Source of the DNA: Ancylobacter aquaticus
GTDB taxonomy: Bacteria > Pseudomonadota > Alphaproteobacteria > Rhizobiales > Xanthobacteraceae
Assembly (NCBI RefSeq): GCF_004339465.1
Contig: NZ_SMFY01000001.1
Coordinates: 1,674,001-1,738,000 of the forward strand
Reading direction: 5' to 3'
DNA length: 64,000 bases
Part shown: one piece after another, positions 1-64,000 of the stretch
Layout: each line of letters begins with the position of its first letter
How positions within the stretch are numbered: position 1 is the first letter of the stretch
Position numbers and translations under genes: made by a program
The notes under the pieces: model-generated
What the model saw: only the letters and a program-made list of their open reading frames with translations
Told to the model about the DNA's origin: nothing
The model's database searches: none

Positions 1-134
1 CCGTAGAAGACAAGCTGCGCGAGATCGTTGGCGCCGAGGCCGCCGACCTCGCCATAGCGCGAGGCCCAGAACACCAGCCCTATGCCACCGGCGAGGCCGA
101 TCACCACGATCCACATCAGGCGGTCGGCGTTCAT
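1..134 (-). CDS. Membrane-anchored protein, probable retropepsin-like (TIGR02281) aspartic protease, N-terminal part only
   Basis: This is the first 44 codons of a minus-strand gene that runs off the left edge. The ATG at 134 overlaps the stop codon of the DUF1289 gene as ATGA, so the two are probably translationally coupled. The visible protein has a hydrophobic segment at about residues 7-25 (MWIVVIGLAGGIGLVFWAS), then GANDLAQLVFYG, which looks like the start of a second membrane segment. Short TIGR02281 (clan AA) aspartic proteases of Hyphomicrobiales begin with this kind of double hydrophobic N-terminus and often sit beside DUF1289 genes. The protease domain itself, with its D-T/S-G motif, lies outside the window, so the assignment rests on context and N-terminal character only. 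Confidence 0.5.
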   Translation of the reverse strand, partial: MNADRLMWIVVIGLAGGIGLVFWASRYGEVGGLGANDLAQLVFY

Positions 135-310
135 CGCGCGGCTCCTGCGGGGCGCTGGTTCAGGCGGGCCATGATGGCGCGCCGCTCGTTTTCGCCGAGC
201 GTGGGCCACGCGCCGATCTCCTCCAGGGTGCGGCCGCAGCCGAGGCAAAGCCGTCCGCGCGCATCCAGCGTACAGACGGAAACACAAGGTGTGGTAACGG
301 TTTGCGGCAT
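131..310 (-). CDS. DUF1289 small cysteine-rich protein
   Basis: A 59-residue protein starting at the ATG at 310. Its hallmark is four cysteines at 9, 13, 22 and 25 (CVSVC then CLGCG), followed by RTLEEIGAW, which is the DUF1289 signature and suggests a small zinc- or iron-binding knuckle. The function of the family is not established. The gene lies between cobS and the probable aspartic protease on the same strand, with an ATGA overlap to the latter and 77 bp after cobS, so all three may be one transcript. It is short enough to be missed by length-filtered gene calling. The Cys pattern and the overlap make it convincing. Confidence 0.85.
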   Translation of the reverse strand: MPQTVTTPCVSVCTLDARGRLCLGCGRTLEEIGAWPTLGENERRAIMARLNQRPAGAAR

Positions 311-387
311 TGATTCGGTACGCTCAGGGACAACTGACTCTGGCGCAATTTCCTGTCGATCCGGTTAAGCTCCGGGCCGGCAGGGCA

Positions 388-1185
388 TCAGCGCGCGAAG
401 ATCAACAGACCGATCAGGAAGGCAATCTCGACAAGAAGGGTCGCGGCTCCGGCGACGTCGCCGGTCTGCCCGCCGAATTGGGCGCGCGCAAGGCGAACCA
501 CGAGGAGGAAGGCCAGCAGCCCGAAAAGCGCCGCGCCCACAAGGCCGACGAGGCCGATGAGGGGGACGACGAGGACGATGGCCACTATGAGAGCCACGCC
601 CAGCGCCAGCCGCCGGCTCGCCGCGCCCGGCACGCCGGCGCTGCGGGCGAGGCCGTCCGCCCGGGCGAAGGGCAGGGCGGCCAGCATCCACAACCCCGCG
701 AGGCGCGACACGCTGACGGCGGCGATGAGACCGGCGGCGGCGGCAAGCGGGGCGATCGCCAGCAGTCCCGCCAGCGCGCCGATGCGCAGGGAGAAAGCGA
801 GGATGAGGGCGCAGACGCCGAAAGCGCCGACCCGGCTGTCCTTCATGATTTCCAGCCGCCGCGCCACGTTCATGCCGCCGAGCGCATCGGCGACATCGGC
901 CAGCCCGTCCTCATGCAGCGCGCCTGAAATCGCCACCAGCACGGCGACCGCCAGGGTGGCGGCGAGGAAGTCGCCCAGACCTACCCCGTGGGCGACGACC
1001 AGCACCGACGCGGCGATCAGCCCCAGCACCGCGCCGGCCAGCGGCAGCGCCGGGCCGAGGCGGTCGAGATCGGGGGGGCCGTCCTCTTGAGGTTCGGAAG
1101 GCAGCCGCACCGGCAGCCGCGAGAGAAAGCGCAGCGCGGCCGGGACAGCGGCAAAGACGTTGGCAAGCACGGGGAGGAGGGGCAT
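388..1185 (-). CDS. cobS: Adenosylcobinamide-GDP ribazoletransferase (cobalamin synthase)
   Basis: A 265-residue polytopic inner-membrane protein. CobS joins adenosylcobinamide-GDP to alpha-ribazole (or its phosphate), the last assembly step of the cobalamin nucleotide loop. The diagnostic motifs are present: HEDGLADVADALGG at about 91-104, then RRLEIMKDSRVGAFG, and GGQTGDVAGAA near the C-terminus. Several hydrophobic helices fill the rest, and the length is normal for the family. An AGGA-type ribosome site lies 8 bases before the ATG. It is only 18 bp downstream of bluB on the same strand, and cobT starts divergently just beyond, so enzymes for making DMB, activating it and attaching it are grouped here. 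Confidence 0.96.
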   Translation of the reverse strand: MPLLPVLANVFAAVPAALRFLSRLPVRLPSEPQEDGPPDLDRLGPALPLAGAVLGLIAASVLVVAHGVGLGDFLAATLAVAVLVAISGALHEDGLADVADALGGMNVARRLEIMKDSRVGAFGVCALILAFSLRIGALAGLLAIAPLAAAAGLIAAVSVSRLAGLWMLAALPFARADGLARSAGVPGAASRRLALGVALIVAIVLVVPLIGLVGLVGAALFGLLAFLLVVRLARAQFGGQTGDVAGAATLLVEIAFLIGLLIFAR

Positions 1186-1203
1186 CGACGTTGTCCTGAA
1201 GCC

Positions 1204-1893
1204 TCAGCGTTCGACCAGCAGGTCGGCAAGGGGGCGCCGACGCTCCCAGCCGGCGCGCTCCAGCTCCGGTACATCCGAAGGCTCGGCGGGATAGCCGATG
1301 CAGAGATAGCCGACCAGTTGCCAGTGCGCCGGCACCTCCAGCGCGTGGGCGACCGCCGTCGGGTCGAGGATCGACACCCAGCCGACCCCGATGCCGCGCG
1401 CCGCCGCCGCGAGCCACAGCGTGTGGATGGCGAGCACGGCGGAATAGGCGACCGTCTCCGGCATGGTGGCGCGACCCAGGCCGTGGCCGGTGGCGGGATC
1501 GGGCTCGACGAAGACGGCGAGCTGCTCGGGGGCGTCATCCAGCCCGGCGAGCTTCAACCGGGCATAGAGGCCGGCGCGCTCGGTCGGCTGGAGTGCCAGC
1601 GCCTGCGCGTTCGAGGCTTTGAAAATGGCGCGGATGGCGTCGCGGCGGGCGTCGTCCCGCACCCGCACCAGTCGCCAGGGCTGGCTCAGGCCCACGCTTG
1701 GCGCGCGGCAGGCGGCGGCCAGCAGCGCGTCATACTCCGCCGCGTCGAGCGGTGTGGTGCGGAAGCAGCGGACATCGCGCCGCCAGGCGAACAGCGCGTC
1801 GAGCCCGTCGCGAAAGGTGGCGTCGAACGCCGGCGGCTCCGCCGAAGCGGCTGTGCGTGCGGCTGCCAGAGGAACGACCATGCGGGCTCCCAT
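1204..1893 (-). CDS. bluB: 5,6-dimethylbenzimidazole synthase
   Basis: A nitroreductase-fold flavoenzyme of about 229 residues. BluB fragments reduced FMN with oxygen to give 5,6-dimethylbenzimidazole, the lower ligand of B12. The sequence shows the BluB-type core: RRDVRCFRTTPLD, APSVGLSQPWRLVRV, and GIGVGWVSILDP. Three in-frame ATGs compete: 1926, 1893 and 1881. The one at 1926 has no visible ribosome site, whereas 1893 follows AGGGGAT and 1881 follows GGGAG, so 1893 or 1881 is preferred. It forms a likely bluB-cobS transcript, divergent from cobT across about 160 bp. No cobalamin riboswitch elements were recognised upstream. Confidence 0.92.
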   Translation of the reverse strand: MGARMVVPLAAARTAASAEPPAFDATFRDGLDALFAWRRDVRCFRTTPLDAAEYDALLAAACRAPSVGLSQPWRLVRVRDDARRDAIRAIFKASNAQALALQPTERAGLYARLKLAGLDDAPEQLAVFVEPDPATGHGLGRATMPETVAYSAVLAIHTLWLAAAARGIGVGWVSILDPTAVAHALEVPAHWQLVGYLCIGYPAEPSDVPELERAGWERRRPLADLLVER

Positions 1894-2051
1894 ACGTGAT
1901 CCCCTGCGGCCTGCGCGCAGGCCCATGCAGAGAGCTGGGGGCGAAGCTGCGGAGGCAAGGGTTGCGCGACCCTCATGGAGGGTCTAACCCGCCCTCGCGC
2001 CCAAGGCGACACTCTTCCGTGGCGCTCGCCCGTTTTGCTGCTGAGGCTCCC

Positions 2052-3074
2052 ATGCTGCGCTCCGCCACCGGCCTGCCCTTCGACGATATCCGCAACCTCG
2101 TCACCGAGATGCCGGGGCCGGACATGGCGGCCCGCGCCGCCGCGACCGCCCGGCAGGGGCAACTCGTCAAGCCGCCCGGCGCGCTGGGGCGGCTGGAGGA
2201 GATCGCGATCCACATTGCCGGCTGGCAGGGGCGGGAGATTCCGCAGATTAACCGGCCGACGGTGGCGGTGTTCGCGGCCACCCATGGCGTGGCAGGGCGC
2301 GGCGTCTCGCCTTATCCCTCCGAGGTGACCAAGCAGATGGTCGCCACCTTCACCGCCGGCAAGGCGGCGGTGAATCAGATCTGCGGCGTGTTCGGCGCCG
2401 GGCTCCGGGTGTTCGATCTCGCGCTCGACCTGCCGACGCCCGATATCGTCGAGAAGGACGCCCTCACCGAGGCTGAATGCGCCGCCACCATGGCCTTCGG
2501 CATGGAGGCGCTGGCGGGTGAGCCGGACCTGCTGTGCCTCGGCGAAATGGGCATCGGCAATACCACGGTGGCGGCCGCCATCTTCCACGGGCTTTATGGC
2601 GGCGACGCCAGTGACTGGGTGGGCCCCGGCACCGGCGCCACCGGCGCGGTGCTGGAGCGCAAGGTGGAAGCGGTGCGGGCGGCGGTGGCGCGCGCGAAGG
2701 GCCATCTCGACGACCCGCTGGAGGTGCTGCGCAAGCTCGGCGGGCGGGAGGTAGCGGCGATGGCCGGCGCGATCCTCGCCGCCCGGCTGCAGCGCGTGCC
2801 TGTGGTGCTCGACGGCTATGTCGTCACTGCCGCCGCCGCCGTGCTGAAGGCGCTCGACCCCGCCGCGCTCGACCATTGCCTCGCCGGCCATGTCTCCGCC
2901 GAGCCGGCGCACCGCGTGGTGCTGGAGCGGCTCGGGCTGCGCCCGCTGCTGGACCTCGACATGCGGCTCGGCGAGGGTTCCGGTGCGGCGCTGTCCATCG
3001 GCATCATCAAGTCGGCGCTCGCCTGCCACAGCGGCATGGCCACCTTTGCCGAGGCCGGCGTGGCGGGGGCGTGA
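2052..3074 (+). CDS. cobT: Nicotinate-nucleotide--dimethylbenzimidazole phosphoribosyltransferase
   Basis: A 340-residue enzyme that transfers phosphoribose from nicotinate mononucleotide to DMB, giving alpha-ribazole 5'-phosphate for CobS. Family landmarks include VKPPGALGRLEEIA, FAATHGVAGRGVSPYP, GEMGIGNTT and the C-terminal LGEGSGAALSIGIIKSA, which contains the conserved glutamate of the active site. The frame stays open upstream of 2052, but homology begins at MLRSATGLPFDDIRNLV, which supports this start and gives the normal family length. It is divergent from bluB-cobS. Its TGA stop overlaps the GTG of the next gene. Confidence 0.96.
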   Translation: MLRSATGLPFDDIRNLVTEMPGPDMAARAAATARQGQLVKPPGALGRLEEIAIHIAGWQGREIPQINRPTVAVFAATHGVAGRGVSPYPSEVTKQMVATFTAGKAAVNQICGVFGAGLRVFDLALDLPTPDIVEKDALTEAECAATMAFGMEALAGEPDLLCLGEMGIGNTTVAAAIFHGLYGGDASDWVGPGTGATGAVLERKVEAVRAAVARAKGHLDDPLEVLRKLGGREVAAMAGAILAARLQRVPVVLDGYVVTAAAAVLKALDPAALDHCLAGHVSAEPAHRVVLERLGLRPLLDLDMRLGEGSGAALSIGIIKSALACHSGMATFAEAGVAGA

Positions 3075-3592
3075 GGCGCGGCAAACGCCCTGCGCGTGGC
3101 TGGCGGCCGCAGACCCTTCGCGGAATTCTCCTCGCGCTGGGGCTGATCGTGGTCGCGCTGGTGGTGGAGCGGTTCGTGCCCCCGCTCACTGGCGCGGTGC
3201 GGGTGGCGGATGGCGACAGCCTTGAGATCGAGGGCGAGCGGGTGCGGTTGGAGGGCATTGACGCGCCGGAACTGCACCAGGACTGCGGCGAGGGGTTGAC
3301 GGCCTGGCCCTGCGGGATGAAGGCGCGCGGGGCGCTGGCGGCCCTCGTCGCGCGGGGCGAGGTGAGCTGCCGGCCGATGGACGAGGATCGCTATGGCCGC
3401 GCCGTGGCGCGCTGCGCGGTCGAGGGCGCCGATATCGGGGCGGAACTGGTGCGGCAGGGCTGGGCGGTGGCGCTCGGTCTGGCCTACCGGGCCGAGGAGC
3501 GCGCGGCGAAGTCGGCGGGTGCCGGCATCTGGTCGGGCCCGTTCGAGATGCCGGCGGACTGGCGGGCGCGCCATCCGCGGCCGGCGGAGTGA
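3071..3592 (+). CDS. Membrane-anchored thermonuclease-like (SNase/TNase) protein
   Basis: A 173-residue protein beginning at a GTG that overlaps the cobT stop (GTGA), so it is probably translated by re-initiation. Residues about 16-34 form one hydrophobic anchor after a basic stretch. The rest is a staphylococcal-nuclease-like domain: VADGDSLEIEGERVRLEGID, APELHQDC, EDRYGRAVARC, and a C-terminal GAGIWSGPFEMPADWR typical of bacterial secreted TNases. The catalytic-type Arg and Asp/Glu of the SNase site are present in RLEGIDAPE and DRYGR. The nuclease probably acts outside the cytoplasmic membrane. No functional link to cobalamin synthesis is evident beyond the overlap. Confidence 0.85.
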   Translation: MRRGKRPARGWRPQTLRGILLALGLIVVALVVERFVPPLTGAVRVADGDSLEIEGERVRLEGIDAPELHQDCGEGLTAWPCGMKARGALAALVARGEVSCRPMDEDRYGRAVARCAVEGADIGAELVRQGWAVALGLAYRAEERAAKSAGAGIWSGPFEMPADWRARHPRPAE

Positions 3593-3637
3593 GGCCGCGT
3601 TGGAGGTCCGGACACAAGCCGTTGCCCCCCACCGCAC

Positions 3638-3741
3638 CGTCATCCCGAGATGCGAGCCCACGGGTCTTGCCGCCGGCACGCCCGAGGACAGGCTCCGAGT
3701 TACGGTCCATTCACGGGCGGCGAGCGCCGTCCGGGATGACG
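3638..3741. repeat. REP-like intergenic inverted-repeat element
   Basis: A 104-bp element in the gap between two plus-strand genes. It is bounded by perfect 10-bp inverted arms, CGTCATCCCG at 3638-3647 and CGGGATGACG at 3732-3741. The core includes the GAGCCCACGGGTCTTGCC type of sequence often seen in dispersed intergenic palindromes of Hyphomicrobiales. No open reading frame is expected. Whether it is repeated elsewhere in the genome cannot be seen from this window; no second full copy was found here. Confidence 0.6.
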
Positions 3742-3770
3742 AACCGGGCGTGTCTTCCTATTTAACCGCG

Positions 3771-4406
3771 ATGCCGCCCGATCCGCTCGTCACCCTGCTC
3801 GCCGACATCCGCGCCTGTCGCTTCTGCGTGGAGACGCCGCGCGGCACGCCGCTGCCGCACGCCCCGCGCCCGGTGCTGCATGTCGGGGCTCGCGCAAGGA
3901 TCCTCATCGCCGGGCAGGCGCCGGGAACGAGGGTGCATGCCTCCGGCCAGTCCTTCACGGATGCCTCCGGCGACCGGCTGCGCGGCTGGCTCGGCGTCGA
4001 CAGCGAGACGTTCTATGACGAGAACCGCATCGCCGTGGCAGCCATGGGCTTCTGCTTTCCCGGGCAGGATGCCAAGGGGGGCGACCTGCCGCCGCGCCGG
4101 GAATGCGCCAGCCTGTGGCACGACCGGCTGTTCGCCGCGCGGCCGCCCTTCGATCTGATCGTGGCGGTGGGTGCGTCCGCGCAGGCCTATCACCTCAGGC
4201 GGCTGGGGCTGGAGCGCTTCGTGGGCGGCGGGCTCACCGAACGGGTGGAGCGCTGGCGCGAGATATGGGACGCGCACGCGCAACCCCGCCTGCTGCCGCT
4301 GCCGCACCCTTCCTGGCGCAACAGCGGCTGGCTCAGGCGCCACCCCTGGTTCGAGGCGGAACTCGTGCCCGTGCTGCGCACCGAGGTGGCGCGGCTGGTG
4401 GGTTAG
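3771..4406 (+). CDS. Uracil-DNA glycosylase family protein
   Basis: A 211-residue protein of the UDG superfamily (COG1573-like). It probably removes uracil or another damaged base, though the substrate is not known. Motif 1 is LIAGQAPGTRVHASGQSF, which matches the water-activating loop region; FDLIVAVGASAQAYHL is the central strand; and LPLPHPSWRNSGW is the DNA-intercalating HPS motif. A CxxC (CRFC) lies near residue 20, fewer cysteines than the full 4Fe-4S set of UDG family 4. The ATG at 3771 is chosen because homology starts there; the frame is open further upstream through the repeat element. The gene ends tail to tail with the next gene, overlapping it by 4 bp. Confidence 0.82.
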   Translation: MPPDPLVTLLADIRACRFCVETPRGTPLPHAPRPVLHVGARARILIAGQAPGTRVHASGQSFTDASGDRLRGWLGVDSETFYDENRIAVAAMGFCFPGQDAKGGDLPPRRECASLWHDRLFAARPPFDLIVAVGASAQAYHLRRLGLERFVGGGLTERVERWREIWDAHAQPRLLPLPHPSWRNSGWLRRHPWFEAELVPVLRTEVARLVG

Positions 4407-4642
4407 TCGAGCACGACCTGCTCGGCCTGCAGGTTCTTACCCGCGATAACGTCGCTTTCGACCCTGTCGGACGACACGACGAGATAGTCGGTATCGTCCA
4501 GCGCCTTGAGCACGGCTTCTTCGGCCTGGAACTTCACGCCGAACCCCGCGAGATAGCCGATGGTGGGGTGAACGGGATTGTCGTTCTCGTCCCGTCCGTC
4601 CTTTCTCACAAAGACGCGCCAGGCTTCTTCGGCCAGTGGCAT
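4403..4642 (-). CDS. Small conserved-looking protein of unknown function
   Basis: A 79-residue, soluble, acidic protein (starting MPLAEEAWRVFVRKDGRDE) with no recognised domain or signal peptide. The start is secure: a strong GGGGAGG lies 7 bases before the ATG. It begins only 22 bp after the amino-acid permease gene on the same strand, so it is likely the last gene of that ABC operon. Its stop overlaps the UDG-family gene by 4 bp, tail to tail. Residues 49-60 (DDTDYLVVSSDR) look like a beta-strand region. A role linked to the transporter is possible but unsupported. Confidence 0.7.
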   Translation of the reverse strand: MPLAEEAWRVFVRKDGRDENDNPVHPTIGYLAGFGVKFQAEEAVLKALDDTDYLVVSSDRVESDVIAGKNLQAEQVVLD

Positions 4643-4664
4643 TGGCTTTCCTCCCCTTTGCGGT

Positions 4665-5414
4665 TCAGTGCGACAGCAGCAGATGCCGGTTGAGCCGGCG
4701 CTCCAGCACGTTCCACACCCGTCGCACGATCTCGACCATTATGAGATAGAGCACCGCCGCCCAGAGATAGACCTCCATGTCGTAGGAGCGGGAGAAAGCG
4801 AGGCGGGTGACGCCCATCAGGTCGTAGACAGTGATCACCGAGGCGATGGCGCTGGCCTTGATCATCAGCACCACCTCATTGCCGAGAGGGCGCAGGCCCA
4901 CCGCGATCGCCTGCGGCAGGATGATCTTGCGATAGGCCAGCACGCGGTGGAGACCGAGCGCCTGCGCCGCCTCCATCTGGCCGACAGGCAGGGTCTGGAT
5001 GCCGCCGCGCAGGATCTCCGACTGGTAGGCGGCGGTGTTGAGGGTGAAGGTGAACACCGCGCAGTTGAAAGCGTCGCGGAAGAACCACCACAGGCCGATA
5101 TCGGTCAGCTGCTCGCGGAACTGGCCGGCGCCGTAATAGATGAGGAAGGTCTGCGCCAGGAGGGGGGTGCCGCGGAAGAAATAGGAATAGGTGAACGCCG
5201 CGCGGGAGAGGAACTTGCCGCCCTCCACCCGGGCGATGGCGAGCGGCAGCGCCAGCACCGCGCCGAAGACGATGGACAGCCCGACCAGTTGCAGCGTCAC
5301 CCAGACGCCGTCGAGAAAGCGCAGGCCGTAACGGCTCATCAGGTCGGCGTTGAGGCCGATCAGGCTCATCAGCCAGAGGAAGCCGTCGCCGAGCATGCCG
5401 AGAAAGGGCTCCAT
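4665..5414 (-). CDS. Polar amino-acid ABC transporter permease, HisM-type
   Basis: A 249-residue inner-membrane permease of the His/Glu/Gln/Arg family. It has five or so hydrophobic segments and the EAA loop EAAQALGLHRVLAYRKIILP, which contacts the ATPase. FFRGTPLLAQTFLIYYG is the typical N-terminal signature. The ATG overlaps the stop of the upstream permease by one base (TGATG), with GGGAGG placed correctly before it, so the two are translationally coupled. A TTG one codon earlier is possible but unnecessary. The substrate is probably a basic or polar amino acid, judged from the operon's binding protein. No ATP-binding gene follows within this cluster. Confidence 0.93.
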   Translation of the reverse strand: MEPFLGMLGDGFLWLMSLIGLNADLMSRYGLRFLDGVWVTLQLVGLSIVFGAVLALPLAIARVEGGKFLSRAAFTYSYFFRGTPLLAQTFLIYYGAGQFREQLTDIGLWWFFRDAFNCAVFTFTLNTAAYQSEILRGGIQTLPVGQMEAAQALGLHRVLAYRKIILPQAIAVGLRPLGNEVVLMIKASAIASVITVYDLMGVTRLAFSRSYDMEVYLWAAVLYLIMVEIVRRVWNVLERRLNRHLLLSH

Positions 5415-6136
5415 CAATGGCCTCCCACGCGCTTGAAGCCGCGCGAGGCCCGGTTCTCCAGCGCAGAGAAGACGATGCTCGATAGGCCGGAGAAGACGAG
5501 ATAGATGAGGCAGGCGACGAGGTAGAAGAAGAAGGGCTGCTTGGTCACGCCCACCGCGATCGAGGTCTGGCGCATCAGGTCGGTGATGGCGATGACCGAG
5601 ACCAGCGAGGTGTCCTTCAGCAGCACCATCCAGTTGTTGGAAAGCCCCGGCAGGGCGATGCGCCAGAGCTGCGGGAAGGTGACGAGCCGGAAAGTGCTCC
5701 AGCCCGACAGGCCGAGCGCCGAGGCGGCCTCCTTCTGGCCTTTCGGCACAGCGCGAATGGCCGCCAGCAGCACCTCGCTGGAGAAGGCGCCGAGCACGAG
5801 GCCGAGCGCCACCACGCCGGCGACGAACTGGTTCACCTCGATATGGGCGCCTTCGACCACATAGCCGGCGAGGCGGGTGAGCAGCATCTGTCCGCCATAA
5901 TAGACGATGAACAGGGTGAGCAGTTCCGGCAGGCCGCGAAACACCGTGGTGTAGAGGTCGCCCACCGCCCGCAGCAGGCGCGAATGCGAATCCTTCGCCA
6001 CCGCCACGGCGAGGCCTATGGCGATGCCGACCGGCAGGGTGACGAGGGCGAGCTGGATGGTGAGCAGCGCGCCCTGCAAAATCTCGTCGCCCCAGCCATT
6101 CGGGCCGAAGGACAGCAGCTCAAGGAGATCAAGCAT
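5414..6136 (-). CDS. Polar amino-acid ABC transporter permease, HisQ-type
   Basis: A 240-residue inner-membrane permease pairing with the downstream HisM-type protein to form the heterodimeric channel. Signatures are LYTTVFRGLPELLTLFIVYYG and the EAA loop KEAASALGLSGWSTFRLVTFP. Both are standard for this family, as is the length. It lies between the binding-protein gene (78 bp gap) and the second permease (TGATG overlap) on the minus strand, so all three should be co-transcribed. Confidence 0.93.
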   Translation of the reverse strand: MLDLLELLSFGPNGWGDEILQGALLTIQLALVTLPVGIAIGLAVAVAKDSHSRLLRAVGDLYTTVFRGLPELLTLFIVYYGGQMLLTRLAGYVVEGAHIEVNQFVAGVVALGLVLGAFSSEVLLAAIRAVPKGQKEAASALGLSGWSTFRLVTFPQLWRIALPGLSNNWMVLLKDTSLVSVIAITDLMRQTSIAVGVTKQPFFFYLVACLIYLVFSGLSSIVFSALENRASRGFKRVGGH

Positions 6137-6214
6137 GATGGACGGCGCGCCCCACGGTCATTCGACGGAAAGGCGCCGCCCCGGCCGGGCCGGAACGGCG
6201 CTGCAAGGCGGGCG

Positions 6215-6991
6215 TCAGTAGACGCTGAAGGGGAAGTACCTGTCGTTGATGGTCTTGTAGGTGCCGTCGGCGACGATCTCGTCGATCGCCTTGTTGAACA
6301 TCGCCACGAGGTCGGGATCCCCCTTGCGGATGCCGACGCCCACGCCCTCGCCGAAATACTTCGTGTCCGTATGCTCGGCGCCGGTGAACTTGCAGCACTT
6401 GCCTTCGTCGGTCTTCAGCCATTCCAGCAGCACCACCTTGTCGGCGATCACCGCGTCGAGCCGGCCATTGGCGAGGTCGAGATTGGCCTCGTCCTGCTTG
6501 CCGTAGAGCTTCACCTCGGCGCCAGCCTTGGCGTAAAGGTCTTCGAGATAGTTCGAGTGGATGGTGGAGCCCTGCGCGCCCAGCACCTTGCCCTTGAGTG
6601 CCTCTGGCGAGGTATCGGTGATCGGCGAATTCGCCGGCACCACGAAGGTGGCGGGGGTCTTGTAATATTTCTTGGAGAAGGCGATCTGCTGCTGGCGCTC
6701 CTCGGTGATCGACATCGAGGCGACGATGGCGTCGTATTTGCCCGCCAGCAGGGCGGGAATGATGCCGTCCCAGTCCTGCGCGGTGAAGGTGCATTCCACC
6801 TTCATCTTGGCGCAGAGGGCCTTGCCGATATCGATGTCGAAGCCCTGCAGCTCGCCCTTCTCGATATAGTTGAAGGGCGGGTAGGCGCCTTCGGTGCCGA
6901 TGCGGACGGTCTTCCATTCCTTGGCGGAAGCGCCGCCGGCCAAGGCCGATGCAAGGATGGCCACGGCCGCGAACCGGGTGACGAGGCTCAT
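6215..6991 (-). CDS. Periplasmic amino-acid-binding protein of the ABC transporter (Lys/Arg/ornithine/octopine type)
   Basis: A 258-residue secreted binding protein with a signal peptide at about 1-23 (cleavage after GGASA). The SBP_bac_3 fold is clear: VRIGTEGAYPPFNYIEKGEL, FDIDIGKALCAKMKVECTF, DWDGIIPALLAGKYDAIV, MSITEERQQQIAFSKKYY and GVGIRKGDPDLVAMFNKAID. The overall pattern resembles lysine-arginine-ornithine and octopine-type proteins, but the ligand cannot be fixed from sequence alone. AGGGGA precedes the ATG at a good distance. It is the first gene of the operon, and a candidate operator lies 64-85 bp upstream. Confidence 0.93.
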   Translation of the reverse strand: MSLVTRFAAVAILASALAGGASAKEWKTVRIGTEGAYPPFNYIEKGELQGFDIDIGKALCAKMKVECTFTAQDWDGIIPALLAGKYDAIVASMSITEERQQQIAFSKKYYKTPATFVVPANSPITDTSPEALKGKVLGAQGSTIHSNYLEDLYAKAGAEVKLYGKQDEANLDLANGRLDAVIADKVVLLEWLKTDEGKCCKFTGAEHTDTKYFGEGVGVGIRKGDPDLVAMFNKAIDEIVADGTYKTINDRYFPFSVY

Positions 6992-7054
6992 GATGTTCCC
7001 CTCTGAAAGGTTTTCCTGGGCCGGCTATTCTGTGCTTTCCGGCAACCCATGCTG

Positions 7055-7076
7055 GCACTATTTCCGAATGTAGTGC
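7055..7076. promoter_or_regulatory. Operator-like inverted repeat upstream of the amino-acid ABC operon
   Basis: Perfect 6-bp arms GCACTA (7055-7060) and TAGTGC (7071-7076) are separated by 10 bases. It lies 64-85 bp before the binding-protein ATG, and about 160 bp before apbC on the other strand. The spacing of half sites, about 16 bp centre to centre, suits a dimeric repressor. The local sequence is more AT-rich than its surroundings. No regulator gene is adjacent, so the binding protein is unknown. Confidence 0.45.
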
Positions 7077-7238
7077 AACGGGCGTGCCGCATCCCTAGTC
7101 AGAAAGTCGATGTGATCCATTTGAGTGCAGTGCAGCGCCATCGGACCGGCTGATCGGGCAATGGCGCGGCATGGGTTGACGCTGGCGGCGCGCTGGTGTG
7201 TCTCAGCTTGAAACAGGTCCATTGAGGAGAAGCGCGCT

Positions 7239-8456
7239 ATGGCGACGGCAGACGATGTGAAGGCGCGGCTGGCGCAGGTTTCCGCCCCCGATGGCCGTCC
7301 CGTGACCGAGGCCGGCGTGCTGTCCGACATCCTCGTCTCGGACGGCAAGGTCTACATGTCCATCACCGTCGATGCGGGCGAGGCGCAGGCCTGGGAGCCG
7401 GTGCGCGCCGCCGTGGAGCGCACCGTGCGCGGTACGCCGGGCGTGACCTCGGCGCTGGTGGCGCTTACCGCCGAGCGCAAGGCAGGCGCGTCTTCGGCGG
7501 TTGGCGCCCAGCCGGTGCGGGTTTCGGGGCAGGGTGCGGCGGGTGGCCATTCCCATGCCGGCCACAGCCATGCCGGTCATTCCCATGCCGGACATTCGCA
7601 CGCCGCCCCCAGCCCCGCGCAGCCGCCGGCCGATCCGCAGAAGGAGACGCCGGGCCTGCCCGGGGTCGGCGCCATCATCGCGGTGGCCTCCGGCAAGGGT
7701 GGCGTGGGCAAGTCCACGCTGGCGGCCAATCTGGCGCTGGGCCTCGCCGCTTCCGGGCTCAAGGTCGGCCTGCTCGACGCCGACATTTACGGCCCCTCGG
7801 TGCCGCGCCTGATGGGGCTGAAGGGCCGCCCCGATGTGAACGGCCGGATGATCACCCCGATGCAGGCCTTCGGCCTCAAGGTGATGTCCATCGGCTTCAT
7901 GGTCGAGGAAGAGACGCCGATGATCTGGCGCGGGCCGATGGTGATGTCGGCGATCAGCCAGATGCTGAAGGAAGTGAACTGGGCGCCGCTCGACATTCTC
8001 GTCGTCGACATGCCGCCCGGCACTGGCGACGCGCAATTGACCATGGCGCAGCAGGTGCCGCTGGCCGGCGCGGTCATCGTCTCCACCCCACAGGACCTCG
8101 CGCTGATCGACGCGCGGCGCGGCATCGCCATGTTCCAGAAAGTGAACGTGCCGGTGCTCGGCGTGGTGGAGAACATGAGCTATTTCATGTGCCCGCATTG
8201 CGGCACCCGCTCCGACGTGTTCGGCCATGGCGGGGCGCGGCACGAGGCGCAGCGGCTCGGCGTGCCCTTCCTCGGCGAAGTGCCGCTGCAGATGTCGATC
8301 CGCGAGACCTCCGATGCCGGCCTGCCTGTCGTGGCGACGCGGCCGGACAGCCCGGAAGCGGGCATCTACCGCGCCATCGCGCAGGCGGTGCGCGAGTCGC
8401 TCGCCGGCCGCCGCAGCACCGCCCGCGCCGCGCCGCGGATCGTGATGGAGGGGTGA
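7239..8456 (+). CDS. apbC: Iron-sulfur cluster carrier protein ApbC/Mrp (Nbp35-type P-loop ATPase)
   Basis: A 405-residue Fe-S cluster carrier. Residues 1-85 form a MIP18/DUF59 domain, and residues about 140-390 form the MinD/Mrp P-loop domain. Visible motifs are the deviant Walker A ASGKGGVGKST, DADIYGPSVPRLMG, VVDMPPGTGDAQLT, and FMCPHCG, whose CxxC holds the bridging cluster in the dimer. GAGGAG precedes the ATG. The unusual part is the linker, which carries four perfect GHSHA repeats (residues 103-122) followed by a Pro/Ala stretch; such histidine-rich arrays commonly bind Zn, Ni or Cu. The gene is divergent from the amino-acid transporter. Confidence 0.95.
   Translation: MATADDVKARLAQVSAPDGRPVTEAGVLSDILVSDGKVYMSITVDAGEAQAWEPVRAAVERTVRGTPGVTSALVALTAERKAGASSAVGAQPVRVSGQGAAGGHSHAGHSHAGHSHAGHSHAAPSPAQPPADPQKETPGLPGVGAIIAVASGKGGVGKSTLAANLALGLAASGLKVGLLDADIYGPSVPRLMGLKGRPDVNGRMITPMQAFGLKVMSIGFMVEEETPMIWRGPMVMSAISQMLKEVNWAPLDILVVDMPPGTGDAQLTMAQQVPLAGAVIVSTPQDLALIDARRGIAMFQKVNVPVLGVVENMSYFMCPHCGTRSDVFGHGGARHEAQRLGVPFLGEVPLQMSIRETSDAGLPVVATRPDSPEAGIYRAIAQAVRESLAGRRSTARAAPRIVMEG
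7545..7604 (+). repeat. Four tandem 15-bp repeats encoding GHSHA
   Basis: Four in-frame 15-bp units encode GHSHA four times within the ApbC linker. The DNA copies have drifted at third positions (for example GGCCATTCCCATGCC against GGACATTCGCACGCC) while the peptide is identical. That implies selection on the protein rather than a very recent slippage event. It is a coding repeat, not a CRISPR. Confidence 0.9.
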
Positions 8457-8643
8457 GGGACGGCGGTTCCCGCCTGCCGGGGCTCGCGACTCGTCGGCAG
8501 ATCGGGCGCCGGTCGGCCCGTGTCGTGGACGGGTGCACGCGGCGGGCCGCCCCGCCATACCGGGGCTTCCGATATAGGCACGCCCGGAGCCGACAGACCC
8601 CGCGCCGGCAGTCCGCTCCATCCGTGGCCGGCGGGCGGGCCGC

Positions 8644-9474
8644 CTATCGCTTCTGCCCCTCGAACGGCGTGAAGAAGGCTTCGATCTCGGCGAAGCCCAT
8701 GGCCTCGTCGAGAAAATCGAATCGCCCCTCGCGCGCCATCGCCCGCGCCGCGCGGGCGATGCTGCCATAGGCCAGCCGGGCGAGGCTGGAGCCGATGCTG
8801 ATGCGGCGCACGCCGGCCTTGCTCAGTTCATCCCGGGTGAAACGCGCGCTGCCGATGCCGATGACGACATTGACCGGCCGCGACACTGCCGAACAGACCG
8901 TCCGCACCGCCGCGATGTCCGGCAGGCCGGGGGCGTAGAGCACATCGGCGCCCGCCGCCTCGAACGCCTGCAGCCGGCGGATGGTGTCGTCGAGATCGGG
9001 TCGGCCCCACAGGAAGTTTTCGGCCCGCGCGGTGAGCACGAAGTCGCCCGCAAGGCCCCGGCGCGCCTCCGCCGCCGCCGCGATGCGCTCCACCGCGAGG
9101 CTGAGATCATAGATCGGCGCGTCCGGCCGGCCGGTATGGTCCTCGATCGAGCCGCCCGCCAGCCCCGTGCGCGCGGCGGCGCGGATCGTCTCGGCCACCG
9201 CCTCGGGCGCATCGCCGAAACCGTTCTCCAGATCGGCCGAGACCGGAAGCGCGGTTGCCGCGACGATCAGCGCGCAATGGGCCAGCATCGCATCCCGCCC
9301 GGTATCGCCATCGCGCACGCCGTTCGAGAACGCCATGCCCGCACTGGTGGTGGCGAGCGCGGGATAGCCCAGCGCGGCGAAGATGCGCGCGGTGCCCGCG
9401 TCCCATGGGTTGGGCAGGATGAACGCGCCGGGCCCCTCATGCAGGGCGCGGAAGCGGGTAGCCTTGTCGTCCAT
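8644..9474 (-). CDS. Isocitrate lyase/PEP mutase superfamily enzyme
   Basis: A 276-residue TIM-barrel enzyme of the ICL/PEP-mutase superfamily, which makes or breaks C-C or C-P bonds next to carboxylates with Mg2+. The metal-site region is VSADLENGFGD, and SIEDHTGRPDAPIYD is the second conserved loop. LPNPWDAGTARIFAALGY is the standard N-terminus of this subgroup. The KKCGH catalytic loop of true isocitrate lyase is absent, so it is not AceA. Substrate candidates include 2-methylisocitrate, oxaloacetate or dimethylmalate-like acids. It is divergent from two TRAP binding-protein genes, which fits a role in organic-acid use, but that is inference. Confidence 0.82.
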   Translation of the reverse strand: MDDKATRFRALHEGPGAFILPNPWDAGTARIFAALGYPALATTSAGMAFSNGVRDGDTGRDAMLAHCALIVAATALPVSADLENGFGDAPEAVAETIRAAARTGLAGGSIEDHTGRPDAPIYDLSLAVERIAAAAEARRGLAGDFVLTARAENFLWGRPDLDDTIRRLQAFEAAGADVLYAPGLPDIAAVRTVCSAVSRPVNVVIGIGSARFTRDELSKAGVRRISIGSSLARLAYGSIARAARAMAREGRFDFLDEAMGFAEIEAFFTPFEGQKR

Positions 9475-9632
9475 GCGGAAACCTCATCCCCGGCAGGTCA
9501 AGGGCAGGCTAAAGACAGAATTGGAACATATCAAGAACAAAATTGCCGACTGCTTCTCAGGCGCCCAAGCCGGTTGCCCTGCGCCGTCCGCTGTTGCAAA
9601 CATCCTCGCCCATCTGCGAGGGATGCCCGCCC

Positions 9633-10733
9633 ATGAAGCGCCGCGATTTTCTCCGTACCGCCGCCATCGCCGCTCCCGCGAGCGCGCTGGCCGGGCCCCT
9701 TGCGGCCCCCGCCTTCGCGCAGGACGCACCGCACATCCGCTGGCGGCTCACCTCTTCGGTGCCGAAGGTGCTGGACGCGATCTTTGGCGCCAACGAGTTG
9801 GTGTCGAAATATGTGAGCGAGGTGACGGAAGGGCGCTTCATCATCCAGAACTTCGCCGCTGGCGAGATCGTCCCCGGTCTGCAGGCGCTGGACGCGGTAC
9901 AGAACGGCACGGTCGAGATCGCCCAGACGCCGCTCTACTACTACACCGGCAAGGACCCGTCTTTCGCGTGCTTCACCACCATGCCGTTCGGCCTGAACGC
10001 GCGCATGCAGAATGCGTGGTTCTACCATGGCGGCGGGCGCGAACTGCAGGACGAGTTCCTCGCCAGATACAATCTCGTAGGCTTCCTCGGCGGCAATACC
10101 GGCACCCAGATGGGCGGCTGGTTCCGCAAGGAGGTGAAGGACCTCGCCGATTTCCATGGCCTGAAGTTCCGCATCGGCGGCATCGCCGGGCAAGTGGTGG
10201 CCAAGCTCGGCGTCGTGCCGCAGCAGATCGCCCCCGGCGACATCTATGCCGCGCTGGAGAAGGGCACGATCGACGCCTGCGAATGGGTCGGGCCATATGA
10301 CGACGAGAAGCTCGGGCTCAACCGGGTGGCGCCCTATTACTATTATCCCGGCTGGTGGGATGGCGGGCCGACGATGAATGTCGTGGTCAACCGCGAGAAG
10401 TGGAACGCCCTGCCACGCGCCTATCAGGCCGCGTTCGAGGCGGCGGTGGCCTATGCTAATTCCGACATGCTGGCGAAATACGACGCCTTCAACCCGGCGG
10501 CACTGCGCCGGCTGGTAGCGGCGGGGGCGCAGCTTCGCACCTTCCCGCAGAGCTTTCTCGACGCCTCGTGGAAAGCTGCTATCGAGTTGAATGCCGAGAT
10601 CGGGGCGAAGAATGCCGCGTTCAAGAAGATCATGGACGCGCAGATCGCCTTCCGAAACGAGGAATACCTCTGGTGGCAGGTTGGTGAATATCCCTATGAC
10701 AGCTACATGATCCGCGCCCGCACGCGGGGTTAG
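9633..10733 (+). CDS. TRAP transporter solute-binding protein, DctP family (copy 1, TakP-like)
   Basis: A 366-residue periplasmic binding protein with a Tat-type signal (MKRRDFLRTAAIAAPASALA, cleavage after AFAQ). The start at 9633 is chosen because it begins the signal peptide; the frame is open further upstream. Core motifs are WRLTSSVPK, LDAVQNGTVEIAQTPLYYY, and GLKFRIGGIAGQVVAKLG, which holds the arginine that usually binds the ligand carboxylate. The family to which TakP belongs binds 2-oxo acids. No DctQ or DctM membrane genes lie nearby. A close paralogue follows after 50 bp, so this is a tandem duplication. Confidence 0.9.
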   Translation: MKRRDFLRTAAIAAPASALAGPLAAPAFAQDAPHIRWRLTSSVPKVLDAIFGANELVSKYVSEVTEGRFIIQNFAAGEIVPGLQALDAVQNGTVEIAQTPLYYYTGKDPSFACFTTMPFGLNARMQNAWFYHGGGRELQDEFLARYNLVGFLGGNTGTQMGGWFRKEVKDLADFHGLKFRIGGIAGQVVAKLGVVPQQIAPGDIYAALEKGTIDACEWVGPYDDEKLGLNRVAPYYYYPGWWDGGPTMNVVVNREKWNALPRAYQAAFEAAVAYANSDMLAKYDAFNPAALRRLVAAGAQLRTFPQSFLDASWKAAIELNAEIGAKNAAFKKIMDAQIAFRNEEYLWWQVGEYPYDSYMIRARTRG

Positions 10734-10783
10734 CGGACCGCGCCAACCCATAAAAAGACGTCACCAGACCAGAGGAAACGCCG

Positions 10784-11890
10784 ATGCCGCATTCGCCGTC
10801 CCGCCGGGGCCTGATCAAGGGCGCCGGCCTCGCCACCGCCGCCGCAGCTTCCACGCTGGCCGCGCCCGCCATTGCCCAGACCCTGCCGACCCTGCGCTGG
10901 CGGCTGACGTCGAGCTACCCGAAATCGCTCGACACCATCTATGGCTCCGCCACCCTGCTGTCGAAATATGTCGGCGAGGCCACGGATGGGCGCTTTACCA
11001 TCGACGTGTTCGCTCCCGGTGAGCTGGTGCCGGGCCTGCAGGCGTTGGACGCGGTGCAGAACCGCACGGTGGAGGTGTGCCAGACCGCGCTCTATTACTA
11101 CATCGGCAAGGACCCGTCCTTCGCCCCCTTCACCACGCTGCCCTTCGGGCTCAATGCGCGGATGCAGACGGCGTGGCTCTACCATGGCGGCGGCAACGAG
11201 TTGCAGAACGCCTTCCTCGCGAAATACGACGTGATCGGCTTCGCCGGCGGCAATACCGGGGCGCAGATGGGCGGCTGGTTCCGCAAGGAAATCAAGACCG
11301 TCGCCGACCTCAAGGGCCTGAAGATGCGGATCCCCGGCATTGCCGGGCAGGTGCTGGCGCGGCTCGGGCTTGTGCCGCAGAACTTTGCCGGCGGCGATAT
11401 TTATCCCGCGCTGGAAAAAGGCACCATCGACGCCGCCGAATTCGTCGGGCCGGTTGACGACGAGAAGCTCGGCTTCGTCCGGGTGGCGCCCTATTACTAC
11501 TATCCCGGCTGGTGGGAGGGCGGCCCGACCATCCACTTCATCGCCAACATGAAGGCGTGGAACGAGTTGCCGCGCCCCTATCAGGCCGCGTTCGAGGCGG
11601 CGAGCGCCTATGCCAATTCCGACATGCTGGCCAAATACGACGCCCGCAACCCGGCGGCGCTGCGCCGGCTGGTGGCCGGCGGCGCCCAGCTGCGCCCGTT
11701 CCCGGCCGAGATCATGGATGCCTGCTACAAGGAGAACACCGCGCTGATGGCGGAAATTTCCGCCAAGAACGCGGACTTCAAGAAGATCTACGACTCGATG
11801 CTCGCCTTCCGCAACGAGGAGTATCTGTGGTGGCAGGTCGGCGAATATCCCTATGACGGCTACATGATCCGCGCCCGCCAGAAGGGGTGA
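10784..11890 (+). CDS. TRAP transporter solute-binding protein, DctP family (copy 2, TakP-like)
   Basis: A 368-residue paralogue of the preceding gene, similar along almost its entire length. The Tat signal SRRGLIKGAGLATAAAAS ends at AIAQ. Shared blocks include KDPSFA-FTT-PFGLNARMQ, GWFRKE, and the C-terminal EEYLWWQVGEYPYD. The ligand arginine is in GLKMRIPGIAGQ. Copy 1 has FRIGGIAG there, and the two differ again at ACEWVGPYDDEK versus AAEFVGPVDDEK, so ligand preference may have diverged. AGAGGA precedes the ATG. Like copy 1, it lacks adjoining permease genes and must borrow a membrane complex encoded elsewhere. Confidence 0.9.
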   Translation: MPHSPSRRGLIKGAGLATAAAASTLAAPAIAQTLPTLRWRLTSSYPKSLDTIYGSATLLSKYVGEATDGRFTIDVFAPGELVPGLQALDAVQNRTVEVCQTALYYYIGKDPSFAPFTTLPFGLNARMQTAWLYHGGGNELQNAFLAKYDVIGFAGGNTGAQMGGWFRKEIKTVADLKGLKMRIPGIAGQVLARLGLVPQNFAGGDIYPALEKGTIDAAEFVGPVDDEKLGFVRVAPYYYYPGWWEGGPTIHFIANMKAWNELPRPYQAAFEAASAYANSDMLAKYDARNPAALRRLVAGGAQLRPFPAEIMDACYKENTALMAEISAKNADFKKIYDSMLAFRNEEYLWWQVGEYPYDGYMIRARQKG

Positions 11891-11927
11891 GAGACGGCGC
11901 GGTTATTCCGGCGGCTCCAGCCGTCTC
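11891..11927. terminator. Inverted repeat between convergent genes, possible terminator
   Basis: Perfect 8-bp arms GAGACGGC (11891-11898) and GCCGTCTC (11920-11927) flank a 21-base loop, starting one base after the stop of the second TRAP protein. There is no T-run, so it is a weak candidate for transcription termination or for a degenerate intergenic repeat. Confidence 0.3.
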
Positions 11928-11973
11928 CGCGATGACGGATGTCGGGAGCGCTGGCAGGGTGGCCTGTGGTGGC

Positions 11974-12867
11974 TCACGCGACCTTGCGCGGCGCCACCAT
12001 CACCGGGCGCGCCGTCAGATGATGGTGCATGGTGTACAGCCCCGCCGCCATGATGAGGGCCATGCCGCCGATCGAGATGAGATCGGGCATGTCGTGGAAC
12101 AACAGCGCGGAAAGGCCGACCGCGCACACCACCGCCGCATAGCGGAAGGGTGAGACCAGCGCCGTGTCCGCCGCCCGGAAGGCGGAGATGGTCAGCATGT
12201 GGCCGACCACCAGCGACACGCTTCCCGCGACCAGATAGGCGAGGGTCGTGGTGTCGATCATGTGCCACTGCTCGACCGAGCTTCCGGCAAAGCCGAAGCT
12301 CATGCCGACCACCGTGGTCGCGAAGGTGACGACCAGAGTCGGCACGTGTGCGCCGATGCGGCCGGTGATGAAGTCCCGGAACGCCATGAGCAGCGCGGCG
12401 CCGAGCGGCAGCAGCGCCATGGCGTCGAAGGCGGAGCTGCCCGGCTTCACGATCAGCGTCACCCCGGCGAAGCCGACGCCGACCGCCAGCCATTGGCGCC
12501 AGCTGATGCGCGCGCCGAAGAACAGCACCGCCACCGCCATGGTGGCGAGCGGGGTGATCTGGAGGATGGCGGTGGCGTCGGCGATCGACATCTCGGTGAT
12601 GGCGGTGATGAACAGCATCGCCACGCAGGCCTCGGCCACCGCGCGCGCCATCACCCTCCAGTCCGCGACGAAGCGCAGCGCGGGCAACTGGCCCTTCCAG
12701 CCCAGAACCGCGATCAGGAACAGCGCCGCCATGATCCCGCGCACCGCGAGGATCTGCGAGGGCGGGATATGTTCGAGGGCGAGCTTGGAGAAGGCGTCAT
12801 TGGTCGAGAAGATCGACGAGCCGGCGATCATCAGGAGGATGCCGCGCTTGGCGCTGGGGGCGTGCAT
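11974..12867 (-). CDS. EamA/DMT-family transporter
   Basis: A 297-residue inner-membrane protein with about ten hydrophobic helices arranged as two EamA repeats. The first includes SSIFSTNDAFSKLALEHIPP and ATAILQITPLATMAVAVLFFG. The second includes AADTALVSPFRYAAVVCAVG, whose PFRYAAVV is characteristic of the RhaT/EamA group. The substrate is unknown; members export metabolites such as amino acids. It is convergent with the TRAP genes and lies 106 bp after the MFS gene on the same strand. No ribosome site stands out before the ATG. Confidence 0.88.
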   Translation of the reverse strand: MHAPSAKRGILLMIAGSSIFSTNDAFSKLALEHIPPSQILAVRGIMAALFLIAVLGWKGQLPALRFVADWRVMARAVAEACVAMLFITAITEMSIADATAILQITPLATMAVAVLFFGARISWRQWLAVGVGFAGVTLIVKPGSSAFDAMALLPLGAALLMAFRDFITGRIGAHVPTLVVTFATTVVGMSFGFAGSSVEQWHMIDTTTLAYLVAGSVSLVVGHMLTISAFRAADTALVSPFRYAAVVCAVGLSALLFHDMPDLISIGGMALIMAAGLYTMHHHLTARPVMVAPRKVA

Positions 12868-12973
12868 GGGGGAGGTCCGAAAGAGGTGGCGCCCTTAAGC
12901 CATCCAATCGCGACGAAATCGCGACCGGCGGCGGGTGCCGGGAAAAATGTTTGTCGTCAAACGAGAAAAGGGT

Positions 12974-14173
12974 TCAGCCTTCCTCGCAGGCGATGCGGGC
13001 ATCCAGCTCGTCGGCCTCGACCAGCCCGCCCGTGCGGCGCTCCAGTGCCTGCGAGGCGACGCACAGGCCAAGAGCGCCGATGGCCAGCGCCGCCCCGACC
13101 CAGGGCAGGTCGGCATAGCCGATGCCGAAGGTGATCGCCGCCCCGCCGATCCAGGCGCCGGCGGCATTGCCGAGATTGAACGCGCCCTGGTTGAGCGTCG
13201 AGGCGAGGTTCGGCGCGCCCACCGCCGCGTCCACTACGCGCATCTGAATCGGCGCCACGACGGCGAAGACCAGGATGCCCCAGACGAAGATGGTGGCCAC
13301 CGTCGCGGTCGCGAACGGGCTGAGGAAGACGAAGACCACCAGCACGGCCGCGAGGCCGATGAAGGTGCCCATCAGCGAGGGCATCAGCCGCCAGTCGGCC
13401 AGCTTTCCGCCGAGCAGGTTGCCGATGGTGATGCCCACCCCGAACAGCAGCAGCACATAGGTCACGGCGTGCGGCGTGAAGCCGGTCACGTCGCGCAGCA
13501 GCGGCGCGATATAGGTGAACACCGAGAACAGGCTGGCCGAGGCCATCACGCTCATCAGCATGGTGAGGATCACCTGCGGACGCTTCAGCACCGCGAATTC
13601 GCGGATGATGTTGCCCGACGAATGGGGAATGGCGCGCGGCACCCACAGCGCGATGGCGGTGACCGCCAGAATGCCGATCAGCACCACCGCCCAGAAGGTG
13701 GAGCGCCAGCCCAGCGCCTGGCCCAGCGCGGTGCCCAGCGGCACGCCCAGCACATTGGCCAGCGTCAGCCCGGCGAACATCAGCGCGATGGCGCTGGCGC
13801 GCTGTTTCGGCGGCACAAGATTGGCCGCCACCACCGCGCCGATGCCGAAAAAGGCGCCGTGGCAAAAGGCGGTGACGACGCGCGCGCCCATCAGGAACCA
13901 GTAGTCCGGCGCGATGGCGCACAGGAAATTGCCCACCACGAACATGCTGGCGAGGCCGATCAGCGTGCCCTTGCGCGGCAGCGAATTGGTGATGATGGCA
14001 ACGATCGGCGCGCCGACCACCACGCCCAGCGCGTAGCCGGTGACGAGCAGCCCGGCGGCGGGGATCGTCACCGAGAGGTCGGCGGCGACCTCCGGCAGCA
14101 GGCCCATGATCACGAATTCGGTCGTGCCAATGCCGAAGGAGGCCATGGCAAGGGCCAACAGCGGAAGCTGCAT
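12974..14173 (-). CDS. MFS efflux transporter, AraJ/Bcr-type
   Basis: A 399-residue 12-helix major-facilitator protein. The N-terminus GIGTTEFVIMGLLPEVAADL, motif A-like IITNSLPRKGTLIGLA, and motif C-like GLTLANVLGVPLGTALGQ mark the drug/proton antiporter group related to AraJ. It probably exports sugars or drugs; the substrate is not predictable. The start is the ATG at 14173. An 18-bp near-perfect palindrome lies 34-51 bp upstream, which would place it over a promoter, so the gene is probably repressor-controlled, though no regulator gene is adjacent. Confidence 0.9.
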   Translation of the reverse strand: MQLPLLALAMASFGIGTTEFVIMGLLPEVAADLSVTIPAAGLLVTGYALGVVVGAPIVAIITNSLPRKGTLIGLASMFVVGNFLCAIAPDYWFLMGARVVTAFCHGAFFGIGAVVAANLVPPKQRASAIALMFAGLTLANVLGVPLGTALGQALGWRSTFWAVVLIGILAVTAIALWVPRAIPHSSGNIIREFAVLKRPQVILTMLMSVMASASLFSVFTYIAPLLRDVTGFTPHAVTYVLLLFGVGITIGNLLGGKLADWRLMPSLMGTFIGLAAVLVVFVFLSPFATATVATIFVWGILVFAVVAPIQMRVVDAAVGAPNLASTLNQGAFNLGNAAGAWIGGAAITFGIGYADLPWVGAALAIGALGLCVASQALERRTGGLVEADELDARIACEEG

Positions 14174-14206
14174 CGCGCAACGCTCTACATCGAAAAAGGG
14201 TGTGTC

Positions 14207-14224
14207 CGCTGCTAATTGGCAGCG
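14207..14224. promoter_or_regulatory. Palindromic operator upstream of the MFS gene
   Basis: The 18-bp sequence CGCTGCTAATTGGCAGCG is a near-perfect palindrome: 6-bp arms CGCTGC and GCAGCG plus a central TAATTG that pairs except at its two outer positions. It lies 34-51 bp before the MFS start codon and about 50 bp after a second inverted repeat (ATCATAT 14236-14242 and ATATGAT 14266-14272). The form suits a TetR- or MarR-type dimer. Confidence 0.5.
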
Positions 14225-14317
14225 TTACTCAACGGATCATATGCACGTTGTATTGCAGCGCAGCAATATGATGGAGCGCGCGGCAGCCATGCGGCAGGGG
14301 CGCGGGAAGCGCCCGGC

Positions 14318-15364
14318 TCAGCCGCCGGTGACGCTCATGTGGCGGCGCACGGAGGGCGCGCGGCCGGGGCGGTCGATGACGAAGTCATGCCCCTTCGGCT
14401 TGCGGAAGATGGCGTCGTCGAGCACCGCGTGCAGCTTGTCGTCGCTCTCGGAGGCGCGCAGCGGGCTGCGCAGGTCCGCCGCGTCTTCCTGGCCGAGGCA
14501 CATATAGAGCGTGCCGGTGCAGGTGACGCGCACCCGGTTGCAGCCCTCGCAGAAATTATGCGTCAGCGGGGTGATGAAGCCGAGCCGGCCGCCGGTTTCC
14601 TTGATCGAGACATAGCGCGCCGGGCCGCCGGTGCGGAACGGAATGTCCTCCAGCGTCCACTGGCGGGCGAGGCGCTCGCGCACGGTCGACAGCGGCAGAT
14701 ACTGGTCGGCGCGCTCCGCGCCGGTCTCGCCCAGCGGCATGACCTCGATGAGCGAGACGTCCATGTTGCGGCCATGCGCCCATTCGATCAGGCCGGGGAT
14801 CTCATGCTCGTTCTCGCCGGCGAGCGCGACGGCGTTCAGCTTCACATGGATGCCCGCCGCCTGCGCCGCATCGATGCCGGCAAGCACCTTGTTGAGGTCG
14901 CCCCAGCGGGTGAGCGCGCGGAAGCGGTCGGGGTCCAGTGTATCGAGCGAAACATTGATGCGCTTGACGCCGCACGCCGCCAGCTCCTTGGCGAAGCGGG
15001 CGAGCTGCGAGCCGTTGGTGGTCAGCGTCAGCTCTTCCAGCGCGCCGGAATCGAGGTGCCGGCCGAGCGAGCGGAACAGGGTCATCACGTCGCGGCGCAC
15101 CAGCGGCTCGCCGCCGGTGAGGCGGAGCTTCCGGACGCCGCGCGCCACGAAGGCCGAGCACAGGCGGTCCAGTTCCTCCAGCGTCAGCAATTCGGGCTTG
15201 GGCAGGAACGTCATGTGTTCCGCCATGCAGTACACGCAGCGGAAATCGCAACGGTCGGTGACGGAGACGCGCAGATAGGTGACGGCGCGGCCGAACGTGT
15301 CGACCAGCGGCGCGCGCGGAGCCCCGAGCTGGATACGGTCGATGACGGCTTCGCTGGTGCTCAC
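14318..15364 (-). CDS. moaA: GTP 3',8-cyclase (molybdenum cofactor biosynthesis protein A)
   Basis: A 348-residue radical-SAM enzyme that converts GTP to 3',8-cyclo-GTP, the first step of molybdopterin synthesis. The N-terminal SAM cluster motif is [22 protein letters not shown] binds SAM; and the C-terminal second cluster uses [11 protein letters not shown] followed by another Cys at MCLG. The terminal SVTGG matches the GG tail needed for activity. A GTG start at 15364 is chosen: homology begins just after it and GGGAG sits 7 bases before. The open frame extends further upstream without homology. There are no other moa genes in the window. Confidence 0.96.
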
Positions 15365-15558
15365 GCAGTCGCTCCCACGCGCAAATGGCGCTGTTCTTCT
15401 TCCATTTCTAAGGGCCGGCGCCGCTTCTGCCAAGGCGCGAGGGCCTATCAGGCGATAGCCTAACCCATTCGTGACAGTGCGTTTGCCGAAAGGCCGGCGC
15501 TTGGCGAAAGCGCCATGCCTGTCTATGTGGGGATGAACGAGAAAAGAGGAAGACGCCC

Positions 15559-15951
15559 GTGACCGATGCTGCCGGCACATTCTGGCCGACCGAAATCAAG
15601 GTGCACAAGGACCGCCGCGCGCTGACCATCGCCTTCGAGGGTGGGGCGAGTTTCAACCTGCCGGCGGAATTGCTGCGGGTGGAAAGCCCCTCCGCCGAAG
15701 TGCAGGGTCATTCGCCGGCGGATCGCCAGCTGGTGGCGGGCAAGCGTGAAGTGCGGATCGAAGAGGTGATTCCGATCGGCAATTACGCCGTGCGGCTGAT
15801 CTTCGACGACGGCCATTCCACCGGCATCTTCACCTGGGACCTGCTTCACACGCTGGGCCAGGAGCAGGACACGCGCTTCAAGCGCTATCTGCAGGAGCTG
15901 GCGGCCAAGAACCTCTCGCGCGACGCCCCCGGCGCGGTGCGCCGGCACTGA
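15559..15951 (+). CDS. DUF971 (gamma-butyrobetaine hydroxylase-like N-terminal domain) protein
   Basis: A 130-residue protein made of a single DUF971 domain: [40 protein letters not shown], and [20 protein letters not shown]. Stand-alone members are frequent in proteobacteria and are often found beside Fe-S carrier or Moco genes; their role is not settled. It starts with GTG, preceded by AGAGGA. It is divergent from moaA across 194 bp. Its last codons and stop lie inside the first unit of a 25-bp tandem repeat that continues downstream. Confidence 0.88.
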
Positions 15952-16027
15952 AGAATCCGCGGTGCGTCGGCACTGAAGAATCCGCCGGGCGCCGTCACCG
16001 AGAATTTGCGCGGTGCGCCGTCACTGG
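15936..16027 (+). repeat. Degenerate tandem repeat of about 25 bp over the 3' end of the DUF971 gene
   Basis: Units at 15936-15960 and 15961-15985 are 25 bp each and differ at one base (GGTGCGCCGGCACTGAAGAA against GGTGCGTCGGCACTGAAGAA, both followed by TCCGC). A diverged third copy (15986-16011) and a partial fourth (16012-16027) follow. The first unit contains the DUF971 stop codon, so later units are non-coding duplicates of the gene end. The array fills most of the gap to the convergent L,D-transpeptidase gene. Confidence 0.85.
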
Positions 16028-16079
16028 CCGTTGGCGATCCCCGAGCGGCCTTGCGGTCGCCCGGGAAGAGGCTGTGGCC

Positions 16080-16685
16080 TCAGTTCAGCACCACCACCTG
16101 GGTGCCGACGCGGACGCGATCATAAAGGTCGGTCACGTCGTCATTGGTCATGCGGAAACAGCCCGAGGATACCGCCTGGCCGATCGTATCCGGCTCGTTG
16201 GAGCCGTGGATGCGGTAAAGCGTCGAGCCGAGATAGAGGGCGCGTGCGCCGAGCGGATTGTCGACGCCGCCGGGCATGTAGCGCGGCAGGTCGGGGCGGC
16301 GCTTGAGCATCTGCGCCGGCGGGGTCCAGCCCGGCCACTCGGCCTTGCGGGTAATCGTCTTCATCCCGCCCCAGCGGAAGCCGTCGCGGCCCACGCCGAT
16401 GCCGTATTTCAGCGCGGTGCCGTTGTCCTGCACCAGATAGAGCCGGCGCTCGGCGGTGTTCACCACGATGGTGCCCGGCCGGTATTTGCCAACATAGGGC
16501 ACGACCTGCCGGCGGATGGATGAATAGCCCTTCGCCGGCCCGTTGCCGAAATTCGACGGACGCGGAAAGAAGCTGAAAAAGGACGGCGTGCTTGCGCTCT
16601 GCGCCATGGCGGGCACGCTGCCGGCGAGTATCACGGCACCCAGCGCCAGGGCAGCCATTGTCTTCAGTCGCATTGTAAGCCCCAT
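16080..16685 (-). CDS. Secreted L,D-transpeptidase (YkuD/ErfK family)
   Basis: A 201-residue exported enzyme with a signal peptide ending near SVPAMAQS (about residue 29). The YkuD domain spans about 65-201: IVVNTAERRLYLVQDNG opens it, and the catalytic block is RIHGSNEPDTIGQAVSSGCF followed by RMTNDD, with His and the nucleophilic Cys correctly spaced. Such enzymes form 3-3 peptidoglycan crosslinks or attach proteins to the wall. The ATG at 16685 follows GGGGC; an ATG four codons later is also possible. It is convergent with the DUF971 gene. The upstream 289 bp contain an imperfect palindrome but no gene. Confidence 0.93.
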   Translation of the reverse strand: MGLTMRLKTMAALALGAVILAGSVPAMAQSASTPSFFSFFPRPSNFGNGPAKGYSSIRRQVVPYVGKYRPGTIVVNTAERRLYLVQDNGTALKYGIGVGRDGFRWGGMKTITRKAEWPGWTPPAQMLKRRPDLPRYMPGGVDNPLGARALYLGSTLYRIHGSNEPDTIGQAVSSGCFRMTNDDVTDLYDRVRVGTQVVVLN

Positions 16686-16870
16686 AGAATTGCCCCGTTC
16701 CGTCTGTCCGCCGCTGAGGAAGGCGGCGGCCGACCGACACCGAAGCGCGAACAGCCCCGCCGGAGTATGCGGCGAAAATACGGGCGCTGCCAGTGGCCCG
16801 ACCGCGACATTTGGATTCCGGATGTCACGACACCGTCGGCCCACAAAGCATTGGGCTTATGGAGCAACTT

Positions 16871-16900
16871 TTCGGAACGGACGGGTACCCGCCGTTTCGG
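16871..16900. other. Imperfect palindrome around GGGTACCC in the L,D-transpeptidase upstream region
   Basis: A perfect GGGTACCC core is flanked by imperfectly paired arms containing AACGG on the left and CCGTT on the right. It lies in the 289-bp gap between the first acyltransferase gene and the transpeptidase, both on the minus strand. It could be an operator or a weak hairpin. Nothing else was recognised in this gap. Confidence 0.3.
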
Positions 16901-16974
16901 TCGATCTGCTGGCGCCGGCGGGATACGGGAAGATTTGCCCGGCGCTATGGCATGAAAGCCACAGGTCGCGCCTG

Positions 16975-18855
16975 TCACTTCGCCGGGTCGCCAAAGATCA
17001 ACGCGCTCACCGGCCGGCCGAAGAAATGAGCCCCGGCCTGGGTGAAGTGCGAGCTGTCATGCTGCAGCGGCACTCCTTTGGCTATCAGCGGACAGTCGGT
17101 ACCGCCGCAGGCGGCGTCGAACACGGAAATGTAGGTGACATGCGGGTTGCCGGCGAAATGCGCGCGCAGCCTTTCATCCTGCCGGCGGGCACTGGGGAGA
17201 AGGTCGGCTCCCGCTCCCGTATCGCTGTCGCCGGCCATCAGGCGGCGGGCGAGAAGCTTGGGCACCGAATCGCGATAATGCGGCACCGGGCCGACCACCA
17301 CGACGCGGATGCCCTGGCGGGCAAAGCCCTCAAGCGCCTCATCCAGCGCCGGCGTCGGTGCGCCCAGCCCGCCAAGCACCAGTATGTCCGGCTTGTTGGC
17401 CTGCACCCAGTCCCGCGCGAAGGCATTCATCGCCGTGCAGTAGGGCAGGCGGGAATTTGCGGGTTCCAGCACCGGCGGGCAGGCGGCGCCGGTAATCTGG
17501 CCGACGGCATAGCCGCGCGCCTCGCCGGCCTCGATGAACGCAGTGATGAAATGGGCGATATGGCTGCTGCCCCACACCAGCATGGAAGGGTGGCGGGTGG
17601 GCAGGCATTCCGGCTTGATGACGAACGCGGCCTGGAAGAAGGGGGTGAAGCAGAAGCCCTGACGGAACACCGGGTCGCCATTGTAGAAGGAATAGGCGGC
17701 CAGGCGCTGGACCTCCGGGTCGAGGCGCGTCGGCAGGCCGCGCGTGGAGATGGCGGTCTGCGCGAAGGCCGCGAGCGCTAGCGTGCCCGCCATTGTCGTC
17801 CCGAGGAGCACTTTCGGGGTGAAGGCGCGGCGGTTGACGCGCACCGGCTGCTCGACGAAGCGCCACGAGAGAAAGCCGAGCAGGGTCGAGAGCACCACCC
17901 CGCCGACGAGAAAGGGCAGGGGCGCCACCGGGCCCAGCCATTCCCGGCCGAGCGCGGCGAGCGGCCAGTGGACGAGATAGAGCGAATAGGAAATGGCGCC
18001 GAAGAACACCATGGGTCGGCTGCCCAGCAGCCGGGTCGGCAGCGTCGTCTCGCCCTCGCCGCCCCAGATCACCAGCGCGGTGCCAAGACAGGGAATGAGC
18101 GCCAGCAGCCCCGGAAAGGGCGAGGCGGAGCTGAGGCCGACCATGCCGCCAAGGATCAGGGCGCAGCCGCCGGCCACCGCCGCCACGCGCACCGCCCGCC
18201 GCTCGGCAAAGCGCATGCCGGGCAGCGCCAGCGCCGAGCCGATCAGCATCTCGAAGGCACGGAAGGGCAGCAGGAAATAGGCCGCCGCGGGGTCGCGCGT
18301 CACCATGAACTGGCTGGCGGCCAGCGAGGCGAGAAGCAGGGCGGGCACGCTCCAGACGATCGCCCGCCGGCCGAAGCGGGCGGCGATCAGGACGAGCGCG
18401 GGGAAGAGGAAATAGAACTGCTCCTCCACCCCCAGCGACCAATAGTGCAGCAGCGGCATTTCCTGCGCGGCCGGGCCGAAATAGTCGGTGCGCTGGAAGA
18501 AGAAGATATTGCCGGCGGCGAACACCGACCACAGCACCGAGCGGCCGAAGATCATCATCTCGTACGGCAGCAGGATGAGCGTGGCGAAGGCGGCGGTGAC
18601 GGCGGTGACGACCAGGAACGCCGGCGCGATGCGGCGGATGCGGCGCTCATAGAAGCCGAGCAGCGAAAAGCGGCCCGCCTCGACATCGCCATAGATCGAC
18701 TTGGAAATCAGGAAGCCGGAAATGACGAAGAACACGTCGACGCCGACAAAGCCGCCCGGCAGCCAGGTCGCGCCGAAATGGTAGAGGACGACACCGAGAA
18801 CGGCGACGGCGCGCAGGCCGTCAATATGGGCGCGATAGCGCAGGGAATGATGCAC
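16975..18855 (-). CDS. OafA/YrhL-type membrane acyltransferase fused to an SGNH domain (copy 1)
   Basis: A 626-residue inner-membrane protein. Residues 1 to about 345 form an acyltransferase-3 domain with about ten helices: RYRAHIDGLRAVAVLGVVLY, FVGVDVFFVISGFLI, and LHYWSLGVEEQFYFLFP. The periplasmic C-terminal part is an SGNH hydrolase fold with LVWGSSH (nucleophilic Ser) and DSSHFT (Asp-His). Such fusions O-acetylate surface glycans such as O-antigen, exopolysaccharide or peptidoglycan. The GTG at 18855 is chosen because it aligns exactly with the start of the tandem paralogue (VHHSLRYRAHIDG against MHNPLRYRAHIDG); no strong ribosome site is visible for any start. No polysaccharide polymerase genes are adjacent. 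Confidence 0.92.
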   Translation of the reverse strand: MHHSLRYRAHIDGLRAVAVLGVVLYHFGATWLPGGFVGVDVFFVISGFLISKSIYGDVEAGRFSLLGFYERRIRRIAPAFLVVTAVTAAFATLILLPYEMMIFGRSVLWSVFAAGNIFFFQRTDYFGPAAQEMPLLHYWSLGVEEQFYFLFPALVLIAARFGRRAIVWSVPALLLASLAASQFMVTRDPAAAYFLLPFRAFEMLIGSALALPGMRFAERRAVRVAAVAGGCALILGGMVGLSSASPFPGLLALIPCLGTALVIWGGEGETTLPTRLLGSRPMVFFGAISYSLYLVHWPLAALGREWLGPVAPLPFLVGGVVLSTLLGFLSWRFVEQPVRVNRRAFTPKVLLGTTMAGTLALAAFAQTAISTRGLPTRLDPEVQRLAAYSFYNGDPVFRQGFCFTPFFQAAFVIKPECLPTRHPSMLVWGSSHIAHFITAFIEAGEARGYAVGQITGAACPPVLEPANSRLPYCTAMNAFARDWVQANKPDILVLGGLGAPTPALDEALEGFARQGIRVVVVGPVPHYRDSVPKLLARRLMAGDSDTGAGADLLPSARRQDERLRAHFAGNPHVTYISVFDAACGGTDCPLIAKGVPLQHDSSHFTQAGAHFFGRPVSALIFGDPAK

Positions 18856-19015
18856 GGAAAACCGGAGGCTGATGGAGGCGGGCAAAGGGCGCAAAAGGTG
18901 GCGCCATTATGGACGCTGCGCCGCCGCAGTGGCATGCCCCGCTTGCGCCGTCACCTGCCGCGCCCCCAGTTAGGCCGGGAGTGTGGCTGTGCGGCCATAG
19001 CGGCGCCCGCCCGCC

Positions 19016-20923
19016 TCAGGGCGCCTGCGGGGCAGGGGCAGGAGATGGCGCGGCGCCGAAGATCGCCGTGCCGAGCCTCCCGCCGAAATAGGCGACGCCC
19101 TCGCGGGTGAAATGCGTGGGGTCGAACTGCAACGGCGCGCCGTCGATCATCATCGGGCAGTTGCCGTCCGGGCACAGGCCGAGGAGGGAGACGAACTCCA
19201 CATTCGGATTGCCGGCGAAATGCGCCGCCATCAGCCGGTCGGAGCGGCCTGTCGCCTCGGTGAGGTCGTCATCGGCGAGGCGGCTCGGCGCGTTGCGGTA
19301 CAGGCGCTCGGCCAGGATTTCCGGCACCGGGCGCCTGTAGTGCGGCACCGGCCCCAGCAGCACCACGCGGATGCCGGCCCCGTGCAGGCGGGCGAAATCG
19401 GCATCGAGCTGTCGGAATTGCTCGGCCGAGACCAGCGTGTCGCCGCCAATGACCACGATGGACGGCCGGTGTTCCAGCAGCCAGTCGAAGGCGAAGCGGT
19501 TCAGCGTGTCGCACATGGGGGTGATGGACGACTGCACCAGCGGCGGGCAGGCGGCGGCGGTGATCTGGCCGACCGCATAGCCCTGCGCCTTGGCGATCGG
19601 CTCCAGCGCGCCGATGAACTGCGCCACATGGCTGCTGCCCCACAGCACGAGGCTCGGATGCGTGTCGGGCAGGCATTCCGGCGCGGGCCGGGGCCGGGGG
19701 CGATTGCCGTTGATGAAGCAGGTGCCGTCGCGCACCACCTCGCGGAAGGGGTAGCGGGTGAAGGCGAGCACGCGCTGGATTTCCGGGTCCAGCCGCCCGG
19801 GAAAGCCGCGCGTGTCCGAGGCCAGCGTGCCGAAGGCGATGAGCAGCGCCCCGCCCGCCGCTGTCCCGCCATAGACCAGCCCGCGCGAGAACAGACGGCG
19901 GTTCTGCCGCACCGGCTGTTCCACGAAGCGCCAGGACAGCCAGCCGAGCAGGGTCGAGAGCGCGACCCCGCCGACAAGGAAGGCCGGCGCCGGCAGGTCC
20001 GGCAGCAGATGGCGGGCAAACACCACGATCGGCCAGTGGACGAGGTAGAGCGAATAGGAGATGGCGCCGAAGAAGACGAGCGGTCGCAGCCCGAGCAGCC
20101 GCGCCGGCAGGGTTTGCGTGCGCTCTCCGCCCCAGATCGCCAGCGCCGTACCAATGCACGGCACCAGCGCGAGCACGCCCGGAAAGGGCGAGCGCTCGGT
20201 GATGAGGAGCATGCCGGCGAGGATGAGGGCGAGCCCCGCCAGCATCGCCGCCGTGCCGGTCTTGCGCCCTTCGGGAAAACGAACGCCGGGCAAGGCGAGG
20301 CCGGCGCCGATCAGTAGCTCGAAGGCGCGGAAGGGCAGAAGGTAGAACGCCGCTGGCGGGTTGAAGGGGCGGATGATCTCGCAGGCGAGGAGCGAGACCA
20401 CCAGGAGGCCGAGCACCAGCTTCCCCCGCGCTTTCGCGGCGAACCGCGCGCACAGCAGCACCAGCGCCGGAAAGAGGAAATAGAACTGCTCTTCCACCCC
20501 CAGCGACCAATAGTGCAGCAGCGGCGTCTCTTCCGCCGAGGGGCCGAAATAGTCGGTGCGCAGGTAGAAATAGACGTTGCCGAAGGCCAGCACCACCCAG
20601 ATGAGCGAGCGCCCATAGGTCATCAGCTGGTTGGGGAAAAAGATCAGGAAGGCGGCAAGGCTGGTGGCCGCCGTGACCACGAAGAAAGCCGGCGCGATGC
20701 GCCGCATCCGCCGCTCATAGAAGCCCAGGATCGAAAAGCTGCCCGCGTCCACATCGGCGTAGAGCGACTTGGCGATGAGGAAGCCGGAAATGACGAAGAA
20801 CACGTCGACGCCGATGAAGCCGCCCGGCAGCCAGTCCGCGCCGAAATGGAACAGCACCACGCCGAGCACGGCGATGGCGCGCAGGCCGTCAATATGGGCG
20901 CGATAGCGCAGGGGATTATGCAC
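19016..20923 (-). CDS. OafA/YrhL-type membrane acyltransferase fused to an SGNH domain (copy 2)
   Basis: A 635-residue tandem paralogue of the previous gene with the same architecture. The acyltransferase-3 half shows LRYRAHIDGLRAIAVLG, FIGVDVFFVISGFLI and LHYWSLGVEEQFYFLFP. The SGNH half has VLWGSSHVAQF and DPTHFTREG. The membrane halves are much more alike than the SGNH halves, so acyl delivery is probably shared while the glycan acceptor has diverged. It starts with GTG. The 160 bp to copy 1 shows no terminator, so both may be on one transcript. The likely substrate is a surface or periplasmic sugar polymer. Confidence 0.92.
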   Translation of the reverse strand: MHNPLRYRAHIDGLRAIAVLGVVLFHFGADWLPGGFIGVDVFFVISGFLIAKSLYADVDAGSFSILGFYERRMRRIAPAFFVVTAATSLAAFLIFFPNQLMTYGRSLIWVVLAFGNVYFYLRTDYFGPSAEETPLLHYWSLGVEEQFYFLFPALVLLCARFAAKARGKLVLGLLVVSLLACEIIRPFNPPAAFYLLPFRAFELLIGAGLALPGVRFPEGRKTGTAAMLAGLALILAGMLLITERSPFPGVLALVPCIGTALAIWGGERTQTLPARLLGLRPLVFFGAISYSLYLVHWPIVVFARHLLPDLPAPAFLVGGVALSTLLGWLSWRFVEQPVRQNRRLFSRGLVYGGTAAGGALLIAFGTLASDTRGFPGRLDPEIQRVLAFTRYPFREVVRDGTCFINGNRPRPRPAPECLPDTHPSLVLWGSSHVAQFIGALEPIAKAQGYAVGQITAAACPPLVQSSITPMCDTLNRFAFDWLLEHRPSIVVIGGDTLVSAEQFRQLDADFARLHGAGIRVVLLGPVPHYRRPVPEILAERLYRNAPSRLADDDLTEATGRSDRLMAAHFAGNPNVEFVSLLGLCPDGNCPMMIDGAPLQFDPTHFTREGVAYFGGRLGTAIFGAAPSPAPAPQAP

Positions 20924-20980
20924 GGACCGCAGGCTCTTTCAGGCAGGGGGAGATGAGGGGCGCGGGTCTCGGTCTGGGCA

Positions 20981-21718
20981 TCAGAACAGGCTGCCCTGGC
21001 GCGGCGAGGCTTCGGGGGAAGCGTCGGAAAGGCCGGGTGGCGATTCGGGCGCGGCGGCGGGCGGCGGGTCCTCCTTCGCCGGCCCGCGCGCGACGATCAC
21101 GAGGCGATCGTCCGGCAACGGCCGCTGCAGGGCGCGCGCCTCGCTCCACGGTGCGCGCAGCCACGTCTCGCGTTCCTCGGCGGTGGTGAGAATCACCGGC
21201 ATCGCCTTGGGGTGGATGGGCTCGACGACGCCGTTGGGCGCGCAGGTGAGAAAACCGAACAGGTCGTGCTGGCCTTCCACCGGCGCCGCTTTGGTGCCGC
21301 GCGTGCCGTTCCAGCGCGTCCACAGCCCGGCGAAGAAGGCGAGGGGGCGCTCGTCGCTCACGGCAAACCACACCACGTCCTTGCGGCCGGTGGCGGGGTT
21401 GGGCAGCGGCGCATATTCGGAAAAGCTGGTGAACGGCACCAGGCAGCGATGCGCCGGCCCGCTCCAGCCACGCCAGTGCGGCGAGGCGAGGTTGCGGATA
21501 TTCGTCACCGGCGGGCCGGCGACCGTGGGCGGCGAGGGCATGCCCCAGCGGGCGAGCGCCAGTTCGCGCGTGCCATCTGCGCCGGTGCGGACGATCGGTG
21601 CGGGAAAATCCGGGAAGATGCCGGTCTGCGGCGGCAGGTTGCCGGCGAGATTGCGCAGCGTGCCGACCAGATCGCTGATGGCGTGGAGATTGGAGTGATG
21701 GCTGTAGAGGTTGCACAT
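20981..21718 (-). CDS. SRAP/YedK-type abasic-site processing protein (HMCES family)
   Basis: A 245-residue SOS-response-associated peptidase-like protein. The family shields abasic sites in single-stranded DNA by forming a thiazolidine crosslink through Cys2. Here Cys2 is present (MCNLYS), along with the active-site glutamate region [12 protein letters not shown] and the histidine in [12 protein letters not shown]. The C-terminal tail after residue 205 is Pro/Ala/Ser-rich and probably disordered. It starts at an ATG next to an AGGGGC box. It lies 62 bp upstream of acyltransferase copy 2 on the same strand, with no functional connection evident. No LexA-type site was recognised in front. Confidence 0.93.
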
Positions 21719-21774
21719 GGGGCGCCCCTGCCGGCCCGGATGCCGAAGCCGTGCCCGTCGCGCTCCAGACCTTA

Positions 21775-21803
21775 AGCGCTTTCGGCCCTGAGCGCTTTCG
21801 GCC
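21775..21803. repeat. 13-bp direct repeat upstream of the YedK-type gene
   Basis: AGCGCTTTCGGCC occurs at 21775-21787 and again at 21791-21803, with a period of 16 bp, between the YedK-type start codon and the tRNA-Val gene. The inner AGCGCT is itself palindromic. It may be an operator pair or a small slippage duplication. Confidence 0.5.
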
Positions 21804-21815
21804 GGGGAAGGCGGA

Positions 21816-21890
21816 TGGTGGGCGATGCAGGGATTGAACCTGCGACCCCTCCCGTGTGAAGGGAGTGCTCTCCCGCTGAGCTAATCGCCC
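21816..21890 (-). tRNA. tRNA-Val (anticodon CAC)
   Basis: A full cloverleaf is read on the minus strand from 21890. The acceptor stem pairs GGGCGAT with ATCGCCC; the D arm is GCTCAGCGGGAGAGC; the anticodon stem CTCCC/GGGAG carries the loop TTCACAC with anticodon CAC (codon GUG); and the T arm is GCAGG-TTCAATC-CCTGC. The discriminator is A, and the CCA end is encoded (21818-21816). It lies in a 260-bp gap between two minus-strand genes. No integrase gene or duplicated tRNA 3' end is nearby. Confidence 0.97.
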
Positions 21891-21978
21891 GTCGGCCCCG
21901 TCGGATGTGTCCGGGGCCAGCGCCATCGCGGCGGGATGTAGTGTGTCCGCAGCCCGGGTGTCAAGCGGGGTTGCGCCG

Positions 21979-22662
21979 TCACCCACGGGAGAGAAGGCGC
22001 TCCACCGTTTCCACCAGCAGGTCGTAATGGCCGATGAAGGCATCGCCGCCCAGTTCCTCGGCCGGGATTTCGGTGTAGCCGAACGGCACGACGATGCAGG
22101 GAATGCGGGCATTCTTCGCGGTGAGAACGTCGGTCATGCTGTCGCCGACCATGATGGCGCGGGTCGGCAGGCCGCCGGCACGCTCGACGGTGCCGAGGAG
22201 ATGGCCGGCATCGGGCTTGTAGACCGGAAACGTGTCGGAGCCGGCGATGACGGCGAAACGGTCGGTCAGGTCGAGCCGGTCGAGCAGCAGGCGGGAGAGA
22301 TATTCCAGCTTGTTGGTGCACACGGCCAGCACATGGCCCCGGGCGGAGAGCTCGTCCAGCGCGTCGAGCAGGCCGGGATAGGGGCGCGAAAGATCGGCGA
22401 TATGGGCGGCGTAATGGTCGAGAAAGCGCGCATAGAGCGTCTCGAACTCGGGCGGCTCGACGGTGATTCCGGCGGCGGTGAGCCCGCGATTGACCAGCGC
22501 TTTGGCGCCAGCGCCGATCATCTTGCGCGTCTCGTCGCGCGGCAGGCGAGCGGCGCCGACCTCGTCGAGCACGATGTCGAGCGTGTCGAGCAGGTCGGGG
22601 GCGGTGTCGACGAGCGTGCCGTCGAGGTCGAAGGCGATCACGGCAGGAGGCGAAGTGGGCAT
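21979..22662 (-). CDS. gph: Phosphoglycolate phosphatase (HAD superfamily)
   Basis: A 227-residue HAD hydrolase. Phosphoglycolate phosphatase clears 2-phosphoglycolate from DNA repair or the RuBisCO oxygenase reaction. Motif I is FDLDGTLVDT with nucleophile Asp12; motif II is VCTNK; motif III/IV is KPDAGHLLG and IMVGDSMTDVLTAKNA. The cap helix follows the family pattern. The ATG at 22662 is chosen because it directly precedes the first strand of the fold; the frame remains open far upstream without homology. It stands alone, downstream of a divergent secreted-protein gene and upstream of the tRNA. Confidence 0.9.
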   Translation of the reverse strand: MPTSPPAVIAFDLDGTLVDTAPDLLDTLDIVLDEVGAARLPRDETRKMIGAGAKALVNRGLTAAGITVEPPEFETLYARFLDHYAAHIADLSRPYPGLLDALDELSARGHVLAVCTNKLEYLSRLLLDRLDLTDRFAVIAGSDTFPVYKPDAGHLLGTVERAGGLPTRAIMVGDSMTDVLTAKNARIPCIVVPFGYTEIPAEELGGDAFIGHYDLLVETVERLLSRG

Positions 22663-22962
22663 GACGATTTCCGTGGAAGGTGACGGGAAAAGCGAGGGCC
22701 CGGTGCCGCGAGACGGGCTTCCCACTCTGGGACGCGATCCGATCAGATTGGCGCAATCCGGTCGGTAAATCGCCCTCAAACTCAAAGATCGAGAGCGCGA
22801 TATCCGAACATCTTGCTGTGCACGCTGATTGGCGCGTCTTCTAGGCCTACAATCCTGCCGCTTTTGCTGTCCAGCCTGCCGCGTCCATCGGGCGCACGCG
22901 GGCGTGCCGGCGATGCGCGGAAGATGGGCGAGGCACAGGGTATCCCGGCAATGAGGATGACG

Positions 22963-23439
22963 ATGCAGAACTGGCATGTGGCGGTGGTGGCGGCCGCTCT
23001 CGGGCTTGGCGTGCTGGCGGGCGGCGGCGCCATGGCGCAGGAAGACAAGCCGGGCGACACGCCCCCGGGCCCGGCATCGGCGGCGCCTGCCGAGGCGCCC
23101 GCCGGCGATGGCCCCTATGTGTTCGCCTCGCCCCCGGCGGCGCAGGCCAACCGGCTCTATTCGGTGAATGTGCGGACCGGCGAGGTGAATGCCTGCCAGT
23201 TCGAGCGCCCGGAGGGCAGCCTTGTCGGCGTCACCCGCTGCTTCCGCCGCGATGCGAGCGCACAGGCCGCCGCGCCGGGCCGCTACGACATCATGTCGAC
23301 CCGCTACTCCGGCGAGACCGGCGTTTTCCGCGTCGATGCCGGCACCGGCCAGATGAGCGTCTGTTATGTCCGGGACATGCCCAAGGACGGCGGCGGCGTC
23401 GAGCCGGCGGTGGTCTGCACCCCGCCTTCCAGCCAATGA
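22963..23439 (+). CDS. Secreted protein of unknown function with an internal duplication
   Basis: A 158-residue exported protein. The signal peptide is MQNWHVAVVAAALGLGVLAG, with cleavage after GAMAQ, then a Pro/Ala-rich linker to about residue 50. Two similar halves follow: YSVNVRTGEVNACQFERPEG ending in TRCF, and FRVDAGTGQMSVCYVRD ending in VVCTP. Each has a TG-x3-5-C turn and a second Cys, so each half may be a small disulfide-bonded beta unit. The ATG at 22963 follows GAGGA at 5 bases; ATGs at 22951 and 22957 are also in frame. The 300 bp before it, shared with divergent gph, show no recognisable element. Confidence 0.75.
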   Translation: MQNWHVAVVAAALGLGVLAGGGAMAQEDKPGDTPPGPASAAPAEAPAGDGPYVFASPPAAQANRLYSVNVRTGEVNACQFERPEGSLVGVTRCFRRDASAQAAAPGRYDIMSTRYSGETGVFRVDAGTGQMSVCYVRDMPKDGGGVEPAVVCTPPSSQ

Positions 23440-23543
23440 TCGGCGGGGGAGGCGGCGGCCGGCGGGCTTGTCGGCGCGCGCCAACGGCGCTACGCACGAG
23501 GTGAAGATTAAGAAGTCCTAAAAACGAGGGCCCGGCGACAATC

Positions 23544-24245
23544 ATGACCGATGCCGACAATCTCAAGAGACAGGCCGCCGCGCAGGCCCTCGAATATGTC
23601 CGCTCGGGCATGAAGCTCGGCCTCGGCACCGGCTCGACCGCGAAGCATCTGGTCGACCTGCTGGCGCTGCGGGTGAATGAGGGGCTGGAGGTGGTCGGCG
23701 TGCCGACCTCCGAGGCCACCCGCGCCCAGGCCGAGAGCCTCGGCGTTCCGCTCGGCACGCTGGACGAGCATCCGGTGCTCGACCTGTGCATCGACGGCGC
23801 CGACGAGGTCGGCCCGGACCTCACCTTGATCAAGGGCGGCGGCGGCGCGCTGCTGCGCGAGAAGATCGTCGCCTCGGCCGCCAAGCAGATGATCGTCATC
23901 GCCGACGCCTCGAAGAAGGTGGAGGTGCTCGGCACCTTCCCGCTGCCGATCGAGGTGGTGGATTTCGGCGTCGCCGCCATCCGTCGCGGTATCGACCGCG
24001 CGGCCCGCAATGCGGGCTGCCACGGCCTGCTGACGCTGCGGCGCCGGCCGGACGGTCATGTTTTCGTCACCGATCAGGGACACCTGATCCTCGATGCGGC
24101 CTATCACAGCATCACCAACCCGCAGGCGCTCGCCGCCGAGCTCTCCAATGTGCCGGGCGTGGTCGAGCACGGCCTCTTCATCAATCTGGCGAGCCGCGTC
24201 ATTCTCGCGGGCGCCGGCGGCGTGACGGTCATCGACCGCGCGTGA
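23544..24245 (+). CDS. rpiA: Ribose-5-phosphate isomerase A
   Basis: A 233-residue enzyme interconverting ribose 5-phosphate and ribulose 5-phosphate in the pentose phosphate pathway (and the Calvin cycle if present). Conserved features are the phosphate loop [10 protein letters not shown] (26-35), [18 protein letters not shown], the acidic active-site segment IDGADEV (83-89), and [11 protein letters not shown] (97-107) with the catalytic Glu106. Length is typical. It is 21 bp upstream of a DUF2059 gene and probably co-transcribed with it. Confidence 0.97.
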
Positions 24246-24266
24246 GCAGTTCGTCAGGAGACTTTC

Positions 24267-24845
24267 ATGCAGCTTGATATTGCAGCAGCGCGCGCAGCCC
24301 GGCTGACCGCGCCGTTTGCCGCCGCAGCGATGGGGCTTGTCCTTCTCGCCGGCGGTGCCCCGGCGCTGGCGCAGGACACCGCGCCGTTCCAGCTTGCCCA
24401 GGCCGCCGCCCCCAAGGCGCCCGAGCCCAGCGCCGAGCAGATGAAACTCGCGAACGAACTGCTCGTCGCCAATGGCGAGGCCAGCAGCTTCGACGCGGTG
24501 ATCCCCAATGTCGTGGACCAGACGGCGGCCAGCTTCGTGCAGTCCAATCCGGACCTGATTCGCGACCTGCGCGAGGTCGCCAAGCAACTCTCCACCCAAT
24601 ATGAGAGCCGCCGCTCCGAGATCGTGCAGATCCTCGCCAAGATCTACGCCACCGAGTTCACCACCCAGGAATTGGGCGACCTTCTGGCGTTTTACCGCTC
24701 GGAGGCCGGCACGAAGCTGGTGGCCAAGCGCGAGGATTTGCTCAAGGCCGGCTTCAGCAGCATTCAGGCCTGGAGCGCGGCCTTCGCCCGCGAGATGGAC
24801 GCCCGGGTGCGCGAGGAAATGAAGAAGCGCGGCTTCACCATCTGA
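24267..24845 (+). CDS. Exported DUF2059 protein
   Basis: A 192-residue protein with a signal peptide (hydrophobic run AAAMGLVLLAGGAPALA, cleavage near ALAQ). The DUF2059 region spans about 100-185: TQYESRRSEIVQILAKIYAT, then FTTQELGDLLAFYRSEAGTK. It is probably periplasmic, helical and of unknown role. AGGAG precedes the ATG by 6 bases. It ends the rpiA transcript; a strong hairpin terminator follows 23 bp after the stop. Confidence 0.9.
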   Translation: MQLDIAAARAARLTAPFAAAAMGLVLLAGGAPALAQDTAPFQLAQAAAPKAPEPSAEQMKLANELLVANGEASSFDAVIPNVVDQTAASFVQSNPDLIRDLREVAKQLSTQYESRRSEIVQILAKIYATEFTTQELGDLLAFYRSEAGTKLVAKREDLLKAGFSSIQAWSAAFAREMDARVREEMKKRGFTI

Positions 24846-24868
24846 TCGCGGCGCCGTCGCCTGAAAGA

Positions 24869-24896
24869 AAAATGCCCGGCTCGCGCCGGGCATTTT
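24869..24896. terminator. Bidirectional rho-independent terminator
   Basis: Perfect 12-bp arms AAAATGCCCGGC (24869-24880) and GCCGGGCATTTT (24885-24896) enclose a 4-base loop, TCGC. Each arm carries an A- or T-run, so it terminates in both directions, between convergent rpiA-DUF2059 and tctCBA. Confidence 0.92.
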
Positions 24897-24926
24897 CATA
24901 TGGAGGCGGGGCGGACGCGGCCCAGT

Positions 24927-26438
24927 TCAGTCCTCGTCCGAACCAACCGGGGCCTTGCGGCCGGTAAAGACGTAGAACAGCAGCGGCCCGAACAGAGCCA
25001 GCGCCGAGAGCGCGTAAAGCGTCAGCGCCACCGGGCTCTGGAACAGCACCACCGGATCGCCGACGCTGATCGCCAGCGCCCGGCGCAATTGCTGTTCCGC
25101 CAGCGGGCCGAGGATCAGCCCCACCACGACGGGCGCGATCGGGTAGTCGTAGCGCCGCAGCACATAGCCCAGCAGGCCGAACAGCAGCAGCATGCCAAGC
25201 TCCACCAGCGAGGGGTTCGCCCCCAGCGTGCCGAGCGTGGCGAAGACCAGGATGCCGCCATAGAGCCAGGGGCGCGGAATCGCCAGCAGCCGCACCCACA
25301 GCCCGACGAGGGGCAGGTTCAGCACCAGCAGCATGCCATTGGCGATGAACAGGCTGGCGATCAGGCCCCAGACCAGGTCTGGATTGGTGGCGAACAGCAG
25401 CGGGCCGGGATTCATGCCGTATTGCTGGAAGCCGGCGAGCATGATGGCGGCCGTCGCCGAGGTCGGCAGGCCCAGGGTGAGCAGCGGCACCAGCACGCCG
25501 GCCGCCGCCGCGTTGTTGGCTGCCTCCGGGCCGGCGACGCCCTCGATGGCGCCGTTGCCGAACTCGCCCGGCTTCTTGCACAGGCGCTTTTCCAGCGCAT
25601 AGGACAGGAAGGTGGGGATTTCCGCGCCGCCCGCCGGCATGGCGCCGATGGGGAAGCCCAGAAACGTGCCGCGCAGCCACGGCTTCCACGAGCGCTTCCA
25701 GTCCTCCCGGTTCATGAACACCGAGCCCTTGACCGGCTCGATGATCTCGTCGGCCCGCGCGCCGGCCGCCACCACCGAGAGCGTCTCGCCGATGGCGAAC
25801 AGGGCGACGGCGAGCGTCGTCACTTCGACGCCGTCCAGCAGGTCCGGCACGCCGAAGGAGAGCCGCGCCTGCCCGCTCTGCAGGTCGATGCCGATCAGTC
25901 CGAGCGACAGGCCGATGAACAGGCTGGTAAGCCCGCGCGTGACCGAGGAGCCGAACGCCGCCGAGACGGTGGTGAAGGCCAGCACCATCAGCGCGAAATA
26001 ATCCTCCGGGCCGAAGGAGATGGCGATGTCGACCACGGTCGGGGCGATGAGCGCCAGCCCGATGGTGGCGATGGTGCCGGCGACAAAGGAGCCGATGGCG
26101 GCGGTGGCAAGCGCCGGCCCGCCGCGCCCGGCACGGGCCATCTTGTTGCCCTCCAGCGCGGTAACGATGGAGGCGCTTTCCCCCGGTGTGTTCAGCAGGA
26201 TGGAGGCGGTAGAGCCGCCATACATGCCGCCATAATAGATGCCGGCGAACATGATGAGCGAGCCGGCCGGGTCGAGCTGGAAGGTGATCGGCAGCAGCAG
26301 CGCGACGGTCAGCGCCGGGCCGATGCCCGGAAGCACTCCCACCGCCGTGCCGAGCATGACGCCGACAAAGGCGAAGAGCAGGTTCATCGGCTGGAGGGCG
26401 ACCATGATGCCCTGGCCGAGGGCGGCAAACGTATCCAT
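24927..26438 (-). CDS. tctA: Tripartite tricarboxylate transporter, large membrane subunit TctA
   Basis: A 503-residue polytopic protein forming the transport channel of a TTT-family secondary transporter. Family blocks are present: [60 protein letters not shown] (with the PGGG-type loop) and [20 protein letters not shown]. About eleven helices are visible. It starts 10 bp after the tctB stop, preceded by GAGG. Substrates of the family include citrate and other di- or tricarboxylates and aromatic acids; here the ligand is unknown. Confidence 0.95.
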
Positions 26439-26448
26439 GGGTGCGTCC

Positions 26449-26934
26449 TCAGATCAGCCGTTCGAGCGGGCCGGCCGGAAGCGCCAGCTGCAGCCCCTTG
26501 GCGAACACCGCATAGATGACGAAGCACAGCACCGCGCCGGCGAGGAAGTGCTTCCACACCGGCCCGCGCCCGAAGCCCTTGGCCGTGGCGGCGAACAGCC
26601 AGCCGGTGGCGAGGGCGAAGCCGGCGCCGAAGGCCAGCAGCACGATCTGGCCGATCAGCCCTCCCAGTACCCAGGCCATCGGCCCGATCTCGTCGCGCGG
26701 GCGCTCCTGCGCTCCCTCGCGAACCGCCTCGACCGCATTGGCCAGCGCCAGCAAGGCGAGGCCGGCGGAGATGATGGCGGGAAAAGCGCCCGGGCCGACG
26801 GCCGAATAGGTGTTGATCCCGGATAGCCGCCACGCATCCCAGCCGACCACGAGGGACAGGATGGCGAGGGCAAAGGCGATGACGAAGCGGCCCTTGTCGG
26901 GGCCGGCAGTGGAGGAGGGGCGGGAATCGCTCAT
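26449..26934 (-). CDS. tctB: Tripartite tricarboxylate transporter, small membrane subunit TctB
   Basis: A 161-residue inner-membrane protein with four hydrophobic helices, typical of TctB. The first helix is [18 protein letters not shown]; the centre has [20 protein letters not shown]. TctB is poorly conserved in sequence, so the call rests on size, topology and its position between tctC (87 bp gap) and tctA (10 bp gap) on the same strand. Confidence 0.93.
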
Positions 26935-27021
26935 CGGCGGGGGCTCCGGGGGTGTCGGAACGAGAGACTCCCCCGCGGCGAACCGCGAGGGAGCATCGAA
27001 GAAGCGGAAGATCGGGGCGCT

Positions 27022-27987
27022 TTACTGCGCGAGGCCGATGTCCTGCAGGATGGTCTTGGTGGCGGCGATATCCTTGGCCAGCTGGGCGTCGAAGGCTTCG
27101 CCGGAGAGGTAGGTATTGGCCCAGCCCTTCTGCGCCAGCATGTCGGTCCACGCCTTGGACTTCACCATCTTCTCGATGGTCTGGCTCAGCTCCTGCTTCT
27201 GCTCCGGGGTGATGCCCGGGGCGGCGGCAATCATGCGCCAGTTCTGGATTTCCACGTCGACGCCGGCTTCCTTGAAAGTCGGCACGTCGGGGGCTTCCGG
27301 CAGGCGGGCGGCGCTCGACACGCCGAGAATGCGCAGCTTGCCGGCCTTGGCCTGCGCGTCATATTCCGAAAGGCTGGAGATGCCGACCGTGACCTTGCCG
27401 CCGAGCAGCGAGGCGAGCGATTCGCCGCCGCCCGAGAAGGCGATGTAGTTCACCTTGCGCGGGTCGACGCCGATGGCCTTGGTGAACAGCCCGGCGGTGA
27501 TGTGATCGGTACCGCCGGCCGAGCCGCCGGCCCAGGACACCTTCTGCGGGTCCGCCTTCAGCGCGGCGACCAGATCGGCCAGCGATTTGAGCGGCGAGGC
27601 GGCCGGCACGGCGATGGCTTCGTACTCGCCGGTGAGGCGGGCGATCGGCGTGACCATGGAAAGGTCGACCGGCGACTTGTTGGTGATGATGGCGCCGACC
27701 ATGACATAGCCGCCGACGATCATCACATTGGGATCGCCCTTGCTGGAGTTCACGAACTGGGCGAGGCCGATGGTGCCACCGGCGCCCGGCACGTTCAGCA
27801 CCTGCACATTACCGACCAGCTTGTCGGACTGCAGCACATGCTGGATCGAGCGCGCGGTCTGGTCCCAGCCGCCGCCGGGCGCCGCCGGGGCGACGATCTT
27901 GAGCTCGTTGATTTCGGCATAGGCGGCGCCAAAAGGTGCGGCGGCGACGGCGGCGGCGAGCAGCGCCCCGCTGAACAGATGCTTCAT
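27022..27987 (-). CDS. tctC: Tripartite tricarboxylate transporter periplasmic binding protein TctC
   Basis: A 321-residue Bug/TctC-type binding protein with a signal peptide ([20 protein letters not shown], cleavage after AYA). Signatures are [38 protein letters not shown], and [19 protein letters not shown]. The start is clear: TTGGAGG lies just before the ATG at 27987, although the frame is open upstream. It heads the tctCBA operon, divergent from gor across 239 bp. The acidic ligand cannot be deduced; no citrate-type two-component system is adjacent. Confidence 0.95.
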
Positions 27988-28113
27988 GGTTTCCTCCAAG
28001 AGATAGCGACGGCACGTTCGACGCTGGCCGCCGCTTGGCACGCGGTGAGCGAAGCTAAGGCCGCAGGGGGCCCGCTGTCGAGTTCGCCGGAAGGATGAGC
28101 TTTGCGGTTGCCG

Positions 28114-28149
28114 GGATTCGCAAACCGGATTCGCAAACGGGATTCGCAC
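28114..28149 (+). repeat. Three tandem 13-bp repeats upstream of gor
   Basis: GGATTCGCAAAC occurs at 28114-28125 and 28127-28138, and in shortened form (GGATTCGCAC) at 28140-28149, giving an exact 13-bp period. TTTGCG at 28101-28106 is the reverse complement of the CGCAAA inside the first unit, making an inverted repeat as well. The array lies 78-113 bp before the gor start and about 127 bp before tctC, so it may be a regulatory array for either. Confidence 0.65.
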
Positions 28150-28226
28150 GTCAGCCATGCGGGCGCTTGACGGGCGCGTCTCGCAGGGCGACATGCGAGG
28201 CACAAGCGCAGCGCGGAGAGTTTCAC

Positions 28227-29633
28227 ATGGACCAGTTCGACGTCGACCTGTTCGTCATCGGCGGCGGCTCGGGGGGCGTACGCGCCGCCCGCATCGCTTC
28301 GGGCCATGGGGCAAAGGTGATGCTCGCCGAGGAATACCGGCTTGGCGGCACCTGCGTCATTCGCGGCTGCGTGCCCAAGAAGCTGTTCGTCTACGCCGCC
28401 CGCTTTGCCCATGAGTTCGAGGACGCCGCCGGCTTCGGCTGGAGCGTGGAGGGCGCGCGTTTCGACTGGGGAACGCTGGTCGCCAACAAGGACAAGGAAA
28501 TCGCCCGGCTGGAAGGCGCCTATCGCGCCAATCTCACGCGCGCCGGCGTCGAGATCGTTGCTCAGCGCGCGTCGATCGAGGGGCCGCACGCGGTGCGCCT
28601 CGCCGACGGCACGGCGGTGACGGCGCGCACCATCCTCATCGCCACCGGCGGCCGGCCCAATCGCGGGCTCGACTTCCCCGGCTGCGAGCTCGGCATCTCC
28701 TCGAACGAGATCTTCCATCTCGAACGCTTCCCCGCCCGCATCCTCATCCAGGGCGCCGGCTATATCGCGCTCGAATTCGCCAGCCTGCTGGCGGGGCTCG
28801 GGGCGAAGGTCACGGTCATCCACCGCGGCGACAGGCTGCTGCGCGGCTTCGACGAGGATATCCGTGCCCGCATTGTCGACGAGATGGCGCAGAACGGGGT
28901 GGAGTTCGCCTTCAACGTCACCATCGAGGGCATCTATCAGGAAGCCAGCGAAAAGCGCGTGCGCCTGAATGACGGGCGCGACCTGTTCGCGGACGAGGTA
29001 ATGCTCGCCATTGGCCGGGTGCCGAACACGGTAGGGCTCGGCCTCGATACGGTGGAAGTGCATCTCGACGAGGCCGGCGCCATCGCGGTGGACGCGCACG
29101 CGCGCACCAACATCCCCTCCATCTACGCGGTGGGCGATGTGACCAACCGGGTGAACCTGACCCCCGTCGCCATCCGCGAGGGCCATGCTTTCGCCGACAC
29201 CCTGTTCGGCAAGCATCCCTGGCAGGTGAGCTATGACAACATCCCGACCGCCGTGTTCACCGAGCCGGAAATCGGCACGGTGGGGATGAGCGAGCAGGAG
29301 GCGCGGGCGCAGGGCTGGCGGCTCGACATCTATCAGACCGATTTCCGCCCGCTGAAGGCGACGCTCTCGGGCCGCACCTCGCGCACCTTCATGAAGATCG
29401 TGGTGGACCAGGCCGACGACCGGGTGCTCGGCGTCCACCTCATCGGCGAGGGCTCGGGCGAGATGGTGCAGATGGCGGCGATCGCGATGAATGTCGGCGC
29501 CACCAAGGCCGATTTCGACCGCACCATGGCGCTGCACCCCTCCAGCGCCGAAGAGCTGGTGACGCTGCGTTCCCGGCACACCACCAGCGACCCGCTGCCG
29601 GAAGCCTCTGCCGAGGCGACGCCGGCGCTGTAG
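28227..29633 (+). CDS. gor: Glutathione-disulfide reductase
   Basis: A 468-residue flavoprotein reducing glutathione disulfide with NADPH. The FAD-binding GGGSGGVRAARIA opens the protein; the redox-active disulfide is Cys43/Cys48 in GGTCVIRGCVPKK; the NADPH domain has GAGYIALEFASLLAGLGAKV followed by HRGDRLLRGFDED; and the C-terminal HPSSAEE supplies the catalytic His. KxLFVYAARFAHEFEDAAG resembles the plant/alphaproteobacterial branch. The ATG at 28227 follows GGAGAG, although the frame is open upstream through the repeat array. It is divergent from tctCBA, which is probably unrelated. Confidence 0.96.
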   Translation: MDQFDVDLFVIGGGSGGVRAARIASGHGAKVMLAEEYRLGGTCVIRGCVPKKLFVYAARFAHEFEDAAGFGWSVEGARFDWGTLVANKDKEIARLEGAYRANLTRAGVEIVAQRASIEGPHAVRLADGTAVTARTILIATGGRPNRGLDFPGCELGISSNEIFHLERFPARILIQGAGYIALEFASLLAGLGAKVTVIHRGDRLLRGFDEDIRARIVDEMAQNGVEFAFNVTIEGIYQEASEKRVRLNDGRDLFADEVMLAIGRVPNTVGLGLDTVEVHLDEAGAIAVDAHARTNIPSIYAVGDVTNRVNLTPVAIREGHAFADTLFGKHPWQVSYDNIPTAVFTEPEIGTVGMSEQEARAQGWRLDIYQTDFRPLKATLSGRTSRTFMKIVVDQADDRVLGVHLIGEGSGEMVQMAAIAMNVGATKADFDRTMALHPSSAEELVTLRSRHTTSDPLPEASAEATPAL

Positions 29634-29771
29634 TCTGCAATAGGGGCAGGGCAGCGCTGCAATCACGCACCGCTGCGCGCCTCTGGTCTTGCCGGGATGC
29701 TTGGGTGTATAAGGCCCGCCTTTCCGCCGGGGAGAAGCCCTGGCGACGTGTTGAGCTTGTTGGAGGCCGTC

Positions 29772-31157
29772 ATGTCTGAACGCTGGACGCCGGATAGCTG
29801 GAGGGCCTTGCCCGTTCAGCAGGTGCCGGAATATCCGGACGCCGCAGCTCTGGCTGCGGTGGAGCGTCAGCTGGCCACGTTTCCGCCGCTGGTTTTCGCC
29901 GGTGAGGCGCGCCGTCTGAAGCGCGAGCTGGCCAAGGTGGCGAATGGCGAGGCCTTCCTGCTGCAGGGCGGCGATTGCGCCGAGAGCTTCGCCGAGCATT
30001 CGGCCGACAACATTCGCGATTTCTTCCGCGTCTTCCTGCAGATGTCGGTGGTGCTGACCTATGCCGGGGCCTCGCCGGTGGTGAAGGTCGGGCGCATTGC
30101 CGGCCAGTTCGCCAAGCCGCGCTCGGCGCCGATGGAGACCGTGGACGGGGTGGAACTGCCCTCCTATCGCGGCGACATCGTCAACGACATCGAGTTCACG
30201 CCGGAATCGCGCATTCCCGATCCGCGCCGCCAGATCGAGGCCTACCGCCAGTCGGCGGCGACGCTGAACCTTCTGCGCGCCTTCGCCAATGGCGGCTATG
30301 CCAGCCTTGGCAACGCGCATCAGTGGATGCTCGGCTTCATCAAGGACAGCCCGCAGTCCGGCCGCTACCAGGCGCTGGCGGACCGCATCACCGAGGCGCT
30401 CGACTTCATGCGCGCCATCGGCCTCGATGCGGAAAACCACCCGGAGATGCGCTCGACCGAGTTCTTCACCTCGCATGAGGCGCTGCTGCTCGGCTTCGAG
30501 CAGGCGCTGACGCGGGTGGATTCGACCACGGGCGACTGGTACGCGACCTCCGGCCACATGATCTGGATCGGCGACCGCACCCGCCAGGCGGACCACGCGC
30601 ATATGGAATATTGCCGTGGCGTGAAGAACCCGCTTGGCCTGAAGTGCGGCCCGTCGCTGAAGCCGGACGACCTGCTGCGCCTCATCGACACGCTGAACCC
30701 GCAGAACGAGGCCGGCCGCCTCACCCTGATCGCCCGCTTCGGCGCCGACAAGGTGGGCGACCATCTGCCGGCGCTGGTCCGGGCGGTGAAGCGCGAGGGC
30801 CGCACGGTGGTGTGGTCGTGCGACCCCATGCACGGCAACACCATCAAGGCGGCGTCGGGCTACAAGACCCGCCCGTTCGACCAGATCCTCAAGGAGGTGA
30901 AGGACTTCTTCGCCGTCCATGCGGCCGAGGGCACCTATGCCGGCGGCGTGCATCTGGAGATGACCGGCAAGAACGTCACGGAGTGCACCGGCGGCGCCCG
31001 CGCCATCACCGATGCCGACCTCAAGGACCGCTACCACACCTATTGCGACCCGCGCCTCAACGCCGAGCAGGCCATCGAGATGGCCTTCCTCGTCGCCGAA
31101 CTGCTCAAGCAGGAGCGCTCGGGCCGGGTGCGCCCGGTGATCGAAGCCGCCGAGTGA
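29772..31157 (+). CDS. Class II 3-deoxy-7-phosphoheptulonate synthase (DAHP synthase)
   Basis: A 461-residue plant-type (class II) DAHP synthase, the entry step of the shikimate pathway, joining PEP and erythrose 4-phosphate. Diagnostic stretches are [64 protein letters not shown], and [19 protein letters not shown], which include the metal-binding Cys, His, Glu and Asp residues. The ATG at 29772 follows TGGAGG at 5 bases. It lies 138 bp after gor. A terminator hairpin follows within the gap to the next gene, so it is probably a single-gene unit. Confidence 0.97.
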
Positions 31158-31211
31158 GGCGCATACCGGCTGCGGCCCTGACGGGCCGGGCCAGTGCCGG
31201 ATGGAATGGAC

Positions 31212-31240
31212 ACACCGCGGCCCCCGGGTCGCGGTGTTTT
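31212..31240 (+). terminator. Rho-independent terminator after DAHP synthase
   Basis: Perfect 8-bp arms ACACCGCG (31212-31219) and CGCGGTGT (31230-31237) enclose a 10-base loop and are followed by TTTT. It ends 15 bp before the GTG of the next gene, which has its own AGGAGG ribosome site. Confidence 0.85.
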
Positions 31241-31254
31241 CATAGGAGGCGCGG

Positions 31255-32040
31255 GTGACACAGCTTGAGACCGGACGTCATGTCGTCGTCGAAAGCGAGA
31301 ATGTGCGCGTGGTCCGCACCGACGGCACCCGCACGGATGTCGTGTTCGTCACCTTCGAGCCGCATGTGCTCGACCGGAATCCGCAGCGGCAGGCCTTCGC
31401 CGAGAAGTTCCTCCGCGACAACGGTTTCACGGCCTACCACTTCTTCGCCAACGACAATTTCTGGTTCCAGTACCCCGAAATGGAGGACGTGCTGGCGAAG
31501 GTACGGGCCAACATCGCCCCGGGGGTCGAGGTGGTCGCCTATGCCGTGAGCATGGGGGCCTATGCCGCCATCCGCTTCGCCGGCCGGCTCGGCGTCTCCC
31601 GCATCCTCGCCTTCTCGCCGCAATACAGCATCGACCCCAAGGTGGTGCCGTGGGACCGGCGGTGGGACGGGCTGTTCGACCGCCCGCGCCAGGTCCTGTG
31701 GGAACACCTGATGGTGCCGCGCGGCGTGCCGGTCTACCTGTTCTACGACCCGCACAACCGCGACCGCCGGCATGTCCGGCTCTATGAGCGGGTGGCCGAT
31801 GTGGTGCGCGTGCGCGTGCCTTATGCCGGCCATGGCTCGATCACCGTCCTGATGCAGTGCGGACTGCTGGGAAAGGCGGTGCTCGATGTCGGCGAGAACC
31901 GCTTCGACGCCGCCGCCTTCGCGCGGGAGCTGGCCTCCCGGCTCGACGCCTCGCCCTTCTACCGCGACAAGCGCGCGCGCAAACGCAGCCGGCTGTTCCG
32001 ACGGATCATCGCCGACATCGTCGATCGCTTCCGCCTCTAG
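31255..32040 (+). CDS. Uncharacterised alpha/beta-hydrolase-fold protein (tandem copy 1)
   Basis: A 261-residue soluble protein with no signal peptide. The start is a GTG five bases after a perfect AGGAGG. The fold looks like an alpha/beta hydrolase: the nucleophile elbow is AYAVSMGAYAA (Ser99), a likely acid is in FYDPHNRDRRH (Asp165 or Asp170), and a likely catalytic His is in YAGHGSI (His193). ILAFSPQYSID is shared word for word in part with the following paralogue. The C-terminal 25 residues are strongly basic (KRARKRSRLFRR). I do not recognise a named family. It may act on acylated glycans, given the RgpF-type gene 2.6 kb downstream, but that is speculation. Confidence 0.78.
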   Translation: MTQLETGRHVVVESENVRVVRTDGTRTDVVFVTFEPHVLDRNPQRQAFAEKFLRDNGFTAYHFFANDNFWFQYPEMEDVLAKVRANIAPGVEVVAYAVSMGAYAAIRFAGRLGVSRILAFSPQYSIDPKVVPWDRRWDGLFDRPRQVLWEHLMVPRGVPVYLFYDPHNRDRRHVRLYERVADVVRVRVPYAGHGSITVLMQCGLLGKAVLDVGENRFDAAAFARELASRLDASPFYRDKRARKRSRLFRRIIADIVDRFRL

Positions 32041-32185
32041 AGCACGCGCCGCGCACGCGACCCACCGGCCACATCCGGCAGCAATCGCGCAATCCTCGGA
32101 AATTGTGATTGTCCGCTGACGACGCCTCTGGCTAGTTTGCCCTTCGCAAGAGAGGTCGCCGGGAGGCGGCCAGCGGGGCAGGTGC

Positions 32186-33004
32186 GTGCGTCAGGTCATC
32201 TTCGAGAGCGAGAACCTAACGGTCGTCAAGGTTCCGGGCCCCTGCACGGATACGGTCTTCGTGACCTTCGAATCGATGCGGGCGGACTGGCCGGAAGGCC
32301 GCAAGGGCTTCGGCGAGGACTTCTTCGCCAAGCGCGGGCGCACCGCCTACCATTTCATGCCGTCGGGAAATTGCTGGTATCAATACCGGGAAATGCCCGA
32401 GGCGCTGGCCCGCGTGCGCGCCGACATTGCCGAGGGTGCGCGCGTCATCACCTATGGCATGAGCATGGGCGGCTATGCCGCCTACCGCTTCTCCGAGCCG
32501 CTGGGCGCTGACGCGGTGATCGCCTTCTCGCCGCAATACAGCATCGACCGCTGGCGCGTGTGGTGGGAGCGGCGCTGGGGCTCGCAAAGCCGCGCGGTGA
32601 TGTGGGACCGCCAGAGGCCGAGCGAGGGCGCGGTCAAACACATCTTCTACGATCCGCTGAACCTGGACCGCCGCCATATCCGCGCGCTGCGGCGCGAGGC
32701 GCCGCTCGATCTGGTGCGGATCTATTTCAGCGGCCACGCGTCCATCGCCTATGTCCAGGAATGCGGCCTGCTGGACAGTGCGGTGCTCGACATCGCCGAG
32801 GGCCGGTTCGACGCGGCGCAGTTCGAGCAGCGGATCTGGCGCCGCCGGCTGGCCTCGGCGACCTATGCCAAGATAAGGCAGCGCAAGCGCACGGGCCTGT
32901 TCCGCCGCCTGCGCTATCTCCTCATCGAGCACGTTCTCGAACGCCGGCTCGGCACGGCCGGCGCGCCCGACGCGGCAGGGCTCACGCCCGACCGCGCCGG
33001 CTGA
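32186..33004 (+). CDS. Uncharacterised alpha/beta-hydrolase-fold protein (tandem copy 2)
   Basis: A 272-residue paralogue of the preceding gene, moderately diverged. The elbow is TYGMSMGGYAAYRF (Ser93), the acid loop is FYDPLNLDRRH (Asp156 or Asp161), and the His is in FSGHASI (His184). IAFSPQYSID and ECGLLDSAVLDI align with copy 1. A basic segment (KIRQRKRTGLFRR) and about 30 extra C-terminal residues follow. It starts with a GTG at 32186, preceded by GGCAGG. A 145-bp gap separates the copies. It ends tail to tail with an oxidoreductase gene at a hairpin containing the stop codons. The true substrate is unknown. Confidence 0.78.
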   Translation: MRQVIFESENLTVVKVPGPCTDTVFVTFESMRADWPEGRKGFGEDFFAKRGRTAYHFMPSGNCWYQYREMPEALARVRADIAEGARVITYGMSMGGYAAYRFSEPLGADAVIAFSPQYSIDRWRVWWERRWGSQSRAVMWDRQRPSEGAVKHIFYDPLNLDRRHIRALRREAPLDLVRIYFSGHASIAYVQECGLLDSAVLDIAEGRFDAAQFEQRIWRRRLASATYAKIRQRKRTGLFRRLRYLLIEHVLERRLGTAGAPDAAGLTPDRAG

Positions 33005-33038
33005 CGCCCGTCCCCCCGCGCGCGGGGCAGCGCGTCAG
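33001..33038. terminator. Nested inverted repeat spanning both stop codons of convergent genes
   Basis: Outer 7-bp arms CTGACGC (33001-33007) and GCGTCAG (33032-33038) contain the two facing TGA stops. Inside is the perfect palindrome CCCCGCGCGCGGGG (33014-33027). There is no T-run, but such a symmetrical structure between convergent genes is probably a bidirectional terminator or mRNA 3'-end stabiliser. Confidence 0.55.
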
Positions 33039-34048
33039 TTCCAGCCTTCCAGCACGATCTTGCCGATGGACCGCCCGCTCTCGACCTGTGCGTGCGCGCG
33101 CCTGAGATTGACCGCGTTGATGGGGCCGAAATTCTCCCCCAGCGTGGTGCGCAGCGTACCGGCATCGACGAGGTGGGCGACCTCCTCCAGAATCTCGTGC
33201 TGGCGGATCATGTCCGGGGTCTGGAACAGCGAGCGGGTGAACATCAGCTCCCAGTGCAGCGACAGGCTCTTGCCTTTGAGCGGCAGCGCGTCAAGCGTCG
33301 CCGGGTCATCGATGATGGCAATACGGCCCTGAGGCTTCGCGCCCTTGATGATCTCCGCCCAATGCTTGTCGGTGTTGGTGAGGGTGTAGGTGTAGTCCAC
33401 AAGCCCGAGTCCGGCGGCTTCGAGCTCGGCCGCGAGCGGCCGGGAATGGTCGATGACCGCATGGGCGCCGAGGCCCTCCACCCAGGCGCGGCTCTCGGGA
33501 CGCGACGCGGTGCCGATGACCGTGAGCTTGGTGAGCTGGCGGGCGAACTGCACGGCGAGCGAGCCGACGCCGCCAGCCGCGCCGATAACCAGTAGGCTGG
33601 TGGCTTCGCCGCCGTTCATCGGCACCTGGAGCCGGTCGAACAGCCCCTCCCACGCGGTAAGCGAGGTGAGCGGCAGGGCGGCAGCTTCCGCGAAGCCTAG
33701 GGAGGAGGGCTTGTGGCCGACGATGCGCTCGTCGACGAGGTGCAGCTCCGCGTTGGTGCCGGGGCGGTTGAGGTCGCCAGCGTAGAACACCTCGTCGCCA
33801 ACCTTGAACAGGGTAACTTCGGCACCGACCGCCTCGACCACGCCGGCGGCGTCCCAGCCGAGGATGACCGGCGCGTCCTCGCTCCCGGCGCGGCGCATCC
33901 GCACCTTGGTGTCGACCGGATTGACCGAGACGGCCTTCACCCGCACCAGCAGGTCGCGCGGGCCGGGCGTGGGCGCGGCGGTTTCAAAGTCGAAGAGCGC
34001 GCGCTCTTCGGTGATGGGAAGCGACTGGATGTAGCCGATGGCCTTCAT
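33035..34048 (-). CDS. Zinc-type alcohol dehydrogenase-like (quinone reductase-like) oxidoreductase
   Basis: A 337-residue MDR-superfamily NADPH oxidoreductase of the zinc-binding-alcohol-dehydrogenase group lacking zinc ligands. The N-terminal catalytic domain has VKAVSVNPVDTKVRMR and PVILGWDAAGVVEAVG; the Rossmann domain has LLVIGAAGGVGSLAVQFAR; and RIAIIDDPATLDALPLKGKS is typical of the YogA/YhfP-like branch. It likely reduces quinones or reactive enones. GGGAG precedes the ATG at 34048. It is divergent from an HxlR regulator, a common pairing in which the regulator controls an electrophile-detoxifying reductase. Confidence 0.9.
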   Translation of the reverse strand: MKAIGYIQSLPITEERALFDFETAAPTPGPRDLLVRVKAVSVNPVDTKVRMRRAGSEDAPVILGWDAAGVVEAVGAEVTLFKVGDEVFYAGDLNRPGTNAELHLVDERIVGHKPSSLGFAEAAALPLTSLTAWEGLFDRLQVPMNGGEATSLLVIGAAGGVGSLAVQFARQLTKLTVIGTASRPESRAWVEGLGAHAVIDHSRPLAAELEAAGLGLVDYTYTLTNTDKHWAEIIKGAKPQGRIAIIDDPATLDALPLKGKSLSLHWELMFTRSLFQTPDMIRQHEILEEVAHLVDAGTLRTTLGENFGPINAVNLRRAHAQVESGRSIGKIVLEGWN

Positions 34049-34234
34049 GGCAAATCTCCCGCGCGGCACCCTCAGGCGCGCGCCTCAAGTCATTGACGAT
34101 GTGCCCCGACATGTCGCCATGCGCGCGCCAAGCGCAAGAACGCACGAGATTGTCGGCAGGTATCGAAAATGTAAGCCCCTTTCCCGGACGCGGCTGACGA
34201 CCTAAATTCGCAAGGCTTGAAGCGGAGACAGGCC

Positions 34235-34585
34235 ATGGCGAGGCGGCATCAGGATTATGCGTGCGGCGAGGGCTGCCCGGTCGAGGCGACGCTGGAGATC
34301 ATCGGCGCCAAATGGAAGGGCGGCATCGTCTATCACCTGCTCTCCGGCGAGGTGCGGTTCAGCGAACTGGGCCGGCGCATGCCCAACGTCACCGCGCGCA
34401 TTCTCGCCAAGGCGCTGCGGGAGCTGGAGGCCGATGGGGTGATCGCCCGCACGGTCTACCCGACGCTGCCCCCGCAGGTGGGCTACCGGCTGACCGAGAA
34501 CGGCGAGCGCCTGCGCCCCGCCATCCTCGAACTGCATCGCTGGGGAAGCCGGTCGCGCGCGGCCTACGACGTCGCGGCAGAGTGA
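34235..34585 (+). CDS. HxlR-family transcriptional regulator
   Basis: A 116-residue winged-helix regulator. The HxlR core is CPVEATLEIIGAKWKGGIVY, FSELGRRMPNVTARILAKAL (recognition region), and VYPTLPPQVGYRLTENGERL. Cys10 and Cys14 lie in YACGEGCPVE; a conserved N-terminal cysteine in this family often senses quinones or aldehydes. The ATG at 34235 follows GGAG; an upstream TTG at 34217 is less likely. It probably controls the divergent oxidoreductase across a 186-bp gap, in which I could not pick out a convincing operator. Confidence 0.9.
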   Translation: MARRHQDYACGEGCPVEATLEIIGAKWKGGIVYHLLSGEVRFSELGRRMPNVTARILAKALRELEADGVIARTVYPTLPPQVGYRLTENGERLRPAILELHRWGSRSRAAYDVAAE

Positions 34586-34698
34586 CAATGCACGGCGAGG
34601 CTCTGGCCTTCGCTGGCCGCCCTCATTAGAACCGCCCGGAGCGCTGCGCTTCGGCGACGCGCGCTGCACGATTATCCGCATCGGCCCGCCGGAGTGCC

Positions 34699-36699
34699 AT
34701 GACCCGTCCCGAGTCTTCCCTGCCGGAACAGGCATCGCCGGCAACCGAGAGCCCGGCTAAGGACTGCCCGGCCAAGGGCCGCCCGACAAAGCGCGCGCGC
34801 TATTTCGTGCCGAGGCAGCGCAGCCGGCTGCGGCGCTGGATAACCGCGAACACCCAGAAGACCGGGCGCCGGATTGGCCGGCTGCTTTTCGACGCCGAGG
34901 GCCACCCCCGCGCCTTCCTGCGCTCTCTTCTGTTCGATGCCTATCAGCGCCCGCGCCCCGGCCTGGAAGGCGTGATCTTCAAGGAGCCCGGCCGCCCCCG
35001 GCGCCCCTTCGCCAACTGGCTGACGGGCTCGGACGCGACGCTGCCCGCGCTGGTCGCCGGCCTGCCGTTTCCGCCGCGGTCGACGGGGCGACGTTCCGTG
35101 CTCGTGGTAATCGAGAAGAGTGCCACGTCGGCCTCGCCGCTGCTGCGGCTGCTCGCCCGCGATTACGCGGTGGTCCTGCTGGTGCTCGACGGCGAAAGGG
35201 GCGCCGACGAGGCTCTGGCTGCAGACGGGGTCGCTCTTGTGCCGGTCGATGTTGCCCGTGCGCGTGCCCCGCGCGCCGTGCTGGTCGACGCGCTGGCCTT
35301 TCGCGCCCGCGAGGACCGGCCGCTCTTCGCGATCACCGTGGGGCTGGCGACCATCGACGCGGCCGACGCGCTGGAGCAGCGCAACATTCCCGTCGTCGCG
35401 GTGTTCGGCGAGGCGGATGCCGATCCGGCGCGGCATGAGACGCTGGGCCCGGCGATGGAACTGGCGCTGGAGCGGGCCAGTGCCCTGGTTTTCCCCACGC
35501 CCGCCGCGCGCGAGGCGGCGCTGGTGGCCATGCCGCGCTTTGCCGCGCGTCGCCGGCTGGCGGCGGCCGAGGCGCCGCTGGAGGCGGGCGCGGCGGCGGT
35601 GCTCGCCATCGGTCGCGAGATCGGCGAGGAACTGGACTGTGAGCTTTCCCTCGTGCTGGCCACCGAGCCGGAGCGGCTGGAAATACTCGATATCGCGCGC
35701 GAGAATGACCCGCCCGGCGCGTTCACCGTGGCGCAGAAGCTGGAGCGCCTGATCGCCGACTGGCGGCGCAAGGCGCTGTTGAAGCGCCACCCCAACCGGC
35801 CGCCGCTGCGTCGGCCCTATTCCGGCTTTCACCCGCTGATCTATGCCGAGCACCACCCGGTCGCCTGCTTCGACCAGCGGCGCTACCCGCTCTCGCACTG
35901 GATCGAGAAGGGACGTCCGCCGGGGCCGTGGTCGATGCCGGTGTTCGGCCCGCTGCCGGGACCGCGTGCGAGCCGGCTGAGAAGCGCGCTGCACGGCCAC
36001 TTCTTTTATCCGGACCTGCTGCCGGAACTGCTGGAGCGCCTGAACGTCAATGCCTCGCGCCCCGACCTTTTCCTGACGACGGACACGCCGGCCAAGGCGG
36101 ATGAACTCCGGGCGATGACGGCCAGCTACCCCAGCGCCGTGCAGATCGATGTCGTGCCCAATCTCGGCCGCGACATCGGCCCGTTCCTGACCGGGCTGCG
36201 CGATGCGTTGACCGGGGGCGGCTATGACGTGTTCTTCCACGTGCACGGAAAGAAGACCAAGGGCCGGCGTCGTGCCATTGGCGATCCCTGGCGTCATTTC
36301 CTGTGGGAGAACCTGATCGGCGGGACGCATCCCATGCTCGATACCGTGCTGGCCCGTTTGGAAGTCAGCCCCGAGGTCGGCCTGATCCATCCGGAGGACT
36401 CGCATCTGGTCAATTGGGCGCGCAATGACCGTATCGTGCAGGAACTGCGCGAGGACCTGGAATTGACCGAGCCACTCGGCGCCTATGTCGATTTTCCCGT
36501 CGGCAACATGTTCGCCATTCGTCCGGCGGCGATGCGGTCCTATCTGGCGCTCGACCTGAGCTGGGAGGATTACCCGCCCGAGCCGATCCCGGACGATGGC
36601 ACCCTCATGCACGGGCTGGAGCGGTTGCTGCCCATGGCCGTGCGGCAGGCGGGCTTCAGCACCATCGCCGTGCGGGTGCCCGGCACCGACTGGGACTGA
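34699..36699 (+). CDS. RgpF-type (rhamnan synthesis protein F) glycan protein
   Basis: A 666-residue cytoplasmic protein. The C-terminal 240 residues match the rhamnan-synthesis F domain: LFLTTDTPAKADELRAM, VVPNLGRDIGPFLTGLRDAL, YDVFFHVHGKKTKGRRRAIG, VGLIHPEDSHLVNWARN, and FPVGNMFAIRPAAM. The middle (about 130-310) reads like a Rossmann-type glycosyltransferase half. PLIYAEHHPVACFDQRRYPLSHWIEKGRPPG-type repeats occur just before the RgpF domain; the segment is split here only for description. The first 45 residues are basic. Such proteins take part in O-antigen or rhamnan chain building, but no sugar-nucleotide or polymerase genes are near, so its glycan is unknown. Confidence 0.85.
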   Translation: MTRPESSLPEQASPATESPAKDCPAKGRPTKRARYFVPRQRSRLRRWITANTQKTGRRIGRLLFDAEGHPRAFLRSLLFDAYQRPRPGLEGVIFKEPGRPRRPFANWLTGSDATLPALVAGLPFPPRSTGRRSVLVVIEKSATSASPLLRLLARDYAVVLLVLDGERGADEALAADGVALVPVDVARARAPRAVLVDALAFRAREDRPLFAITVGLATIDAADALEQRNIPVVAVFGEADADPARHETLGPAMELALERASALVFPTPAAREAALVAMPRFAARRRLAAAEAPLEAGAAAVLAIGREIGEELDCELSLVLATEPERLEILDIARENDPPGAFTVAQKLERLIADWRRKALLKRHPNRPPLRRPYSGFHPLIYAEHHPVACFDQRRYPLSHWIEKGRPPGPWSMPVFGPLPGPRASRLRSALHGHFFYPDLLPELLERLNVNASRPDLFLTTDTPAKADELRAMTASYPSAVQIDVVPNLGRDIGPFLTGLRDALTGGGYDVFFHVHGKKTKGRRRAIGDPWRHFLWENLIGGTHPMLDTVLARLEVSPEVGLIHPEDSHLVNWARNDRIVQELREDLELTEPLGAYVDFPVGNMFAIRPAAMRSYLALDLSWEDYPPEPIPDDGTLMHGLERLLPMAVRQAGFSTIAVRVPGTDWD

Positions 36700-36755
36700 G
36701 GTTCGCAGGCGCGGCGGCGATTGCCGGCGCCGGAGGGGAAGGCTAAACGACGCTC

Positions 36756-38459
36756 ATGTCCAGCATGTCGCCATCGACCGCATCCAACGCGCAAGCGCCC
36801 GCCGACCAGATCCTCATCGCCTTCGCCCAGCTCAACCCGGTGGTCGGCGACGTCGCCGGCAATGTGCGGCGGGTGCGCGAGGCACGGGCGCTGGCGGGCG
36901 AGCAGGGCGCGGATCTCGTCGTCTTCACCGAGCTGTTCCTCTCCGGCTATCCCCCCGAGGACCTGGTGCTGAAGCCCGCCTTTCAGGCGGCATGCCGGCA
37001 GGCGGTGGAGGAACTGGCGCTTGAGACCGCCGATGGCGGACCCGCGCTGCTCCTCGGCGCGCCGTGGGTGGAGGACGGCAAGCTCTACAACGCCGCGCTG
37101 CTGCTCGACGCCGGCAGGGTGGCGGGCAGCCGTTTCAAGGTGGACCTGCCCAATTACGGCGTGTTCGACGAGCGGCGCGTCTTCTCCGCCGGCCCGATGC
37201 CGGGCCCGATGGCGTTTCGCGGCGTGCGGCTCGGCGTTCCCGTGTGCGAGGACATCTGGTCGCCGGATGTGATCGAGTGCCTGATGGAGACCGGGGCGGA
37301 GATCCTGCTTATCCCCAATGGCTCGCCCTATCGCCGGGGCGTCCATGACGAGCGGCTGAACGTGGCGGTGGCCCGCGTGGTCGAAAGCGGACTGCCGCTC
37401 GCCTATGTGAACCAGGTCGGCGGGCAGGACGAGCTGGTGTTCGACGGCGGCTCCTTTGTGCTCAATGCCGACCGTTCGCTCGCGGTGCAACTGCCGAACT
37501 TCCAGGAGCGCTTGCGCCTCACCCGCTGGGAGCGCTGGGCCGATGGCTGGCGCTGCGAGGAGGGTACGCGGGCGCCGCTGCTGGCGGGCGACGAGGCGGA
37601 CTATGCCGCCTGCGTTCTCGGCCTGCGCGACTATGTCGAGAAGAACGGCTTTCCCGGCGTGGTGCTGGGCCTTTCCGGCGGCATCGATTCCGCCCTTGTC
37701 GCCGCCATGGCGGTGGACGCGCTGGGGCCGGCGCGGGTCCATTGCGTGATGCTGCCCTATCGCTACACCTCGGACGAGTCGCTCTCCGACGCCGCCGCCG
37801 TCGCTCAGGCGCTGGGCGTGCGCTACGACATCCTGCCCATCGCGCAGGGGGTCGAGGCGCTGGAGCAGGTGCTGGCGCCGCTGTTCGAGGGTCGGGCCCG
37901 CGATGTGAGCGAAGAGAACCTGCAGTCGCGGGTGCGCGGCACGCTGCTGATGGCGCTCTCCAACAAGTTCGGCGCCATGGTCGTGACAACCGGCAACAAG
38001 TCGGAGATGGCCACCGGCTATGCCACGCTCTATGGCGACATGAATGGCGGCTTCAATCCGCTGAAGGACCTCTACAAGACGCAGGTGTTCCGGCTGAGCG
38101 CGCTGCGCAATCGCTGGAAGCCGGCTGGGTCGCTGGGACCGGACGGCGCGGTGATCCCCGAGAACATCATCACCAAGCCGCCGACCGCCGAGCTGCGCGA
38201 AAACCAGACCGACCAGGACAGCCTGCCGCCCTATGAGGTGCTGGATGCCATCCTTGAACGTCTTGTGGAGCGCGAACTTCCCGTCACCGACATCGTGGCG
38301 GAAGGCTTCGAGCCGGCGCTGGTGGCGCGGGTGGAACGGCTGCTGAACCTCGCGGAATACAAGCGACGGCAGGCCGCGCCGGGGGTGAAGGCCACGACCC
38401 GTCAGTTCGGCCGCGAACGGCGCTATCCCATCACCAACAGGTTCCGCGAGGGGGCGTAG
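36756..38459 (+). CDS. nadE: Glutamine-dependent NAD+ synthetase
   Basis: A 567-residue two-domain enzyme converting deamido-NAD to NAD with glutamine as nitrogen donor. The N-terminal nitrilase-type glutaminase has Glu59 (VVFTELFLSGYP), Lys128 (RFKVDLPNYGVFDE) and Cys164 (VPVCEDIW). The C-terminal synthetase has the PP-loop LGLSGGIDSALVAAMA (SGGIDS at 307-312), TGNKSEMATGYATLYGD and the C-terminal basic tail ITNRFREGA. Length and order are standard. It ends 6 bp from a convergent transporter gene. Confidence 0.97.
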   Translation: MSSMSPSTASNAQAPADQILIAFAQLNPVVGDVAGNVRRVREARALAGEQGADLVVFTELFLSGYPPEDLVLKPAFQAACRQAVEELALETADGGPALLLGAPWVEDGKLYNAALLLDAGRVAGSRFKVDLPNYGVFDERRVFSAGPMPGPMAFRGVRLGVPVCEDIWSPDVIECLMETGAEILLIPNGSPYRRGVHDERLNVAVARVVESGLPLAYVNQVGGQDELVFDGGSFVLNADRSLAVQLPNFQERLRLTRWERWADGWRCEEGTRAPLLAGDEADYAACVLGLRDYVEKNGFPGVVLGLSGGIDSALVAAMAVDALGPARVHCVMLPYRYTSDESLSDAAAVAQALGVRYDILPIAQGVEALEQVLAPLFEGRARDVSEENLQSRVRGTLLMALSNKFGAMVVTTGNKSEMATGYATLYGDMNGGFNPLKDLYKTQVFRLSALRNRWKPAGSLGPDGAVIPENIITKPPTAELRENQTDQDSLPPYEVLDAILERLVERELPVTDIVAEGFEPALVARVERLLNLAEYKRRQAAPGVKATTRQFGRERRYPITNRFREGA

Positions 38460-38465
38460 GCCCCC

Positions 38466-39386
38466 TCATCCAGCGAGGTGGCGGGCCAGCGACGTCCAGA
38501 GCGGCGCGGCGACGGCGAAGCCCAGTACGCTGACGATGAGTGTCGACGAGGCGAGGTCGACATAGGTCTGCTCGCGTCCGGCAATGACGATGCCGGAAAA
38601 CGCCGGCGGCAGCGCGGCAAGAAGGACCACCTGCTCGAGATGGGTCGCGCTGACGCCCGTGATCAGCGCCAGGGCCAGCATCGAGGCCGGCATCAGGCCG
38701 ACCTTGACCGCCGAGTTCCACAGCACTTCCGCGTTGAGCTGGAACTTGTGCGCCGCCAGCACCAGCCCGGCGGCGAAAACCGCGACACCCGAGGTGGCAT
38801 GGCCGATGAGCGCCAGCGGCGCTTGGAAAAGATCAGGCATGCGGACGCCGGCCAGCACCAGCAGGACCGCGATAATCGGGGCGAGAACGACCGGCTCCTT
38901 GGCCGCCTTGAGCAGCGCCGCCGCCGGCTTGGTGCCCTTCGGCGCCACGAAGAACATGCCCAAGGGGACCAGTATCACGTTCACGACCAGCGCCACGATG
39001 GCGACGCTGAGCGCCGCGCTGCCGCCGAACAGCGGCGCGAGCACGGCCATGCCGAGGAACCCGACGGTCGGGGCGCCGGCGCTCAGTCCGGCGATTCCCG
39101 CCTCGCGACGGTCGTGCCCGAACAGGAAAATAGCGGCGAAAAACGCAACAAAATACCAGAACAGCAGCACGGCTACGGAAATCGTCAGCAGTCGCGTGTC
39201 GGAAAACAGCTCCTCGCGGGAGGAGTTGGCAATCGAGACGAAAAGAAGGGCTGGCAGGCAATAGGTGAGAACGAGGTGATTGAAGCCGGAGGCCTGAGCC
39301 TGATCGAAACTGGAGCGCTTGCCGGCAACATAGCCCAGGGCGAGAACGAAGAAGATCGAGAAGATATCCTGGATTATCGGCGTCAC
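38466..39386 (-). CDS. AEC-family transporter (auxin efflux carrier-like permease)
   Basis: A 306-residue inner-membrane protein with ten helices in two halves, as in the AEC/Mem_trans family. Signatures are FFVLALGYVAGKRSSFD, NHLVLTYCLPALLFVSIANS, and VLLAALPPAFSGIVIAGREQ. Members export dicarboxylates such as malonate or malate. The start is a GTG at 39386 with TTGGAG in front; the frame continues upstream without homology. It is divergent from gltX across about 154 bp. Confidence 0.9.
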   Translation of the reverse strand: MTPIIQDIFSIFFVLALGYVAGKRSSFDQAQASGFNHLVLTYCLPALLFVSIANSSREELFSDTRLLTISVAVLLFWYFVAFFAAIFLFGHDRREAGIAGLSAGAPTVGFLGMAVLAPLFGGSAALSVAIVALVVNVILVPLGMFFVAPKGTKPAAALLKAAKEPVVLAPIIAVLLVLAGVRMPDLFQAPLALIGHATSGVAVFAAGLVLAAHKFQLNAEVLWNSAVKVGLMPASMLALALITGVSATHLEQVVLLAALPPAFSGIVIAGREQTYVDLASSTLIVSVLGFAVAAPLWTSLARHLAG

Positions 39387-39540
39387 GTTGGGCTCCAAGG
39401 GTCTGTCGGTACGCGGCGAGGGCTGGCATATGGCCGACAGAATGCAAACTACCCAACCCTCCCTGCCGCCGTAAAGATCGGCAACGCCAAACAGGCGTGG
39501 CGGCTTGCTCCCATCCCCCAACCTCGGCGATAAGCGCGTC

Positions 39541-40905
39541 ATGTCCCACGCCTCGTCACCCCCCCCGCCCGTCCTTCGCTTCGCGCCATCGCCGACCGGC
39601 CTGCTGCATGTCGGCAATGCCCGGACCGCGCTCTACAACGCCCTGTTCGCGCGGCAATGGGGCGGCACCTTCATCCTGCGCTATGACGACACCGACACGG
39701 CGCGCTCCAGCGACACCTTCGCCGAAGCCATCGCTGAGGATGTCGCCTGGCTCGGCCTCGCACCGGACCGGGTGGAGCACCAGTCGCGGCGGCTGGGGCG
39801 CTATGACGAGGCGGTGGCGCGGCTGAAGGCGCTCGGCCGGCTCTATCCCGCCTATGAGACCGAGGAGGAACTGGAGGCCAAGCGCCAGTCGCGTCGCCGG
39901 CGCGGCCTGCCCCCGGTCTATGACCGCGCCGCGCTGAAATTGGACGCCGCCGCCCGCCCGGCGCTGGAAGCCGAGGGCCGCCGGCCGCATTGGCGCTTCC
40001 GCCTCGACGGGCGGCAGGTGGTGTGGGACGACATGGTGCGCGGCCGGCAGGGCGTCGACACCGCCACCCTGTCCGATCCGGTGCTGGTGCGCGAGGACGG
40101 CTCCTACCTCTACACGCTGACCTCGGTGGTCGACGACATCGACATGAGCGTGACCCATGTGGTGCGGGGCGAGGACCACGTCACCAATACCGGCGTGCAG
40201 ATCGAGATCATCGAGGCGCTGAGTGGGTGGGTGCCCCGCTTCGGGCACCATAACCTGCTGGTCCTGCCGAGCGGTGAGGGGCTTTCCAAGCGGCTCGGCC
40301 ATCTCTCGCTGCGGGCGCTGCGCGAGGAGGGCGAGGAATCCCTCGCCGTGGCGGCGCTGGCGGTGCTCACCGGCACCTCGTTGGCGGTGGAGCCGGTGGC
40401 TTCACTGGAGGCGCTGGTGGCGAGGATCGACTTCGCCAAAATTTCCCGCGCGCCGGCGCGCTTCGACCCGGCCGAGCTTTCCGCGCTCACCGCCGCGACA
40501 CTGCTCCATCTGCCCTTCGAGGCGGTGGCGAACCGGCTCGCGGGGTTCGGTGTCGGCGGCGGCGAGGGCTTCTGGCTCGCGGTGCGCGGCAATCTCGCCC
40601 GGCTGGCGGAGGCGGCGGACTGGTGGGGCGTGGTCGAGGGGCCGCTCTCTCCGGTGGTCGCGCCGGACGACGCGGCGTTTCTCGCGCAGGCGGCGGCGCT
40701 GCTGCCGGAAGGGGCGTGGGACAGCGACGTTTATGCGCGCTGGATCGCGGCACTGAAGCCGGCGAGCGGCCGCGCGGGGCGGGCGCTGTTCCACCCGTTG
40801 CGCCTCGCCCTCACCGGGCGCGAGAGCGGGCCGGAAATGAAAACGCTGCTGCCGCTGATCGGCCGCGAGCGGGCGTCGGCGCGGCTGCGGGGCGAGCCGG
40901 GGTAG
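39541..40905 (+). CDS. gltX: Glutamate--tRNA ligase
   Basis: A 454-residue class I aminoacyl-tRNA synthetase. The HIGH motif is HVGN (23-26) in [20 protein letters not shown], and the KMSKS-type loop is GLSKR (247-251). The catalytic domain and the connecting [20 protein letters not shown] are present, followed by the helical anticodon domain. Alphaproteobacteria often carry two GltX proteins, one of which charges tRNA-Gln; the LSKR loop and short length suggest the second (non-canonical) type, but that is inference. ATG 39541 begins immediately before the Pro-rich leader, and an earlier in-frame codon at 39505 lacks support. Confidence 0.93.
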
Positions 40906-40927
40906 GGCGGACGGAGGCCGACGCCCG

Positions 40928-41938
40928 TCAGGGCTTCTTCGTCGCCGGCGGTGCGGCCGGGCGCGGTTGCGCCATTTCGCGCGAGGCATCCTCGGTGACG
41001 ACGATGTCGCCCTTGCGCAAGGTGGGGTCGTCCTGCCCGGACATCGCCTGCGACCAGTTCATGCCGGAGGGGCGGCAGGTGCAGGCGGGGACGAACTGCT
41101 TCTTGAACAGCAGCGCGGTGGGCAGCGACATATAGGACTGGCCGTTGATGCCGACCGCCTGGTTGATGTCCTCGCCCGGGTTGCGATAGGCGTACAGCCG
41201 TGCCTCGGTGCCGGGGCACTGGCGCTGGCACTGTTGTTCGTCCGAGCCGAACTTGGCCGGGGTGGCGGCAAACGAGACCGGGAAGAAGAAGCCGTCGCAG
41301 GTCCGCACGCAGACGGTGCGATAGGTCGAGACCTTCGGCATCTCCAGCGGCTGGACGTCCAGCGGGCCGGTTTCGTCCGCCGGCACGCCGAAGAGCTGCT
41401 CGATGAAATTTCGTGGCCGGCGATTCTGGTTGCCGTAATTGCCCCCTGCGCCCTGGCCCCCACCGCCCTGGCCGAGCGCGGCCTGGTACTGCGGGCCGCA
41501 GTTATTCTGGGCGAGGGCATAGATGAGCTGCCGGCGCTGCTCATTATTGCCGCTCTGCTGGCCGCGTGACTGCATCATGGTGCGGTCGAGCGACGAGCGG
41601 GCCTGGGTCAGGCGACGGTTCAACGAATCGCACTGGGGCGGCAGCTGCGGCTGGAAAATGAGGAAGCCACGCTTGTCGCAGCCGAGCTGGCGCACCTGGG
41701 CGGAAAGGTTGGCGATGTCCTGCTGCTGCTGGGCGATGGCGGCACCGAGATCGCGCTGTCCGCCCTGTCCACGGTCGAGCCCGGCGAGCTGGCCTTCCAA
41801 CCGGATGCAGGTCGAGCGGTCGCCACCCTCATAGCCGCCACTGGGCGGATAATCCTGCGCGCCCGCAAGGCTGGCCGGCGCGAGAAGCGCCGCGGCGATG
41901 AGGAGGCGTGCGGCGAGGCGGTGGCTGCGGAGTGTCAT
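40928..41938 (-). CDS. Secreted DUF2865 protein
   Basis: A 336-residue exported protein with a signal peptide ending near SLAGAQ. The N-terminal half is Gln-rich and helical (QQQQDIANLSAQVRQLGCDK), and a Gly-rich spacer (LGQGGGGQGAGGNYGNQN) precedes the DUF2865 domain: YRTVCVRTCDGFFFPVSFAA, QCQRQCPGTEARLYAYRNPG, and FVPACTCRPSG. The many cysteines suggest disulfides in the periplasm. DUF2865 is largely restricted to Hyphomicrobiales and has no known function. It is convergent with gltX. Confidence 0.9.
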   Translation of the reverse strand: MTLRSHRLAARLLIAAALLAPASLAGAQDYPPSGGYEGGDRSTCIRLEGQLAGLDRGQGGQRDLGAAIAQQQQDIANLSAQVRQLGCDKRGFLIFQPQLPPQCDSLNRRLTQARSSLDRTMMQSRGQQSGNNEQRRQLIYALAQNNCGPQYQAALGQGGGGQGAGGNYGNQNRRPRNFIEQLFGVPADETGPLDVQPLEMPKVSTYRTVCVRTCDGFFFPVSFAATPAKFGSDEQQCQRQCPGTEARLYAYRNPGEDINQAVGINGQSYMSLPTALLFKKQFVPACTCRPSGMNWSQAMSGQDDPTLRKGDIVVTEDASREMAQPRPAAPPATKKP

Positions 41939-42113
41939 CAAGGGGGACTGCAATCGCGATGGCGGACGGAAGCGGGTGTGCCGGAATCGGGCGAGGGCCG
42001 CAATGAGCACGGCAAGCTTGTCGAAAGTTTGAACCCGCTTTCGCCGCCCGATGCAAGCAGCACGCGCGGTGCGAAAGAGACGGGGGCGTTGCACGGGGGG
42101 CCGGGAGCCCCAT

Positions 42114-42683
42114 ATGCGGAACGTTCCGATCGGAGTTCACATCCGCATGATTCCCGCCTTCAGCGCCCGCACTTTCCTCGCGTTCACCTTCGCCGCCCTC
42201 GTGCTGGCCACGGGGCTGGCCGTCGGCCCTGCCGGGGCGCAGGAGCCGGACCTCATCTTTCGCAAGTCGACGGTTTGGAAATTCCTCACCCCCGACGACA
42301 AGCTCGCCACGTACGGCATTGACGATCCCGTCGTGGACGGCGTCGCCTGCCACTACACCGTGCCCGAGAAGGGCGGGGTGAAGGGCATGCTCGGCGTGGC
42401 TGAGGAAGTGTCGGACATTTCCATCGCCTGCCGGCAGATCGGCCCCATCAGCTTCAAGAGCAAGTTCGATCAGGGCGATATCGTCTATCGCGAAAGCCGC
42501 TCGCTGATCTTCAAGAAGATGCAGATCGTGCGCGGCTGCGATGCCAAGCGCAACGTGCTGGTCTATCTCGTTTATTCCGACAGGTTGATCGAGGGGAGCC
42601 CGAAGAACTCGACCTCGACCGTGCCGGTCATGCCCTGGGGCGCGACCAACGAGGCGCCCAAATGCGGCGACTTCCTGAAGTGA
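42114..42683 (+). CDS. CreA family protein
   Basis: A 189-residue exported protein of the CreA family (unknown function; in enterobacteria the gene precedes creBC). The mature part shows DPVVDGVACHYTVPEKGG, SIACRQIGPI, and DIVYRESRSLIFKKMQIVRG with RGCDAKRNVLVYLVYSDRLI, which is the family core. A hydrophobic signal segment (FLAFTFAALVLATGLAVG) ends at GAQ. The ATG at 42114 has GGGAG at 6 bases; an ATG at 42147 would give a shorter signal peptide and is also possible. It is divergent from the DUF2865 gene. Confidence 0.9.
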   Translation: MRNVPIGVHIRMIPAFSARTFLAFTFAALVLATGLAVGPAGAQEPDLIFRKSTVWKFLTPDDKLATYGIDDPVVDGVACHYTVPEKGGVKGMLGVAEEVSDISIACRQIGPISFKSKFDQGDIVYRESRSLIFKKMQIVRGCDAKRNVLVYLVYSDRLIEGSPKNSTSTVPVMPWGATNEAPKCGDFLK

Positions 42684-42696
42684 GGGCGCGCCCTCA
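42681..42696. terminator. 16-bp perfect palindrome at the creA-like stop codon
   Basis: TGAGGGCGCGCCCTCA is a perfect palindrome whose first three bases are the stop codon of the CreA-family gene. It lies in the 27-bp gap between convergent genes. Without a loop or T-run it is only a candidate hairpin for termination. Confidence 0.4.
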
Positions 42697-42710
42697 TCGG
42701 GAGCGGCCGT

Positions 42711-43043
42711 TCAGCGCGCGCAGGTAATGGCGACGGCGCCCTGGCACGCGCTACCCTCGCAGGCGGCGGTGCGGACCGGGGCGGCGGCGTTCGCCAAGCC
42801 AGCCTGCGCATCCGAGCGCGCCACGCCGAAGCTGGTAGCGCGGGTGAAGTCGTGCACCCGGCACCACGCATCCGCCATCGCCTGGCCGCAGGGCGCGCCG
42901 GAAGCGATGCAGGTGTCGATGCCGTAGCCGTCGGAGAGGTCGACGCTGAAGATTCCGGTGTTTTCGTCCGCCCAGGCAAGGCCAGGGGCCAGCGTGAGGG
43001 TGAGGGCGAGCAGGGACATGCGCAGGCGCGGCATCGTGTTCAT
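42711..43043 (-). CDS. Small secreted cysteine-containing protein, unknown function
   Basis: A 110-residue exported protein. A short basic start (MNTMPRLRM) and the hydrophobic run SLLALTLTLAPGLAWA form the signal peptide. The mature part contains six cysteines (45, 52, 61, 95, 100 and 108), probably three disulfides, and GYGIDTCIASGAPCGQAMAD. ADAWCRVHDFTRATSFG suggests a small globular domain; no family was recognised. ATGs at 43043 and 43034 both fit, and neither has a good ribosome site. It is convergent with the CreA-family gene and divergent from cysS. Confidence 0.7.
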   Translation of the reverse strand: MNTMPRLRMSLLALTLTLAPGLAWADENTGIFSVDLSDGYGIDTCIASGAPCGQAMADAWCRVHDFTRATSFGVARSDAQAGLANAAAPVRTAACEGSACQGAVAITCAR

Positions 43044-43326
43044 GGGGGGCACGTTGGTTGGTGGCGACATGGTGGCGGCTTGACAACGTCAATGTGGCGA
43101 AAAGGTTTGAACCGACCCTTAAAAATTCGCACCACCATCGTCGTGGCGGCGAGATAGCCGTGCCTCCCGCACCCGTCAACCGTGGCCGAGCACGCTTACC
43201 TCCGTGCCCTGCAGTTTCCCGCAGCACGTGGCCGTTATGGCGCGCTCGGCTTGACGCGGACGGCCAAACGGACGACAGACGCGGCGCCGCGCCTCACCTG
43301 ACGCGGCAGGATCCGGAAGGCACAAA

Positions 43327-44717
<1,391 letters not shown>

Positions 44718-44721
<4 letters not shown>

Positions 44722-45233
44722 GCGGGGACGCGAAGAGGGCGCCCGCCGCAGCGCTGCGCCCGGCGCTGCCGGGCGACGTGCCGATGCTCGCCGCCATCGC
44801 CGAGGCGGCGATCCTTGAGCTGACCGGCGAGGATTACGACACCGACCAGCAGGAAGCCTGGGCGGCGGCGGCCTCCGACGAGGAGGCGCTGGCGGCGCGG
44901 CTCAAGGACCAGCTCACCCTTGTCGCCACCCGCGACGGCGAGGTGATGGGCTTCATCGCGCTGGCGGACAACAAGCTGATCGACATGCTGTATGTGCGGC
45001 CGGAAGCGGTCGGCGAGGGCGTGGCGTCGCTGCTCTACGACGCCATCGAGCGGCTGGCCGGGGCGCGCGGCGCCAAGAGCCTGACGGTCGATGCCAGCGA
45101 CACCGCGCTCGATTTCTTCAGCACGCGCGGCTTCGCCCCCAAGCAGCGCAACACGCTGTCGCTCGGCGGGGTGTGGCTGGCCAACACGACGATGGAAAAG
45201 CTGCTCGGCCCGCCGGAAGGTTCAGTTCATTAG
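44718..45233 (+). CDS. GNAT-family N-acetyltransferase
   Basis: A 171-residue acetyltransferase-fold protein starting at a GTG that overlaps the cysS stop codon, so translation is coupled to the synthetase. The GNAT core is visible: [40 protein letters not shown], and [20 protein letters not shown], whose acetyl-CoA loop is changed from the usual Q-x-x-G-x-G to [28 protein letters not shown] is the typical C-terminal strand. The substrate is unknown. Its end overlaps a convergent gene by 12 bp. Confidence 0.88.
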
Positions 45234-45617
45234 ACCGTTGTCGCGACAGTGAGCAGCGGCAGGCAAAACGAACGGATACGGGCAGTCTGCCGAGATCATC
45301 TTTTCGCAAGGGCTTTCGCCGACCACCTTGAGCTCAGAGGGTAGGTAACCCGTCGCATAGCCTTGGCGCAATCGTGCGCCATTGTAGCAGCGGACTTCAA
45401 TTGTCCCTTCCATCTTGGGAATAGTATAAAATAATCCCCTCCAAAGCCGGAAAAGTTTTTGTTCGGCTCCGGTACTGTTTGTTATCACGGCCGTCTCAAC
45501 TCCATCGGTTTCGTCGATGACGATGACCCAGCCGGAGATCCAGAGAAACGCCCAAACCAACAAGAAAAGAGTTGCGCCCGTCAGCCCGAGCAAGAGACGA
45601 TAGAGAAGCGTGCGCAT
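45222..45617 (-). CDS. Single-span membrane protein of unknown function in an AT-richer patch
   Basis: A 131-residue protein with one N-terminal membrane segment (about 10-32, LGLTGATLFLLVWAFLWISG) and a probable periplasmic tail with four cysteines (77, 104, 112 and 124), for example YGTGYLPSEL-like loops around residues 87-96. No family was recognised. The ATG at 45617 follows GAGGA about 10 bases upstream; a TTG start further back is less likely. The gene and its flanks are clearly richer in A and T, with codons such as ATA, AAA and TTT, than the surrounding DNA, which suggests recent acquisition. Confidence 0.65.
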   Translation of the reverse strand: MRTLLYRLLLGLTGATLFLLVWAFLWISGWVIVIDETDGVETAVITNSTGAEQKLFRLWRGLFYTIPKMEGTIEVRCYNGARLRQGYATGYLPSELKVVGESPCEKMISADCPYPFVLPAAAHCRDNGLMN

Positions 45618-45728
45618 GGTTTGGGCGTCCTCGACAAGCTTCCACAACGATGCCGATCAATCTGGCGGGCCGAATGAAACATCCCACACGCCCCGTCGAG
45701 CCTTCCCGCGACACTTGCATCGCGCCCG

Positions 45729-46349
45729 TCACATCCGGTTCAGCACCCGCTCTTCCGCCTCGCCGTGAAGCTCCGCCTCGCTGACATGCGCGACGGCCGC
45801 GTGCAGCTTCGGCAGCACGGTGCGCACATTATGCGCCACCAGCAGCTTTACCGGCCGGGCGATGTTGACGAAGCCGGTGGACTGCATGTGGTCCAGCAGC
45901 GTCAGCAGCGGGTCCCAGAAATTGGCGATGTTGAGCACCATCACCGGCTTGGAATGCCGGTTGAGCTGCACCCAGGTGAGCTGCTCGATCAGCTCCTCCA
46001 GCGTGCCGATGCCGCCCGGCAGGGCGATGAAGGCATCCGCCCGCTCGAACATCAGCCGCTTGCGCTCGTGCATGTCCTTGGTGACGATCAGCTCATGGGC
46101 GTGGTCGAAGGCCTGCTCCTTGCCGAGCAGGAAGTCGGGAATGATTCCCGTCACCTTGCCGCCGGCTTCAGCGCAGGCGCGGGCGGTCGCGCCCATCAGC
46201 CCCACGCCGCCGCCGCCATAGACGAGGCGGATGCCCTCCGTGGCAAGCAGGCGCCCCAGCGCCATCGCGGCTTCGAGATAGACGGCGTCGGCTCCCGTGG
46301 CCGCACCGCAATAGACGCATATACTCTTGATCTTTGTCATGGATACCAT
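45729..46349 (-). CDS. LOG family protein (TIGR00730; cytokinin riboside 5'-monophosphate phosphoribohydrolase-like)
   Basis: A 206-residue Rossmann-fold nucleotide monophosphate hydrolase of the Lonely Guy type. It cleaves adenine or N6-modified AMP to base and ribose 5-phosphate. Signatures are SICVYCGAATGADAVYLEAA, VYGGGGVGLMGATARAC, DMHERKRLMFERADAFIALP, and PGGIGTLEELIEQLTW with the catalytic PGGxGTxxE. Starts at 46349 and 46340 both fit; neither has a strong ribosome site. It is divergent from the ArsR gene. In bacteria the physiological role is mostly purine nucleotide turnover. Confidence 0.92.
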   Translation of the reverse strand: MVSMTKIKSICVYCGAATGADAVYLEAAMALGRLLATEGIRLVYGGGGVGLMGATARACAEAGGKVTGIIPDFLLGKEQAFDHAHELIVTKDMHERKRLMFERADAFIALPGGIGTLEELIEQLTWVQLNRHSKPVMVLNIANFWDPLLTLLDHMQSTGFVNIARPVKLLVAHNVRTVLPKLHAAVAHVSEAELHGEAEERVLNRM

Positions 46350-46489
46350 GGTGCACCGCAGCACGGGCGGGTTCAAGGGCTCTGATGATCCTCACATGGC
46401 ATCGCCCGCCTCCGGGTGCAAATGGCCGGGCGGGCGATCCGTTTCCACGGCAGCGCCCTCGGCGTGCCCGAGAAGAGCTGTCTTGAAAT

Positions 46490-46514
46490 CATCGTCTATC
46501 GACGATAAACGATG
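46490..46514. promoter_or_regulatory. 25-bp palindromic operator overlapping the arsR-type start codon
   Basis: Two 12-bp arms, CATCGTCTATCG (46490-46501) and CGATAAACGATG (46503-46514), pair with one mismatch around a central A. It is the classic form of an ArsR/SmtB operator. The right arm contains the ATG at 46512, so a bound repressor would cover the start of its own gene, and perhaps a leaderless start. Translation may instead use the ATGs at 46518 or 46521. Confidence 0.8.
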
Positions 46515-46907
46515 GCGATGATGTCTGCCGACGACCCCTCTCCCGATTCCGACGACATGCTGGCGCTGCGCCTGCGGGCGCTGGCGCATCCGGCGCGGCT
46601 CGCCATCGTGCGGGCGCTGGCGCAGACCGAGCGCTGCCAGTGCGGGCAGATCGTGCGCGGGCTTACCCTCGCGCAGTCCACCGTCTCGCAGCACCTCAAA
46701 GTGCTGAAGGAGGCGGGGCTGATCACCGGCACCATCGAAGGCCCGCGTTCCTGCTACTGCCTCGACCGTGACACGGTGGCGACGCTGGCCGGCGAAATGC
46801 TGGCGCTCTTCGCTTGTCTCGCTACCACACCGGCGGAGGGACAGGACGGGCGCGAGGCCGGCAACGAGGCAGGCAACCCTGATGCGCGCGCAGACGCACT
46901 GGTCTGA
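46512..46907 (+). CDS. ArsR/SmtB-family metalloregulator
   Basis: A 131-residue winged-helix repressor. The DNA-binding segment is LTLAQSTVSQHLKVLKEAGL (51-70). Cys42 and Cys44 (ERCQCGQIV) sit where ArsR-type sensors have ELCVCDL, the alpha-3 CxC metal site, and a second CxC (Cys81, Cys83, RSCYC) follows. So it may sense a soft metal or metalloid, or a thiol-reactive species. The 30-residue C-terminal tail is Glu/Gly/Ala-rich and likely disordered. It lies 106 bp upstream of an Atm1/HMT1-type exporter on the same strand, its probable target together with itself. Confidence 0.88.
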   Translation: MAMMSADDPSPDSDDMLALRLRALAHPARLAIVRALAQTERCQCGQIVRGLTLAQSTVSQHLKVLKEAGLITGTIEGPRSCYCLDRDTVATLAGEMLALFACLATTPAEGQDGREAGNEAGNPDARADALV

Positions 46908-47013
46908 GGGACCCGCGTCCCCATCTGCGTGACGACGACCGACATTGGCACGGCCCCTTACGACGACGAGACCCGGGCGGCGACGCCCGCGAGTGAGAAG
47001 AACGGAAATACGC

Positions 47014-48942
47014 ATGTCTGCTCCCCAGGCCCCCGCCGCCGCGCGCGCCTCCACCGCCTCCGAGATCAACCCACGCGGCAGCCTTCTCGTCGCGCTGAGG
47101 GGGCTGTGGCCCTATCTCTGGCCGGCCGACCGGGCGGATCTGCGCACCCGCGTCGTGTGGGGGCTGCTGCTGCTGGTCCTCGCCAAGATCGCCACCATGT
47201 CGACGCCCTTCTTCTTCAAATGGGCGACCGACGCGGTGGCGGAGGGCGAGGGGGCCCGCATCTCCACCGACACCATCGCCTGGCTCATCGCCGGGCCGCT
47301 GATGCTCACGCTCGCCTATGGCTTGACGCGCATCGTCATGGCCAGCCTGACCCAGTGGCGCGACGGCCTGTTCGCCAAGGTGGCGATCCACGCGGTGCGC
47401 CGTCTCGCGCTGGAAACCTTCCAGCACATGCACGCGCTCTCCCTGCGCTTCCATCTGGAACGCAAGACCGGCGGCCTGACGCGCGTTCTGGAGCGCTCGC
47501 GCGAGGGCATCGAGACCATCGTGCGGATGCTGGTGCTGCATCTGGGGCCGACGATCCTCGAATTCGCGATGGTGATCGGCGTGCTGTTCTGGCAGTTCGA
47601 CTGGCGCTATGTCGCGGCCACGGTCGGCATGATCCTCGCCTACACGCTCTTCACCTTCGTGATGACCGAGTACCGCATGGGCATCCGCGCGGCGATGAAC
47701 GAGAGCGACACCGACGCCAACGCCAAGGCGGTGGACAGCCTGCTGAACTACGAGACGGTGAAGTATTTCGGCGCCGAGAAGTGGGAGGCGGATCGCTACG
47801 ACCGCTCCATGGCCCGCTATGAGCGCGCCACCGTCACCACCCACACCTCGCTGGCGTGGCTGAATGCCGGGCAGGCGGCGATCTTCACCCTCGGCCTCAC
47901 CGCCGTCATGGCGCTGTGCGTGCTGGATATCCGCGCCGGGCGGCAGTCGGTCGGCTCCTTCGTCATGGTCAACGCCATGATGATCCAGCTCTACCAGCCG
48001 CTGAACTTCCTCGGCATGATCTACCGCGAGATCAAGCAGTCGCTGATCGACATCGAGGCGATGTTCGCCATCCTCGCCCGCGCACCGGAAATCCGCGACC
48101 GCGCGAGCGCCCATCCGCTGGAAATGAAGGGCGGCACGGTGCGCTTCGAGGATGTGCGCTTCTCCTACGATCCGGAGCGCGAAATCCTCAAGGGCGTCAG
48201 CTTCGAGGTGCCGGCGGGGCGCACGGTGGCAATCGTCGGGCCGTCCGGGGCGGGAAAGTCGACCATCTCGCGGCTGCTTTACCGCTTCTACGACATCAAT
48301 GCCGGCCGCATCCTGGTCGACGGGCAGGATGTGCGCGAGGTGACGCAGGCGAGCCTGCGCGCCGCCATCGGCATGGTGCCGCAGGACACGGTGCTGTTCA
48401 ACGACACGCTCGGCTACAACATCCGCTACGGCCGCTCCGGCGCGTCCGACGAAGAGGTGGCGCGGGCGGCGGAGCTGGCACAGATCGACGGCTTCGTGCG
48501 CCGCACGCCCAAGGGCTACGCCACCGAGGTCGGCGAGCGTGGGCTCAAGCTCTCCGGCGGCGAGAAGCAGCGCGTCGCCATCGCCCGCACCATCCTCAAG
48601 GACCCGCCCATCCTCATCCTCGACGAGGCGACCTCGGCGCTGGACAGCCACACCGAGCGGGAAATCCAGGACGCGCTGGAGCGCGTCTCGCGCGGGCGCA
48701 CCACGCTGGTCATCGCCCATCGCCTGTCGACCGTGGTGGGCGCCGACGAGATCATCGTGCTGCAGCACGGGCGCATCGCCGAGCGGGGCACCCATGGCGA
48801 ACTGATGGAGCGCGGCGGCCTCTACCATTCCATGTGGGAGCGCCAGCGCGAGGCGGAGCGCGCCATCGAGACGCTGAAGGCTGCCGACGATGTGGACGAG
48901 GATACGCTGCCGGCCGGGACGGCGGACGCGGTCCCCGCCTGA
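47014..48942 (+). CDS. Atm1/HMT1-type ABC exporter (heavy-metal/glutathione-conjugate)
   Basis: A 642-residue half-transporter with an N-terminal six-helix domain fused to an ATPase. Walker A GPSGAGKST is at 409-417, the signature LSGGEKQR begins at 513, Walker B ILILDEATSALD has its Asp at 537, and the H-loop is VIAHRLS. The membrane part contains RTGGLTRVLERSREGIETIV-type and DTDANAKAVDSLLNYETVKY sequence, characteristic of the Atm1 branch. These pump glutathione persulfides or metal-glutathione complexes and confer resistance to Ag or Hg in related bacteria. The ATG at 47014 follows CGGAAA. It probably forms an operon with the ArsR regulator. Confidence 0.95.
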   Translation: MSAPQAPAAARASTASEINPRGSLLVALRGLWPYLWPADRADLRTRVVWGLLLLVLAKIATMSTPFFFKWATDAVAEGEGARISTDTIAWLIAGPLMLTLAYGLTRIVMASLTQWRDGLFAKVAIHAVRRLALETFQHMHALSLRFHLERKTGGLTRVLERSREGIETIVRMLVLHLGPTILEFAMVIGVLFWQFDWRYVAATVGMILAYTLFTFVMTEYRMGIRAAMNESDTDANAKAVDSLLNYETVKYFGAEKWEADRYDRSMARYERATVTTHTSLAWLNAGQAAIFTLGLTAVMALCVLDIRAGRQSVGSFVMVNAMMIQLYQPLNFLGMIYREIKQSLIDIEAMFAILARAPEIRDRASAHPLEMKGGTVRFEDVRFSYDPEREILKGVSFEVPAGRTVAIVGPSGAGKSTISRLLYRFYDINAGRILVDGQDVREVTQASLRAAIGMVPQDTVLFNDTLGYNIRYGRSGASDEEVARAAELAQIDGFVRRTPKGYATEVGERGLKLSGGEKQRVAIARTILKDPPILILDEATSALDSHTEREIQDALERVSRGRTTLVIAHRLSTVVGADEIIVLQHGRIAERGTHGELMERGGLYHSMWERQREAERAIETLKAADDVDEDTLPAGTADAVPA

Positions 48943-49078
48943 GGCCGGCTGCGGCGGCTCCGCTGCACATGCGGAACCATGTCGCGCATCCGGCATTTGA
49001 CGGGCGGGCCGGCGCGCCCTACCTCTCGCGCAACGAGCCGGTGCGTGACCCATGGGCACCGGGCAGAAAGGCCAGTTG

Positions 49079-49777
49079 ATGTCCGTCCTCGATTCCGTCC
49101 GCAGTGGCCTCGCCCCCATTCACCGCGAGGGCTACCCGTTCATCCTGATCGGCGCTGGCGTTTCGGCGCTGTTGCTGTGGTTGTTTGCGCCGCTGGGCTG
49201 GATCTGCGTGCTGATCACGGTGTGGATCTGCTATTTCTTCCGCGACCCCGAGCGGGTGACGCCGGTGCGCGAGGGGCTGGTAGTCTCCCCCGCCGATGGC
49301 CGCGTCTGCCTCGTCGGCCCCGCCGTACCGCCGGCCGAGCTTGGGCTCGGCGACATGCCGCTGCCGCGCGTCTGCATTTTTATGAACGTGTTCGACGTGC
49401 ATGTGAACCGGGCGCCGCTGGCCGGCCGGATCACTCGCATCGCCTATCGCCCGGGCAAGTTCCTCAGCGCCGATCTCGACAAGGCGAGCGAGGACAATGA
49501 GCGCAGCGGCATGGTGCTCGACACCGCCATCGGCGCGGTCGGCGTGGTGCAGATCGCCGGGCTGGTGGCGCGGCGCATCGTCAGCTTCGTGCGCGAGGGC
49601 GACCTGCTGGCGCCGGGCGAGCGCTTCGGGCTGATCCGCTTCGGCTCGCGGGTCGATGTCTACCTGCCGCTCGGCACCCGCCCGGCCGTGGCCGAGGGCC
49701 AGCGCGCCATCGCGGGCGAAACCGTTCTGGCGGATCGCGCCGCCCTTGGCATCGAGCCGACATTCCGCGTCGATTGA
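49079..49777 (+). CDS. psd: Phosphatidylserine decarboxylase proenzyme (short alphaproteobacterial form)
   Basis: A 232-residue enzyme making phosphatidylethanolamine from phosphatidylserine, matching the short form found in rhizobia. An N-terminal membrane segment ([20 protein letters not shown]) is followed by [15 protein letters not shown]-type [20 protein letters not shown], and [11 protein letters not shown]. In the last, the Gly-Ser pair is the self-cleavage site that produces the pyruvoyl cofactor. The ATG at 49079 gives exactly the usual length; an ATG nine codons earlier is possible. It is followed after 22 bp by pssA, the preceding enzyme of the same pathway. Confidence 0.95.
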
Positions 49778-49799
49778 GTTTCCAACCAGCGAGCGTGCG

Positions 49800-50681
49800 A
49801 TGGCCGATCTCTTCCCTCCCTTCGAGCCCGATGCGCCGGAGCCGCCGCGCCGGCGCTTCCAAGCGGTGCCGTTCCGGCTGCTGCTGCCGAACCTGGTGAC
49901 ATTGCTGGCGCTGTGCGCCGGCCTCACCGGCATCCGCATGGCGATCGAGGGCCGGCTGGAGCTGGCGCTCGGCGCCATCGTGCTGGCAGCGGTGCTGGAC
50001 GGGCTCGACGGCCGGCTGGCGCGCATGCTGCACGGCACCTCACGCTTCGGCGCGGAACTCGACAGCCTGTCCGACTTCGTGTGCTTCGGCGTCGCGCCGG
50101 GTCTGGTGCTCTATATGTGGGGGCTGGAGACGCTGGGCTCGGTCGGCTGGATCGCCGCGCTGGCCTTTGCGATCTGCGCGGCGCTCCGCCTCGCCCGCTT
50201 CAACGTGATGCTGGAAGACCCCAACAAGCCGCCTTTCGCCGGCGATTTCTTCACCGGCGTTCCCGCCCCCGCCGGGGCGATCTGCGTGCTGCTCCCGGTC
50301 TATCTGGAACTGATCGGGCTGCCGCGCCTCGTCGCCTCGCCAGCGCTGGCGGCGTTCTATTGCCTGGGCATGGCGCTGCTCATGGTGTCGAAGCTGCCGG
50401 CCTTCTCCGGCAAGCGGCTCGGCGCGCGCATCCCGCGCGACAAGGTGATGCCGCTCTTCATCTGCGTGGTGCTGTTCGTGGCAGTGCTGGTGACGTGGCC
50501 ATGGACGGTGCTCTCCGTCATCTGCGTCGCCTATCTCGGGGCACTGCCCTTCTCGGTGATGCGCTACAACCAGCTGTCGCGGGCCTATAAGGCGCGGCGC
50601 GCCCATGCCCCTGCTGCCGAGCTTCACCCCGCGCCGGGCCCCGCCGGCGCGCATGACGACCGGCCGGGCCCGCTTAACTAG
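49800..50681 (+). CDS. pssA: CDP-diacylglycerol--serine O-phosphatidyltransferase
   Basis: A 293-residue inner-membrane enzyme of the CDP-alcohol phosphatidyltransferase family, forming phosphatidylserine for Psd. The catalytic signature runs from DGLDGRLARMLHGTSRFGAE to LDSLSD, containing the conserved D-G-x2-A-R, G and two later Asp residues. FNVMLEDPNKPPFAGDFFTG and RIPRDKVMPLF are typical of the bacterial PssA2 type. Seven or eight helices are visible, and the tail is Pro/Ala-rich. It is co-transcribed with psd. Confidence 0.95.
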   Translation: MADLFPPFEPDAPEPPRRRFQAVPFRLLLPNLVTLLALCAGLTGIRMAIEGRLELALGAIVLAAVLDGLDGRLARMLHGTSRFGAELDSLSDFVCFGVAPGLVLYMWGLETLGSVGWIAALAFAICAALRLARFNVMLEDPNKPPFAGDFFTGVPAPAGAICVLLPVYLELIGLPRLVASPALAAFYCLGMALLMVSKLPAFSGKRLGARIPRDKVMPLFICVVLFVAVLVTWPWTVLSVICVAYLGALPFSVMRYNQLSRAYKARRAHAPAAELHPAPGPAGAHDDRPGPLN

Positions 50682-50720
50682 CGGCCGGCGGCCTTTTGAA
50701 CCCAGAGTCGGAAATGGAAA

Positions 50721-50739
50721 CGCCCGCTCTCAGCGGGCG
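50721..50739 (-). terminator. Hairpin at the 3' end of the 78-aa gene, possible terminator
   Basis: Arms CGCCCGCT (50721-50728) and AGCGGGCG (50732-50739) enclose a 3-base loop and include the minus-strand stop codon. On the minus strand the stem is followed by a weak T-rich stretch (TTTCCATTTCC). It would separate this gene from convergent pssA. Confidence 0.5.
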
Positions 50740-50966
50740 CGGGCCTTCATCGCCTCGACCCGCGCGGCGAGCGGCGCGGAGGGAAAGGCCTGCCGCAATA
50801 GCCGCAGCGCCTCGGCATCCGAACCGGGGCGCGCAAGGTCGAGATGCTGGGACATCAGCTGCGCCGCGGTGGCGGCCTCGCGCCTGACATAGGCGATGCG
50901 GGGGTCGGCCTCGCGCAGCGGGCCGGGCGCCGGAATCTTCACTGTCACGCTCGCAGACTGCAGCAT
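50730..50966 (-). CDS. Small protein of unknown function
   Basis: A 78-residue soluble protein with no signal peptide. The first 20 residues (MLQSASVTVKIPAPGPLREA) could form strands, and the rest is helical and Ala-rich (EAATAAQLMSQHLDLA, then AEALRLLRQAFP). No family was recognised. A good GGAGG lies 8 bases before the ATG at 50966 and 5 before a GTG one codon earlier, so the gene is probably real. It is convergent with pssA and stands alone, with about 310 bp free upstream. Confidence 0.65.
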   Translation of the reverse strand: MLQSASVTVKIPAPGPLREADPRIAYVRREAATAAQLMSQHLDLARPGSDAEALRLLRQAFPSAPLAARVEAMKARAR

Positions 50967-50969
50967 CAC

Positions 50970-51281
50970 AACATCCTCCGATCGCCATCTCGAATCAATC
51001 GGCTTTCCTCATACATAAAATGGGGGCGCCGACCTCCAAACGCACGAACAAAATTTGCGTTCCCGTTCTTGTGAACGCCCCTGTGGCCAAGTTCTCACAC
51101 TGTTACCGTGAGGCCCATACGAGACACTACCAAGACGAGACGACGATAGTCCCGTCCGGCGACGAGAATTGCGGGATCGAACGGTATTCATCGGTGGGGA
51201 AAATGCCGGGATCGGGCGGCCGGGAACGCTCCCGCCGCGCCGCAATGACCGGACATGTCCAGTCATTTTCCCGCAGGCCTA
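50970..51281. other. 312-bp intergenic region with a 24-bp palindrome
   Basis: No gene was recognised here. The first part (to about 51130) is relatively AT-rich and likely holds the promoter of the small minus-strand gene. At 51244-51267 there is an inverted repeat: a perfect 10-bp core GGACATGTCC flanked by arms AATGAC and GTCATT, mismatched at one pair. It ends 15 bp before the stop of the inhibitor-type gene and is followed by TTT on the plus strand. It could be a hairpin at that gene's 3' end or an operator. Confidence 0.5.
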
Positions 51282-51875
51282 TCAGGTGCGGGTGAGCGAC
51301 ACCTTGGCGCCGTCGCCGGTGGCAACGCCGTCATACTGGCCGGCGCCGGCAGGCTGCAGCCGCGCCGTGACCTTGCCGACATGGTTCTGCAGGACGATCT
51401 CGTTGCCCCACACGTCCCAGCCCTTGGTCATGAAGATATCGTTCGGGCAGTCGACATTGGCTGTTGCGGCAAAGCCGGACATGCCGCGCTCGGTGGAAAG
51501 CGTGACCTTGCAGGTCTTCTGGCCCTGGTCCCAGCTGAAATTCCAGGTGCCCGCGAGCTGGGTGCGGGCAGCGCCCGGCTCGGCATAGGCGACACCGCCC
51601 GGGGCGGTGGCCGGCGGCGGGGCGAGCGCGACGGGCGAAGCCGTCGTCGGCGAGGTCGGCGTGACGGCGGCGGCAGCGGTGGCGGCCGATGCGCCGTAGG
51701 TCGTGGAGGTCGGGGCCGGGAAGGGCGCGCTCGTGATCGAGCCCGAAGGCGCCGGGGTGATCTGGCTCGTTTCGACCGGAGACGAATCCTTGTCGCCGAA
51801 CCCGTCGAGCACGGTGCTGCATCCGCCCAGAAGCAGGGCGGTTGCGGACGTGATGACGACGGCGGTGCACTTCAT
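51282..51875 (-). CDS. Lipoprotein with AprI/Inh-type metalloprotease inhibitor domain
   Basis: A 197-residue lipoprotein: lipobox ALLLGGCS with the lipidated Cys19. A linker of about 75 residues made almost only of Ser, Thr, Ala and Pro follows. The C-terminal 90 residues resemble the AprI/Inh beta-barrel that inhibits serralysin-type proteases: LAGTWNFSWDQGQKTCKVTL, GFAATANVDCPNDIF, and GNEIVLQNHVGKVTARL, with two Cys that could form the conserved disulfide. The ATG at 51875 starts the signal peptide. No protease gene is adjacent, so its target, if any, lies elsewhere. Confidence 0.8.
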   Translation of the reverse strand: MKCTAVVITSATALLLGGCSTVLDGFGDKDSSPVETSQITPAPSGSITSAPFPAPTSTTYGASAATAAAAVTPTSPTTASPVALAPPPATAPGGVAYAEPGAARTQLAGTWNFSWDQGQKTCKVTLSTERGMSGFAATANVDCPNDIFMTKGWDVWGNEIVLQNHVGKVTARLQPAGAGQYDGVATGDGAKVSLTRT

Positions 51876-52189
51876 CGGCCCTGTACTCCCCGCCCGGCAG
51901 AACGCGCCGGGCATTTTCTGCAATCCTACACCGTGCGACGCCGCCTTTGGCATTCGCACGGTCCCTGTCACCCGCCCTGTTTCCCCGGGGAAGATGGCAT
52001 CAGCGTGACCCCAACGCCCGATAGCGCCTCCGGGCCTTGCCCGAAGAGACATTTCGCGCGGTTATGCTCAATGAAAGCTTAACGCCGCCATCCTTCTGCG
52101 CAACAGGTTTGCGTTGGCCTCGCGCACGCGCGCCGTTCAGTTTTGTCTCAAACTGTTCTATGTGCGTTGCAGCGAAAAGGAGCTGCGCC
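51876..52189. other. 314-bp divergent intergenic region
   Basis: The gap lies between the inhibitor lipoprotein (minus) and the SDR gene (plus). It contains a hairpin with 7-bp arms GCCCGGC (51892-51898) and GCCGGGC (51906-51912), followed by ATTTTC on the plus strand; this falls in the 5' region of the lipoprotein message. The last 60 bp before the SDR gene are AT-richer and end in AAAAGGAG. No gene or known RNA was recognised. Confidence 0.4.
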
Positions 52190-52960
52190 ATGTATCAGAT
52201 GCTGGATCCCGCCACCCTGCGTGTCCTTGTCACCGGAGCCACCTCAGGCATCGGCGCCGCCACCGCCCGGCGCTTCGCGCTGGCGGGCGCCCGCGTCGTC
52301 GGCACCGGCCGCCGTGCCGACCGGCTGATCGCGCTGCGCGACGAGCTTGGCAGCCATTTCCACCCGCTGGAGGTGGACGTGCGCGACAATGACGCGCTGG
52401 TCGCGGCGCTCGCCGGCGTGCCGGAGGCCTTCGCCCCGTTCAACGTGGTGTTCGCCAATGCCGGCCTCGCTCTGGGGCTGGAGCCGGCCCATGCGGCCAG
52501 CCTCAAGGACTGGGACGACATGGTCGAGACCAACATCAAGGGCCTGCTCTACACCATCCGCGCGACGCTGCCGGCGATGGTGGAGCGCAAGGAAGGCCAT
52601 GTGCTGTTCACCGGCTCAGTGGCCGGCGACTATCCCTATCCCGGCGGCAACACCTATGGAGCCACCAAGGCCTTCGTGAAGCAGTTCGCGCTGAACCTGA
52701 TCGCCGACGTCGCCGGCACCGGCGTGCGCGTCACCAATATCGAGCCAGGCATGGTCGAGACCGAGTTCTCTCTGGTGCGTTTCCACGGCGATGCCGCGAA
52801 GTCCGACAATGTCTATGCCGGCACCGAGGCGATGAGCGCCGAGGATATTGCCGAGCAGGTCTTCTTCGCTTCCACCCTGCCGCGGCGCGTCAACATCAAT
52901 CGCATCCAGGCCTTCGCGACCTGCCAGAGCTTCTCGCCCTTCAAGGTCTCGCGCGGCTGA
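52190..52960 (+). CDS. Short-chain dehydrogenase, YdfG-like (NADP 3-hydroxy acid dehydrogenase type)
   Basis: A 256-residue classical SDR. The nucleotide-binding motif is VTGATSGIGAATARRFA with NADP-type Arg residues in GTGRRADRL; NAG is in VVFANAGLALG; and the catalytic Ser-Tyr-Lys set is SVAGDYPYPGGNTYGATKAF. The C-terminal NIEPGMVETEFSLVRFHGD and RRVNINRIQAFATCQSF are typical of YdfG, which oxidises 3-hydroxy acids and serine-like substrates. AGGAG lies 8 bases before the ATG at 52190. It is a single gene, convergent with chrA. Confidence 0.92.
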   Translation: MYQMLDPATLRVLVTGATSGIGAATARRFALAGARVVGTGRRADRLIALRDELGSHFHPLEVDVRDNDALVAALAGVPEAFAPFNVVFANAGLALGLEPAHAASLKDWDDMVETNIKGLLYTIRATLPAMVERKEGHVLFTGSVAGDYPYPGGNTYGATKAFVKQFALNLIADVAGTGVRVTNIEPGMVETEFSLVRFHGDAAKSDNVYAGTEAMSAEDIAEQVFFASTLPRRVNINRIQAFATCQSFSPFKVSRG

Positions 52961-52986
52961 GTTCTGCAGCTTGAGGAAGCCGCTTC

Positions 52987-53032
52987 TGCAGCTTGGGTTT
53001 GCAGCAGCGCCTGCAGCTAGGTTTGCAGCAGC
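52987..53032. repeat. Tandem duplication over the 3' end of chrA
   Basis: TGCAGCTTGGGTTTGCAGCA (from 52987) and TGCAGCTAGGTTTGCAGCA (from 53012) are near-identical units repeating with a 25-bp period. The second contains the chrA stop codon (53017-53019). A separate short repeat TTCTGCAGCTTG occurs at 52962-52973 and 52984-52995. The form resembles the repeat at the DUF971 gene end. Confidence 0.7.
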
Positions 53033-54237
53033 ACGGCGCCGCCGAGGGCGGCGCCTGCGACCACGGCCCAGGCCGGCACGCGCCACAGGGCCAGCGCCAG
53101 ATAGGCGAGCAAGGCCAGCGCGAAGGCGCGGGGCGAGGTGAGGCTCGACGTGACCACCGGGTCCCAGAGCGCTGCGCCAAGCAGGCCGACCACGGCGGCA
53201 TTGACTCCGGCGAGACCGTCACGCACCCGCCGGTTGGCCGCCAGCCGGGTCCAGAAGCGCAGCGCCCCATAAACCAGCAGCGCCGAGGGCAGGAACGCCG
53301 CCACCAGCGCCAGCAACCCACCGATCGCGCCATTGGGCGGCACAGGCATCATGGCGCCGACATAGGCGGCGAAGCTGAACAGCGGCCCTGGCACCGCCTG
53401 CGCCGCGCCATAGCCGGCGAGGAAAACCTCGCGCGTCAGCCCGCCGGGCCGCACCAGCTCGGCCTCGATCAGCGGCAGCACCACATGGCCGCCGCCGAAC
53501 ACCAGCGCTCCGGCGCGGTAGAGCGTATCGAACAAGGAGACGCCGGCGCTGCCGGTGGCCTGCGCCAGCAGCGGCAGGCCGGCGAGCAGGAGCGCGAACA
53601 GCGCGAAGGCGACCAGCGAGGCCGTCCGGCCCGGCAGATAATGCCCGGTTGGCTCGCGCACCGCCGTGCCATCCAGCCGTATGAAGGCAAGGCCGGCAAG
53701 GGCGCCGGCGGCAATGATGCCGATCTGGCCGAGCGCCCCCGGCACCAGCACCGCCACGGCCGCCGCGACAAGCGCGAGGCTGCGTCGGGGCCGGTCCGGG
53801 CAGAGCGTCTTCGCCATGCCGAGCACTGCGTCGGCGACAATCGCCGCCGCCGCCACCTTGAGCCCGGCGAGCCACCCACCGCCGAGGCCGGCGGCATCTG
53901 CGTGCATCACCCCATAGGCGAAGGCGAACATGAGCAGCGCCGAGGGCAGGGTGAACGCGATCCATGCCGCCGCCATGCCGGCCGGCCCGGCGCGCATGAG
54001 CCCGATGGCCATGCCGACCTGGCTGGAGGCCGGGCCGGGCAGGAACTGGCAGAGTGCGACGAGGCTGGCGTAGCTCTCCTCGCTCAGCCACTGGCGGCGC
54101 TTCACCAGATCCTCGCGGAAGAAGCCGAGATGCGCCACCGGCCCGCCGAACGAGGTCAGGCCGAGACGCAGAAAGGCGAGGAACACTTCGCAGATCGTTC
54201 CTTTATCCGTCGGCGCAGGGGCGGGCGTTTCGTTCAT
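53017..54237 (-). CDS. chrA: Chromate transporter, long-chain ChrA type
   Basis: A 406-residue inner-membrane protein with two homologous CHR halves. The first begins FLRLGLTSFGGPVAHLGFFR and contains QFLPGPASSQVGMAIGLM; the second contains YRAGALVFGGGHVVLPLIEA and GYGAAQAVPGPLFSFAAYVG. These FGGP/FGGGH and PGP motifs define chromate ion transporters, which expel chromate by proton-coupled exchange. No chrB regulator is adjacent, and the role in resistance is inferred only from the family. The last codons lie inside a short tandem duplication. Confidence 0.95.
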   Translation of the reverse strand: MNETPAPAPTDKGTICEVFLAFLRLGLTSFGGPVAHLGFFREDLVKRRQWLSEESYASLVALCQFLPGPASSQVGMAIGLMRAGPAGMAAAWIAFTLPSALLMFAFAYGVMHADAAGLGGGWLAGLKVAAAAIVADAVLGMAKTLCPDRPRRSLALVAAAVAVLVPGALGQIGIIAAGALAGLAFIRLDGTAVREPTGHYLPGRTASLVAFALFALLLAGLPLLAQATGSAGVSLFDTLYRAGALVFGGGHVVLPLIEAELVRPGGLTREVFLAGYGAAQAVPGPLFSFAAYVGAMMPVPPNGAIGGLLALVAAFLPSALLVYGALRFWTRLAANRRVRDGLAGVNAAVVGLLGAALWDPVVTSSLTSPRAFALALLAYLALALWRVPAWAVVAGAALGGAVLLQT

Positions 54238-54315
54238 GGCGCAGCACTAACGCGCTGCCCTGTGAAGTGCATGTGAATTTTCAATGACGCGCGGGGACGC
54301 GCCAGTGGGGTCGCC

Positions 54316-55182
54316 TCAGGCGGCTTCCACCACCGGCATGGCGAGCGCCGCGCGCAGCATGTCGGCGAGGCGGCGGGCGGCCGAAGAGGCCGCGGGGGCA
54401 AGGAACAGCGCCACCTCGATATCGGGCAGCGGCGGCAGCCCCTCCGCCGGCCCAAGACGGCGCCAGTCCGACGGGGCGGCACATTCGGGCAGGGCGGTGA
54501 TGCACAGCCCGGTCTCGATCGCGGAATGAATGCCGCCCTGCGAGGAGGAGGTGCAGGCCACGCGCCAGCTCAGCCCCGCCTTGTCGAGGCTGGAGGCAAT
54601 GTGCGGGCGCGCGCGGCAGCCGGTGGGAAACAGCGCCAGCGGTAGCGGCGAATTGCGCTCGGGCCGATAGCCGCGCGCCGCCAGCCAGAGCAGCTTTTCG
54701 CGCTTGATGAGTTCGCCGGTCGGCCGGGCGCTGTCACGCGTCAGTAGAGCGACGTCGATATGGCCGCGATCCACCTCCGGCTCGATATGCTTGGAGAGGT
54801 CGGCACGGATGGAAATCTCGACGCGCGGATAGGCGGCGGCGAAACGGGCAATAGTGGGGGTGAAATAGGCGTCGACATAGTCGTCCGGCATCCCGACACG
54901 CACACTGCCCTCCGGGGTTCCGCCCTTGAGATCGGCCAGCGCTTCGCTCTCATAGGCCAGCAGCCGGCGCGCATGGGCCACCAGGCGCTCCCCCGTCTCG
55001 GTGAGCGAGATGCCGCGCCGCGAGCGCTCCAGCAGCCGCACGCCGAGATTGTCTTCAAGCTGGGCAATGCGGGCCGAGACCGCCGATTGGGTGCGGCCAA
55101 CACGCTCGGCCGCCGCCGTGAACCCGCCCGTGTCGACGATGGCGATCAGCATGCCAAGCGATTCGGTGTCGAGATGTCGCAT
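54316..55182 (-). CDS. LysR-family transcriptional regulator
   Basis: A 288-residue LysR regulator. The N-terminal helix-turn-helix is TAAAERVGRTQSAVSARIAQ followed by LEDNLGVRLLERSRRGISLT. The C-terminal effector domain begins at GSVRVGMPDDYVDAYFTPTI. GGAGG lies 5 bases before the ATG at 55182, although the frame is open far upstream. It is divergent from a DMT exporter across 239 bp and probably controls it, as LysR proteins usually act on the divergent neighbour. The effector is unknown. Confidence 0.93.
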   Translation of the reverse strand: MRHLDTESLGMLIAIVDTGGFTAAAERVGRTQSAVSARIAQLEDNLGVRLLERSRRGISLTETGERLVAHARRLLAYESEALADLKGGTPEGSVRVGMPDDYVDAYFTPTIARFAAAYPRVEISIRADLSKHIEPEVDRGHIDVALLTRDSARPTGELIKREKLLWLAARGYRPERNSPLPLALFPTGCRARPHIASSLDKAGLSWRVACTSSSQGGIHSAIETGLCITALPECAAPSDWRRLGPAEGLPPLPDIEVALFLAPAASSAARRLADMLRAALAMPVVEAA

Positions 55183-55235
55183 CGCGCCCTCCGGTCCGCC
55201 GGATGAGGATTTTCCGCGCTCCGCCACGCGATAGG

Positions 55236-55263
55236 CATTCATATCAGAAACGATGATGGAATG
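55236..55263. promoter_or_regulatory. Possible LysR binding region between the divergent genes
   Basis: Inverted 5-bp arms CATTC (55236-55240) and GAATG (55259-55263) flank 18 bases in the only clearly AT-rich stretch of the gap. The arms are short, so the site is tentative. It lies 54-81 bp before the LysR start codon, and the rest of the gap is GC-rich without other features. Confidence 0.3.
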
Positions 55264-55421
55264 ACAAAATAAACTCGCTTTCGCGATATCAAACCGCGCG
55301 GTAGACAGGCGGTTCTGGGCCGGGCCTGCCGACCCAAATCCGCACCAGCGCGGGCCGCCGCGCCGTTCGCGGCCGGGCCTATGCACCGCCTTCAGCTTTA
55401 TTGCACCTGTCGAGTTCGGCA

Positions 55422-56429
55422 ATGTCTCCGCCCCCAGCCGCCGTGATCGAGCCCTTGCTTGGGATTCTGCCCGATCCCAGCCCGTCCATGGTCCGCGACA
55501 CGCAGCTGCGGCGTCAGGCCTTCCTGGCGGTGATCCTGGCGGCGATGTGCATCGGCTTTTCGGCACCGCTGGTGCGCCTTGCCGATGCCGGCCCGGCTGC
55601 CATCGGGTTCTGGCGCCTGTTCTTCGCGCTCGGGCCCGCGATGGTCTGGGCCTATGCCGAGCATCGCTCGCGGGTCCGCCATGCCCGCCTCGCCGGCGCC
55701 ACCGCCCTTCGCCCCTCGCTGCGCCAGGTGCTTCTGGCGATGCTGGCCGGGCTGTTCTTTGGTGCCGATCTGATCGTGTTCCACAAGGGGCTGGCGCTGA
55801 CGAGCACCGCCAACGCGCTGCTGCTCGGCAACCTCGCCGTTGTGTTCGTATTCGCCTTCGGCTGGCTGATCCTGCGCGAGCGGCCGACGCGGGGGCTGAT
55901 GGTGGCACTGGTGCTGGCGCTGACCGGCACGGCCATCATCATCGGGTCGAGCGCCGTGGGCGGAAGCCGTCCCGGAACCTATGCGGTGAGCGTCGCCGGC
56001 GACATCCTCTGCGTCGGGGCGGCGCTGGCCTATGCCAGCTACATGCTCGCAACGCGCGCGGTGCGCCGGGCCGGGCGCGGCGACGCGGTGCCGCTCGGCG
56101 GCGGCATGGTTTCGCTGATCGCCAGCGCGACAGGCGCCGTTGTCTGCCTCGGCTGGGCGGTGGCGAGCGGGGAGACGCTGATCCCGCAGTCGCTGCAGGG
56201 GCTGCTGGCGGTGATCGGGCTCGGCCTGATCGCCCATGCCACGGGGCAGGGGCTGGCTACGTTTGCGCTGGGCCGGCTGCCGGCGGGGGTCATCTCGGTC
56301 GTGCTGCTGCTGCAGATCGTGGTCGGCACTGCGCTGGCAGCCCTGCTGTTCGGCGAGGTGCCCTCGCTGGTGGTTCTGGTGGGGGGGCTGCTCGTCGTCG
56401 CCGGCGTCACCACGGCGCGGCCCGGCTGA
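55422..56429 (+). CDS. DMT-family (EamA) transporter
   Basis: A 335-residue inner-membrane protein with ten helices in two EamA repeats: AAMCIGFSAPLVRLADAGPA, LALTSTANALLLGNLAVVFV, LGLIAHATGQGLATFALGRL, and VLLLQIVVGTALAALLFGEV. The first 30 residues are not typical, and translation may start at the ATG at 55488 (MVRDTQLRRQ) instead; neither has a clear ribosome site. The substrate is unknown, probably a metabolite exported under control of the divergent LysR protein. It is followed by a rhodanese gene 76 bp downstream. Confidence 0.88.
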   Translation: MSPPPAAVIEPLLGILPDPSPSMVRDTQLRRQAFLAVILAAMCIGFSAPLVRLADAGPAAIGFWRLFFALGPAMVWAYAEHRSRVRHARLAGATALRPSLRQVLLAMLAGLFFGADLIVFHKGLALTSTANALLLGNLAVVFVFAFGWLILRERPTRGLMVALVLALTGTAIIIGSSAVGGSRPGTYAVSVAGDILCVGAALAYASYMLATRAVRRAGRGDAVPLGGGMVSLIASATGAVVCLGWAVASGETLIPQSLQGLLAVIGLGLIAHATGQGLATFALGRLPAGVISVVLLLQIVVGTALAALLFGEVPSLVVLVGGLLVVAGVTTARPG

Positions 56430-56505
56430 GCGAGACGTTGAGGCGACGGGCTTGCGTGACGCGGCCGGCGGGACTACGTCCTGCCATCAGCCAAGGAGCA
56501 CGACG

Positions 56506-56844
56506 ATGCAGCCCAATCCGTTCGGTGGCGTGATCGAGAATCTGACGGTCGAGGAGGTGAAGGCCGGCCTCGATGACGGCACTATCCTTCTCGTCGATGT
56601 GCGGGAGCCGAACGAGCTGGCCGCCGAGCGCATTCCTGGCGCGGTCGAGTTTCCGCTGTCGAGCTTCGACGCGGCCGCCCTGCCGGACCCCGGCGACAAG
56701 ACGCTGGTCTTCTCCTGCCGCTCCGGCCAGCGCTCGCAGAAGGCTGCCGCCGCCGCGCAGGCCGCCGGCGTCGACCTTCACCGCCACATGGCGGGCGGCA
56801 TTCTCGCCTGGAAGGATGCCGGCTTCCCGACAGACAAGGGCTGA
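56506..56844 (+). CDS. Single-domain rhodanese-like sulfurtransferase
   Basis: A 112-residue cytoplasmic protein consisting of one rhodanese domain. The active-site loop is FSCRSGQRS with the persulfide-forming Cys; ILLVDVREPNELAAERIPGA and GGILAWKDAGFPT are the flanking signatures. It is likely a general persulfide carrier. AAGGAG lies 7 bases before the ATG at 56506. It is convergent with an aminotransferase gene. Confidence 0.93.
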   Translation: MQPNPFGGVIENLTVEEVKAGLDDGTILLVDVREPNELAAERIPGAVEFPLSSFDAAALPDPGDKTLVFSCRSGQRSQKAAAAAQAAGVDLHRHMAGGILAWKDAGFPTDKG

Positions 56845-56874
56845 TCGATCCCGCGCGCGGCTTCGGGCGCGGGC

Positions 56875-58254
56875 CTATTCCGTCAGCCTGCCGACAACCT
56901 GCGCCGTCGCCTCGACCAGCCGCTCAACCTGGGCCTCCGAGGTGGCGGGGGAGGCAAGCATCATGTCGTGGAAGGGCGAGATCAGCACGCCGCGCACCAG
57001 AAGCGCGAGATGGGTCGTGGCCTCCAGCGCCGGATAATGCGCGCCCTTGGCCTGCCGTCCGTCGGTGAGCGGAAAGGGCGCGCGCACCACTTCCACCCGC
57101 GCGCCGCAGCGGGCGACGTGCCAGGGCAGGCGGGCCTGCGCCAGCACCTGCGCCAGCCCCGCCTCCATGCGGTCGGCGAGGCGGTTCATCTGCGCATAGG
57201 CCTCGTCGGTGGCAACCTGCTCCAGATTGGCGCGCAGGGCGGCAAGCTGCAGCGGGCTGCCCGACAAGGTGGTGCCCATGCCGGAATGGCCGTCGGGCCG
57301 GTTGATCCGTGCGCTGCGGAAGCGCTCGGCGACCTCTTCGTTCATGCCCCAGACGGCGGCGGGAATGCCGCCGGCGACCGCCTTGCCGGCGACGAACATG
57401 TCCGGCTCCAGCCCATAGGCGCGCGTATAGCCTCCCGGCCCGGTGGAGAGCGTGTGCGTCTCGTCGATCAGCAGCAGCGTGCCGTGCCGGCGGGTGATCT
57501 CGCGCAGCCCCTCATGAAAGCCGGGTTGGGGCAGCACCATGGCGCAGTTGGTCATCACCGGCTCGGTAATGACGCAGGCCACGGTGCGGTCGGCCAGTGC
57601 CGTCTCCAGCGCGTCGAGATCGTTGAACGGCACGACGCGGGTGAGCTTCGTGAGGTCGCGCGGCTCGCCCATCAAGGCCGGGCGGTTGCCGACGCGCCCG
57701 TCCGGCCCGATTTCGACGAAGGTCTCGTCCACCGCGCCGTGATAGGCGCCATCGAAGACGAGGATGCGCGGGCGCCCGGTGGCGGCGCGGGCGGCGCGGA
57801 GGGCAAAACGGTTGGCGTCGGTGGCGGTGGTGGCGATCTGCCAGTAGGCCAGGCCGAAGCGCTCGCTCAGCAGGTCGCCGACCATAGCGGCGTCCGGGCT
57901 CGGCAGCATAGTGGCGAGCCCGGCGCTCGCCTGCCGAATGAGTGCCTGCGCGACCGGGGTCGGTCCGTGACCGAACAGCGCGGCGGTGTCGCCAAGGCAG
58001 AAATCATCGTAGGAATGGCCGTCAATGTCGATGAGCCGGGCGCCGTTGGCTTCGGCGATCACCAGTGGCACCGGCGTCGACCAGTCGACCATCCAGTGCA
58101 TGGGCACGCCGTCCAGCAGATGCGCGGCGGCCTCGGCGGCGGCGCGCGTCTTCGGGCGGGTGCCGAGATAGAGCGCTTCCGCCTCCGCCCGCAGCGCGGC
58201 GGTGCGGGCCGGGCTGACGCCCGGTCCATCGCTGATCGAGGTCACAGCATTCAT
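56875..58254 (-). CDS. Class III aminotransferase (glutamate-1-semialdehyde aminotransferase-like)
   Basis: A 459-residue PLP enzyme of aminotransferase class III. PLP-binding Lys291 is in MFVAGKAVAGGIPAAVWGMN; Asp264 is in LLLIDETHTLS; and PRILVFDGAYHGAVDETFV is the cofactor-phosphate region. The sequence is closer to the GSA-mutase/omega-transaminase side than to ArgD. It is not the haem-pathway HemL, since the canonical HemL context and length differ. It lies 67 bp downstream of another class III aminotransferase on the same strand, next to polyamine genes, so an amine or amino-acid substrate is likely. Confidence 0.85.
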   Translation of the reverse strand: MNAVTSISDGPGVSPARTAALRAEAEALYLGTRPKTRAAAEAAAHLLDGVPMHWMVDWSTPVPLVIAEANGARLIDIDGHSYDDFCLGDTAALFGHGPTPVAQALIRQASAGLATMLPSPDAAMVGDLLSERFGLAYWQIATTATDANRFALRAARAATGRPRILVFDGAYHGAVDETFVEIGPDGRVGNRPALMGEPRDLTKLTRVVPFNDLDALETALADRTVACVITEPVMTNCAMVLPQPGFHEGLREITRRHGTLLLIDETHTLSTGPGGYTRAYGLEPDMFVAGKAVAGGIPAAVWGMNEEVAERFRSARINRPDGHSGMGTTLSGSPLQLAALRANLEQVATDEAYAQMNRLADRMEAGLAQVLAQARLPWHVARCGARVEVVRAPFPLTDGRQAKGAHYPALEATTHLALLVRGVLISPFHDMMLASPATSEAQVERLVEATAQVVGRLTE

Positions 58255-58321
58255 GTCGGGCCCGTGCGTGTTGCTGCCTGCGGGCGATATAAGCACGTTT
58301 CCGCCGGCAAGGCGTCGCCTC

Positions 58322-59701
58322 TCAGCGCACCCAACCCCAGCGCTTGAGCTCGGCAAAGGTCTCGTCCAGCGTCTTGCGCACGCGGGCGACCAGCTCGTCG
58401 CATTCCTCATGCGAGATGACCAGCGGCGGGGCGATGATCAGTCGGTCGCGCACGGCGCGCATGACGAGGTTGTTCTTGAACGAGAAGTCCCGCGCCAGCG
58501 TGCCGGCCTTGCCTACATCGGGGAATTTGGTGCGGCCGGCCTTGTCGGGCGTCAGCTCCAGAGCGCCGACAAGGCCCATCATCGGCGCCTCACCCACCAG
58601 CGGATGTTCGGCCAGAGCGCTCCAGCGGGCCTTGAGATAGGGGCCGACATCGTTGGCAACCCGACCGATGAGGTCTTCGCGCTGCATGATGGCGAGATTG
58701 GCCAGCGCGGCGGCGCAGGCGGCGGGGTGGCCGGAATAGGTGTAGCCGTGGTTGAAGTCGCCGCCTTCATGCAGCACTTCCGCTACCCGGTCCGCCACCA
58801 TCACGCCGCCGAGCGGCATGTAGCCGGAGGTGATGCCCTTGGCCATGACGAGAATGTCCGGCTCGGTGCCGAAAGCCTCGCAGCCGAACCAACTGCCGGT
58901 GCGCCCGAACCCGCAGATGACCTCGTCGGAGATGAACAGGATGTCGCGCTCGCGGCAGATGCGGGCGACTTCCGGCCAATAGGTGGCGGGCGGGATGATG
59001 ACGCCGCCGGCGCCCTGGATCGGCTCGGCGATGAAGGCGGCGATGCGGTCCTCGCCCATGGCGTCGATGGTGGCTTCCAGCGCGCGGGCGGTGCGCAGGC
59101 CGAATTCCTCCGGCGTCTCGCCTTGGCGGGCCTCGCCCCACCAATAGGGCTGGGCGATGTGGAGGATGTCGGGGATCGGCGCGCTCTGCCCGTGCATCGG
59201 CGCCATGCCGCCAAGGCTGCCGGCGGCGACGGTGGAGCCGTGATAGGCGTTGCGCCGGGAGATGATGATCTTCTTTTCCGGCTTTTCCTTGATCTGGAAG
59301 AAGCGGCGGACCAGCTTGATCACCGTGTCGTTGGACTCCGAGCCGGAGCCGGTGAAGAACACCTTGTTGAACTGCGGCGGGGTGAGCTCGGCCAGCTTGG
59401 CGGACAGCTCGATGGCCGGCCGGTGGGTGGTCTTGAAGAAGGTGTTGTAATAGGGCAGCTCGCGCAGCTGCGCCGCCACAGCCTCGACGATCTCCTCCTG
59501 CCCGTAGCCGACATTCACGCACCACAGGCCGGACATGCCGTCGAGAATGCGGTTGCCGTCCGAGTCGGTCAGCCAGACGCCTTCCGCCTTCACCACGATG
59601 CGCGAACCCTCCTCGTTCAACGTCTTCATGTCGCTGAACGGGTGAAGGTGATGGGCCGCGTCGAGCGCACGCAGCTCGCTCGTGGATTTGGGCTGGGTCA
59701 T
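58322..59701 (-). CDS. Class III aminotransferase, putrescine/omega-amino acid:pyruvate type
   Basis: A 459-residue PLP aminotransferase of the SpuC/putrescine-pyruvate and beta-alanine-pyruvate group. Signatures are GVWLTDSDGNRILDGMSGLW, YYNTFFKTTHRPAIELSAKL, VFFTGSGSESNDTVIKLVRR, FISDEVICGFGRTGSWFG with Asp259, and MAKGITSGYMPLGG with Lys288. It probably deaminates putrescine or a related diamine. The ATG at 59701 begins at MTQPKSTSEL; an upstream codon at 59752 falls inside the palindrome and is less likely. It is divergent from the glutamylpolyamine synthetase gene. Confidence 0.92.
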   Translation of the reverse strand: MTQPKSTSELRALDAAHHLHPFSDMKTLNEEGSRIVVKAEGVWLTDSDGNRILDGMSGLWCVNVGYGQEEIVEAVAAQLRELPYYNTFFKTTHRPAIELSAKLAELTPPQFNKVFFTGSGSESNDTVIKLVRRFFQIKEKPEKKIIISRRNAYHGSTVAAGSLGGMAPMHGQSAPIPDILHIAQPYWWGEARQGETPEEFGLRTARALEATIDAMGEDRIAAFIAEPIQGAGGVIIPPATYWPEVARICRERDILFISDEVICGFGRTGSWFGCEAFGTEPDILVMAKGITSGYMPLGGVMVADRVAEVLHEGGDFNHGYTYSGHPAACAAALANLAIMQREDLIGRVANDVGPYLKARWSALAEHPLVGEAPMMGLVGALELTPDKAGRTKFPDVGKAGTLARDFSFKNNLVMRAVRDRLIIAPPLVISHEECDELVARVRKTLDETFAELKRWGWVR

Positions 59702-59741
59702 GACGTGCACTCGCGCGGAGGGGAGGAGGTTTGAGGTGCAG

Positions 59742-59755
59742 AATGTGATCACATT
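59742..59755. promoter_or_regulatory. Perfect 14-bp palindrome between divergent polyamine genes
   Basis: AATGTGATCACATT is a perfect palindrome in the 203-bp gap between the aminotransferase (minus, starts 41 bp away) and the PuuA-like gene (plus, starts 150 bp away). It is a contiguous TGTGATCACA core, unlike the TGTGA-N6-TCACA of CRP/FNR sites. It looks like a GntR-, Lrp- or XRE-type operator for the catabolic module. No regulator gene is adjacent. Confidence 0.6.
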
Positions 59756-59904
59756 TCGCGTGCGTCAAGCCATTCGGCGTGGCACAAGTGCGCCCGGCAG
59801 GGCTCCGGGGCCGGCAGGCCGCCAGCGCGGGAGCGTGCGGGCGGCTTGACCGACGCCCCTGTGCCGTGCCCAGATTTGACCTATCGACGTTTACCAGGTG
59901 GATC

Positions 59905-61314
59905 ATGCCATTGCCCGAAGCCGTGGAAGACGCCACGGCCGCTGCGCGCGAAACCGTTCCGCAGATCGATGAATTCGGCGCCTATGTCGCCGCCAACGGC
60001 GCGCCCGAAATCGTCGAGGTTCTGCTGCCCGACACCCATGGCGTGCTGCGCGGCAAATGGATTCCCGGCGGGGCGGGAGGCAAGATCTGGGGCGATGGCG
60101 TCGCTATCCCGCTCTCCATCTTCGGCCTCGACATCTGGGGGCGCGAGGTCGAGGAAACCGGCATCCATATCGAAACCGGCGACCGCGACGGCATCTGCCG
60201 CCCTGTGCCGGGCACGCTGAAGCCGGTGCCGTGGTCGCCGCGCCCGGCGGCGCAGGTGATGCTCTCTATGTACGAGCCGGACGGGCGGGGCGGCGAGCGG
60301 CCGTGGGACCTCGACCCGCGCCACAAGCTGGAAGCGCAGGTGAATCGTCTGGCCGCGCTGGGGCTGTTCCCCTGTGTCGCGTTCGAGCTGGAGTTCTATC
60401 TGCTAAAGCCAGCGCCCGGGCCGAACGGCCTACCCGAGCCGGTGTTTCCCGCCTCAGTGGGCGGGCCGGCGCGGCAGAACATGTATTCCATGTCCGATCT
60501 CGACGCCTATGCTCCCCTGCTGCACGACGTGCGCGAGGCCGCCCGCATCCAGGGTCTGCCGGCCGATACGGTGATTTCCGAGGCGGCGCCGGGTCAGTAT
60601 GAGGTGAACCTCTATCACCGCCGTGATCCGATGGCGGCGGCGGACGACGCCATTTTGCTGCGTCGCCTGATCGACGGCGTGGCCCGCAAGCATGGCGTGC
60701 GCGCCAGCTTCATGGCCAAGCCGTTCCTCGACTTCGCCGGCTCGGGCATGCATGTGCATGTGAGCCTGACCGATGGCGAGGGCCACAACGCCTTCGGTGC
60801 GGGCGAGGCCGGCGAGCGCCTGCTGCGGCAATGCGCGGCGGGGCTGCTCGACACCATGGCCGACACCGCCGTGCTCTACGTGCCGAGCTATAACGGCTTC
60901 CGCCGGCTCGTGCCGGGCAGCTACGCCCCCACCAGCATCTCGTGGGGCTTCGACAACCGCGCCGTCGCGGTGCGGGTGCCGAACGGGCCGCCCAAGGCGC
61001 GCCGGCTTGAGCATCGCATCGCCGGCGCCGACGCCCATCCCCATCTCGTGCTGGCGGCGATCCTCGCCGGCATGCTGGAGGGCATCGAGCGCGCGCTGGA
61101 ACCGCCGCCGCCGCTGACCGGCAATGCCTATGAGCAGGAGGCGCCGCATCTGTCCTACGACATGGGAGACGCCATCCGCGCTTTCGGTCGCTCCGATTTC
61201 GTGGCGCGGTCCTTCGGGGCGGAATATCAGCGCGTCTTCGCCATCATGAAGGAGGCGGAGCTGTTCGCCTTCGAGCGGCGGATCAACCCGCTGGAGTACG
61301 AGACTTATTTGTGA
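59905..61314 (+). CDS. Glutamine synthetase-fold protein, gamma-glutamylputrescine synthetase (PuuA)-like
   Basis: A 469-residue ligase of the GlnA fold, non-canonical branch. It lacks the true GlnA N-terminus but has the catalytic core: FELEFYLLKPAPGPNG, VISEAAPGQYEVNLYHR, SGMHVHVSLTDGEGHNAFG and LVPGSYAPTSISWGFDNRAV. The branch ligates glutamate to putrescine or other monoamines. GGTGG lies near the ATG at 59905, which begins the alignment (MPLPEAVEDA). The following potF-like gene and the divergent putrescine-type aminotransferase support a role in polyamine use, but the exact amine is unknown. Confidence 0.9.
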   Translation: MPLPEAVEDATAAARETVPQIDEFGAYVAANGAPEIVEVLLPDTHGVLRGKWIPGGAGGKIWGDGVAIPLSIFGLDIWGREVEETGIHIETGDRDGICRPVPGTLKPVPWSPRPAAQVMLSMYEPDGRGGERPWDLDPRHKLEAQVNRLAALGLFPCVAFELEFYLLKPAPGPNGLPEPVFPASVGGPARQNMYSMSDLDAYAPLLHDVREAARIQGLPADTVISEAAPGQYEVNLYHRRDPMAAADDAILLRRLIDGVARKHGVRASFMAKPFLDFAGSGMHVHVSLTDGEGHNAFGAGEAGERLLRQCAAGLLDTMADTAVLYVPSYNGFRRLVPGSYAPTSISWGFDNRAVAVRVPNGPPKARRLEHRIAGADAHPHLVLAAILAGMLEGIERALEPPPPLTGNAYEQEAPHLSYDMGDAIRAFGRSDFVARSFGAEYQRVFAIMKEAELFAFERRINPLEYETYL

Positions 61315-61429
61315 GCCCTGCCGGGTTTGCGAGCACTGTCATGGCTTGAGCAGAGACGGTCGACGCTCTAGCCTTGGTCCGACGTGGTTTGCGTTCCATT
61401 CAAGAAACCCATTTCCCGAGGAGAATCGG

Positions 61430-62539
61430 ATGTCTCGCCTCCTGACGACCATCGCGGCAGGCCTGTTGACGGCGCTGGCGATCGCGCCGGCCTCGGCGCA
61501 GGACAAGGTCGTGAACGTCTACAACTGGTCTGACTATATCGACGAGTCGGTGCTGGCGGCGTTCACCAAGGAAACCGGCATCAAGGTCCGGTACGACGTG
61601 TTCGATTCCAATGAGGTGCTGGAGACCAAGCTCCTTGGCGGCAAGACTGGCTATGACGTGGTGGTGCCGACGGGTTCGTTCCTGCAGCGCCAGATTCAGG
61701 CTGGCGTGTTCCTGAAGCTCGACAAGGCCAAGCTGCCGAACCTGCAGTATCAGTGGCCGCTGATCTCCGATCGTCTCGCCGTCTACGATCCCGGCAACGA
61801 ATATGCCGTGAACTACATGTGGGGCACCACCGGCATCGGCATGAATGTCGACAAGGTGAAGGAGCGCCTTGGCGACATCCCGCTCAACAGCTGGGACATC
61901 CTGTTCAAGCCGGAAATCCTGAGCAAGCTGAAGGATTGCGGCGTCTACATGCTGGACGGCCCGGAAGAGGTGATACCGACCGCGCTGCGCTATCTCGGCA
62001 AGGACCCGAACTCCAAGGACCCGAAGGAAATCGAAGCCGCCGGCAAGCTGCTTGCGCCGATCCGTCCCTTCATCCGCAAGTTCGACAGCTCGGGCTACAT
62101 CAACGCGCTGGCCGGCGGCGACATCTGCATCGCGCTCGGCTGGTCGGGCGACGTGTTCCAGGCCAAGGCCCGCGCCGAGGAAGCCGCCGAGAAGACCGGC
62201 AAGCCGCCGATCAACATCGAATACATCATCCCCAAGGAAGGCGCGCTGATGTGGTTCGACAACTTCGCGATCCCGAAGGATGCCCCGCATCCGGAAGAAG
62301 CGCTGGCGTTCATCAACTACATGATGAAGCCCGAAGTGGCGGCGAAGAACTCCGACTACATCTCCTACGCCAACGGCAATCTTGAATCGCAGAAGTTCAT
62401 CGACAAGGCGATCCTCGACAACCCGGCGATCTATCCGGACAAGGAGACGCAGGACAAGCTGTTCACCGTCACCACCTATCCGCAGAAGGTGCAGCGCGTC
62501 GTCACCCGCACCTGGGGCGACTTCAAGCGCGGCCGTTGA
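61430..62539 (+). CDS. Spermidine/putrescine-binding periplasmic protein (PotF/PotD-like)
   Basis: A 369-residue secreted binding protein with a signal peptide ending at ASAQ. Family blocks are VVNVYNWSDYIDESVLAAFT, GIKVRYDVFDSNEVLETKLL, YDVVVPTGSFLQRQIQAG, NYMWGTTGIGMNVDKVKERL, and AGGDICIALGWSGDVFQAKA, which is closer to PotF (putrescine) than to PotD. GAGGAGAATCGG precedes the ATG. It lies 115 bp after the PuuA-like gene on the same strand. No potGHI membrane or ATPase genes follow: two terminators come next, so the rest of the transporter is elsewhere. Confidence 0.93.
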   Translation: MSRLLTTIAAGLLTALAIAPASAQDKVVNVYNWSDYIDESVLAAFTKETGIKVRYDVFDSNEVLETKLLGGKTGYDVVVPTGSFLQRQIQAGVFLKLDKAKLPNLQYQWPLISDRLAVYDPGNEYAVNYMWGTTGIGMNVDKVKERLGDIPLNSWDILFKPEILSKLKDCGVYMLDGPEEVIPTALRYLGKDPNSKDPKEIEAAGKLLAPIRPFIRKFDSSGYINALAGGDICIALGWSGDVFQAKARAEEAAEKTGKPPINIEYIIPKEGALMWFDNFAIPKDAPHPEEALAFINYMMKPEVAAKNSDYISYANGNLESQKFIDKAILDNPAIYPDKETQDKLFTVTTYPQKVQRVVTRTWGDFKRGR

Positions 62540-62544
62540 GCGGT

Positions 62545-62566
62545 ATCTGAGCAGCGCTCAGATTTT
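62545..62566 (+). terminator. Rho-independent terminator 1 after potF-like gene
   Basis: Perfect 8-bp arms ATCTGAGC (62545-62552) and GCTCAGAT (62556-62563) with a 3-base loop AGC, followed by TTT. It starts 6 bp after the stop codon. Confidence 0.8.
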
Positions 62567-62572
62567 GACGCG

Positions 62573-62600
62573 AAAGGCCGGGACCCGTCCCGGCCTTTTT
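62573..62600 (+). terminator. Rho-independent terminator 2 after potF-like gene
   Basis: Arms AAAGGCCGGGA (62573-62583) and TCCCGGCCTTT (62588-62598) enclose a 4-base loop and end in a run of five Ts. It follows terminator 1 by 6 bp, giving a tandem arrangement that should stop almost all read-through. Confidence 0.93.
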
Positions 62601-62667
62601 GTTGGGGTGGAGGGTACGATCCCAGGCTTTGAGGGTGCGGTCTGTCCGCGGAAGCCTGGTCCGTGCC

Positions 62668-62793
62668 CTAGCCGATCTGCTCGATGATGATGGCGCGGAT
62701 TTGCTCGCGCGTGAGGCCGCAGGGCTCCGGCTTCCACTCCTGGCTGGAGCGGACAATGGCGGGCGCGGGCTGGGTGAGCTTTTGAGTACGCAT
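62668..62793 (-). CDS. Putative 41-residue small protein
   Basis: A short reading frame starting at the ATG at 62793 with AGAGGAT placed 4-5 bases before it, a good ribosome site. The peptide begins MRTQKLTQPAPAIVRSSQEW and ends in a charged amphipathic helix, LTREQIRAIIIEQIG. The first half is proline-containing and probably flexible, and there is one Cys. No membrane segment or signal is present. It stands alone between the tandem terminators and a 265-bp gap. Comparison with related genomes would decide whether it is conserved; the ribosome site and helix make it more likely than chance. Confidence 0.5.
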   Translation of the reverse strand: MRTQKLTQPAPAIVRSSQEWKPEPCGLTREQIRAIIIEQIG

Positions 62794-63058
62794 ATATCCT
62801 CTTGGCCGCTTCGACCTGTGGTCGGCGGCTGACGCTGGTGCGTCGAATGTGTGAGTGAAGAAAAGCCCGGCGTCTTTCAGACGGGGCTGGCCGCAAGAGC
62901 GACGATGGGAATTCTACTGTGCCAATGCGTCGCCATTGAGGCGCCCGGAGCGTTTCGTCCGCCCGTGTCGTGGGCGCAAGCGTGCGGCGTGCCCGTGCTC
63001 CGGCGATTGTGATGATCGGCGCCCTGCAATCCCTAAGGTGATGCTATATGCGGCAGCC

Positions 63059-63508
63059 ATGAACAAGCCTGCTCCCGTGCCGCCCGCCGTCAATCTTCTG
63101 CTCTACGGAGCGGCCTTTGCCTGCCTGCTCATGATCGTGGTTCTTTCCTTGCTGCCGTCTCGGGAGATGCCGACCACAGGCATTCCGGATGGCACCGACC
63201 ACTTCCTCGCCTATTGGGGAACGGGTGGCCTGATGGCGCTCGCCTTCCGCTCGCGGGGCAGGGTGCTACTGGTGGCAGGCGTCGCCCTGATCGGCCTGGG
63301 CGGTCTTATGGAGGTGCTTCAGCAACTCTCGCCGGGCCGCACCTCGACATGGAGCGACTTTTTCATGAGCGGCGGAGGGGCGCTCGCCGGCCTCCTCATG
63401 GGCACGGTGGCGGCCCGCATCATCAGCCATCTGCGCAGGCAGTACAGCGGCGCCTCGCGAGCCAGATCTACCTCGCAACATGCGCCTGTCGGAACGACTC
63501 GTCCCTGA
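63059..63508 (+). CDS. VanZ-like membrane protein
   Basis: A 149-residue protein with four predicted helices and VanZ-family landmarks: DGTDHFLAYWGTGGLMALAF and LMEVLQQLSPGRTSTWSDFF followed by a Gly-rich last helix (GGGALAGLLMGTVAA). The Glu-x-x-x-Gln and Pro-Gly-Arg pattern is the family core. In Gram-negative bacteria the function is unknown. The ATG at 63059 lacks a clear ribosome site; an ATG at 63041 in the same frame is possible. The C-terminal 25 residues are polar and basic. Confidence 0.8.
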   Translation: MNKPAPVPPAVNLLLYGAAFACLLMIVVLSLLPSREMPTTGIPDGTDHFLAYWGTGGLMALAFRSRGRVLLVAGVALIGLGGLMEVLQQLSPGRTSTWSDFFMSGGGALAGLLMGTVAARIISHLRRQYSGASRARSTSQHAPVGTTRP

Positions 63509-63604
63509 GCCGGGTGACCGCCGCCAGCGTCGCGACCGGCTCCGCCATTTGATCCACCGCCGCCGCGCCCGCGTAACCGGAGCAAAGCTGCGGAGGTACC
63601 ATTG

Positions 63605-64000
63605 ATGAGAACGCTCCTCTTTGCCGGGATGCTCGCCTTTGTCGGGCTTGGCGCTTCGTCGGCTCAGGCCCGGGATCTGGTGCTCGAACAGTTCTTCGCC
63701 GGCCGCACGGTTGCCGAAGGCTCCTTCTCCGCCATCAACGGGGTGAAGCGCACCTTTACCGTCGACCTCGACGGTCGTTGGAACGGGCATGTGCTCACCC
63801 TCGTGGAGGATTTCCGTTTCGCCGACGGCGAGAAGGACCGGAAGACGTGGCGGTTCGAGAAGCTGGGGCCGGGGCGCTATCGCGGCACGCGCGAGGATGT
63901 GCGGGGCGACACGCTGGTCAGCGTCAAGGGCGACACCGCCACCTTCAGCTATGTCGTCGACCTCGATGCCGGCGCCGATGAAAACCTTGTGCGCTTCCAC
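63605..64000 (+). CDS. DUF3833 family exported protein, truncated at the window edge
   Basis: The first 132 codons of a gene that continues past the right end. The signal peptide (LLFAGMLAFVGLGASSAQA) is followed by VLEQFFAGRTVAEGSFSAIN and VDLDGRWNGHVLTLVEDFRF, then KTWRFEKLGPGRYRGTREDV, the characteristic order of DUF3833 proteins, which are thought to be periplasmic or lipid-anchored and have no known function. GGAGG lies 8 bases before the ATG at 63605. The end of the protein is not seen. Confidence 0.85.
   Translation, partial: MRTLLFAGMLAFVGLGASSAQARDLVLEQFFAGRTVAEGSFSAINGVKRTFTVDLDGRWNGHVLTLVEDFRFADGEKDRKTWRFEKLGPGRYRGTREDVRGDTLVSVKGDTATFSYVVDLDAGADENLVRFH

Follow-up and report, generated by a model that had tools for sequence, protein, structure and literature searches.

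Twin alpha/beta-hydrolases beside an RgpF-type gene in Ancylobacter aquaticus: probable glycan O-acetyltransferases with a Gln-extended triad

Introduction

What is the function of two adjacent alpha/beta-hydrolase-like genes of Ancylobacter aquaticus that stand close to an RgpF-type gene? Both lie in a window of 64,000 nucleotides (the whole stretch of DNA that was analysed; contig NZ_SMFY01000001.1, positions 1,674,001 to 1,738,000). An earlier note, made from the sequence alone, had described them as tandem paralogues that it could not place in a named family, that might form a glycan-modifying set with the RgpF-type gene, and that might be esterases acting on acyl sugars.

The enzyme against which these proteins are compared below is CsaC (SacC/MynC), the capsule O-acetyltransferase of Neisseria meningitidis serogroup A (PDB 6yuo, 6yuq, 6yus, 6yuv; PMC7501274). 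Its triad (Ser114/Asp198/His228) is extended by His201 and Gln138, the latter positioned by Tyr79, and the Q138A substitution costs 97% of the activity (PMC7501274). The same paper presents the Gln as an element that no other solved alpha/beta hydrolase has, although several uncharacterised bacterial proteins conserve it (PMC7501274).

The twin genes and their surroundings

The features of the locus, with the codons of the main active-site residues of ABH-1, are as follows:

29697..31157, plus strand: class-II DAHP synthase, conserved left flank of the island, outside the function
31255..32040, plus strand: ABH-1, 261 aa, alpha/beta-hydrolase fold, probable glycan O-acetyltransferase (S99, D170, H193, with extension Q123, H173, W70)
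31549..31551, plus strand: codon of Ser99, the ABH-1 nucleophile (elbow YAVSMG)
31621..31623, plus strand: codon of Gln123 of ABH-1 (SPQ), aligned with CsaC Gln138
31762..31773, plus strand: codons of Asp170-Arg-Arg-His173 of ABH-1, aligned or spaced like CsaC Asp198/His201
32186..33004, plus strand: ABH-2, 272 aa, paralogue of ABH-1 (S93, Q117, D161, H164, H184), in a separate orthologous clade
33035..34069, minus strand: zinc-type alcohol dehydrogenase, island passenger, probably unrelated
34217..34585, plus strand: HxlR-type regulator, island passenger, probably unrelated
34699..36699, plus strand: RgpF-domain protein (PF05045), probable glycan-synthesis partner in the same island
36756..38459, plus strand: NAD synthetase nadE, conserved right flank of the island, outside the function

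Both reading frames at 31255-33004 are present as the earlier note had them, and their products are 48% identical over 244 residues (E 2e-70). ABH-1 starts with GTG, immediately preceded by AGGAGG. The nucleophile elbows read YAVSMG and YGMSMG, and the Ser and His pairs proposed before (Ser99/His193 and Ser93/His184) are exact in position. Inspection by eye likewise agrees that neither protein has a visible N-terminal signal sequence, and the tails are indeed strongly basic, with a net charge over the C-terminal 60 residues of +7 in ABH-1 and +10 in ABH-2. The basic C-terminal helix, partly amphipathic in ABH-1, could tether the enzymes to the inner membrane or to an acidic glycan.

Searches of Pfam and NCBIfam placed the twins outside every model, as anticipated: none scored above its cut-off, the homoserine transacetylase-like alpha/beta hydrolases included, and the best Pfam scores stayed below the curated values (Abhydrolase_6, 17.4 versus 26.3 bits; Hydrolase_4, 14 versus 27). 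Sequence searches of the PDB with the single twin proteins gave sub-threshold or irrelevant matches, and no further convincing family member was found elsewhere in the same genome. Upstream, a 1017-aa open frame (27984-31037, minus strand) runs antisense to the reductase and DAHP synthase genes and is almost certainly a by-product of high GC.

Predicted fold

The AlphaFold2 model, built with 21 relatives, has the alpha/beta-hydrolase fold that had been assumed (pLDDT 93.4, pTM 0.89). The SGNH fold, as in enzymes of the OatA and PatB type, was not encountered; the model is an alpha/beta-hydrolase with a GxSxG-type elbow. When the best 1000 PDB chains found by Foldseek were ranked by VIA-align Z, the top match was Gap2/Asp2 (6oyc_B; Z 17.7, 206 residues, 2.9 A), followed by the four CsaC entries (Z 16.5-17.0) and then by other hydrolases at Z 15.2 and below. 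Gap2/Asp2 (PMC5578698) and CsaC (PMC7501274) are both glycan O-acetyltransferases. By Foldseek E-value, feruloyl esterases lead and CsaC holds rank 17, so that the function could not be decided from structural rank alone. A search of a viral structure library returned generic hydrolases only and was set aside.

Asp2/Gap2 is the GlcNAc O-acetyltransferase of the accessory Sec system and shares a Ser-Asp-His alpha/beta-hydrolase domain with the twins, but it is larger and has a second role in export (PDB 6oyc; PMC5578698). No serine-rich-repeat adhesin or accessory Sec genes were recognised beside the twins, whose neighbours in the window are the DAHP synthase, dehydrogenase, HxlR, RgpF and nadE genes. 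Feruloyl and acetyl esterases have the same fold, elbow and triad at a lower Z (14-15), whereas the twins carry the Gln extension ascribed to CsaC alone among solved structures (PMC7501274).

A Gln-extended active site

In ABH-1, Gln123 of the SPQ motif stands at Ser+24, the spacing that separates Gln138 from Ser114 in CsaC. The acid residue is Asp170 (Asp161 in ABH-2); Asp165/Asp156 of the FYDP motif is equally conserved, and Asp170 was preferred because the residue reported as catalytic Asp in the K15 capsule protein falls on it in the alignment (PMC7387560). His173 (His164 in ABH-2) lies at Asp+3, as His201 does relative to Asp198 of CsaC, an equivalence drawn from spacing and not from direct alignment with CsaC. 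Trp70 falls on CsaC Tyr79 in a weak alignment (see below). The likeness to CsaC comprises the fold, the triad, the Gln, the Asp+3 His and, by that alignment, an aromatic residue at the Tyr79 position.

These residues are almost invariant across 111 family domains: Ser, His193 and Asp/Glu170 are found in all 111, Gln in 110, Trp70 in 108 and His173 in 99, and 97 domains hold all six together. The Ser and His named in the earlier note are thus kept in every homologous domain considered. Gln or Glu takes the place of His173 in 12 of the 111, and His occupies that position in all 28 genes (28/28) found in the slot flanked by DAHP synthase and nadE. The control set comprised 26 further alpha/beta hydrolases encoded in this genome whose elbow could be recognised; none has Gln at S+24 (0/26), nor PQ within four residues of it. 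Arg136 is kept in 107 of the 111 domains but at Gln+13, against Gln+10 for Arg148 of the CsaC lid, which places the acceptor. The Ser-Asp and Ser-His spacings of ABH-1 are also shorter (71/94 residues, against 84/114 in CsaC), and the lid region is therefore probably shorter in the twins. Further differences from CsaC are the weak sequence similarity, Trp in place of Tyr79, the basic C-terminal helix and a position outside a capsule locus; the twins are known here from genes and a predicted structure. Taken together, their fold and active-site signature are well supported.

Sequence links to CsaC and to the K15 capsule protein

Comparison of the family profile with CsaC by hhalign, over CsaC residues 31-141, paired the nucleophile with Ser114, the Gln with Gln138 and Trp70 with Tyr79, with an E-value of 2.5e-4 for this one comparison and a probability of 43%, which is weak. 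A stronger hhalign match (E 1e-10, probability 97%) joins the family to the proposed O-acetyltransferase of the Escherichia coli K15 capsule, with the same Ser, Gln and Asp aligned, and the K15 protein in turn aligns its PQ with that of CsaC at Gln138 (phmmer, E 0.007). This predicted enzyme, ORF5 (ECP_RS15455, strain 536; PMC7387560), has the same SMGGYAA elbow, the W, NPQ at Ser+24 and the catalytic Asp. It differs from the twins in having Asp, not His, at Asp+3, an extra N-terminal region and a location in a capsule cluster. Profile searches of the PDB found esterases (E 0.0015) and Gap2 (E 0.04) and never CsaC, which is absent from the 43 PDB matches of the family profile; the CsaC link therefore rests on structure, spacing and the K15 bridge. 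Searches of the PDB by phmmer with divergent relatives gave TPR proteins or noise only and were discarded.

A large and unnamed family

The twins belong to a large, unnamed alpha/beta-hydrolase family of more than 500 loci. Of 101 related genomes subjected to a protein search, 26 contained relatives. Members of the genus Ancylobacter have one to three copies in tandem, and ABH-1 orthologues in its other genomes are 71-92% identical, which, like the invariance of Ser and His, is conservation well above chance level; among the matches listed, the closest named relatives are those of Ancylobacter rudongensis and A. vacuolatus (91-93% identity). When 84,980 species genomes were scanned with a sequence pattern, at least 524 relatives were confirmed, mostly in Proteobacteria. 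The scan pattern contained the elbow S-M-G, whose conservation figure is biased for that reason; the Asp, the His and the other active-site residues were not part of it.

In a tree of 39 domains, ABH-1 and its orthologues form one fully supported clade (100/100); a second clade holds ABH-2, and a third paralogue clade adjoins it. Since the twins fall in separate orthologous clades, their duplication predates the sampled species, and every catalytic residue has been kept in both copies in the slot genes (28/28).

Many relatives carry additional domains, namely TPR, TPR with a GDSL acylhydrolase, GT4, or GT2_4/GT92. A 1499-aa protein of a Polaromonas metagenome-assembled genome has GT4-type glycosyltransferase domains followed by the family hydrolase domain (L132:6551-11050). 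Loktanella atrilutea has three tandem family members, two of them with an N-terminal GT2_4/GT92 domain (L091:9305-14634), and a fusion to GT2_4/GT92 occurs again at L071. Two further proteins (L067:9923-11758 and L073:9698-11737) join the hydrolase domain to TPR and a GDSL/SGNH domain, placing two different Ser-His acyl enzymes in one chain. Acinetobacter genomes (L111-L135) carry a family member of 423-445 aa at one largely conserved chromosomal site, and the C-terminal part of the L111 protein is without any Pfam match.

A variable island between DAHP synthase and nadE

The flanking DAHP synthase and nadE genes are present in all 30 Ancylobacter genomes examined, and the interval between them (31158-36755 in the window) varies, holding glycosyltransferase, hydrolase, dehydrogenase/HxlR or other genes. 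It is empty in G015, where the flanks adjoin, and, judging by coordinates, in G019. Hydrolase genes accompany rgpF in 15 genomes and a GT4 gene in one (G026, where GT4 replaces rgpF); three genomes have rgpF alone, four GT4 alone and seven none of these. A glycosyltransferase-type gene is thus found in the island of all 16 genomes with a hydrolase and of 7 of the 14 without (Fisher p 0.0017, which ignores the kinship of the genomes); because the genomes are related, the association is only suggestive. In four genomes (G002, G009, G016, G024), the identity of nadE (for example L037:14950-16338 and L057:15559-16896) drops to 60-74%, and some 90 residues at the C-terminal end are missing from the match, beside a DAHP synthase of 95-98% identity; this is gene-specific replacement or truncation.

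The RgpF-type gene, which starts 1.7 kb downstream of the twins as described earlier, encodes the PF05045 domain at residues 426-652 (E 1e-42). A structure model of this protein gave weak, partly GT-B-like matches with large rmsd (UDP-GlcNAc 2-epimerases, plant C-glycosyltransferases, CapG), too weak for use. At two loci (L039, L042), about 100 bp separate the last hydrolase gene from a downstream rgpF of the same orientation, and neither the dehydrogenase gene nor the HxlR gene stands between them. The genes in the window that separate the twins from rgpF therefore look like passengers, and in other genomes the pair is found without the twins.

The locus of the twins falls short of a full capsule cluster. 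A TPR-type relative in G014 has genes for ManC, GT4, GT61 and a polysaccharide pyruvyltransferase as its neighbours. Beyond the genus, many relatives are solitary, and glycan genes top the list of neighbours with only 3-6 each among 126 neighbouring proteins. The glycan-modifying set envisaged by the earlier note is supported by the island, with a mixed picture in other bacteria. Some ABC-transporter neighbours, considered as polysaccharide exporters, turned out to serve zinc uptake and were dropped as evidence.

Proposed function

Given a CsaC-like fold and active site with a sugar-transferase gene alongside, the twins most likely acetylate a cell-surface sugar chain. In the form that we consider fairly probable, both proteins work in the cytosol as serine acyltransferases, with acetyl-CoA as the donor, and O-acetylate a glycan in whose synthesis the adjacent RgpF-type protein assists. 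The donor, the glycan acceptor, the preference for transfer over hydrolysis and the twins' division of labour are what we infer from these comparisons. The hydroxyl of Ser99 (Ser93 in ABH-2) would accept the acetyl group from acetyl-CoA, with His193 and Asp170 forming the charge relay. The acetyl-serine would be positioned by Gln123, which His173 and Trp70 would hold in place, and His193 would activate a sugar hydroxyl to attack it in place of water; by analogy with CsaC, the whole is most likely a double-displacement transfer. The lack of a visible signal peptide would fit a cytosolic donor, and the two ancient paralogues probably differ in the sugar or the position acetylated.

Against acetyl transfer stands the fact that alpha/beta-hydrolase folds are mostly hydrolases: feruloyl and acetyl esterases share the fold and triad and lead the Foldseek list, and even in CsaC the oxyanion loop is esterase-like and some hydrolysis occurs (PMC7501274). 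The twins could on these grounds be glycan de-O-acetylases or carbohydrate esterases, stripping the RgpF-dependent glycan, or precursors of it, of acyl groups. This is unlikely, as the Gln extension, required by CsaC for transfer, is kept in all but one of the family domains and in none of the ordinary alpha/beta hydrolases of the genome, and both top structural matches are transferases. Known polymer deacetylases, moreover, usually act outside the cytosol, whereas the twins have no visible signal peptide. The esterase acting on acyl sugars suggested earlier thus gives way to a glycan O-acyltransferase of the CsaC/Asp2 kind, to which the active site and the nearest folds point, transfer being likelier than ester hydrolysis.

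Acyl transfer to glycans or glycolipids might instead draw on a longer acyl-CoA, on acyl-ACP or on an amino-acyl donor, as the donor is not readable from sequence and many relatives have TPR domains that may recruit other proteins; such a replacement for acetyl-CoA is nonetheless improbable, the closest known enzymes, CsaC and Asp2, both transferring acetyl (PMC7501274, PMC5578698). The substrate of the twins might also be a small molecule or a protein with no relation to glycans, the adjacency of rgpF being a by-product of a shared insertion site between DAHP synthase and nadE. Plainly unrelated genes (dehydrogenase, HxlR and others) do occur in the island of other genomes, and the association count is confounded by common descent; yet the direct glycosyltransferase fusions in other bacteria, the replacement of rgpF by GT4 beside the hydrolase in G026 and the glycan genes adjoining the G014 relative make such a role very improbable.

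Extended from the twins to their relatives, the acetyltransferase reading becomes more tentative. It is quite possible, if somewhat short of probable, that the Gln-extended triad is the hallmark of a large and so far unrecognised superfamily of glycan acyltransferases with the alpha/beta-hydrolase fold in Proteobacteria (more than 500 loci, often with TPR, GT4, GT2 or GDSL in one chain), in which the Ancylobacter twins are paralogues of different regiospecificity acting on an RgpF-dependent glycan.

Implications

The earlier note had seen in the twins the best candidate for an undescribed function. They are uncharacterised and lie outside curated models, and to that extent the claim stands; since they have a place beside enzymes already described, the word 'undescribed' does not apply in full. 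The twins represent an enzyme family that is real and uncharacterised, and its link to CsaC-type glycan O-acetyltransferases is specific and can be tested. The authors of the CsaC study asked whether adding a Gln to the triad is a general route that turns alpha/beta-hydrolase esterases into transferases (PMC7501274). The family offers hundreds of test cases, many of them in non-pathogens and some fused to glycosyltransferases, and the question is therefore directly testable. If the acetyltransferase reading is true, a family without a curated model would gain a function, and a cytosolic route of surface-glycan acetylation would take its place beside the AT3, MBOAT/SGNH and hexapeptide systems.
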